DNA of 38,895 nt from an uncultured Alphaproteobacteria bacterium (lineage in GTDB: Bacteria; Pseudomonadota; Alphaproteobacteria; RF32; CAG-239): contig CANPYS010000017.1 in assembly GCA_947588655.1 (NCBI GenBank), forward strand, positions 1 through 38,895. Reading direction: 5' to 3'. Position 1 is the stretch's first letter, and every line of letters begins with the position of its first letter. The position numbers and the translations under genes are program-made. The notes beneath the pieces were generated by a model. It was not told the DNA's origin, searched no databases, and saw nothing but the letters and a program-made list of their open reading frames with translations. Below are positions 1-38,895 of this stretch, in pieces.

Positions 1-48
1 AATCGAATAGATAAAGTACGCCATATGTTTAATAAAAAAGAAAATTAA
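1..48 (+). CDS. C-terminal end of a truncated upstream CDS (...NRIDKVRHMFNKKEN*), possibly portal protein by position
   Basis: Open frame from base 1 to TAA at 46-48; lies upstream of the capsid protease in a phage late operon. Identity inferred only from synteny. Confidence 0.3.
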   Translation, partial: NRIDKVRHMFNKKEN

Positions 49-88
49 GTTACTATTCGCTAAATTACAATTTATAGGGTAAAGATAA

Positions 89-114
89 TAGGAGCCGAAA
101 GGCTCTTATTTTTG
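89..114 (+). terminator. Rho-independent terminator
   Basis: GAGCC-GAAA-GGCTC hairpin followed by TATTTTTG. Confidence 0.5.
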
Positions 115-235
115 TGCCTTTAAATCCTATTCACTTACAAAACTTTTCTTATTATATATGTTAAATCGTATTCACTCTAAAAAGTTTGTTGTATTAAGAA
201 TGGTGTCGTGATAGATTTTTCTCAAAGGGATATAT

Positions 236-466
236 TTGGATTTTAATATTATTATTACGAATTTAGATTTAGTAGATGATGAACAAAAAAAGATTCTTGT
301 TTCTAATATAAAATCAAAGATATTAGAATTAAAAGAATTACTAAATGAAAGACATTCTCATAGACAACATATTCCTAATGTTGGAAAACAAATGTTCAAA
401 CAACAATTAGCATTAGTAGAAACATTAGAAAAGTGGATAATTGATTTTGAGAATAGTTTATGCTGA
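236..466 (+). CDS. Small hypothetical protein (76 aa)
   Basis: ORF with TTG start, downstream of AAAGGGA; sits between two terminators; no recognised domain. Confidence 0.35.
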   Translation: MDFNIIITNLDLVDDEQKKILVSNIKSKILELKELLNERHSHRQHIPNVGKQMFKQQLALVETLEKWIIDFENSLC

Positions 467-568
467 CTATGAGTGGTTTAGTATCTTAGGTATTTATGGA
501 AAATTAAAGGTAAATGCTTACGGTGAACAAAAACCTGAAGAAGATTAACAAATAATCTTAAATTTATG

Positions 569-597
569 AGCTCTCGAGAAATCGGGAGCTTTTTTTA
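569..597 (+). terminator. Rho-independent terminator before the capsid protease gene
   Basis: AGCTCTCG-AGAAAT-CGGGAGCT hairpin followed by T7. Confidence 0.7.
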
Positions 598-618
598 TAC
601 CTAAAAGAAAGGAACGAA

Positions 619-1731
619 ATGAAACTAATGCAAAAGACAGTGTGGGCAATAACGCCCGAGATGCTTTCATCAATGATAGCAATAGCGCACCAAACGAACA
701 AGAGTCCTGAGGCCATAGCCAAAGAAATGGGCCGCGACATGAAAAACACCTACGCCGTCTCTATTCGAGGCGGCGTTGCTGTTATACCGATAACAGGTCC
801 GCTATTCAGACACGCTAATCTTCTGACGGCGGTCTGTGGTGCAACATCTTATGAACTCTTGGCACAAGACTTTAACAAAGCCCTGAATGATCCGAACATA
901 TCAGCCATTTTGTTTGATATAGACAGTCCGGGTGGTGAAGTTAACGGTTGCTCGGAGTTGGCCGATATGATCTACAAGGCTCGCGGTAAAAAGCGAATTA
1001 TCGCCTATGCGTCAGGCTCTTGTTGCTCGGGAGCCTATTGGATTGCCTCGGCTTGCGACAAGATTATGGTGGCGGATACTGCGATTGTCGGTTCCATTGG
1101 AGTTGTGTCTATCTTTGAAAAAGAGGACGAGAAGCAAACCATAGAGATTGTTTCTTCGCAAAGCCCGAACAAGCGACCGGATGTGGAAACAGAAGAAGGG
1201 AAAGCCAAAATCCAGGCTCATATTGATGCGTTGGCAGAGGTTTTTATTCATAAAGTTGCGCTTAACAGGGATATCTCCCCGAAGGAAGTTATCGAAAACT
1301 TCGGTGGCGGAGATGTTTTTGTTGGGCAAAAAGCCGTCAGTATCGGTCTGGCGGACAGCCTAGCTTCGTTTGAAGCCATCATCTCAGACCTTAACACTCA
1401 ATCAACGGAGAAATCATTCATGAATGATACTTTAGAAAAAACGTCTGTTGACATCAAAGCACAGGAACGCGAGCGCATGTCTCAAGTTCTTTCTGCCGAA
1501 AATGTCAAAGGCAAGGAAGCAACTGCTCAGACATTGCTTGCCAAGACCGATTTGTCAGCATCTGACATTTTGGCCATTTTAGAAACAGTGCCGGTTGCCA
1601 AACAAACCAATGCGCTTGATGTGGCAATGGCACAAATCAAAAACCCGGCGATCACACCATCTGCCGAGGATAAAGAAGAAACACCCGAAGACGTTGCTAA
1701 GCGCATCGCTTCTTACACAATTGGAGGTTAA
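619..1731 (+). CDS. S49 family peptidase (phage capsid maturation protease, lambda gpC-like)
   Basis: SppA/ClpP-like motifs (FDIDSPGGEVNG, YASGSCCSGAYWIASACDKI, VGSIGVV); followed by decoration and capsid proteins. Confidence 0.93.
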   Translation: MKLMQKTVWAITPEMLSSMIAIAHQTNKSPEAIAKEMGRDMKNTYAVSIRGGVAVIPITGPLFRHANLLTAVCGATSYELLAQDFNKALNDPNISAILFDIDSPGGEVNGCSELADMIYKARGKKRIIAYASGSCCSGAYWIASACDKIMVADTAIVGSIGVVSIFEKEDEKQTIEIVSSQSPNKRPDVETEEGKAKIQAHIDALAEVFIHKVALNRDISPKEVIENFGGGDVFVGQKAVSIGLADSLASFEAIISDLNTQSTEKSFMNDTLEKTSVDIKAQERERMSQVLSAENVKGKEATAQTLLAKTDLSASDILAILETVPVAKQTNALDVAMAQIKNPAITPSAEDKEETPEDVAKRIASYTIGG

Positions 1732-1734
1732 AAT

Positions 1735-2073
1735 ATGACAGTACAAGGATTTACGGACCAAGGGTTCACAATTGCCGATAATTTATTGGCGGGCGAATTT
1801 CCAAGAGTTAGCATTGTGGCCACAATTACAGGTGGTTCTTATGAAAAAGGAACAGTATTGAGTAAATCTGATGACAAATATACGATTTGCTCTGATGAGC
1901 CCGAGGCAATTTTAGCTGAAACCGTTGATGCTTCTTCAAAAGATAAACAAGCCGTTATTTATTTAACCGGCGAATTTAATTTGGCGGCTTTGAATGCCGG
2001 TGTTGATGTCTCAACCCTGATTGATAAGCTTAGGGCTAAAAGCATCTTTATTAAAACAAATCAAGCATATTGA
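1735..2073 (+). CDS. Head decoration protein (lambda gpD family)
   Basis: Size, sequence character (GSYEKGTVL...YLTGEFN) and position between protease and capsid. Confidence 0.85.
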   Translation: MTVQGFTDQGFTIADNLLAGEFPRVSIVATITGGSYEKGTVLSKSDDKYTICSDEPEAILAETVDASSKDKQAVIYLTGEFNLAALNAGVDVSTLIDKLRAKSIFIKTNQAY

Positions 2074-2085
2074 AAGGAATAAATA

Positions 2086-3114
2086 ATGGATATTTTCTCT
2101 ACAAACGTGCTCGCAAAAGTCGTTGAGCGTTTACATACGCCTTCGTCTTTCTTGTTAGATACTTTTTTTCCGAATGTGCAAACTTCGGATAAAGAAGAAA
2201 TTTTCTTTGATGTGACGGACAGTAAACCGCGCATTTCTCCGTTTGTTTCACCTTTGCTTCCCGGAAAAGTCGTTGATAGCGGTGGTTATCAGACCAAATC
2301 TTTCAAACCGGCTTATGTGAAAGATAAACGTCGTTTTGATGCGAATATTCCGTATAAACGCATTGCCGGTGAAACAATAGGCGGCGCATTATCTCCGGGT
2401 CAACGTTATGAACGCGCCTTGGCTACAACTTTGACTGACCAGTTGGAAAACTTGACACGTCGTGAAGAAGTTATGGCAGCTGAAATCTTAAGAACCGGAC
2501 AAGTTGTTGTTTCCGGCGATGGTTATCCGTCAACAACAGTTAATTTTGGGCGAGATGAGGCCTTGACAAAAGCTCTGATCGGCTCTGCTACATGGGAAAC
2601 ATCATCAGTTAATCCGATAAGCGACCTTGAAGATTGGGCAGATTTGATTCAAAGCAAATCCGGGGTTGTGGCAAAAACCGTCATTATGGATCCGGATGCT
2701 TGGAAAATCTTTCGTTCAAAAGATGATGTCAAAAAGTTCTTGGACTATCGCAGAGGCACAAACAACACTTTGAATGTTGATCCGTTTATACGCGGTGAAA
2801 ACTCAAAAGTGCGCTTTGTCGGTTCTATCGGTGACTTTGATATTTACGTTTATAATGATCTTTATATCAATGATACCGGCGTTGAAACAAAACTTTTGCC
2901 GTCAAAAACAGTTATTTTGGGCGCCAAAGACGGACTTGAAGGTACTCGTTGCTATGGGGCTATTCATGATGAAAAAGCAAACTGGACCGCTCATCGCTAC
3001 TTTACGAAGTCGTGGGTTGAAGAAGATCCATCGGTTCGTTGGCTGTTATTGCAATCTGCGCCCTTGGTCGTTCCTTATCGTCCGAATGCAACATTGTGTG
3101 CAACCATTGGTTAG
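2086..3114 (+). CDS. Major capsid protein (lambda gpE family)
   Basis: 342 aa with GpE-like features (RRFDANIPYKRIAGE, MDPDAWKIF) and synteny. Confidence 0.93.
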   Translation: MDIFSTNVLAKVVERLHTPSSFLLDTFFPNVQTSDKEEIFFDVTDSKPRISPFVSPLLPGKVVDSGGYQTKSFKPAYVKDKRRFDANIPYKRIAGETIGGALSPGQRYERALATTLTDQLENLTRREEVMAAEILRTGQVVVSGDGYPSTTVNFGRDEALTKALIGSATWETSSVNPISDLEDWADLIQSKSGVVAKTVIMDPDAWKIFRSKDDVKKFLDYRRGTNNTLNVDPFIRGENSKVRFVGSIGDFDIYVYNDLYINDTGVETKLLPSKTVILGAKDGLEGTRCYGAIHDEKANWTAHRYFTKSWVEEDPSVRWLLLQSAPLVVPYRPNATLCATIG

Positions 3115-3123
3115 GAGGTATAA

Positions 3124-3357
3124 ATGCGTATTAAGACCTTAATTACATTAGTTGTGTCTGCGGGCAAGGAAATTGCTCCCGGAAAGGAGTATGATTTAAA
3201 CGAAGCGGATGCAAAAAGTCTGATAGAACGTGGTTTTGCTGTAGCTGTTAAGGGAGGTCAAAAGCCGGCAGCACAGCAACAACAATTACAGAAATCTGAT
3301 AAAACAGGGGGTAAAGATGAGCCTTCCTCTCAAAAAGGCGGTGGACAGCCTGTTTAG
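3124..3357 (+). CDS. Small phage head protein, hypothetical
   Basis: ORF with RBS AGGAGGTATAAATG; located between capsid and head-tail genes. Confidence 0.6.
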   Translation: MRIKTLITLVVSAGKEIAPGKEYDLNEADAKSLIERGFAVAVKGGQKPAAQQQQLQKSDKTGGKDEPSSQKGGGQPV

Positions 3358-3610
3358 TCGGTGCGGAACGATCGGGAATTATCAAGGACGTGAAGTCCTT
3401 TTTTTATTGACCGAACCGGATGAAATTGTTGGTGTGGGCTTTGTTAATGCTCACACCAACACGCATTTTATGAAGATTCGGATTTCTGATGCGCCTGATT
3501 TAGCTGTCGGGGATACGATAGAAACAGATACGGTCACTTATCGGATACATACGGAACCGGTCAAAGATATTCATAATCTGATATGGAGTGTCGATGTGCT
3601 ATGCAATTAA
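3317..3610 (+). CDS. Head-tail joining protein (gpFII-like), putative
   Basis: 97 aa, overlaps the preceding gene; synteny and beta-rich sequence. Confidence 0.55.
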   Translation: MSLPLKKAVDSLFSRCGTIGNYQGREVLFLLTEPDEIVGVGFVNAHTNTHFMKIRISDAPDLAVGDTIETDTVTYRIHTEPVKDIHNLIWSVDVLCN

Positions 3611-4176
3611 AACTTGCACTACAAGGGAAACTGTCTGATGTTATGGAAAAGCACTATTCAGAAGCTGCCAAGGCTGTTACATTAGGAATATCGGCGGCAA
3701 CAAACGGATTAAAAAGTTCTTTACGTGAACAAGTTCGGTCAGCCGGTATGAGTTCCAGAATGGCAAACACTTGGCGTGGTATCGTCTATCCGAAAGGGAA
3801 AACGAGTATTCGTGCAGCAGGTTTAGTCTATTCTAACGCCGAAAAGATTATGCAAGGCTTTGAATATGCAAGCATTATCAGAGGCAAAAATGGTTTATGG
3901 CTTGCCATTCCGACCGATGCAATCCCGAAAAAAGCACGCGGTAAACGTATGACACCGGCACTTTATGAGCAGATGAAAGGCGTGCGGCTACAATTTGTGT
4001 ATCGCCGCAATGCCTGTTCATTACTTGTCCATACCCAAAAGAAAAAGACGGTCATCGCCTTTATCTTGGTACCGCAAGTTAAAATGCCGAAATTGATTAA
4101 CTTTGAAAGTGAAAGCGAGCGTTGGCAAAACAAAGTGCCGAGCTTGATTTTACAAAATTGGGGCGAAGATGAGTAA
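3601..4176 (+). CDS. Putative phage neck/minor tail component
   Basis: ORF overlapping the neighbouring genes; start taken at ATG 3601 (ORF track extends to 3583); position in head-tail module. Confidence 0.55.
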   Translation: MQLKLALQGKLSDVMEKHYSEAAKAVTLGISAATNGLKSSLREQVRSAGMSSRMANTWRGIVYPKGKTSIRAAGLVYSNAEKIMQGFEYASIIRGKNGLWLAIPTDAIPKKARGKRMTPALYEQMKGVRLQFVYRRNACSLLVHTQKKKTVIAFILVPQVKMPKLINFESESERWQNKVPSLILQNWGEDE

Positions 4177-4594
4177 AAGAGAACTCGTTTTAAACACTTT
4201 ATTTGAAAAACTTTCAACGCTTGATGTGGCCGTTAAACGCAATGATCCTCTTCCACAAAAAATCCCTGAGGGTGGTTTGATTATCCTGCGCGATGGTAAT
4301 GTCGGCGATCCGGAGATTTTATTGTCGCCGCCTTGCTACATTTTCACACATCGGGCCGAACTGGAAGTCATCGTTCAAAAGGAAACACCGACTGAGCGCG
4401 ATCAAGCCTTGGACTGGCTGTTAGTTGAAATCGGTGAACTTTTACAAGAAGACCCAAGCCTCAGTGGTGAAGTTGATTATATGCACGCGGATCCACCCGA
4501 GTTTGTGGAAGAACCGGTCGAAGGCGGTATCCCCATCAAAGGTGCGATCGTTCCCATTGTCCTTGAATACACCTCAAATTCTAACTTAATTTAA
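4169..4594 (+). CDS. Putative tail terminator/minor tail protein
   Basis: 141 aa, directly upstream of the tail tube gene. Confidence 0.55.
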   Translation: MSKRELVLNTLFEKLSTLDVAVKRNDPLPQKIPEGGLIILRDGNVGDPEILLSPPCYIFTHRAELEVIVQKETPTERDQALDWLLVEIGELLQEDPSLSGEVDYMHADPPEFVEEPVEGGIPIKGAIVPIVLEYTSNSNLI

Positions 4595-4608
4595 CAAAGG
4601 AGACAATT

Positions 4609-5550
4609 ATGTCACGAGCATATGGCTGGAATGCCAAACTATTAATTGCTGAAGAAAGTACTTACGGTACTCTTTCTTCGGGAACTTATACCCAAGTACC
4701 GTTTGCCTCAAGCGCTATTGATAGCGAACAAGGGCTTATTTCTTCAAATGTTTTGGGACTTGGACGCGATCCGACCACGCCTTTTCAAGATGTTATCAAC
4801 GTGGAAGGCGATTTGTCAGTACCGGTTGATCTCAGAAACATCGGAATTTGGCTGAAAGCTGTTTTCGGAGCCCCGGAAACGACCAACGAGGATGGTATTT
4901 ATACGCATACATTTGACAGCGGTAAAACCTCGCTTCCGAGCTATTCACTTGAATTAGGATTAGCCGAAGTGCCTGAATATATCAGATTCCTTGGCGCACG
5001 TGCGAATTCTATTGCCTTTAACTTTGCTAGGTCTGGTGAAGCGCAAGCTACAGTTTCTTTAATGGCACAAAGCGAAACAGCCTTTGAAACATCTGTTTCC
5101 GAAACACCTGAAATCAAAAAATATACGCGTTTTTCACAATTTCAAGGTTTTATCAAATCCGGTGGCGAAACATTGGCTAATGTAACCGGTGCCTCGGTTA
5201 CCTATTCAAATAACCTTGAAAAAATTGAGACAATCCGGAGCGATGGTAAGGTTGAAGCTATTGATTTGGGTGTGGCCTCTTTATCCGGTTCGATTGCGGT
5301 TCGTTATGGCGATAACTCTTTAATGGACAAGGCAAGAACCGGTGTGCCGGTGGACATGGAGCTTGGTTATCAGCTCTCCGAAACACAAAAATTGGTTATT
5401 ACCTGCCATGAAGTCTATCTGCCAAAACCGAAACGTTCCATTTCAGGCCCGGGCGGCATTGAGTGCTCTTACGATTTTCAAGGGGCTAAGAATGCCGAAC
5501 TCGGCAAAATGGTAACCGTACAATTGATTAATGATGTGGAGGAATACTAA
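4609..5550 (+). CDS. Phage tail tube protein
   Basis: 313 aa with tube-like sequence (AYGWNAKLLIAEESTYGT...), RBS AAAGGAGACAATTATG, synteny. Confidence 0.8.
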   Translation: MSRAYGWNAKLLIAEESTYGTLSSGTYTQVPFASSAIDSEQGLISSNVLGLGRDPTTPFQDVINVEGDLSVPVDLRNIGIWLKAVFGAPETTNEDGIYTHTFDSGKTSLPSYSLELGLAEVPEYIRFLGARANSIAFNFARSGEAQATVSLMAQSETAFETSVSETPEIKKYTRFSQFQGFIKSGGETLANVTGASVTYSNNLEKIETIRSDGKVEAIDLGVASLSGSIAVRYGDNSLMDKARTGVPVDMELGYQLSETQKLVITCHEVYLPKPKRSISGPGGIECSYDFQGAKNAELGKMVTVQLINDVEEY

Positions 5551-6086
5551 TGTTAAAGTTAAAATTTAAGAATGAGCCTTATTGGCTTGATTTGGGAATG
5601 GGTGTCCGGGTTAAAGTTAAACCCTGCACATCTTCTGTGTTTTATGAAGCAAAAGCCGATATGAATTCTAAGGTGGCCGATATGGCCAAGCGCATTAAAG
5701 ATGTTCGCGAAAACGGAGCAAAAGATGAAAACTTGCCTGATTTAGAGGACCTCACAAAGCGTGAAGCCTTTGCTGATCAGCAGTTAATCTTGGGGCTTGC
5801 GCTGGCGGGTATCATTGAATGGGACGGCATTTTGGAAGCCGAAACAGACGAAAAAGCACCGTTGACACCGGTCAAAATTGAGGAGCTCTTCACGAACTTT
5901 TGGAGTATCGCCGAAACATTCAGACAACAGTATTGCGGCATTCAAGAAATACTCGAGGCCGAAAAAAACGCATATACGCCCGAGCAAGATGGCACTTCGG
6001 CTCCGGGCGAAACTACTGCCAAGGATGCGGCGAGCAAGAAATCAACTGCCCCATCTACAGATGCCGATATGTCGAAACAACCTTAA
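5550..6086 (+). CDS. Tail assembly chaperone, short zero-frame product (gpG-like)
   Basis: Between tail tube and tape measure; low-complexity C-terminal tail in zero frame. Confidence 0.75.
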   Translation: MLKLKFKNEPYWLDLGMGVRVKVKPCTSSVFYEAKADMNSKVADMAKRIKDVRENGAKDENLPDLEDLTKREAFADQQLILGLALAGIIEWDGILEAETDEKAPLTPVKIEELFTNFWSIAETFRQQYCGIQEILEAEKNAYTPEQDGTSAPGETTAKDAASKKSTAPSTDADMSKQP

Positions 6087-6271
6087 AAACCACAGAAGGA
6101 CATCAGGCTTGGGAGGTTTTATTAAAACTTTCCGAGCCTGACCTTGGGGTTGCGCTGACGGTGGCTGAGAATTTGGGATTAAAAAGTGCGGTAATGACTG
6201 AACTGTTATCTGTCGGAATCCAAGGAATTAAGGCCGGCATGAGTGATATGTCAGAAAGTGGCAGAAGCTAA
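5550..6271 (+). CDS. Tail assembly chaperone, -1 frameshift fusion product (gpGT-like), ~240 aa
   Basis: Zero frame contains gaA AAA AAC at 5963-5969; the -1 frame is open from before 5963 to 6271 and encodes a protein-like C-terminus (HQAWEVLLKLSEPDLGVALTVAENLGLKSAVMTELLSVGIQGIKAGM). Confidence 0.7.
5963..6009 (+). promoter_or_regulatory. Programmed -1 ribosomal frameshift signal
   Basis: Slippery A_AAA_AAC (5963-5969), 7-nt spacer, hairpin arms CGCCCGAG (5977-5984) and CTCCGGGCG (6001-6009). Confidence 0.75.
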
Positions 6272-6334
6272 GTCAGATATCTTGAATTTTTATTTTGTGT
6301 TTGATATTAATAGAGTAAAAAGAAAGGATTAGTC

Positions 6335-6793
6335 ATGAAAAAGATACTTTTTGCCTTATGTTTTTGTCTCTTAACTTTTAATGCAAATGCGCAAATTCGT
6401 TGTCATGAAGACAGTCTCGGATATCGGAATTGCAGTGGAACAAATTCTGATGGTGAATACGTAAACATTCGCTCGCATACAGACAGCCTTGGCTACACAA
6501 ATACCTACGGTTCAATTGGCGACAGAGATGTAAATACGCGCTCTCATACCGATAGCCTTGGATACACGAATACTTACGGCTCTATTGGCGATGATGACGT
6601 AAACACCCGTTCACATACTGACAGCCTCGGTTATACAAATACATATGGTTCAATCGGCGACAGAGATGTTAATGTTCGCTCATATACGGATAGCCTGGGA
6701 TACACAAACTCCTATGGAAATATTGGTGATGACAGCTTTAATTCTCGTTCACATACTGATAGCTTAGGTTATACAAACTACTACGACTATTAA
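6335..6793 (+). CDS. Secreted tandem-repeat protein (probable prophage cargo)
   Basis: N-terminal signal peptide (MKKILFALCFCLLTFNANA) followed by imperfect 23-aa repeats RSHTDSLGYTNTYGSIGDRDVNT. Confidence 0.8.
   Translation: MKKILFALCFCLLTFNANAQIRCHEDSLGYRNCSGTNSDGEYVNIRSHTDSLGYTNTYGSIGDRDVNTRSHTDSLGYTNTYGSIGDDDVNTRSHTDSLGYTNTYGSIGDRDVNVRSYTDSLGYTNSYGNIGDDSFNSRSHTDSLGYTNYYDY
6470..6790 (+). repeat. Tandem 69-bp coding repeat
   Basis: CGC-TCN-CAT-AC... repeat starts at 6470 and 6539 (69-bp period) and continues in frame. Confidence 0.85.
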
Positions 6794-6814
6794 TTAAAAC
6801 AAATTTCAACAAGG

Positions 6815-6848
6815 CACCTCAACCGTTTGGTTGGGGTGTTTTTTTATG
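6815..6848 (+). terminator. Rho-independent terminator
   Basis: CACCTCAACC-GTTT-GGTTGGGGTG hairpin followed by T7. Confidence 0.85.
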
Positions 6849-6858
6849 GAAAAAACGA

Positions 6859-6990
6859 ATGAACACAGCGAAAAAACTTTCAATCAGGCTTGAAGCGGTG
6901 GGCGGCGATAAGGTCCGACAAGAGTTCAAGAATATCGGCTCAGACGTCCTTTCAGCGGATAACTCAAGTCATGCGACCTGCAAACGATAA
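6859..6990 (+). pseudogene. Truncated 5' fragment of tape measure gene
   Basis: MNTAKKLSIRLEAVGGDKVRQEFKNIGSD matches the N-terminus of the intact gene at 8830; an 8-nt deletion shifts the frame to a TAA at 6988-6990. Confidence 0.9.
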
Positions 6991-7033
6991 CCTAAAAGTC
7001 TTGGATAACACTTGGCTAGAACTCTTTTAAAAA

Positions 7034-7080
7034 TTGCTTTATAAAGCAAGTTAAACCACATAAAATGCTTTATAAAGCAA
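7034..7080. promoter_or_regulatory. Two palindromic operator candidates for the HipB repressor
   Basis: TTGCTTTATAAAGCAA (7034-7049) and TGCTTTATAAAGCA (7066-7079), centres 31 bp apart, upstream of hipB. Confidence 0.7.
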
Positions 7081-7156
7081 TTTTTATAAAAAATGACTTG
7101 ATTTCTTTTTTAAATTTCACTAATCTGTTTATGTGAATTTTAAGCAAGGAGCAAAT

Positions 7157-7498
7157 ATGGTTAAAAGAAAAGTCCTAGAAAGATCAACACCTAGTGCTGT
7201 AGAGAAAACGATAAAAGGCTTGGGCGAAAATTTAAGAACAGCTCGTTTACGTCGCAAGCTGACAATAAAAGAAGTTGCTGATAAAATTGGTGTCGGTATT
7301 CGTGTGGTAAGTGATGCTGAGCACGGTAAACCAACAACTTCCATTAAAGTTTATATGGCTCTTTTATGGGTTTACGATTTGCTAGAATCGGCAGTAGATT
7401 TAGCAAACCCGCTAAAAGATGAAATTGGCTTGCGCTTATTCAGTCTAAAAGATCCTAAACGCAGTCGAAATAAGGAGACAATAGACAATGACTTCTAA
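7157..7498 (+). CDS. HipB-like XRE family antitoxin
   Basis: HTH region (LGENLRTARLRRKLTIKEVADKIGVGIRVVSDAEHGK); SD AAGGAG; stop overlaps hipA start by 11 nt. Confidence 0.85.
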   Translation: MVKRKVLERSTPSAVEKTIKGLGENLRTARLRRKLTIKEVADKIGVGIRVVSDAEHGKPTTSIKVYMALLWVYDLLESAVDLANPLKDEIGLRLFSLKDPKRSRNKETIDNDF

Positions 7499-8759
7499 AA
7501 AGCAAGAATGCTTTGTATATATGACATTGCCCGGTCAAACCGACCAAATAACAGCGGGTAAATATGTTTTAGAAAAGACAGAACAAGGGATTGATGTTGG
7601 GCATTTTGTTTATGGCAGGTCTTACTTAAGTCGTGCTGATGCAGTTGAGATTGATCCTATAGAATTAAAACTAAAAAATAAAGTATTTAATACAGTTACT
7701 ATGAAGGGTGTCTTTGGGGCATTACGTGATGCTTCTCCTGACTATTGGGGCCGTAGAATCATTGAGCATAATTTAAAAGTTGCTCAGGCAGATGAAATGA
7801 CTTATTTACTTCAGTCGGCAGATGACCGTATAGGAGCTTTAGGGTTTGGACTTAATCAAACACCGCCTGCTCCAAATAGAGTATTTAATCAAAAAATACA
7901 GCTTGATAGATTGCAAAAAGAAGCAGAATTATTAATAAATGAGGAAGTAAAGCCTGAAAATCCTGTTACGGCACAAGTACAAGAACTTTTGCTCATTGGA
8001 ACCTCTATGGGGGGAGCTCGTCCAAAGGCAGTTATTGAAGATGATAATAAGCTGTGGGTGGCGAAATTCAACCGTTCAGATGATAAATGGAACAACGCAT
8101 TAGTTGAATATGCTATGCTGAAACTTGCAGAAAAATGCGGAATAGAAACAGCTTTAAGCAAGGTTGTTTCTGTTGCGGGAAAAGATGTCTTACTTGTCAA
8201 GCGTTTTGATAGAGAAAAAGCTTTAGATGGATATCTGAGATATCGGATGATAAGTTCATTAACAGTTTTGCAAGCCGGTGATGATTATACTCAGCGAGAA
8301 AAATGGTCTTATATTCGATTAGCAGAAGAGTTAAGGCGCATATCAAAACAAGCAAAACGTGATGCGGAACAGTTGTTCAGACGGATGGTATTTAATGCGC
8401 TTATTTCTAATACAGATGATCATCCGCGTAATCATGCTTTTATTGCACAGGATAAAAATTGGCAACTCTCACCTGCATATGACTTAACACCAAACCCGTT
8501 GGTGAGCATAGAACAACGTGATTTAGCAATGATTTGCGGTCGTATGGGACGTTTTGCTAATAAAGATAATTTGTTGTCAGAAGCAGATAAGTTCTTACTG
8601 AATCAAGATCAGGCAAAAAAAATTATTGATGATATCTATAAAATTGTAAAAAACGAATGGTATGCCATAGCAAGGTATGCAGGAGTAACCGAAACAGATT
8701 GTGAAAAAATTAAATCTTCTTTTGTTTATGAAGGATTTAATTATAATCAAAAATCTTAA
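7488..8759 (+). CDS. HipA family serine/threonine kinase toxin
   Basis: HipA-like N-terminal domain and catalytic region NALISNTDDHPRNHAFI...LSPAYDLTPNP. Confidence 0.92.
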   Translation: MTSKKQECFVYMTLPGQTDQITAGKYVLEKTEQGIDVGHFVYGRSYLSRADAVEIDPIELKLKNKVFNTVTMKGVFGALRDASPDYWGRRIIEHNLKVAQADEMTYLLQSADDRIGALGFGLNQTPPAPNRVFNQKIQLDRLQKEAELLINEEVKPENPVTAQVQELLLIGTSMGGARPKAVIEDDNKLWVAKFNRSDDKWNNALVEYAMLKLAEKCGIETALSKVVSVAGKDVLLVKRFDREKALDGYLRYRMISSLTVLQAGDDYTQREKWSYIRLAEELRRISKQAKRDAEQLFRRMVFNALISNTDDHPRNHAFIAQDKNWQLSPAYDLTPNPLVSIEQRDLAMICGRMGRFANKDNLLSEADKFLLNQDQAKKIIDDIYKIVKNEWYAIARYAGVTETDCEKIKSSFVYEGFNYNQKS

Positions 8760-8784
8760 AAAGACAAACTTTCTGATAGATAAC

Positions 8785-8818
8785 CACCTCAAGGTTTAGG
8801 CCTTGGGGTGTTTTTTTA
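8785..8818 (+). terminator. Rho-independent terminator
   Basis: CACCTCAAGG-TTTAGG-CCTTGGGGTG hairpin followed by T7; stem differs from the 6815 copy with pairing preserved. Confidence 0.85.
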
Positions 8819-8990
8819 TGGAATAAAGAATGAATACAGCGAAAAAACTTTCAATCAGACTTGAAGCGGTGGGTGGTGATAAGGTCCGACAAGAGTTCAA
8901 GAATATCGGCTCAGACGGACAGAAGGCCTTTCAGCGGATAACTCAGGTTATCACACCTGCAAATGATAACCTAAAAGTCTTGGATAATAC
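8785..8990 (+). repeat. Right copy of a ~200-bp direct repeat (terminator + tape-measure start)
   Basis: Near-identical to 6815-7010; this copy leads into the intact gene. Confidence 0.9.
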
Positions 8991-11475
8991 AGCCAAGGCC
9001 TTTAATAATACCCTGAAACAGGCGGCATCGTTGGTCGGAGCATACCTTGGATTACGCAGTCTGACTTCGGCATTTAAGGGTATTGTGCAGACAAACAAAG
9101 AGTTTGAAAGCTTAATCGGATCCTTAAAAACGGTGACCGGTTCGGCCAAGGGCGCACAAGAGGCTTTTTCTATGATTGAACAGTTTGCGCTGGACACACC
9201 ATATCAGTTGGAAGAGATTATTGAAGCCTTTATTCGGTTAAAGGCGTTGGGCCTTGATGCCACATCTGAGGCCTTAACCTCATACGGAAATACCGCTTCG
9301 GCCTTTGGTAAAAATATTATGGATTTTACAAATGCCGTTTCTTCAGCTGTGATGCTGAATTTTAAGTCGCTTCGGACCTTTGGTATTCAAACGCAAGTCG
9401 AGGGTGACAAAGTCCTGTTCACTTTCCAAGGTATTACAACAAGTGTTGGTAAAAGTGCGCAAGAAATTGAAGCCTACTTAAAATCTATCGGTCTTGTGAA
9501 CTTTGGCGGCGCGATGAGGGAACAAATGGACACCATGGGTGGTGCCATGTCCAACATTGAAGATGCCATCAGTAAATTAGTCCGATCAGTTGGCGAAAAC
9601 GGTCTGAACAAGGCTCTGAAAGAGGCATTTTTGCAGTTCAATGAATTGCTGGACGGATCAGGTGAAGCGGCAAAAGCTATCGGCCAAACCTTGGCAGTTG
9701 CTGTCAACGTGGCAAGTAAAGCGTTCTTTACATTAGCCCAATACATTGAGCCGATTATCACGCTCTTAACTGTCCGGTTGGGTGCAAGCCTGGTTACAAA
9801 AGGAATTGCCCTGTTAAAGGCAAGCGTTGATGCGCTGAACGTTGCACTTATGGGAACCGGAAGTGCCGGAGCTTCTGCCACCCTCGGCCTTAAAATGATG
9901 TGGCAAGTTTCAAAAACGGCCGCTACACAGATGTACGCAACAGCGGTGGCGGCAAAGGTTCTTGCCGGTGCAGTCGGGCTTTTGAAAGGTATTATGGCAC
10001 TTCTTGGTGGTCCAAGCGGCTTAATTTTGCTTGTTGTCTATGGCCTTTATAAATTGATAGATAGTCATAATGTGGCAAAACATGCGGCAAATGATCACTC
10101 GGAAACCTTAGCAAAACTGAAGGAACAAATGGCCGAAACAGTCAAAGAAACAAATAACCTCGTTACCGCTCAAAGCAAGAATCAAGCTGTTGCCGAATGG
10201 TCGTATAAATTAAAGGTGGCAGAAAAGAACATTAAGGATCTGAAGGAAGAATTAAAAGATACCGGAGGAATTTCGTTCTTTCAACGCCATATGCCAAATA
10301 TGTTTTTGAAAGAGTATGAGATTTTTGCAAATGATCTGGCCGATATTCTTTCTCAGTCAAAATATAACTTGGAGGAATATGAGCGCGAGGTTTGGAACTT
10401 GGCGTCAGAATACCCGGATTTCAAACCGCAAGCTGACAAAATACAAGAAAAACTTTTGCTTTTGAAAGCAGCTGAGATAGATGCACAAAAGGCTCGAGAT
10501 GAGTTGAAATACATTCAAAACCCGGAACTCAGGCCGAAAGAAGAAAAGCCGGCAGTCCCGAAACTGCCTGTCCTGCCAAAAACTGACACATCAGCTTATG
10601 AAAAGACTATTGAGGACATCAAACAAAAGGTTTTTGAATTGCAGGATCCTTATGATCAGGCCATGCAAAAAGCGGCCAAATGGCGTGATGATGCCCTTCA
10701 AAACCTGGATAAAACCAAAGCCGGCTATGAGGATTTTAAAAATGATGTAAACCGGGTTTATGACGATATGGTTAAAAAAGCAGGCGAAGCCGCTCTTCAA
10801 AGTTCAACCGATTGGAAAGACGGTTTAACCCGAGGAATGAAAAGCGTTTATAACGATGCCTCGGATATGGCTTCCATGACCGAAAGTTTGATTAAGAATT
10901 CTTTCAAATCAATGGAAGATACGCTGACAAATTTTGTCATGACCGGTAAAGCGAACTTTGGAGACTTTGTTAACTCAGTTGTTGAGGGAATGGTTCGAAT
11001 GGCCATGCAATATGCTGTGATACAACCGCTTATGGGCGGTATTATGGGCTACTTCGGCATTCCGACAGCGCATACAGGAGGTGTTATTGGTACGGATTCT
11101 TTATCACTTAAGGCTGTTAGTCCAAGCGTTTTTGAAAATGCTCCCCGTTTTCATACCGGAGGTTTGGTCGGCGGCGAGATTCCGATTATCGCGAAAAAAG
11201 GCGAAACGGTATTCACACCGGGACAGATGAAAGCATTGGGCGCAGAGTTAAATTCAAAACCGCCGGTTTATGTCAATGTGAATGTTGTCAATAAGGCTTC
11301 AGGTACCAGAACAACAGCAAACCCCACACGCGACATAAACGGCAATGTTAATCTGGGTATCATTGTTGAGCAGATTGAAGGCGTAATTGGTAAAAACATC
11401 AGTAAAGGTGAGGGCTTATCGCCGATTCTGGAACAAAGGTATGCGTTAAATCCGGCTTATGGGAGTTATAGATGA
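8830..11475 (+). CDS. Phage tail tape measure protein
   Basis: 881 aa, membrane-like segments, C-terminal GGxVG/ARKGETVFTPGQM-type region (HTGGLVGGEIPIIAKKGETVFTPGQMKAL). Confidence 0.93.
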   Translation: MNTAKKLSIRLEAVGGDKVRQEFKNIGSDGQKAFQRITQVITPANDNLKVLDNTAKAFNNTLKQAASLVGAYLGLRSLTSAFKGIVQTNKEFESLIGSLKTVTGSAKGAQEAFSMIEQFALDTPYQLEEIIEAFIRLKALGLDATSEALTSYGNTASAFGKNIMDFTNAVSSAVMLNFKSLRTFGIQTQVEGDKVLFTFQGITTSVGKSAQEIEAYLKSIGLVNFGGAMREQMDTMGGAMSNIEDAISKLVRSVGENGLNKALKEAFLQFNELLDGSGEAAKAIGQTLAVAVNVASKAFFTLAQYIEPIITLLTVRLGASLVTKGIALLKASVDALNVALMGTGSAGASATLGLKMMWQVSKTAATQMYATAVAAKVLAGAVGLLKGIMALLGGPSGLILLVVYGLYKLIDSHNVAKHAANDHSETLAKLKEQMAETVKETNNLVTAQSKNQAVAEWSYKLKVAEKNIKDLKEELKDTGGISFFQRHMPNMFLKEYEIFANDLADILSQSKYNLEEYEREVWNLASEYPDFKPQADKIQEKLLLLKAAEIDAQKARDELKYIQNPELRPKEEKPAVPKLPVLPKTDTSAYEKTIEDIKQKVFELQDPYDQAMQKAAKWRDDALQNLDKTKAGYEDFKNDVNRVYDDMVKKAGEAALQSSTDWKDGLTRGMKSVYNDASDMASMTESLIKNSFKSMEDTLTNFVMTGKANFGDFVNSVVEGMVRMAMQYAVIQPLMGGIMGYFGIPTAHTGGVIGTDSLSLKAVSPSVFENAPRFHTGGLVGGEIPIIAKKGETVFTPGQMKALGAELNSKPPVYVNVNVVNKASGTRTTANPTRDINGNVNLGIIVEQIEGVIGKNISKGEGLSPILEQRYALNPAYGSYR

Positions 11476-11954
11476 CAGTAATTTTTCCAGAGAAACTGCC
11501 TTATCCGACAACAGAAGGCTATACCATAAAACCAGGTGAAGCTATTGTGCGAACTGATATGGAAGCTGGTCCAGCAAGACAAAGGCGGCGTTATGAACAA
11601 ACACCATCTAAAATTGCTGTTCGTTGGGTCATGAACCGAGAGCAATTTTCACTTTTTGAAGCGTGGTATAAATATTATGCAAAAGAAGGTGCCGAGTGGT
11701 TTGTTATAACACTTTTAGGTGGTCTTGGCCTGTTAAAACAAGAAGCTAGATTTACTCAACAGTTTGAAGCAAAACTTCTCAACGGATATTTATGGGAAAT
11801 TACATCTGAGCTTGAAGTTCGCGATAGGCCAACACTTTCTGATGGTGCATTAGCAATTTTATTAGACAATGACTATGAAAAATTAGCAAATGCTGTAGAT
11901 CGCTTACACTATTTCATTCATACTGAATATCCACAATTTATTAAGGTTTTATAA
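11472..11954 (+). CDS. Minor tail protein, putative
   Basis: 160 aa, overlaps the tape measure stop; tail-module synteny. Confidence 0.6.
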   Translation: MTVIFPEKLPYPTTEGYTIKPGEAIVRTDMEAGPARQRRRYEQTPSKIAVRWVMNREQFSLFEAWYKYYAKEGAEWFVITLLGGLGLLKQEARFTQQFEAKLLNGYLWEITSELEVRDRPTLSDGALAILLDNDYEKLANAVDRLHYFIHTEYPQFIKVL

Positions 11955-11955
11955 A

Positions 11956-12768
11956 ATGGCAAATATGGAAGAAAGACTTCAAGCTGTAGTTTCCCAGGCC
12001 GAGGCAGATGGCGAAATATGGCATACAATAATTCATGGTAACAGTAAAACGAGTATTCCAACGAATAGCGGTAATGTGCCAACAGTTGCCAAGCAATTAA
12101 AGGATGTTCATGATGAAGTAGTTAATGGCGTTATTGACTACTTAACTGAATGCAGAGATGCTTGTGACCTAGCGCTTCAAACTAAGACGGAAACGATTGC
12201 AATTAAAAATGAAACAAATTTGATAAAAAACGATACAGAAACTATTAAAAATGAAACCGAAAACCTTAAAAACCAGTCTCAGGCCATTTTTAACAATATC
12301 GCTAATGCAACAAGTTCCTCTGTTTTAACAATTCAAAGCGAAGGAAATGCACAGGTATCAAATGTCAGAAGTGCAGTTGCTGAGCAAATTGCAGAAGCAA
12401 TAAGTCAAGCAAACAGAGCTGAGGTAGCCACAAGTTCAAAAGCAAACTTAGATTTTTCAAATATTGCACCAACTACTGCGGCTAAAATAGGGATTATTGG
12501 TTGGGTTGCGCCAGATTGGTCAAGACGCCAAGTTTTTGCATCTGAAACAGACCATACCATAAGTCAATATGGTTGGATATTGATGAGAAACGTTATTTAT
12601 AACAGTTCACTGAGCGGATATATCAATGGAAATCTTGTATTTCGACAATATGGAAACTACGGCCATTGGGAAGAATATAACAGTCTTATGTTTTTAGTAA
12701 GTCCGGGTGACGTTGTAAAACTTGTTGGTGGCGGTGAATTAACTTTCATGCCTTGCAAAGGAGTATAA
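11956..12768 (+). CDS. Putative tail fibre/receptor-binding protein A
   Basis: N-terminal anchor-like domain, coiled-coil (TETIKNETENLKNQS), distinct C-terminal domain; paralog follows immediately. Confidence 0.65.
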   Translation: MANMEERLQAVVSQAEADGEIWHTIIHGNSKTSIPTNSGNVPTVAKQLKDVHDEVVNGVIDYLTECRDACDLALQTKTETIAIKNETNLIKNDTETIKNETENLKNQSQAIFNNIANATSSSVLTIQSEGNAQVSNVRSAVAEQIAEAISQANRAEVATSSKANLDFSNIAPTTAAKIGIIGWVAPDWSRRQVFASETDHTISQYGWILMRNVIYNSSLSGYINGNLVFRQYGNYGHWEEYNSLMFLVSPGDVVKLVGGGELTFMPCKGV

Positions 12769-12769
12769 A

Positions 12770-14188
12770 ATGCCAAATTTAGAAGAAAAACTTCAAACTG
12801 TTGTTTCTCAATCAGAAATAGATAGTTCAAAATGGCATATTATAATTCATGGAGATGACACAACAACTGTACCTACCGATAATGGAGATGTGCCTTCTGT
12901 TGCAAAACAGTTAAAAGACGTGCGAGCGGAAATAATTAATGGGTTGGAAGATTATGTTGGTGATTGTCGGCAAGCCAAAGCTGATGCTTTGCAGATAAAG
13001 TCCGAAACAGAAAGTATAAAAAATGATGTTAATATGTTGAAAGGACAAACGAAAAACCTAAGAGATGAAACGGAGACATTGAAAGAATTATCTCAAACCA
13101 CATATAACAGCATTGCCAGTGCAACTTCTGCCTCTATAGCACAGATCCAGTCTGAAGGCTCTGTTCAGGTAGCGTTGGCAACTGCACAGGCAGAACGTGC
13201 ACTATCTTATGCCCAAAATGCGGCATCAACACCCCTTGGCACAAAACTTACTATCCCTGCAAGTTCAAAGGTTCCTGATGGATATGAGCCCGTTTGGTTT
13301 AAAAACACGATAACGAGAGAGCGTTATCCGGACTTTTTTAGTCAATTGGTGGATACAAACAGTTTAGTTTTGATTAGCGAGGAGACATATGATAGCCAGG
13401 TAGAAATTTATGGGATGTGCGCTAGTTATGTGAAAGTGGACAATAATACACTTATTTTGCCTTTATTAGTTAATTTTGGGCGCGGTGGTACAATTAATAA
13501 TTTGGGAAATGTTGAATTAGATCAATTTCAAGGCCATTGGCATGAAATGGTCTATCGTCAAGATTCAAGCTCATCTGGCTACAGATCCGACATTTTTGGA
13601 ACGAATGGTTACACTACAGGCAGTTATACAAACACAAGTGGTTCAGATGAATGGATGCAACGCCTTGGAAATCGCACAAACGATGCTCTGTGTGCCATTA
13701 CGCCTATTACTGACTATACAAACGGTATTCCAAGAATTGGTCCAGAGACAAGACCAAAGGCATACTATGAGCTGACATACATAAAATGCGCTGATGTTAC
13801 TAGACCTTTGACAACTGAGGAAACGGCAGAACTCAGAAACTTAGTGATTTTATTACAACAGAAAGTAGAAGAAGCGGAAAACCGAATAGTATGTTCAAAG
13901 ACATCTACAAGATGGGTAGAAAAAGATAAAAAAACTGGTCTCATAAAACAAGGTGGAAAAGTTACGATTTCTACTAAAGGAGCGGTCACTTTTCCTGAAA
14001 AATTTCCAAATGCTGTTATTAGTGTTATTGTTACGCCAAACGAAATCCCAACCAATGCTACAAGTGATAATAACTATGTAGCATGTGCATTAAATATAAC
14101 AAATAGTTCTTTTGTAATAAAGTATTACGATTCTGACTCCTCTGAAGTGCGGTCTGGTGTTATTTCGTGGTCAGCTATAGGGTATTAA
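12770..14188 (+). CDS. Putative tail fibre/receptor-binding protein B (tail-collar-like C-terminal region)
   Basis: N-terminus paralogous to the preceding ORF; FQGHWHEM...GPETRPKAYYELTYIKC region resembles phage tail-collar domains. Confidence 0.7.
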   Translation: MPNLEEKLQTVVSQSEIDSSKWHIIIHGDDTTTVPTDNGDVPSVAKQLKDVRAEIINGLEDYVGDCRQAKADALQIKSETESIKNDVNMLKGQTKNLRDETETLKELSQTTYNSIASATSASIAQIQSEGSVQVALATAQAERALSYAQNAASTPLGTKLTIPASSKVPDGYEPVWFKNTITRERYPDFFSQLVDTNSLVLISEETYDSQVEIYGMCASYVKVDNNTLILPLLVNFGRGGTINNLGNVELDQFQGHWHEMVYRQDSSSSGYRSDIFGTNGYTTGSYTNTSGSDEWMQRLGNRTNDALCAITPITDYTNGIPRIGPETRPKAYYELTYIKCADVTRPLTTEETAELRNLVILLQQKVEEAENRIVCSKTSTRWVEKDKKTGLIKQGGKVTISTKGAVTFPEKFPNAVISVIVTPNEIPTNATSDNNYVACALNITNSSFVIKYYDSDSSEVRSGVISWSAIGY

Positions 14189-14199
14189 AGGGAGGAATA

Positions 14200-14742
14200 A
14201 TGACCGATACAACGCTTTCAGAAGCACTAAAAGAAGCCTATGCTTCAGCTCCGAGTGATGTGATTTTACTTCACACCTTGGAGCTTCGACACCCGACATT
14301 TGTTGATGACTATGGGAACTCGACAGCCATTCGCGTGGTCCGGGATCACGTCAGCCACACTTGTACGCTTGAAAACTCGGCTCCGCTTAATCCGGGTGAA
14401 GCTGTGGAGTTTGTGGCCATGGCCTTTGATTTGGAATTGCCACCGGTCAACAACACGCCGACACCTGAGATTTCGGTCACGATCGACAACGTTTCAACCG
14501 AGATGATCGCTTATCTTGACCGAGCGATTGAAACACAAGACATGATCGAGCTGACATACCGCCCATATCTGTCTGACGACCTGACAACGCCACAGATGGA
14601 TCCGCCGATAACCCTGGTTATTACAGATATTCATGTGGACTGTTACAAAATATCAGCAACGGCTCGCATGATGGACATCGGAAATAAGTCGTTTCCGAGT
14701 GAAAACTATACCGTTAAAAACTATCCGGGATTAACACGATGA
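14200..14742 (+). CDS. DUF1833-like phage tail protein
   Basis: LHTLELRHPTF...IRVVRD...LPPVNNTPTPEISVTIDNVS; start ATG 14200 after GGAGGAATA. Confidence 0.7.
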   Translation: MTDTTLSEALKEAYASAPSDVILLHTLELRHPTFVDDYGNSTAIRVVRDHVSHTCTLENSAPLNPGEAVEFVAMAFDLELPPVNNTPTPEISVTIDNVSTEMIAYLDRAIETQDMIELTYRPYLSDDLTTPQMDPPITLVITDIHVDCYKISATARMMDIGNKSFPSENYTVKNYPGLTR

Positions 14743-15143
14743 CACATTTTGCTTGTAAATATATAGGCTTGCCCTGGGTTGCAGGTGCGCAAGGCCCTGA
14801 TGAATTTGACTGTTGGGGAATGGTGCGCTGGATCCTGAAGCACGAATACGGCATAGAAGTGCCGGCGGTAAATGTTAATCCGGATAATCTTAGGAGCGTT
14901 TTAATCGCATTCAAAAAGGATCCTGCTCTCCGGGCGTTTAATGAGGTTGAAAAACCGCAAGACGGTGATGTTGTCCTGCTTCGTCAGTCAAAACATCCGG
15001 TTCATGCCGGCTTATGGTTAGACGCAGACGGCGGTGGTGTTTTACATTGTTGCCGCGATGCCGGTGTTATCTTTCAAAACTTACCATCAATGCGCCTGTG
15101 CGGGTGGCAAATAGACAGCTATTATCGAGTAAAAGGAAAATAA
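14739..15143 (+). CDS. NlpC/P60-like phage tail peptidoglycan hydrolase (C40)
   Basis: GLPWVAGAQGPDEFDCWGMVRWIL (Cys) and VHAGLWLD (His) motifs. Confidence 0.85.
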   Translation: MTHFACKYIGLPWVAGAQGPDEFDCWGMVRWILKHEYGIEVPAVNVNPDNLRSVLIAFKKDPALRAFNEVEKPQDGDVVLLRQSKHPVHAGLWLDADGGGVLHCCRDAGVIFQNLPSMRLCGWQIDSYYRVKGK

Positions 15144-15219
15144 AAATTCCAGAAAAAATATATCAGATTTCTGGAAAATTATGCATTTTTTTAGATTATT
15201 ACTAAAAATAACTTGCAAT

Positions 15220-15260
15220 TGCGGAGAAAAAACGTCATAATCTCCGCAAATAATGCGGAG
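15220..15260. promoter_or_regulatory. Palindromic operator candidate overlapping the fic RBS
   Basis: TGCGGAG at 15220-15226 plus inverted pair CTCCGCA-AATAA-TGCGGAG (15242-15260), immediately before ATG 15266. Confidence 0.6.
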
Positions 15261-15265
15261 GAAAT

Positions 15266-16372
15266 ATGTATATTCACGAATTAAAAGACTGGCCTAAGTT
15301 TATATGGAAACAGGAAAAGATTTCAAATCTTTTAGCTGAAGTATCATTTTTACAAGGAAATATCTTAGGAAAAATGAAAGCCCTTGGATTTACATTTCAA
15401 CAAGAGGCTATACTTCAAAGTATGACTGATGAAATTACAAAATCCAGTGAAATAGAGGGTGAATTGCTTAATACAGAGCAAGTTAGATCATCTATCGCAA
15501 GACGATTGAATATTAACAATAGCAATCCTGTTACAAGTAGTCATCATATTGACGGAATTGTAGAAATGATGATTGATGCAACGCATAATTATAAGGAAGA
15601 TATTACTCTTAAACGATTATGCGGATGGCATGCATCATTATTTCCAACAGGTTATAGTGGTATGTATAAAATCGTTGTAGGGAAACTGCGTGATGACAAA
15701 GATGGACCGATGCAAGTAGTATCGTCTGATATGGGGAGATCTATCGTTTATTACGAAGCTCCTTCTGCAGATAAATTGCCAACTTATGTTAACGACTTCT
15801 TAGACTGGACTAATAATGAAAAGACTATTCATCCAATTATCAAAACGGCCATAACGCACTTGTGGTTTATTACCTTGCATCCTTTTGAAGATGGAAACGG
15901 TCGTATTACCAGAGCTTTAACAGATATGATGCTTTCTAGAGCAGAGGATACCCCGTATAGATTTTATAGTATGTCAGCTCAAATTCAAAAAGATAAAAAA
16001 GAGTATTATAATGTTTTAGAAAGAACTCAAAAGGGAAGTTTAGATATAACAGAATGGTTAGAATGGTTTTTGCAGTGCTTAACCAAAGCTATTCATAATT
16101 CGGATGAGTTAATGGATAAGATTGTTCATAAAGCATTTTGCTGGCAAGAATTTAATAAAATTGATCTGGATCAAAATCAGCGAAAGATCATTAATATGCT
16201 TTTAGATGGTTTTGAAGGTAATTTGACATCCAGTAAGTGGGCTAAAATATGTAAATGTTCGCAAGATACGGCCACACGTTCTATAAAATACTTAATAGAA
16301 AAAAATATTTTAGAACAAGAAGGATCTGGTCGTAGCACACATTACGTATTAAAATGCGGAGAAAAAGATTGA
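15266..16372 (+). CDS. Fic family protein (AMPylase-type, N-terminal DUF4172-like, C-terminal winged-helix-like)
   Basis: Fic motif HPFEDGNGRITR; N-terminal inhibitory-type motif SSEIEG matching (S/T)xxxE(G/N). Confidence 0.93.
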   Translation: MYIHELKDWPKFIWKQEKISNLLAEVSFLQGNILGKMKALGFTFQQEAILQSMTDEITKSSEIEGELLNTEQVRSSIARRLNINNSNPVTSSHHIDGIVEMMIDATHNYKEDITLKRLCGWHASLFPTGYSGMYKIVVGKLRDDKDGPMQVVSSDMGRSIVYYEAPSADKLPTYVNDFLDWTNNEKTIHPIIKTAITHLWFITLHPFEDGNGRITRALTDMMLSRAEDTPYRFYSMSAQIQKDKKEYYNVLERTQKGSLDITEWLEWFLQCLTKAIHNSDELMDKIVHKAFCWQEFNKIDLDQNQRKIINMLLDGFEGNLTSSKWAKICKCSQDTATRSIKYLIEKNILEQEGSGRSTHYVLKCGEKD

Positions 16373-16374
16373 TT

Positions 16375-16399
16375 TAATCCGCATAAATTGCGGAGATTA
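16375..16399. promoter_or_regulatory. Second CCGCA-N5-TGCGG palindrome downstream of fic
   Basis: CCGCA-TAAAT-TGCGG (16379-16393) flanked by TAAT/ATTA-like bases; same dyad as upstream of fic. Confidence 0.5.
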
Positions 16400-16403
16400 T
16401 ATT

Positions 16404-16430
16404 CCCTCACATAATTGTGGGGGATTTTTT
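16404..16430 (+). terminator. Rho-independent terminator after fic
   Basis: CCCTCAC-ATAATT-GTGGGGG followed by ATTTTTT. Confidence 0.75.
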
Positions 16431-16443
16431 ATGGGATAAATAA

Positions 16444-18678
16444 ATGATTTACTTTACACATATTACAAACCCTTTTCAGCCGAATAAGGGTCGGATAAAC
16501 AATGTCCTTGATGACGGTAAAACCGTTTGGGACATGGTCCTGGAACAGAAAGTGGACCTTTCGCGCCCGACAATATGTATGATAGACGGTGCCGCAGTCC
16601 TCAGGAAGTTTTGGAACGATACCGTTCAGCCAAAGTCTTTGGTTTGCTTCATCACTTTGCCTCAAGGCGGTGGCGGTAAAAAGTCATCAAACCCGATTCA
16701 AGTTGTTTTGATGGTGGCCGTTGTGGTTGCTTCTGTTTATACTGGCGGTGCTGTAGGAGCGGCTTATGGTGCTGTATGGGGTGGCGTTGCGGCGGCCGGT
16801 GTCTCTATGGCCGGGAGCTTTTTGGTTAATACATTTGTTCCCACCCCAAGGGCATCGCTTAATGGGTCCGGTTCGGCCAACTCCATAGTGGCACAAAGTC
16901 CGACATACTCTTTGCAAGCGCAAGGAAACCAAGCAAGGCTCGGTAGTCCGATACCGGTCATTTACGGGCGGCACCTGATTTATCCGGATTTTGCCAGTCA
17001 GCCTTATTACGGTTACGCAAACGATGAGCAGTATGTTTATCAGCTCCACTGCATCGGTCAAGGTGAATACAACGTCGAACAAATAAGAATTGAAGATACT
17101 CCGATTGATTCATTTGAAGAGATTACATACCAAATAATCAATCCGGGCGAGCAAAACACGCTCTTTCGCGATGATGTTGTGACTTCGCCTGAAGTTGCCG
17201 GGCAGGAACTGCTAAAGGATGAGGTATGTGGACCTTTTGTATTAAATCCGACCGAAAGCGTTATCGATAAAATAGAAATTGATGTAGCTTTTCAAAGAGG
17301 CCTTTATTTTGCAAATAACAACGGAGGTATGGACAATAAAACCATTCAGTGGCGCATTGATGCAAGGCTAATTGACAATGAGGATTTACCTCTTGGTGAT
17401 TGGTTTACACTGGGTAGCGAATCATTTACATCAAATAACCACAATAGTATGTTCCGCACCTACTCATATGCTGTCGCCAGCGGAAGATATGAGGTTCGCG
17501 CCGTTCGTTTAGATGTAAAAGACACATCTTCACGTGCCGGACATGAAATCAGATGGGCTTCGGCAAAAGGCTTTATCGTATCAAACCCAAGTTACGGCGA
17601 CGTAACCTTGATCGCTGTTAAAATGAAAGCCACAAACAACCTGTCACAACGTTCAAGCCGTATGCTTAACTGCATCGTGACAAGACGGCTATCTACGTGG
17701 TCACCTACAGGAGGTTGGAGCGAAAAAATTCCTACACGCTCTATCGCCTGGGCAATAGCCGACATTTTAAAGGCCAACTATGGTGCAAGGCTGACCGATA
17801 AGTCCATCGATCTTGACGGTTTGTATCGGCTGGATCAGATTTGGAGTGCGCGAGGCGATACGTTTAATGCCGTTTTTGATTCAAAATTGACGGTTTATGA
17901 CGCTCTTTCCAGAACCTGCAAAGTCGGACGTTCCGTTCCCTACATTCAAGGCGGAATTGTTCGCTTTGTCCGGGACGAGCCAAAATCAATACCGGTTGCG
18001 TTGTTCGGGCCGAGAAACATCGTTAAAAACAGCTTGACAATTCAATACATCATGCCGTCTGAAGATACAGCAGACAGCGTTTGTGTTCAGTATTTTTCGG
18101 ACCGCACATGGAAGAACTCGGAGATAACCGGCAGTTTTGAAGGCTCCACCTCAGATAAGACGGCAACTGTTGAGCTTTTCGGTTGTACCGATAAAAACCA
18201 AGCTCTCCGGGAGGCCATCTATATGGCGTTGGCCAACCGATATCGCCGGCGCATTGTGACATTTTCAACCGAACTGGAAGGTCTGATCCCGAGCTATGGG
18301 GATTTGATTTCTATCACGCATGATATGCCGCATTGGGGTTCAGGCGGTGAAATACTGTCAAAAAATGACATGACTTTAACGCTATCCGAACCTGTTGAGT
18401 TTACCAAGGGCCAAAATCACTACTTGGCTTTAAGAACTCGCACAGGGAGCCTGTCCGGACCATACCGGGTAATAGCCGGATCACTGCCAAATGAGGTTAT
18501 CTTGCAAGAAACGCCGGACATTGAAATTGATACCGGCACGAATTCAGAGCGAACACATTTTGCCTTTGGGACCCAAGATAAATGGGGAACATTGGCACGC
18601 GTTACCGGGATAAAACCGCGTTCTGGTAAGGTTGAAATCACAGCGGCAATTGAGGACTCAAGAGTTCACACCAACTAA
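16444..18678 (+). CDS. Tail tip/host specificity protein (J-like)
   Basis: 744 aa; hydrophobic Gly/Ala-rich segment then SPIPVIYGRHLIYPDFA and J-like domains (WRIDARL, RTCKVGRSVPYIQGG). Confidence 0.88.
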   Translation: MIYFTHITNPFQPNKGRINNVLDDGKTVWDMVLEQKVDLSRPTICMIDGAAVLRKFWNDTVQPKSLVCFITLPQGGGGKKSSNPIQVVLMVAVVVASVYTGGAVGAAYGAVWGGVAAAGVSMAGSFLVNTFVPTPRASLNGSGSANSIVAQSPTYSLQAQGNQARLGSPIPVIYGRHLIYPDFASQPYYGYANDEQYVYQLHCIGQGEYNVEQIRIEDTPIDSFEEITYQIINPGEQNTLFRDDVVTSPEVAGQELLKDEVCGPFVLNPTESVIDKIEIDVAFQRGLYFANNNGGMDNKTIQWRIDARLIDNEDLPLGDWFTLGSESFTSNNHNSMFRTYSYAVASGRYEVRAVRLDVKDTSSRAGHEIRWASAKGFIVSNPSYGDVTLIAVKMKATNNLSQRSSRMLNCIVTRRLSTWSPTGGWSEKIPTRSIAWAIADILKANYGARLTDKSIDLDGLYRLDQIWSARGDTFNAVFDSKLTVYDALSRTCKVGRSVPYIQGGIVRFVRDEPKSIPVALFGPRNIVKNSLTIQYIMPSEDTADSVCVQYFSDRTWKNSEITGSFEGSTSDKTATVELFGCTDKNQALREAIYMALANRYRRRIVTFSTELEGLIPSYGDLISITHDMPHWGSGGEILSKNDMTLTLSEPVEFTKGQNHYLALRTRTGSLSGPYRVIAGSLPNEVILQETPDIEIDTGTNSERTHFAFGTQDKWGTLARVTGIKPRSGKVEITAAIEDSRVHTN

Positions 18679-18691
18679 GAAAGGACAAACC

Positions 18692-18934
18692 ATGGATTGG
18701 ATTCAATTTTTACAAATCATCTGCGTACCGGCCTTTGGCTGGTTTTTTTATAAACTCGGGGAGCAACGCAAGGAAATAAAACTCCTTGAGCGTGACCTCA
18801 ACGAGTTCAAAGTTGCGGTGGCCAAGGAATATGCCACTCAGGTTAACATCAATCGCCTGGAGACAAAGATTGATGAATTACATCAGCTTTTATGGGAAAT
18901 GCACAATGAACATACCACGCGGCATAAGAAATAA
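18692..18934 (+). CDS. Small membrane-anchored phage protein
   Basis: One TM segment plus coiled coil; start ATG 18692 after AAAGGA. Confidence 0.6.
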   Translation: MDWIQFLQIICVPAFGWFFYKLGEQRKEIKLLERDLNEFKVAVAKEYATQVNINRLETKIDELHQLLWEMHNEHTTRHKK

Positions 18935-19313
18935 CAATCCCGGCAACATTCGTTGGGGTTCAGACTGGAAAGGCTTAAAAAAGGACGGAAAACAGCAAGA
19001 TTCGTCCTTTTGTGTGTTTGAAACACCGGAATATGGTATTCGGGCGTTGGCTAAACTGCTCCGAAATTATCAGAGGCTCTATGGCCTGGATACGTCTCGT
19101 AAAATCATCAGCCGCTATGCGCCGCCAACCGAAAACGAAACTGTTTCATATATTGACAGCGTATCAAAGCAATTAAATATTACGCCGGACACACCGGTAG
19201 ACCTTTCGGAAGATGGTGTTTTGATGGTCTTTATTAAGGCAATCATACGACATGAGAACGGCATACAACCATACTCTAATGAAACTCTCTTGAAAGGAAT
19301 ACGAATGTCATGA
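18906..19313 (+). CDS. Putative phage lysozyme-like/structural protein P5-like
   Basis: MNIPRGIRNNNPGNIRWGSDWKG...FCVFETPEYGIRALAKLL...HENG motif series; start ATG 18906. Confidence 0.75.
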   Translation: MNIPRGIRNNNPGNIRWGSDWKGLKKDGKQQDSSFCVFETPEYGIRALAKLLRNYQRLYGLDTSRKIISRYAPPTENETVSYIDSVSKQLNITPDTPVDLSEDGVLMVFIKAIIRHENGIQPYSNETLLKGIRMS

Positions 19314-19528
19314 AAAAGCGGCTTTGGATCCCGGTCCTCGGGTGGATTCTGTGTTACGGGTTCCTCCATAACTGCTTGATTGCACCGGTAACGGGTCTTC
19401 CGGTAGTGGACTGGGAGTATTTATTAACGGCCATGGGTATTTTACTCGGTGTCAGTGGCGTACGAGATATTGGGTTAAAGGAAAGAAAAAGACAAGATGT
19501 GGAACAGAATAACAAACCTTTGGAATAA
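19310..19528 (+). CDS. Putative holin
   Basis: Small protein with hydrophobic segments between lysozyme-like and spanin genes. Confidence 0.6.
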   Translation: MKKRLWIPVLGWILCYGFLHNCLIAPVTGLPVVDWEYLLTAMGILLGVSGVRDIGLKERKRQDVEQNNKPLE

Positions 19529-19718
19529 AGGTAAATACTGGATAATCGCCGGAGCGGTGGCCGTTTTATACATACTTGGCTATCGGCGAGGCAAGGAAAA
19601 AGAACAAGTCAAAGTTATTAGAGGAGCGGTGGACAATGTTAAAACAGCTAAAAGAAGTCGGGATAGTCTGGCTGATCTTGATCGCGTTAAGCGGTTGCAC
19701 AATAAGTATAAATGGTGA
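19497..19718 (+). CDS. Inner-membrane spanin (Rz-like), putative
   Basis: N-terminal TM (WIIAGAVAVLYILGY) followed by a charged periplasmic-type domain; overlaps holin. Confidence 0.6.
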   Translation: MWNRITNLWNKGKYWIIAGAVAVLYILGYRRGKEKEQVKVIRGAVDNVKTAKRSRDSLADLDRVKRLHNKYKW

Positions 19719-19830
19719 TTTTTGCCTGATTTATGAGCCGATTTACGCCGATTATGAGCATGATACCCCTGAAACTATCCGTCAAATTGATAAGAACAAC
19801 GTAGTTTACGATGATTTATGCGGTAGATAA
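19636..19830 (+). CDS. Outer-membrane spanin lipoprotein (Rz1-like), putative
   Basis: MLKQLKEVGIVWLILIALSGC lipobox; start embedded out of frame in the upstream spanin gene. Confidence 0.65.
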   Translation: MLKQLKEVGIVWLILIALSGCTISINGDFCLIYEPIYADYEHDTPETIRQIDKNNVVYDDLCGR

Positions 19831-19831
19831 A

Positions 19832-19872
19832 ATAAGCCCCGTGGGAATAACACCTGCGGGGTTATTTTTTTA
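19832..19872. terminator. Terminator between phage lysis cassette and defence island
   Basis: CCCCG...CGGGG hairpin with T7, at a convergent gene junction. Confidence 0.75.
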
Positions 19873-21723
19873 TGCGTTTTCATCAAGTGAAACGCCAAAT
19901 TGGTCTATCGTATTTTCAGAATTTTTATCTGATACTGTTTTACCCATGGCCTTTTCAACGAGAAGCAATAATTTCTTTGCTCTATCAATGAAGTATGTAT
20001 CGAAATCATTTGCTTTCAGAGCCTCGTAGTTAATTAAATGTGACTCTATTCTAGTTTTTAATTGCTCTTCAGTAAGCCCATCAACTTTTTTCAAAATACC
20101 ATCAATATAAACACTTGGAGCATAACCACCGATTGATCTGTTTGTAGCCAATAAAATTGGAGTTTTGTTTACAACAGAATTATATCTCAATCGGTCAATA
20201 CCTTGCTTTTCGCAATATGCTTCAGGAAAGATATGATGAATATCAGGAGCCTCAGTCAAACTGTTAACAATATCCATCGTCGTATCATTCATGAAGTCAT
20301 GACATTGCTCTTTATAGATAAGTGCCATAATTCCTTTATACGCCGCACTTAAACGTGTTTGCAATGTAAGCAATCTCGTTGCGGAGAAAAATGCCGCGTT
20401 TACTGTTCTTGCAGAATTTGGCTTACCATTTACTTCATCAATAACATCCTCAATATCGTTTGCATAGCGAGTTTCGTTTGCACCTCCATACATTTCACCT
20501 AAAATTCCACACCAATACCAACGTGTTAAAACCTTAATCACGTTTGGATCACTACATTTACTTCTGCCTAAATACGCACAAATTGCCGCCAATGGTATTA
20601 ATTGGGTTGTGTACGGTAAATCACGCATTCTGAATACATATTGGTACTTTAACAAGAAGTCTTTTGCGAGTTTAAAGCCCTCAAGTACTTGAGCCTTATT
20701 TTCACAGTAGGATTCAAAGTTTAACGCAAGCACATCTTTCTTTTTACAGCTAACAGCCCCAACTTTACCTTCCTGTTTGTCCTTATAACTTGTGTATAAT
20801 GTTACAGTTGTCAAAAATGTGGTTTCATCAATGCCATCCAAAATATCTGTTCTTAGTGTATCTCCTATACCTTGAATGATATCTTTACTTGCTTTCCAAT
20901 CTTTTCTTAAATCAAAACCTTCTTTTGTCTCTGGATCTGTATAGGTTGCAAAGGTCGCTGTTACCAATTCAAATACGGTTAGTGGCACGCCACCGGTATT
21001 TACATTCTCAAACACCTTGCAAACTGCTTCGCGTGGTGTTGTTTTATCGAGGGTTATAACTGGCAATTTATAGGCGGTAATTGTATTGATCACCTCTTTT
21101 TGGAACTGTTCAAGTAAAGCGCACGCTTTTGCATCATCCTTATAATAATCACGATATTTAAATATCCAATCCATCCACAAATTATTGTCAAAAATAATGT
21201 TAATTGGGAACATCTTGTGTTGATATTCAAGTTCACGTGTTGACAAATCCAATTTGATATCGCGATCAAAATTTTCTTTTATTTTTCTATCTTCTGGGAT
21301 GGAAATAACAGCATCAAATCTATCAACAGAATCATTTAAGCAATCTTCCATTGATAAGTAGTAATAACGCTTTATTTCTTTGTTTTTATCGGTCTTTGTT
21401 TCCACCGGTTCACTGGAATAGATTGCTTGAAAAATAGACGTAAGCCGCTGTTGTCCATCCAAGATAAGATATTCAGGTTCTACATTTTGCGACCTAACAC
21501 CAGTTATAGTTCTATATTTAAATTTGATTTCCGGATTACCGTACTGTAAGCGCATAATTGCGCCCATCGGATAACCCTGCGACAAACTGGCTATGATACC
21601 ACGTATTCTATTGTCGTCCCATGTCCAACTACGTTGAAACTCAGGCAATTGAATTTTTGCTGTTGAAACATCCAACAGTAAGACACTTAAATTTGTATCC
21701 AATGAATTAGGTGAAATTATCAT
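19870..21723 (-). CDS. DUF262 + HNH (DUF1524-like) protein, GmrSD-type restriction family
   Basis: N-terminal ILDGQQRLTS motif (DUF262); C-terminal DIHHIFPEAYCE HNH-like motif. Confidence 0.85.
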   Translation of the reverse strand: MIISPNSLDTNLSVLLLDVSTAKIQLPEFQRSWTWDDNRIRGIIASLSQGYPMGAIMRLQYGNPEIKFKYRTITGVRSQNVEPEYLILDGQQRLTSIFQAIYSSEPVETKTDKNKEIKRYYYLSMEDCLNDSVDRFDAVISIPEDRKIKENFDRDIKLDLSTRELEYQHKMFPINIIFDNNLWMDWIFKYRDYYKDDAKACALLEQFQKEVINTITAYKLPVITLDKTTPREAVCKVFENVNTGGVPLTVFELVTATFATYTDPETKEGFDLRKDWKASKDIIQGIGDTLRTDILDGIDETTFLTTVTLYTSYKDKQEGKVGAVSCKKKDVLALNFESYCENKAQVLEGFKLAKDFLLKYQYVFRMRDLPYTTQLIPLAAICAYLGRSKCSDPNVIKVLTRWYWCGILGEMYGGANETRYANDIEDVIDEVNGKPNSARTVNAAFFSATRLLTLQTRLSAAYKGIMALIYKEQCHDFMNDTTMDIVNSLTEAPDIHHIFPEAYCEKQGIDRLRYNSVVNKTPILLATNRSIGGYAPSVYIDGILKKVDGLTEEQLKTRIESHLINYEALKANDFDTYFIDRAKKLLLLVEKAMGKTVSDKNSENTIDQFGVSLDENA

Positions 21724-21744
21724 TTTTGTCCTTTCCTACGAATT

Positions 21745-24700
21745 TTAATTATCCGAATTCTCTTCAAAGTTTTCTACTTGCTCCATAACTCTGTTGAAGA
21801 CTTCAGGGCTATATTGCGGTGGGTATCCGTTCTTTACCAGACAAATTTTAATATCCAATTTTAATTGATCCCGAACACGTTGGTTGTTGAGCCAATCGGC
21901 AAATGATGACTTTGTATCAATAATTTCTTTAATCTTCTTTGCCAAGGCTTTACATTTATCGTTTACAACAACGCCGTTTTCTTCTTTGTCCTTACCATAT
22001 TCAAAATTGTATTGATTACGCAAGGCCAGCAAAATGTCATAAAATGCTTTTTCTTCAAAAGTTAAGCCAATTTTGCGGAAGCTGATTTTATCTTCACCGA
22101 GCTTGCGTAAAATTTCCAAAGCCTGTTCTGTTGCACTCTTTATAATGTTTTCAGAAGCAACATTTTGTGTTTCGCCGGCTTCTTCTGCACTTAACTTCTT
22201 GCGCCGCTCATGATATTCGGCGATGGTCTTTTCAAGCATTTCTTCAAATGATTTGGCGGCCACTTGGTTTGTTTTGCCATATTCCTTGATTTGCTTACGA
22301 AGCATTTTTATAAGCATTTCCAGTTTTGTTGCCGGCATTTTAACATCAGAGAGTTTTTCAAAGTATTCCGGTGAGAAGATATCTTCTTCTTCGCCGCTTT
22401 CAAGAACGCTTTCAACCTGATTGTATTTCAGGGCTTCTTCAACCATTTTTGCAACAGCGCGGTTCATCGTGTCTGTATCAACTTCACTTGTTCCGCTCAT
22501 TTTACGAACAAAGCCGGCAATAGCCATAAAGCATTGTGCCAAGGCTGATTCTTCCTCACCAAGATTACCTGATGGCTGACAAACGTCAAATGCCGCTCGC
22601 ATTCTCTTTACGCATTGCAAGAAATATGTCTTAAACGAAACCTTTTGTGAGCGTTTTTTAGCCTCAATATTCATTTCTTGCGTTTCGGTAAATACATATT
22701 CAGCCGCTTGTGCCAACAATTTATAGCGTTTAAGCGGATCACAATTCGGATCTAAGAACGGCTTTATATCATCTTCTTCAAATAAGCCTCGCAAAACAGC
22801 TAATTCTTCTCTGAACAACTTTGTTGCTTGCTCCACATCGTCTTCCGTTGGGGCAACAGATGTATCGCCGCCATAAATCTTCATGGCTTCACGCATGTTA
22901 TTTCGGATGCCGATGTAGTCAACAATCATGCCATAATCCTTGCCCGGATATTTTCTATTCACACGGCTGATAGTTTGAATGAGTAAGTGCTTTTTCAGCG
23001 GTTTATCGTTGTACATGTATGTCAGCGATGGCACATCAAAGCCGGTGATCCACATATCGACAACGATAACAATGCGGAAGTTTGACTTTTCTTGCTTAAA
23101 CATTGCATCCAAATCTTCAGAACGCTTGTCGTTTTTAACGCCGCCTAAATAGTTATACATATCCTCTTTATCGTTGCTGGCAACACTTGAAACCATGGCG
23201 ATGAACGGCATTGGTTTGAGTTTTTTAAGCTCTTCAGATGTAACATTCACATCATCCGGAGCCTTTTTCTCAACAAACCATTCCGGATACTTTTCTTTGA
23301 ATTTTTGCAATAAATCATAGGCAATTTCGCGCTTAGAGCAGACGATCATTGCTTTTTGAATGCGTTCCGGATCATTAGCACATGCCGCAACATAGTGGTC
23401 GTGAATATCTTCAGCCAAACGTTCCAAACGTAACGGCTCGCCAAGAATAACTTCCATTGAACTCATTGCGCTCTTACTTGCCGCAATATCTTCTGCGGTG
23501 GCACCATCATCGGCACATTTTTTATAATATGTTTCAATTTGTTTGACTTTTTCTTTATTTAGCAAGACTTTTGCAATACGCGGATGGTACTTGATAGGAA
23601 CAGTTAATCCGTCTGCCACAGCCTGATCCATGGTGTAGCGGTCAATTTCCTCGCCGAATGTTTGATAAGTTTCGGCAATCGGCGTACCGGTAAAGCCGAC
23701 AAAGGTGGCGTGTGGGAATGCTTCTTTTAATACTTTGGCATACGGTTTTGAAACCATAGCTTTCATATTTTCATCTGCATCCTTGCTGAATTTAATTTCT
23801 TTTGAATGCTCTAATTGTGTTCTGTGCGCTTCATCCGAGAAACAAATAATGTTGTTACGCTCGTTTATCAGACCGATTTTATCATCCTTGCGATCACAAA
23901 ACTTTTGAATGGTGCAAATGTAAAAGCCGCCACTTTGCCTTGCCTTTAATTCTTCACGTAATTGATTTCTGTTTTTAACGACCGAAACTTCGCCAAGGTT
24001 CAAGAACTCTTTACTCTTAGTAAACAATTTCGCGCCTTGTTTTTGCAGTTCGTCACGGTCAACAATCATGATAATTGTTGGTGAGCCCATTTCGGTAATA
24101 TCGGTACAGCGCAAAGCCAACTGACGGGCCAGGAATGCCATTGTATAGGTTTTACCACATCCCGTTGCGCCAAAATATGTTCCGCCTTTACCGCTTTTTT
24201 CAACAATAGACTTTACAATGCTTTTCTTTAACAGTTTTGAAGCAAAGAATTGCGGATAGCGGCAAACGATTTCCACTTCATCTTTATCGTAGATGGCATC
24301 TTCAAAATAAATGTAATCTCTGAAGATTTCCAAGAAACGTTCCGGACTGTAAACGCCTTTGATCATCGTTTCCATTTCGGCAAATGGCAAAGTGGATAAT
24401 TTATCGCCATCATTAACGCGCCGCCAAGCATAGAAGTGCTCATAAGGCGTGCGAACCGTTCCTAAACGTGTTTTAACACCGTCCGAAATACAGGCCAATG
24501 GGCAATAGTGCAATAAGTGCGGAATATCACGCCAATAACGAATAGTTATTTGCTCCCATGCATCATTAACAGTAGCGTTGGCATCTGCCGGATTTTTAAG
24601 CTCTATCACACATAAAGGCAGACCGTTAACATATAGCAAAATGTCCGGACGACGTGTTTTCTTTTCACCGTTATTGACATATTCAATGCTGAATTGGTTC

Positions 24701-25074
24701 ACAACATGGAAGATATTTTTATTCGGCTCATCAAAATTGATTAGCGAAATCATCTTGGTTAAGCCCTTTTTCGGTGTAAATTGCACACCATCAACCATCC
24801 AACCATAAACTTTGTGCAAAGTTGCAAAATCACTGGTGCTTCCAACCAGGCGCACAGTATCATAAATTTGCGTGATTTCTTCTGCATCTAATTCAGGATG
24901 CTGATCAGATAAGAATTTTTTGAAATCTTCTTCAATTAAAACGTCTTTCTTTGTCTCACGTTTAATGAAATCGCTCGAAGAATAGTTCCAACCGTTGGAT
25001 TCAAGAAAAGCAATAAAGGCACATTCAAATTCGGATTCACAATAATAACCGTTAAAATTTTCCAGTTTGGCCAT
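21745..25074 (-). CDS. hsdR: Type I restriction endonuclease subunit R
   Basis: PDILLYVNGLPLCVIELKNP nuclease motif, Walker A GATGCGKTYT, DEAHRT, helicase motifs. Confidence 0.95.
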   Translation of the reverse strand: MAKLENFNGYYCESEFECAFIAFLESNGWNYSSSDFIKRETKKDVLIEEDFKKFLSDQHPELDAEEITQIYDTVRLVGSTSDFATLHKVYGWMVDGVQFTPKKGLTKMISLINFDEPNKNIFHVVNQFSIEYVNNGEKKTRRPDILLYVNGLPLCVIELKNPADANATVNDAWEQITIRYWRDIPHLLHYCPLACISDGVKTRLGTVRTPYEHFYAWRRVNDGDKLSTLPFAEMETMIKGVYSPERFLEIFRDYIYFEDAIYDKDEVEIVCRYPQFFASKLLKKSIVKSIVEKSGKGGTYFGATGCGKTYTMAFLARQLALRCTDITEMGSPTIIMIVDRDELQKQGAKLFTKSKEFLNLGEVSVVKNRNQLREELKARQSGGFYICTIQKFCDRKDDKIGLINERNNIICFSDEAHRTQLEHSKEIKFSKDADENMKAMVSKPYAKVLKEAFPHATFVGFTGTPIAETYQTFGEEIDRYTMDQAVADGLTVPIKYHPRIAKVLLNKEKVKQIETYYKKCADDGATAEDIAASKSAMSSMEVILGEPLRLERLAEDIHDHYVAACANDPERIQKAMIVCSKREIAYDLLQKFKEKYPEWFVEKKAPDDVNVTSEELKKLKPMPFIAMVSSVASNDKEDMYNYLGGVKNDKRSEDLDAMFKQEKSNFRIVIVVDMWITGFDVPSLTYMYNDKPLKKHLLIQTISRVNRKYPGKDYGMIVDYIGIRNNMREAMKIYGGDTSVAPTEDDVEQATKLFREELAVLRGLFEEDDIKPFLDPNCDPLKRYKLLAQAAEYVFTETQEMNIEAKKRSQKVSFKTYFLQCVKRMRAAFDVCQPSGNLGEEESALAQCFMAIAGFVRKMSGTSEVDTDTMNRAVAKMVEEALKYNQVESVLESGEEEDIFSPEYFEKLSDVKMPATKLEMLIKMLRKQIKEYGKTNQVAAKSFEEMLEKTIAEYHERRKKLSAEEAGETQNVASENIIKSATEQALEILRKLGEDKISFRKIGLTFEEKAFYDILLALRNQYNFEYGKDKEENGVVVNDKCKALAKKIKEIIDTKSSFADWLNNQRVRDQLKLDIKICLVKNGYPPQYSPEVFNRVMEQVENFEENSDN

Positions 25075-25075
25075 T

Positions 25076-26191
25076 CTATGTCTCCTTCCTAGCTTCTTCA
25101 ATAGAGCCTTTTATCAAAATCGGACAAATGTCTTTAATTTGAGTTTTCAAGCGTTCATTGAGTGCTTTACGTGAATTATAAATATTAAAAATATTCACGA
25201 TATCTTGTTGTAAATCTGTATCTGGCAGTGGTAGTCTCACTTCTTTCATTAGACTAAAGTCAAATATATCTCGTACTGAACCAGCAGAAAAATACCATGC
25301 GTATCTTTGAAATTCACTTCTTCCAAACCACAGCATTAAGTATTCGGGAATTATTTTTTCAGTCTTTATTACCTTAAATACCTGATACATAGGAGAAATA
25401 ATACACGGCTTATCATCTGAATACAATGCAATTGAGCCTATATTAATTCTCGCTGGATTATATGCAAAGTTACCGTTTCTAGCTATAGTATACTTTGCAA
25501 TATCAACACCAAGCATATTTGCACGCGTATCTACAAACGATCCGCTTGCTTCTACACCTTGGACGTGTTTAACCGCTCTGTTTGAATTTGGTTCATTGAC
25601 TGCATCAATGTACGGTCCAATTGCTTCGCAAGGTATTTTTCTTCTTAAATCTTCTATATACGCATCGCAAACCAGTTTTAAATCTTCTAATCCTCGTTCA
25701 TAGCATTTTTGATTAGATAGCATAGCATTATAAACATCAACATACTTCTGCTGAATTCCAATTGGCGGTAGGTCAAGTTCAATGTTACAAAAAACATCCC
25801 AGTCAAGATTAGAACGAATGCTTCCATCACTACAAAAAGCACCATACCTATCTTTTTCTTTTGATAAAAATGTCATGAAAAAATAAGTAGGAATTACAAT
25901 ATCTTGTGCAAAAATTTCAAAAGTTGTATAAGCCGGTGAAACTATTATCAGATCCTCATTAGAATACATACTGATTCTTATACACTTATCTCTGCCTGTT
26001 TGCATACCACTATAGACAAAACGATTTTTTCTAACAACTTTATAATTTGTTTCATCAAGTCCTTCTGTGTTTGCAACAGTTGGCATAAATTCTTTGTTGA
26101 TGTTTATACCGTAGAAATCCTTGATTCCAAGATTATTACGTTCATCTATTAAAGTAACTAAATCTCCAATTTTATACCTAGTCAATGCCAT
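25076..26191 (-). CDS. hsdS: Type I restriction specificity subunit S
   Basis: Two TRD-like halves each ending in DLPP/PLP-type motifs; between hsdM and hsdR. Confidence 0.9.
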   Translation of the reverse strand: MALTRYKIGDLVTLIDERNNLGIKDFYGININKEFMPTVANTEGLDETNYKVVRKNRFVYSGMQTGRDKCIRISMYSNEDLIIVSPAYTTFEIFAQDIVIPTYFFMTFLSKEKDRYGAFCSDGSIRSNLDWDVFCNIELDLPPIGIQQKYVDVYNAMLSNQKCYERGLEDLKLVCDAYIEDLRRKIPCEAIGPYIDAVNEPNSNRAVKHVQGVEASGSFVDTRANMLGVDIAKYTIARNGNFAYNPARINIGSIALYSDDKPCIISPMYQVFKVIKTEKIIPEYLMLWFGRSEFQRYAWYFSAGSVRDIFDFSLMKEVRLPLPDTDLQQDIVNIFNIYNSRKALNERLKTQIKDICPILIKGSIEEARKET

Positions 26192-27782
26192 ATCCAATTC
26201 CCTTAAATGCTTCCAGCAGCATAGTTTGAGATTCTTTTTCCTGTTTTATGATGTCTCGCATTTCATTTTGAATACGGGCCATTTCTTTTTCGTAGTCAAT
26301 TTCTAGATCATGGTCGATAAACTCAATGTATTTGCTTGGTGTCAGTGTCCAGCCTTTTTCCTCAATCTCTGCAATACCAACACTGCGATAAAGTTCCGGC
26401 ACAGCATAATTTGCACCATCTGTTCCTTCAGATTGCCATTTGTGATAAATTTCAGCGGCTTTGTTAATTTGCTCGGTTGACAGCTGAACTTTCTTTTTAT
26501 TTTCGTTCTTTACAGCGTTTTCTCTCCATTGGCGCAGATCCATAAATAAGATTTCATGCTCACGGTTGCGAAGGTTACGTCCATGATATTCGCCGCCTTT
26601 TTTATTTTGGTTCAAAATCCACAAGGTAACACTGATATCTGTTGTAATAAACAATTCTCGCGGTAGAACAATGATTGCTTCCACTTTATCATTTTGGATC
26701 AGGCGTTGGCGGATTAATGTTGTATCACTATCATTCAAAGCACCATTAGCAAGCAGGAATCCGGCAACACCATCTGCTTGTTTTAAGTGTGAAAGCATAT
26801 GCAGGATCCACGCATAGTTAGCGTTGCTTTCCGGTGGAGTAGCATAATCAGCCCAACGAGCATCATGTTCCAAATTCGGATCATACCAACCCTTCAGGTT
26901 AAACGGTGGGTTTGCCATGATGTAATTGAAGTATAAACCTTTATGCAAATCGTGCGTAAAAGATGAATCGTTTGTTTCGCCAAGATTATGGCTGAGACCG
27001 CGCAAAGCCAAGTTCATTTTCGCCAAACGGTATGTCGCGGCATCTTTTTCTTGTCCGAAAATATTAATGCGGCTGATGTCGCCTTGCTTAGATTTTACAA
27101 GCTCAGCACTTTGGATAAACATACCGCCGGAACCGCAAGCCGGATCGTATAGCGTTCCTTCCCATGGCTCAATCATTGAGGCAATCAACTGCACAACATC
27201 GTGCGGGGTATAGAATTCACCTTCTTCTTTAGTGGCATTTACCGCAAACTCTTTTAAGAAATACTCATAAACCCGGCCGATCAGATCTTTTTCTTCGCCA
27301 AAGGCTTTGTGACTGATTTTATTTACTTCATCAACCAGTTTTTTAATATCGTTAGCACCAAGGTTTCGAGTGGTAAATGTACCCTCAATGAAACAACCTT
27401 TTAATTGCTCAGAAGAGGTAGCAATGCTGTGAAGTGCAGTATCAAGAGCTACGTTCAGCGATGGTGCCGGTGTATTAATAATGGTGGACCAACGCGCTTC
27501 CGGCGGAAGATCATAGGTTCCGTCCGCAAAAGTTGCATCATCAAAGAATGCCGCCCGGATATTCTCATCATCTGGATCAAGGTTCTGTGCAATCAAGGTT
27601 TGGCGCAATTTTTCAATACCATCTTCATATTTTTCGCCGATAAAGCGTAAAAACACAAGGGTTAACATCATGTCTCTTTTTTCAAAGAATGAGCCTGAAT
27701 TACGAGCCGCCCGCAAAATATCGCGACAGTTAAATAAAATATTGTCAATGTTTAATGCTGTATCTTTTGCCTTTTTAGCCAT
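26178..27782 (-). CDS. hsdM: Type I restriction modification subunit M (N6-adenine methyltransferase)
   Basis: DPACGSGGMF and NPPFN motifs. Confidence 0.96.
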   Translation of the reverse strand: MAKKAKDTALNIDNILFNCRDILRAARNSGSFFEKRDMMLTLVFLRFIGEKYEDGIEKLRQTLIAQNLDPDDENIRAAFFDDATFADGTYDLPPEARWSTIINTPAPSLNVALDTALHSIATSSEQLKGCFIEGTFTTRNLGANDIKKLVDEVNKISHKAFGEEKDLIGRVYEYFLKEFAVNATKEEGEFYTPHDVVQLIASMIEPWEGTLYDPACGSGGMFIQSAELVKSKQGDISRINIFGQEKDAATYRLAKMNLALRGLSHNLGETNDSSFTHDLHKGLYFNYIMANPPFNLKGWYDPNLEHDARWADYATPPESNANYAWILHMLSHLKQADGVAGFLLANGALNDSDTTLIRQRLIQNDKVEAIIVLPRELFITTDISVTLWILNQNKKGGEYHGRNLRNREHEILFMDLRQWRENAVKNENKKKVQLSTEQINKAAEIYHKWQSEGTDGANYAVPELYRSVGIAEIEEKGWTLTPSKYIEFIDHDLEIDYEKEMARIQNEMRDIIKQEKESQTMLLEAFKGIGYGID

Positions 27783-27784
27783 GT

Positions 27785-28741
27785 TTATATTTCCTTCTGT
27801 TTCAAAAGTATTCTTTCTTCAAAATCTTCCGGTTTTATAACCTTTACATGCTTACCCCATGTGTAAAGGTGCCAATCCATTTCAAGTACGCCGCCGGCCC
27901 GGAATTTAACTGTTAAGGTGCCGTCCGGATTGCGGATTGCTTCTTGCTTCGGATGAAATGTATATTGAGCCGCAGAATCAGCAACTTCGGCATCAAATAA
28001 CCACTCTACATCAAAGGGCTCTTCCTGATATACGCCAAAAGCTTGTTCACTAAATTCTTTAAGCGAGAAATGAGGATCGCGCTTAAAATAGGTGTTTAAA
28101 ACCTCAATTTCCTTTATTTTATTCAGGTTAAAATGGCACATTTTGCGCTTTGCCGGATCCCAAGCGATTAAATAATGCTTGTTTCCATACAAAAAGCCAT
28201 AAGGGAATAGCTCCCGCCAATCTTTATTATGCTCGGAATCGTATTTTATTTTTATGCGGTTGCAAGCAATAATGGCATAACGAAGTTGCTTTAAATGTTC
28301 TATATTTATGATAATTTTCGGTCCGGGCCTGAATGCGTAACCCTCAGCTTCCAATAGAGCTTCAGCATCCGGTTCAATTCGGTTCACCGCATCATTACCG
28401 ATTATGGCCTTAATTTTATGTAAAACCGTATCAATATAGCGGGAATCTATCATGCTCTTTGTTGCTAAAAGCTTAGAAGCATTTTGGAGCGCGTGGATTT
28501 CTTCCATTGAAAAATTGACCATTTCGTGGCCGGTACCTTTGGGTAAACGCCAACGTTTCGTATTATAACGACCGCTTATTTCTTGAATTTGCGGGTATTT
28601 TTCGGCAATAGCATCTTTCATGCGAATCGATGTTCGGAGGGAAACATCATACTTTTCCATGATGTCTTTCAAGGAAACGCCATCATCTCTGTCCTGCATC
28701 CACAGAATCAAGTCATTGAGCGTTTGTGTCTTTTTATACAT
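27785..28741 (-). CDS. WYL-domain HTH transcriptional regulator
   Basis: N-terminal HTH; central YGFLYGNKHYLIAWDPAKRKMCHFNLNKI WYL-like region; 2 nt from hsdM. Confidence 0.85.
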   Translation of the reverse strand: MYKKTQTLNDLILWMQDRDDGVSLKDIMEKYDVSLRTSIRMKDAIAEKYPQIQEISGRYNTKRWRLPKGTGHEMVNFSMEEIHALQNASKLLATKSMIDSRYIDTVLHKIKAIIGNDAVNRIEPDAEALLEAEGYAFRPGPKIIINIEHLKQLRYAIIACNRIKIKYDSEHNKDWRELFPYGFLYGNKHYLIAWDPAKRKMCHFNLNKIKEIEVLNTYFKRDPHFSLKEFSEQAFGVYQEEPFDVEWLFDAEVADSAAQYTFHPKQEAIRNPDGTLTVKFRAGGVLEMDWHLYTWGKHVKVIKPEDFEERILLKQKEI

Positions 28742-28867
28742 TTCCGGCTCCGTTCATACAGTAACTAGCACATTGTACTCTATTTTTTTTAAATGTCAAT
28801 CAAATTCGTGTCAAAAAATGGCATTATTCTATTTTACTTTTTGATATGCTTATACATCAAGTTTTAA

Positions 28868-29128
28868 TTAATCTTTTTCTTTTAGCTTCTTGATTTTTTG
28901 ATGTTCTTTTTTCAGATCGATTTCACATTGTTTATATCTTGCAACCATTTGTTCCATTTTACGGCGCATCCGCTCTAAACGTCGTTTTGGACGATCTGGT
29001 AATGTAGTTCCGTACGCCTTTTTAAGAATGATTTCTATTTGGGTTAAAGTGCGTGCTGCGTAGTAATAGATCATTGTGAAATTGGTTCTATTGCTTGGCA
29101 TTATATCTTGATATTTTTTAAATTTCAT
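28868..29128 (-). CDS. Small basic hypothetical protein
   Basis: 86-aa ORF, upstream AGGAAA; coiled-coil-like, no recognised domain. Confidence 0.5.
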   Translation of the reverse strand: MKFKKYQDIMPSNRTNFTMIYYYAARTLTQIEIILKKAYGTTLPDRPKRRLERMRRKMEQMVARYKQCEIDLKKEHQKIKKLKEKD

Positions 29129-29220
29129 GGCATTTCCTTTCTAGGTAGCGTCATGAATGCTTGGAAAAAACTGAAAGTCCAGAAGAAAGTTTGGGTTTTA
29201 AAGTTTTATTTCTATTTTTC

Positions 29221-29334
29221 TTACCGTTCGGTAATATTTTTGGCTATCTTCGTCTTGCCTTATAAAAATGTTACCTATCGGTAAGATTTTTGTTGATTTT
29301 TTATAAAATAGGTGCTAATCTTACCAAGAGGTAA
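29221..29334. promoter_or_regulatory. Three TTACC-N4-GGTAA operators upstream of hipB
   Basis: TTACCGTTCGGTAA (29221-29234), TTACCTATCGGTAA (29271-29284), TTACCAAGAGGTAA (29321-29334). Confidence 0.85.
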
Positions 29335-29339
29335 GAAAA

Positions 29340-29555
29340 ATGAAGATACGAGATTCAAAAAGTTTTGGCAAAGCCATAAAAGAATATAGAAAAAAACAAG
29401 GATTAACACAAATTCAGTTATCTGCAGTAGCGAATGTCAGTCCGCGATTTATAGGTGAGCTGGAAAGAGGAAAGCCTACGATAGAATTGGAAAAAGCACT
29501 GTATGTGGCATGGATTTTAGGGCTAAATTTAAGCGTTGCAGATATTGAGGAGTAA
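29340..29555 (+). CDS. HipB-like XRE family antitoxin
   Basis: GKAIKEYRKKQGLTQIQLSAVANVSPRFIGELERGKPT HTH. Confidence 0.92.
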   Translation: MKIRDSKSFGKAIKEYRKKQGLTQIQLSAVANVSPRFIGELERGKPTIELEKALYVAWILGLNLSVADIEE

Positions 29556-29558
29556 TTC

Positions 29559-30797
29559 ATGGTAAGAAGATTGAATGTATATTTATATGGTCAAAAAGCA
29601 GGAATTTTATCCGAAGATTCATTAGGTCGTCTAGAATTTCAGTACGAAGATGATGCTCCCCCTTTGTCTGTCAGAATGCCTGTGCGTAAAACGATATATG
29701 AACCGATTTATGCAGAACCATTTTTTGATAATTTGACTCCTGAGGGAGATGCTTTAAGCCTTATTTCTAAAAATTTTCACATCTCTGAAGAAAATACCTT
29801 TTCTATATTAAATCAAATAGGCGGTGATTGTGCAGGAGCTGTTTCTTTATATTCAGATGAGCCAAAAATTTATATAGATACCCCATTGAAAGAGATTGAT
29901 CATGTACTGCTTTCAAAAATTATAGATAATTTACCGACAAATCCTTTATTAACAGGCATGGAAAATGCACCGCGTTTATCTCTGGCCGGAGCGCAATCGA
30001 AATTTGCTGTTTATAAAGCAGGTGATGGCAAATATTACCGTTCTGATGATGAACATCCAACAACCCATATTATCAAAATTACCAATAAGCATTTTAATGG
30101 TCTTCTTGAAAATGAGCTGTTTTGTATGACATTGGCAAAAAAATTCTTTAATGACGCAATAAATGTAGAACTGAAAATTGTTGATGGAAGAAAATATCTG
30201 GAAATTGATCGTTATGATCGAAAATCATTGAACGGGAAGATTGAGCGTATTCATCAAGAAGATTTTTGCCAAGTGTTAGGATATTTGAGTCGTAAAAAAT
30301 ATCAATCTGACGGCGGGCCGAAATTGCCGCAAATATATAGTGCTATCACACAGTACTCTAGTCAAAAAGCAACAGACGGATATAAATTTATAAAGCTTCT
30401 GATTTTTAATTATCTGGTCGGTAATACAGATGCTCATGCTAAAAATTTTTCTTTTATACATTTGGATAAAAATAATAAGGTCATTTTATCTCCGGCGTAT
30501 GATTTGGTATCCGTTGATGTGTATCCTAGAAAAATTGTAAGTCATGATATTGCAATGACTATAAATGGTAAAGGCACTTATGATTCTCTTCATAAAAAGG
30601 ATTGGATAGCTCTTTTTACACAATTGCACCTGAATGCTACAAGCATGATGAAAGAAATGAAAAGAACTTTTTTAAATATTATAGAAGACAGTCATGTTTT
30701 GGCCGATCAACTTAATAAAAACGAGCTTACTTCATCTGATATTTATGAAAAAATACTGAAAAATATTGAAAAAAGATATAATACACTATTTGAATGA
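29559..30797 (+). CDS. HipA family serine/threonine kinase toxin
   Basis: LSLAGAQSKFAV, LVGNTDAHAKNFSF, LSPAYDLVS motifs. Confidence 0.95.
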   Translation: MVRRLNVYLYGQKAGILSEDSLGRLEFQYEDDAPPLSVRMPVRKTIYEPIYAEPFFDNLTPEGDALSLISKNFHISEENTFSILNQIGGDCAGAVSLYSDEPKIYIDTPLKEIDHVLLSKIIDNLPTNPLLTGMENAPRLSLAGAQSKFAVYKAGDGKYYRSDDEHPTTHIIKITNKHFNGLLENELFCMTLAKKFFNDAINVELKIVDGRKYLEIDRYDRKSLNGKIERIHQEDFCQVLGYLSRKKYQSDGGPKLPQIYSAITQYSSQKATDGYKFIKLLIFNYLVGNTDAHAKNFSFIHLDKNNKVILSPAYDLVSVDVYPRKIVSHDIAMTINGKGTYDSLHKKDWIALFTQLHLNATSMMKEMKRTFLNIIEDSHVLADQLNKNELTSSDIYEKILKNIEKRYNTLFE

Positions 30798-30978
30798 TGT
30801 ATTTAAATGCATAAGACGTAAAATCAGCTACAATGGTTGTAATATTGAGTTTCAATTGATAAAAGTCTATATTTTATAAGGTTATTTCAATCTTCCGCGA
30901 AAAATGAGTGGCTGTTCACACTGGGTGGAAAATCAACCCTCTAGGTAAAAATATGGTTTGTAAAAATTGAGGAAGTCC

Positions 30979-31007
30979 TTGTGTTTTCAGGGTTATATCG
31001 CTATAAT
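30979..31007 (+). promoter_or_regulatory. Candidate sigma70-type promoter
   Basis: TTGTGT, 17-nt spacer, TATAAT. Confidence 0.6.
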
Positions 31008-31013
31008 ATGTCT

Positions 31014-31106
31014 AAATGAAAGTGAGGCGGTATCAAAGTAGGGATTTTCCCTAGATGTCGCCGACCACTAAAAAAGCCACCTCTATGGTGGCTTTTTTAG
31101 TGGTCA
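31014..31106 (+). ncRNA. Candidate structured small RNA
   Basis: Downstream of the TATAAT promoter; hairpin TAGGGATTTTCCCTA inside GGCG/CGCC closing stem, then 17-bp perfect terminator CCACTAAAAAAGCCACC/GGTGGCTTTTTTAGTGG. Confidence 0.5.
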
Positions 31107-31143
31107 TTTACCAGATTTCTTGAACCAGCGACCTCGGGAGAGG

Positions 31144-31194
31144 CACTGTTCTTAAAAAATTTGCCATTGGAGCGGCAGATTTTTAAGAACAGTG
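31144..31194. repeat. Long hairpin
   Basis: CACTGTTCTTAAAAA ... TTTTTAAGAACAGTG with inner TTTGCC/GGCAGA pairing. Confidence 0.8.
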
Positions 31195-31337
31195 GATAGC
31201 GGTTGTCGGCGCGCGAGGAGCGAGCGCGAACGAACAAGCCTAAAACCGCTTTGACCGAAGCGTAGTTACGCCGCAGACGATTTGTCGGCGGCAGCGTTAC
31301 GGAGCAAGAGTGTATGTTCAAGTCCAGTCAATCCGAC

Positions 31338-31767
31338 CAAAAGTCGTATAACGGCACATCTAAAGGCACTTTGGTGGGTCTCGGAAAATTTATGTACCTC
31401 TTTGGTCTTACTTATAAGGGTTGCCAGAAATGGCAACCCTAACTCGTTTCGGTCTTGCTCGTAAGTTTTGCGTTAAGCGCAAAACTAACTTGCTTCGGTC
31501 ACTGCTCTGTAACGCTTGCTTTGGCGCTTATCAGCGCCTTGCAAGCTAACACTCGCGTTATATCGCCTAAAAAACAACAACTTTTGTTGTTTTTATAGGC
31601 TCTACTTGCTTTGTAAAACCTGCCACGGTCGCTATTGCTCCCTTGCAGTTTTAACAAAGCTACGTCGCTTGTGGTAAAAACAACCCGCTGGGGTTGTTTT
31701 TATCCTCGCGCACTAAAAATTTCCTCACCCTTAAAGTGCCTTTATTTGTACCATTCTCCGACTTTTG
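31338..31767. repeat. ~430-bp element with 35-bp terminal inverted repeats and internal hairpin array
   Basis: 31338-31372 matches the reverse complement of 31733-31767 at 29/35 positions; interior lacks convincing ORFs. Confidence 0.65.
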
Positions 31768-31911
31768 GGCCCCTAAATATTTAAGCAGAGGGACTTTCGG
31801 CGTATTTGCGTAGGTATTTCATATTTTGTCTCTTGGGTGGCTTTTTTTAGTTGACTTCATTATTGCTCATTATTAAAATTAAACGTATTGAAATCTGCAG
31901 AAAGGGACTCT

Positions 31912-32963
31912 ATGAAAAGACTATATTCAATTGAGTGGCTTAGAATTTGGTTTACTGCTTTAATTATTCTTTGTCATACTGCATATTATAACTTAATAAC
32001 GAATTTTTTTCATGGTCATAGTGTGTTAAGTGGTTCAACTTATACCGATGTATTTTTTCTAATAAGCGGATTTTTTATCTTTATATCATTGCAGAATGCA
32101 AAGGATGAGTCAATTATTCAAGTAATTAAGCATAGATGTTTACGTCTTTTACCCGCTTTGTGGCTTTATAAAATATTATGTGTTATTTTATTGTCGTATA
32201 AATTTAAATATTTACCAACAGATTTGATAATGTTTAATAAAAATGTTGGGATTGATGTTCAGACAAATACACATATTATTTGGTTTGTTGATGTTTTATT
32301 TTGGGTTAATATTTTTTATATTACACTTTATTTTTCTTGTAAAAATAAAATTCATTTTTTCTTTCTAACAACTTTAATAATGTATTTTTCTTTAGTTATC
32401 TTATTTAGCCACGATAATATCAATTTTCATTTTCAAATGGCAACAATTTATTTAGATGGAGGTGTTCTAAGAGGGTTGGCTTTTGTTGGTTTAGGGATTA
32501 TAGTAGCTTCATTGCCCAAATGCCCTACCTTGTCTTCCCCCCCCCCTCACACACACAACTAAAAAAAGATACGTATAAAAAAGTTACAAGTATAGCTATT
32601 TTGATCTTAGAGATCTTTATAACTTTTATGGTCTTTTTTTATCCGATGCTGACTGATTTGAATAAAGGAAAAGCTTTAAATTATATTTTATGGTCTGCCT
32701 TATTCTTATATTTGATGAGATATGAATATGGTGCTTTTTCTAAAATCTTTAATTCTCAAAATAAACTGTCTTTTTTGTCGGAAATATGTTATGAAACGTA
32801 CATCTTTCAGTTTTTTGCGATAACAGTTATTGAAAAATATTTTTCTTTTCTTCCGATAATTTTTCAAATTTTGTTCATTTTGATTTTGTCTTTTGTGATT
32901 GGAAAAATTGTACATGAAATAGTCAAAGTTATTTTTAAAATGCTGATATCTAAAAAAGTTTGA
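31912..32963 (+). pseudogene. Acyltransferase family 3 membrane protein, split at a C10/(CA)5 tract (frameshifted or phase-OFF)
   Basis: ORF 31888-32562 (N-terminal AT3: YSIEWLRIWFTALIILCHT) and ORF 32520-32963 (C-terminal TM region) in different frames joined at C10 (32537-32546). Confidence 0.8.
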
Positions 32964-32985
32964 AATTTTAAGTTTTCTAACAAAT

Positions 32986-33014
32986 AAAAAAGCCACCTAA
33001 AGGTGGCTTTTTTA
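32986..33014. terminator. Bidirectional terminator
   Basis: AAAAAAGCCACC-TAAA-GGTGGCTTTTTT between convergent genes. Confidence 0.85.
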
Positions 33015-33512
33015 TAAGAGGCCTTTGGCATGAGCCAAAGATTTTGCTACAGCCCAAAATCCGTGAAGTTTTTCGTAAGATTTAATTAAGGCTGTGTTTC
33101 CAGATTCCACAAGCGCTATTTGCGCGGTTTCCTCCAAGTTACGCTTTGAAATGTAAAATTGAATCAATTTTACATTTTTTTGATGAATGAGCGCAACTTC
33201 TGCTTCAGGACTTAAAGCATTCACGTCAATGTAAGCCTTGATGATTTCGCTTTCGGGGCGTTTTATGAGCCTTGTTTCCGCTTTTGGCCAAAGTTTGTGA
33301 CGCAAAACATAGTCCATAAGCAAATTTGGGGCTGCAATGTCAATGAAAAACATTTCATTCAAAGGACGAAATGCGTTGTCCTTGTAGTAAGTTTTCATTT
33401 CAACCTTTGAGCCGGAATTAATCAAGTCGCGCTCTTGCTTAAAAGGTAAATTTTTTTCCATAATAACTAATTTAATAATATTTTGTGCAAACATTTTATA
33501 TCTTTCTTTCAA
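33012..33512 (-). CDS. Hypothetical alpha-repeat protein
   Basis: Internal repeats of the type xAExxLIxxxxxxxIKxYIxxxxL (e.g. EAEVALIHQKNVKLIQFYISKRNL). Confidence 0.65.
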   Translation of the reverse strand: MKERYKMFAQNIIKLVIMEKNLPFKQERDLINSGSKVEMKTYYKDNAFRPLNEMFFIDIAAPNLLMDYVLRHKLWPKAETRLIKRPESEIIKAYIDVNALSPEAEVALIHQKNVKLIQFYISKRNLEETAQIALVESGNTALIKSYEKLHGFWAVAKSLAHAKGLL

Positions 33513-33616
33513 AATGTCAAGAACACATTAAAAATTTGTGTGTGATCTCATAATTGCATTGCAAATGTTTTTTTAGTTGTTATGCTACTAATGTGTTTTA
33601 TTTTGAAAGATTTTTT

Positions 33617-35503
33617 ATGCCTACGGTTTCGGTTATTGTTCCGGTTTATAAAGTTGAAAAGTATTTGCCTAGATGCTTGGAAAGCGTTTTGGTACAAACT
33701 TTTACTGATTTTGAGCTGATTTGTATTAACGATGGTTCGCCTGATTCTTGCTTGCAAATATTAGAAAGTTATGCTCAAAGAGATAAGCGTATTAAGGTCT
33801 TTTCGCAAGAAAATCAAGGACTCTCCATGGCCAGAAACAACGGTCTAAAACAAGCTTCCGGTCAGTATATTTATTTTTTGGATTCTGATGATTATATTCA
33901 TCCGCAGTGTTTGGAAATCGCTATTTATTTTGCAAAACAGTATCAGGCGGATTTAATTAGCTTTGACTTTGTTAAAGGTTCAAATGACAAAATTTTGCAT
34001 AATCAATATCAATTGGATAAAATTCCTTTTAAAATAACAGATTCTCCTGTTTTTCTTGGAACAAGCAAAAAAACTTGGCGGATAGCTTTTAATTCTTGGA
34101 GCAAGCTTTTCAAACGAGAAATTCTTGATGGAATAGATTTTATTGGAGGCATTCATTTTGAAGATTATCCTCATACGCTTGCTGTCTTGTCAAAAAAGCC
34201 TTTAACCGTTGTTCTTAAAGCCTCGTTGTATTTTTATACTTTGAATGAAAATTCCATTTCGCATCAAAAAGTAAATCCGTCTCAGATTCGTGATTATCAT
34301 ATTGGTGTTCGTTCTGTTTTTGAAAAGTATGCTTCTCCTCAACTCGTTAGGGAGCGTATTTTTTTGAGGAAACACTTTTTGTGGCGAATTTTAAAGCATC
34401 AGTTTAAACTTTGTCAGTGGGCAGATTCTGAAAATAGGTTGCAGATGTTTACACAGTTTGCAACGGAATTAAGAGATTTAGTCGCGCAAAATTTGCTTTC
34501 ATGGCACAATCAGCATCTTATAACATATTGGGCTTATCGGAAAATTATGAAAGATTTCCCTCAAAATGCAACAGATAGCCCCAAAGCAAAGCCTTTCCGT
34601 GTGGCGATTTTTGCTTCTTATGATTCGGAAGGTAAAATACATGATTATGTGTTGAATTATATTCAAAAATTAAAGCAGGTCTGTCAAAAAATTGTTTTTG
34701 TAGCAGATAATGAGGCTGTTGATCTTGAACAGAAAAAACTTGACGGTTTAGTAGAATTTAAGCAATTTCATCGTCATGGAGAATATGATTTTGGTAGTTA
34801 TAAAATTGGTTACGAGTGGCTTTTGAAACAAGAGTGGGTTAATCAGGTTGATGAGCTTGTTATCTGTAACGATTCTTGTTTTACAGTTGGCTCAATTAAA
34901 CCTTTATTTGATATGATGTCTTTTAGCAGGTGCGATTTTTGGGGCATGACACTTGCGAATACTAGAAAGCCACATTTGCAATCTTTTTTCTTGGTTTTTA
35001 AAAAAAATGTTTTTCATTCAGTAGAGTTTAAAGATTTTATAAAATCAATTAAGTCTCAAAAAAGAGTCTTAGATGTTATTCTTAACTATGAAATCCCTTT
35101 GAAAGCTCTGTTGGAAAAAGCAGGCTTTAGAGGAACAGGTTATATTCAGAATTTAAAATCGCCCCATCAACGACCTTTAACGACACTGAGCAAAGGTATG
35201 CCTCTTGTAAAGAAAAAATGCTTTTTAAAGCCAAAGATTTCATTAGAAGAAACTTCTTTGGAGGGGGTCGGGAGATTGTTATGGAAAATCAAAAAAATTT
35301 CAAGAACAGATTATGATTCTATATTATCTTTTCTGAAGGAATCGCCTTTTTGGTTAACTTTACGTATTTTTTGCTGCTTTTATTTCATTAAAATTAGACG
35401 CTTTTTTTATTTTAGGAAAATGAAAGAAAATGGCGATATTGTATTTAAGATTTTCAAAATTCCGGTTTATCGTTTGAAAATAAAGCAAAAAAAAGGAATT
35501 TAA
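33617..35503 (+). CDS. GT2 glycosyltransferase fused to rhamnan synthesis F-like domain
   Basis: VSVIVPVYKVEKYLPRCLESVLVQTFTDFELICINDGSPD (GT2) and RgpF-like C-terminal half (HGEYDFGSYKIGYEWLL). Confidence 0.9.
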   Translation: MPTVSVIVPVYKVEKYLPRCLESVLVQTFTDFELICINDGSPDSCLQILESYAQRDKRIKVFSQENQGLSMARNNGLKQASGQYIYFLDSDDYIHPQCLEIAIYFAKQYQADLISFDFVKGSNDKILHNQYQLDKIPFKITDSPVFLGTSKKTWRIAFNSWSKLFKREILDGIDFIGGIHFEDYPHTLAVLSKKPLTVVLKASLYFYTLNENSISHQKVNPSQIRDYHIGVRSVFEKYASPQLVRERIFLRKHFLWRILKHQFKLCQWADSENRLQMFTQFATELRDLVAQNLLSWHNQHLITYWAYRKIMKDFPQNATDSPKAKPFRVAIFASYDSEGKIHDYVLNYIQKLKQVCQKIVFVADNEAVDLEQKKLDGLVEFKQFHRHGEYDFGSYKIGYEWLLKQEWVNQVDELVICNDSCFTVGSIKPLFDMMSFSRCDFWGMTLANTRKPHLQSFFLVFKKNVFHSVEFKDFIKSIKSQKRVLDVILNYEIPLKALLEKAGFRGTGYIQNLKSPHQRPLTTLSKGMPLVKKKCFLKPKISLEETSLEGVGRLLWKIKKISRTDYDSILSFLKESPFWLTLRIFCCFYFIKIRRFFYFRKMKENGDIVFKIFKIPVYRLKIKQKKGI

Positions 35504-35964
35504 TGTTTGTTGCTTTCTGTGATAGTCATTTAGGGAAGCTGACGCTTTTGGAAGAAAATGAGGCGCTTTGTGGCTTGCGTTTTGGTGCTGATTGCCCGAA
35601 GTTTGCCGAGCTTTCCGTCACACCTTTGCTTTCAGAGGCGCAAAAACAACTTCAAGCTTATTTTGATAAGCGTCTTTTTGCCTTTCACTTGCCGCTTGTT
35701 TTTCACGGCACGCCTTTTCAAGAGCGCGTTTGGAACGAGCTTTTAAAAATTAAGTACGGCGAGGTTATCAGTTATCAGGAATTGGCGGCGCGGGTTGGTA
35801 ACTTTAAAGCTTGTCGCGCGGTCGGGCTTGCTAACAACCGCAACCCGATTGCCGTTATTGTGCCTTGTCATCGTGTGGTGGGGAAGTCGGGCGCGCTTAC
35901 GGGATATGCCGGTGGACTTCATATTAAACAATATCTTTTGTACTTGGAGCAAAATCATGGCTGA
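35503..35964 (+). CDS. ogt: Methylated-DNA--protein-cysteine methyltransferase
   Basis: Active site motif VIVPCHRVVG; TAATG overlap with preceding gene. Confidence 0.95.
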   Translation: MFVAFCDSHLGKLTLLEENEALCGLRFGADCPKFAELSVTPLLSEAQKQLQAYFDKRLFAFHLPLVFHGTPFQERVWNELLKIKYGEVISYQELAARVGNFKACRAVGLANNRNPIAVIVPCHRVVGKSGALTGYAGGLHIKQYLLYLEQNHG

Positions 35965-36796
35965 AAAATTGCATATCGGGTGCCACTTGTCAGCTTCCAA
36001 AGGCTTTTTAGCAATGGGGAAAGATGCCCTGAAAATCGGGGCGGATACGTTCCAGTTTTTTACACGCAATCCGCAGGGCGGGCGCGCGAAAGACTTGGAT
36101 CTTAAAGATCTTGAGGCTTTTCTTTTGCTTGCAGAAGAGCATCAATTTGCGCCGATTGTGGCGCATGCGCCTTACACGTTAAACCCGTGCTCGGATCATC
36201 CGCAAACCTTGGAATTTGCCGAAATGGTTTTTGAAGATGACCTGAAACGTTTGGCGTGTTTGTCGCATGTTTATTATAATTTTCATCCGGGAAGTCATGT
36301 CGGGCAGGGCGCCGAGAAGGGCATAGAGCTCATTGCAAATCTTTTGAACAAGGTCTTGAAATATGCCCAAAATACAACCGTTTTGTTGGAAACTATGTCC
36401 GGCAAAGGTAGTGAAGTCGGTGCGCGTTTTGAGGAGTTAAAAGCCATTTTGGATCGTGTAGACGAGCCTCAAAAAATGGGCGTGTGTTTGGATACGTGTC
36501 ATGTTTATTCAGCAGGTTATGATTTAGTTTCGGATTTAGAGGGCGTTTTGAAAGAGTTTGATACTGTGCTCGGCTTGGAAAAACTGAAAGCGATTCATCT
36601 TAATGATAGCAAAATGCCTTTTGCCTCGCATAAAGATCGGCATGAAAAAATCGGGCAGGGGACGCTTGGTGCGGAGGCGTTAGTGCGGCTTGTGAATCAC
36701 CCGAAATTAAAGGGGCTTCCGTTTATTTTGGAAACCCCGAACGAACTTGACGGTTGGCAAAAAGAAATTTCTTTTTTTAGGCAATCTTTTATTTGA
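35957..36796 (+). CDS. nfo: Deoxyribonuclease IV (AP endonuclease)
   Basis: LHIGCHLSASKGF, VAHAPYTLNPC, HPGSHVGQG, CLDTCHVYSAGYD, HLNDSK motifs; start ATG 35957. Confidence 0.95.
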   Translation: MAEKLHIGCHLSASKGFLAMGKDALKIGADTFQFFTRNPQGGRAKDLDLKDLEAFLLLAEEHQFAPIVAHAPYTLNPCSDHPQTLEFAEMVFEDDLKRLACLSHVYYNFHPGSHVGQGAEKGIELIANLLNKVLKYAQNTTVLLETMSGKGSEVGARFEELKAILDRVDEPQKMGVCLDTCHVYSAGYDLVSDLEGVLKEFDTVLGLEKLKAIHLNDSKMPFASHKDRHEKIGQGTLGAEALVRLVNHPKLKGLPFILETPNELDGWQKEISFFRQSFI

Positions 36797-37799
36797 ATTT
36801 GTATTCAAAAAAGTTGCCTAATTTCTTTGCTTTATATTTTATTTTCAGTCCGAAGATATTAATTATTCTGTATTTAAAAATAGTGGATTCCTTATCTTTT
36901 TTTAGCTGAGAAAATATAGAAAAACGTTTTTGCTTTTTTCTTTGTTTGCGTTCATTTATTTTCTCTATATACAGATTTTGTTGAACTAAAATAACATTTT
37001 CAAAATAGCGCAGATAAAATTCACCGTAATGCTTTTTTATAAAATGCTTGATTTTATTTAATTGATCAAGGGTTGGAAAATATGTCCAATGCAAGGCTAG
37101 AAGGTTAAAAACATTATAAATATTTTTAAGGCTTTCTTCATTTAGTCTGATAGCACCAATATTGTTAAAATAACCTCTTAATCCTTTAAAAGAGTCAGGT
37201 GAGGGAATGATTTTTTCGCCGTATATGGCGCTTATTAAGGTGTTATTTGTAAACTCGCTACCACGCTGAGGGCATATTTGTAAATTTGTATCATGAAAAA
37301 CAATTACAGCTTCCTTTTTTAAATAAGGAAAAATGCCCAAAGCATCAAGAATCTCACCAGGATTTGCATGAACGGTATCAATCAGAACTAAATCAACATT
37401 ATCACCTATTTTATCAATATAATCATAAATTGTTCCACCCGTTAAAAGAGTCCATTTCTTTTTTAAGTCGGGGAAGCTGTCCATCAAAAAGCCTGTAAGT
37501 TTGCCTTTCAAGGAATAACACTCTTTGTTCAAATCAACAGAATATAGGTGCGCATCATCTAAATTTTTAATAGCATTTAGGATAATGCCTGAAGAGCCAC
37601 CCTTTGAAACACCGATTTCTACAATCTTTTTAGGCTTTTCTCTTAAAATAAGCGAATTTAAAAAATTCCGGTCTTGATCGGTCATTTCAGAATATTGTGT
37701 ATAATTATGCTGGTTTGTCAGTTCATTTAAATATTTTATTTCTTTTTCTGTAGAAGTTATAAGAGTTGGTTCAAAATTCATGATTATATTTCCTTTCAT
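36789..37799 (-). CDS. Class I SAM-dependent methyltransferase
   Basis: KPKKIVEIGVSKGGSSGIIL motif I; VDLVLIDTVHA; convergent with nfo (8-bp overlap). Confidence 0.8.
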   Translation of the reverse strand: MKGNIIMNFEPTLITSTEKEIKYLNELTNQHNYTQYSEMTDQDRNFLNSLILREKPKKIVEIGVSKGGSSGIILNAIKNLDDAHLYSVDLNKECYSLKGKLTGFLMDSFPDLKKKWTLLTGGTIYDYIDKIGDNVDLVLIDTVHANPGEILDALGIFPYLKKEAVIVFHDTNLQICPQRGSEFTNNTLISAIYGEKIIPSPDSFKGLRGYFNNIGAIRLNEESLKNIYNVFNLLALHWTYFPTLDQLNKIKHFIKKHYGEFYLRYFENVILVQQNLYIEKINERKQRKKQKRFSIFSQLKKDKESTIFKYRIINIFGLKIKYKAKKLGNFFEYKFK

Positions 37800-37830
37800 C
37801 TAACAATTCCAAACTTCGCCGTTTTAGTGG

Positions 37831-37907
37831 CATTTGCGAAGGATTCAGGAAAAATTTAGCTATATTGTTGTCCTAGACTCTTCCACCTTTTGTGTGTCAG
37901 AGTGACG
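37831..37907. repeat. Dispersed repeat copy 1
   Basis: CATTTGCGAAGGATTCAGGA...GTTGTCCTAGACTCTTC...TCAGAGTGACG; aligns with 38349-38420. Confidence 0.75.
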
Positions 37908-37919
37908 TTTTAGTGAGTT

Positions 37920-38308
37920 TTTTCCCTATCTCAAAAAAAGGTACGTTTTTTTGTGCATTTTTTAGTAAAAATAAGTTATTGAAAAAACAGAGTAAAAAAT
38001 TATTGACAAGTGTTGTATTTTGAGGTACGTTTTTTTGCGTATATTTTAAAAATAAATCGTTATAAGTTGTTATTTTCTCAAATCAAGCTTAGGCGGAAAG
38101 TGGCGCATACTCTCCGCCTGTTTTTTTCAATGATATAATTTAAATCTTATAAAAAATATGAAGAATCAATAACTTATCATCAAAATGTGTGCAAAAAAAG
38201 GTACCTTTAAAAGTGCAATTTGTCAAGCAAATAATGCATTGTTTTTTCAAATATAAATTTCTTTGACGATTTGCACATTTAAACGTACCTTTTTTTGAGA
38301 AAGGGAAA
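37920..38308. repeat. ~389-bp long-range dyad with four GGTAC/poly-T motifs
   Basis: GGTAC motifs at 37940, 38024, 38200 and 38284 (last two inverted) in exact mirror positions about 38114.5; TTGACA at 38003-38008 mirrored at 38221-38226. Confidence 0.8.
38035..38127 (+). ncRNA. Candidate small RNA inside the dyad
   Basis: TTGACA (38003) 17-nt spacer TACGTT (38026), then AGGCGGA...TCCGCCT hairpin with T7 at 38121-38127. Confidence 0.35.
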
Positions 38309-38348
38309 ATTCCCTCAAACGTCATGCTGAGCTTTGGTGCGATAGCAC

Positions 38349-38420
38349 CATTCGCGAAGCATCCAGGAACAATAGAGCTATTTTGTTGTCCTGAACTCTT
38401 CGCTGGCGCTCAGAGTGACG
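38349..38420. repeat. Dispersed repeat copy 2
   Basis: CATTCGCGAAGCATCCAGGA...GTTGTCCTGAACTCTTC...TCAGAGTGACG. Confidence 0.75.
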
Positions 38421-38426
38421 TAGAGG

Positions 38427-38585
38427 TTTCAAAACACCAAAAGTAATTGGTGTTTTGAAAGCGAGATAACGCGATTGTTAGCTTGCTTTGGCGATGACAA
38501 GCGCCAAAGCAAGCGTTACAGAGCGGTGACCGAAGCGAGTTAGTGTTGCTATAAAGGCAACACTTACGAGCAAGAACGTTTCGGG
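38427..38585. repeat. Second copy of modular hairpin repeat (inverse orientation to 31.4-31.6 kb)
   Basis: Linkers such as GCGTTACAGAGCGGTGACCGAAGCGAGTT and CTTACGAGCAAGA match the reverse complement of 31441-31565. Confidence 0.8.
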
Positions 38586-38595
38586 AGCTCATAAA

Positions 38596-38657
38596 GAGAT
38601 GCTGAAACAAGTTCAGCATGACTTTTGGAGGAGATGCTGAAACAAGTTCAGCATGAC
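38596..38657. repeat. Two tandem copies of GAGATGCTGAAACAAGTTCAGCATGAC
   Basis: Identical 27-bp units at 38596-38622 and 38631-38657; each contains an inverted repeat ATGCTGAA/TTCAGCAT. Confidence 0.9.
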
Positions 38658-38712
38658 ATTTAGGGCGTTCAGGATGACGATTCTGGGGACTTTTTTATTT
38701 AAGGAGTAAAAA

Positions 38713-38895
38713 ATGAAGTACGTTTTAATTTTAATAGCAATTTTGTTTTCAAATCAGGCGGTGGCGCTGAATTGTGAAAAGCAGCCGACTTGTGCGGAGT
38801 TAAATTATTCCAAAGATGATGATCCACAATGTGCCGATGACGGCTATATCCTATGTCCGTTTGACTTTTCCTATAAAAAATGTTTACAGCCTGAT
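38713..38895 (+). CDS. Secreted Cys-rich protein, 5' part only (runs off window)
   Basis: AAGGAG RBS, ATG 38713, signal peptide MKYVLILIAILFSNQAVA, then LNCEKQPTCAELNYSKDDDPQCADDGYILCPFDFSYKKC. Confidence 0.75.
   Translation, partial: MKYVLILIAILFSNQAVALNCEKQPTCAELNYSKDDDPQCADDGYILCPFDFSYKKCLQPD

What the first reader, a model, noticed from the sequence alone, without database searches (positions are those of the whole stretch)
31416..31600. Modular repeat with conserved linkers but covarying hairpin stems (also at 38427-38585)
The reverse complement of 31416-31600 and the plus strand of 38427-38585 share the same order: hairpin A - GCGATATAACGCGA.TGTTA linker - hairpin B - GCGTTACAGAGC.GTGACCGAAGC.AGTT linker - hairpin C - CTTACGAGCAAGA. 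The B-C linker matches at 27/29, but stem C is AGTTTTGCG/CGCAAAACT in one copy and AGTGTTGC/GCAACACT in the other. Stem A is TTTCAAAACACCAA/TTGGTGTTTTGAAA versus a CCTA.AAAAACAAC-type stem. Pairing is kept while sequence changes. This is the reverse of REP/BIME elements, where stems are the conserved part, and suggests selection on structure or swapping of stem cassettes.
Basis: seen in the sequence. Interest (0 to 1): 0.65.

Follow-up and report, generated by a model that had tools for sequence, protein, structure and literature searches.

The report
Hairpin cassette from tRNA gene ends
A 154-base non-coding DNA cassette with three changeable hairpins joined by conserved linkers is scattered about 70 times through this gut bacterium's genome, and across its whole bacterial family the same cassette sits just after tRNA genes, usually next to a copy of that tRNA's own 3' end, which looks like an undescribed kind of small mobile element.

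Summary
The two window copies (31454-31604 minus, 38421-38574 plus) belong to a dispersed family: 67 linker matches in the 1.55 Mb genome, 0 for the reversed-pattern control. A covariance model built from 57 copies finds the element in 114 of 152 genomes and 15 of 16 genera of the same family. In 240 genomes sampled across the class, only three family members and one other genome match. Linkers are conserved (86-89%) while stems are not (58-66%), and pairing is kept: 38 of 43 pairs change on both sides, covariation 0.546 against 0.142 shuffled. In other genera 83 of 111 hits lie 3' of a tRNA gene (20 isoacceptors, either orientation), and 46 of 68 distinct cases are followed by a copy of the cognate tRNA 3' end (4% with other tRNAs). 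In this genus stems also move as blocks: at the orthologous tRNA-Trp locus stem C was replaced outright while the rest of the element stayed identical. Best reading: a non-autonomous, structure-dependent mobile cassette whose older habitat is tRNA 3' ends, dispersed in this genus, with stems exchanged among copies. The mobilising enzyme is unknown; Y1, IS110 and TnpB genes are absent here. No Rfam family matches.

The parts
31454..31604 (-). element copy 1 (complete; loop of stem A lacks TAA)
   Evidence: covariance model family
31565..31600 (-). hairpin A of copy 1, GCCTATAAAAACAACAAAAGTTGTTGTTTTTTAGGC
   Evidence: stem A covariation
31547..31564 (-). linker 1 of copy 1, GATATAACGCGAGTGTTA
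31514..31546 (-). hairpin B of copy 1, GCTTGC...GCAAGC
31487..31513 (-). linker 2 of copy 1 (most conserved part), GTTACAGAGCAGTGACCGAAGCAAGTT
31464..31486 (-). hairpin C of copy 1, AGTTTTGCGCTTAACGCAAAACT
31454..31463 (-). conserved tail of copy 1, TACGAGCAAG
31407..31453 (-). adjoining extra hairpin module of the same style, ACCGAAACGAGTT-AGGGTTGCC..GGCAACCCT-TATAAGTAAG
   Evidence: near-identical module follows the orthologous copy in G001
31605..31662 (-). adjoining upstream hairpin module (GTAGCTTTGTTAAAAC...GTTTTACAAAGCAAG)
38421..38574 (+). element copy 2 (complete)
38427..38460 (+). hairpin A of copy 2, TTTCAAAACACC...GGTGTTTTGAAA
38461..38480 (+). linker 1 of copy 2
38481..38514 (+). 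hairpin B of copy 2
38515..38541 (+). linker 2 of copy 2
38542..38564 (+). hairpin C of copy 2, AGTGTTGC...GCAACACT
38565..38574 (+). conserved tail of copy 2, TACGAGCAAG

Best explanation
The element is a short (about 150 nt), non-coding, non-autonomous mobile cassette. Its conserved linkers and tail (TGTTA, GTTACA..GGTGACCG.AGCGAGTTAG, CTTACGAGCAAG) are read as the sequences that are recognised; its three stems work only as folded structure. Its older habitat is the 3' end of tRNA genes. There it sits, in either orientation, in the T-loop of a truncated copy of the tRNA end, followed by a direct copy of the cognate T-arm/acceptor/CCA end and often its terminator, so the functional tRNA is kept and units stack in tandem. 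In this genus (and once more in G114 of another genus) the core has left the tRNA sites and spread to dozens of other sites, mainly inside other hairpin-type repeats. Stems then diverge in two ways: compensated change that keeps pairing, and block replacement of whole hairpin modules between copies. SHOWN: copy number, family-wide conservation, covariation, tRNA association, cognate 3'-end copies, unit gain/loss, block replacement of a stem at one orthologous locus, independent assortment of modules. INFERRED: that the core moves as DNA, that the folded strand is the substrate, that a host or helper recombinase acts in trans, that tRNA ends are ancestral, and that swapping is gene conversion or template switching.
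For: 67 genome copies, 0 in control. Found in 114/152 genomes and 15/16 genera of the family; in the class sample only 4/240 match, three of them family members. Pairing kept while stems change: g1, 94.5% of cells paired and covariation score 0.192 versus 0.098 shuffled; family, 0.546 versus 0.142, with 38/43 pairs changed on both sides; linker 2 86% and tail 89% conserved, stems 58-66%. 83/111 hits in other genera lie 3' of a tRNA gene, 1 only upstream, 44 same and 39 opposite strand, 20 isoacceptors. Cognate 3'-end copy directly after the element in 46/68 distinct cases versus 14/340 with other tRNAs, starting mostly 13-21 nt from the tRNA end, i.e. T-loop or 3' T-stem. tRNA-Asp arrays in one genus hold 1-3 units, each bounded by the same 18-nt tRNA end; G130 and G020 share the downstream DNA and differ by one whole unit. 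In G052, from another family, the core lies between direct repeats of about 90 nt carrying the tRNA end, terminator and antisense T-arm. In situ stem replacement and module assortment.
Against: No mobilising enzyme identified: own genome lacks Y1_Tnp, IS110 and TnpB-type genes; its three tyrosine recombinases are two of Xer-like size and one in a prophage. No perfect core-only empty site was read; the clean presence/absence case concerns another unit type in the same array. Insertion into hairpin loops is not significant for dispersed copies by flank pairing (9% versus 4% at score 8). The same core beside 20 different tRNAs does not fit one fixed att site. The genomes are metagenome assemblies, and G000 often breaks at the element (15 of 110 contig ends within 160 nt versus 0.8 expected), so some chimeric copies could be assembly errors.
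Confidence: 0.55

Rival explanations
1. A structured non-coding RNA, perhaps acting on or beside tRNAs (3' trailer, decoy or processing signal), kept by selection on RNA fold; dispersed copies are retroposed or duplicated RNA genes.
For: Strong covariation over 15 genera; in stem C non-Watson-Crick cells are mostly G-U rather than A-C on the shown strand (28 to 3 in A4), which points to one strand folding as RNA or single-stranded DNA; tight tRNA association.
Against: Lies behind the tRNA terminator, in either orientation (44/39); no conserved flank that could hold a promoter and promoter-like sites near the window copies no more frequent than in shuffles; no Rfam match to the element; copy number from 1 to about 70 per genome; stem A shows almost no wobble intermediates, and whole stems are swapped. 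The G-U excess does not separate RNA from single-stranded DNA.
Confidence: 0.2
2. Passive mosaic: tRNA ends with strong terminators are hotspots for tandem duplication and template switching; palindromes persist and are homogenised by gene conversion, without any dedicated mobility.
For: Sense/antisense T-arm pieces next to the core look like snap-back template switching; modules assort independently; chimeric stems exist.
Against: Conserved linkers across 15 genera and both orientations require constraint beyond homogenisation; dispersal to about 70 sites in one genus and independently in G114; cognate tRNA ends at 20 isoacceptors with the same core.
Confidence: 0.17
3. Integron-like system: the core is an attC-like folded recombination site and the DNA between cores is the cassette.
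For: Unit arrays with structured sites whose sequence varies but fold is kept, as for attC (PMC2727003); in L123 a methyltransferase-like gene (read by eye) lies between two direct cores.
Against: Three separate hairpins rather than one imperfect palindrome; dispersed rather than one array; no integron-type integrase identified among the own genome's three tyrosine recombinases (not examined in depth).
Confidence: 0.04
4. REP/REPIN or IS200/IS605 derivative moved by a Y1 transposase (GTAG or GTGG precedes stem A in many copies).
For: GTAG or GTGG before stem A in many g1 copies; Y1_Tnp occurs in 45 of 128 family genomes.
Against: No Y1_Tnp in either g1 genome, which carry most copies; the GTAG is not conserved in other genera.
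Confidence: 0.04

Closest known systems
REP / BIME / REPIN (GTAG and CGTC superfamilies, PMC3733652, PMC3116915)
   Same: Short intergenic palindromic repeats, many copies, mosaic composites, sub-families with alternative complementary stems, sometimes without a dedicated transposase (CGTC type, common in Alphaproteobacteria).
   Different: Unit of 154 nt with three hairpins and conserved linkers rather than a 20-40 nt palindrome; no conserved tetranucleotide tag across genera; no Y1 transposase in the richest genomes; family-wide habitat at tRNA ends with cognate end copies.
tRNA-targeting integrative elements (islands, phages, satellites)
   Same: Downstream of tRNA genes, a direct repeat of the tRNA 3' end is present, the tRNA stays intact, tandem units.
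   Different: 150-260 nt, no genes, one core beside 20 isoacceptors, core in both orientations, antisense T-arm copy next to it.
Integron attC sites
   Same: Folded structure conserved over sequence, arrays of units.
   Different: Three hairpins, no attached gene cassette as a rule, no integron integrase found, not a single array.
MITEs
   Same: Non-autonomous, non-coding, dispersed, hairpin forming.
   Different: No terminal inverted repeats around the core and no short target duplication seen; no parent transposase found.

Membership tests
REP/BIME (RAYT-mobilised) | conserved GTAG-type tetranucleotide at the foot of the palindrome | tested here: not met
   GTAG/GTGG before stem A only in part of the g1 copies, absent in other genera
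REP/BIME (RAYT-mobilised) | Y1 (RAYT) transposase in the genome | tested here: not met
   PF01797 absent in G000 and G001; present in 45/128 family genomes
REP/BIME (RAYT-mobilised) | stems are the conserved part | tested here: not met
   linker 2 86%, tail 89%, stems 58-66%
tRNA-targeting integrative element | located at tRNA 3' end with direct repeat of the tRNA end | tested here: met
   83/111 3' of a tRNA; cognate copy in 46/68
tRNA-targeting integrative element | encodes or depends on a site-specific integrase | tested here: inconclusive
   element has no gene; own genome has two Xer-sized recombinases and one prophage integrase; dependence not testable
Integron attC | single imperfect palindrome with R and L boxes recombined by IntI | tested here: not met
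   three separate hairpins; R/L boxes were only looked for by eye and IntI recombination cannot be assayed here
MITE | terminal inverted repeats and short target site duplication | tested here: inconclusive
   no TIR seen across the core; flanking direct repeats in tRNA context are the tRNA end with or without terminator; g1 flanks show no short TSD by eye
IS110 bridge RNA / TnpB omega RNA | cognate IS110 recombinase or TnpB in the genome | tested here: not met
   PF01548 and PF07282 absent in G000
Known Rfam RNA family | score above the family's gathering threshold | tested here: not met
   none in the window; in 8 element loci only adjacent tRNAs pass, and other weak matches stay below their gathering scores
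Structured non-coding RNA | covariation supporting the fold | tested here: met
Structured non-coding RNA | transcribed as an RNA | not testable with these tools
   no expression data available

The most novel reading that the evidence does not exclude
A new class of tRNA-end cassette system: gene-less folded units, shared by a whole alphaproteobacterial family, are inserted at the T-loop of many different tRNAs by an enzyme that reads structure, duplicate the cognate tRNA end and terminator on entry, stack in arrays, and occasionally escape to disperse through the genome, with hairpins exchanged as modules.
Probability: 0.35. Interest if true: 0.82.

Novelty: new variant of a known kind. Interest (0 to 1): 0.7.

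Why it matters
It links two things usually treated apart, dispersed palindromic repeats and integration at tRNA genes, and suggests that a dispersed repeat family can originate as gene-less cassettes at tRNA ends. It also gives a natural case where conserved linkers and exchangeable stems can be separated, so one can ask whether a recombinase reads structure or sequence. It is a caution for covariation-based RNA discovery: block swapping of hairpin modules among repeat copies can produce covariation without stepwise compensatory mutation.

Tried and rejected
REP/RAYT: Y1_Tnp absent in own genome and congener, tag not conserved. IS110 bridge RNA and TnpB omega RNA: no such genes. Reverse transcriptase: one RT gene, but it lies by phage-type genes and a lectin-like protein and looks like a diversity-generating retroelement, no link to the element. 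Phage integrase: the third tyrosine recombinase belongs to a prophage next to a partial tRNA that also carries a core; coincidence of a shared tRNA target is the simpler reading. Intrinsic terminator: stem A does not pass the terminator scan, and copy 2 lies upstream of both neighbouring genes, in a divergent region. Known RNA families: none. Phage records: no match. General claim of insertion into hairpin loops in g1: flank pairing close to null. Helix GTTAC/GTGAC in linker 2: nearly invariant with a fixed U-G pair, so little covariation support for it. Literature searches gave no description of such an element.

Full report
1. The observation. Both copies are in the window as described. Copy 1 runs on the minus strand from 31604 to 31454, copy 2 on the plus strand from 38421 to 38574. 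The 29-nt B-C linker matches at 27 positions. Copy 2 folds at -69.5 kcal/mol, z = -9.3. The window is contig C17 of a 1.55 Mb, 55-contig genome (G000). The linker pattern occurs 67 times there on both strands, with no match to the reversed control. Congener G001 has 35.

2. Anatomy. The element is TAGAGCC - hairpin A (loop AAAAGTAATT) - GCGANATNACGCGANTGTTA - hairpin B (GCTTGC..GCAAGC) - GTTACAGAGCGGTGACCGAAGCGAGTT - hairpin C - TACGAGCAAG, about 154 nt. Conservation stops sharply at both ends. Tandem copies have a period of about 154 nt. It has no gene. In the window, copy 1 lies between a HipA-like gene and an acyltransferase gene, copy 2 between two divergently oriented genes.

3. Pairing is kept while stems change. 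In 57 aligned copies from the genus, 94.5% of pair cells are standard, and 149 cells differ on both sides against 58 in shuffles. A covariance model from these copies matched 114 of 152 genomes and 15 of 16 genera of the family. A class-wide sample of 240 genomes gave matches only in three members of the family and one other genome, G052. These counts are lower bounds because strict filters and a cap per genome applied. On 72 distinct family-wide hits the covariation score is 0.546 against 0.142 shuffled and at most 0.089 for slid structures; 38 of 43 pairs change on both sides. That alignment was fitted to the model, which favours the structure somewhat, but the slid controls are far below.

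4. Two processes change stems. (a) Block replacement: at the tRNA-Trp locus shared by G000 and G001, about 175 bases including hairpins A and B and both linkers are essentially identical, then hairpin C is ACGATTGCTCAAAGAGCAGAGT in one and GGGGTGCCATTCCCGGCAACCC in the other, with a changed tail and an 18-nt length difference just after it, then about 100 bases are again identical. Other shared loci (copy 1 of the window versus L075, tRNA-Ser, tRNA-Arg) also differ mainly in stems. Among 73 copies, stem A and stem C alleles assort independently (z = 0.9), and even the two middle arms of hairpin B do (z = 1.2), while neighbouring parts are linked. Some copies have chimeric, unpaired outer stem A. 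So part of the covariation comes from shuffling hairpin modules. (b) Across genera, nearly every stem position takes three or four Watson-Crick types with few wobble cells in stem A; in stem C wobble cells are mostly G-U, not A-C (28 to 3), which suggests that the shown strand is the one that folds, as RNA or single-stranded DNA. The counts are not corrected for relatedness.

5. The tRNA habitat. In other genera 83 of 111 hits lie 3' of a tRNA gene within 600 nt, 1 lies only upstream; 44 are on the tRNA strand and 39 opposite; 20 isoacceptors are involved. At roughly 45 tRNA genes in 1.6 Mb one would expect about 2 (own estimate); hits from related genomes are not independent. The typical layout on the tRNA strand is: tRNA - terminator - antisense piece of the T-arm - short sense piece of the T-arm - CORE - sense T-loop/T-stem/acceptor/CCA copy - often terminator again. 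The sense copy matches the cognate tRNA in 46 of 68 distinct cases (4% with other tRNAs) and starts mostly 13-21 nt from the tRNA end. Over 53 tRNA loci with a core, 41 have a cognate copy downstream and 2 upstream. In tRNA-Asp arrays of genus g6, units are bounded by the same 18-nt tRNA end, their number varies from one to three, and G130 and G020 share the downstream DNA but differ by one whole unit of a second type. In G052 the core lies between direct repeats of about 90 nt. Many of the 27 hits without a tRNA gene are from G114, a second genome with dispersed copies, or from fragments of tRNA arrays.

6. Dispersed copies. In the genus of the window, copies lie inside interruptions of other dispersed hairpin repeats, for example GTCATGCTG|core|AA.GTTTCAGCATC and GTCATTCTGAGGCG|core|AAGCCGAAGAATCC. 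A test of pairing between flanks was close to its null, so a general preference for hairpin loops is not shown here. In G114 the core lies in CCCTCCCTGAAAACTCAGGGCTG|core|AAGGTTGGGGAGGG.

7. Mechanism. The best reading is a non-autonomous cassette whose folded strand and conserved linkers are recognised by an enzyme supplied in trans, with the tRNA T-loop as the older target and later dispersal. The tRNA-end duplication, unit gain/loss and both orientations are shown; movement as DNA and the enzyme are inferred. The own genome has no Y1 transposase, IS110 or TnpB-type gene; its tyrosine recombinases are two of Xer size and one in a prophage. Y1_Tnp occurs in 45 of 128 family genomes but not in the two richest in copies.

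8. Caveats. The genomes are metagenome assemblies; 15 of 110 contig ends of G000 lie within 160 nt of a linker match against 0.8 expected, so copy number is a lower bound and a few chimeric copies could be assembly errors. The tRNA arrays recur in many genomes from independent studies (record titles), including ones with 20 contigs or fewer, so they are not an artefact of one assembly. Organism names are only 'uncultured Alphaproteobacteria' and the like, largely from animal gut samples.

9. Place among known things. It resembles REP/BIME repeats in being dispersed and palindromic, integrative elements in using tRNA ends, and attC sites in keeping fold over sequence, but fails a tested defining feature of REP (tag, Y1 gene in the richest genomes, stem conservation) and of attC. 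No Rfam family and no paper found describes it. I rate it a new variant of a known kind, with a real chance that it is a separate class.

Noticed in passing
G000:C3:57468-61800 (L261, L193): A prophage with a reverse transcriptase (383 aa) shortly behind a lectin-like protein, plus hydrolase and integrase: looks like a diversity-generating retroelement.
   Followed up: partly
L193 2600-3453: The prophage integrase lies next to a tRNA fragment cut near the anticodon loop, and that tRNA end also carries an inverted core copy (69.8 bits).
   Followed up: partly
L275, L038, L089, L277: A second unit type in the tRNA arrays (CATCTTAATGAGC..GACCGCAGCGAATTTAGATG..AGCTGCGAAGCAGCGT before the tRNA end copy), with its own hairpins and linkers.
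   Followed up: partly
L123 1501-2755: Two direct copies of the core flank about 960 bp that appears to hold a methyltransferase-like gene (read by eye, no domain search), like a gene cassette.
   Followed up: no
window 38712 onward; L014, L027, L041: Several copies of the element lie just upstream of paralogous genes starting ATGARGTACGTTTTA (small secreted-type proteins by eye).
   Followed up: no
window 31888-32963: An acyltransferase (Acyl_transf_3) is split over two overlapping ORFs in different frames (profile 2-201 and 206-320), so it is probably frameshifted.
   Followed up: no
window 38320-38420 and 38596-38690: Other dispersed hairpin repeats (CGTCATGCTGAG..CATCCAGGA; GATGCTGAAACAAGTTCAGCATGAC), also with conserved flanks and variable stems; the CGTC start recalls the CGTC REP superfamily.
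   Followed up: partly
window 6454-6798: Tandem repeat of 69 nt, four to five copies, overlapping an ORF.
   Followed up: no
CANRKV010000022.1 (L169): The linker pattern occurs in a contig binned as Jeotgalicoccus from a rabbit sample, probably a binning error.
   Followed up: no
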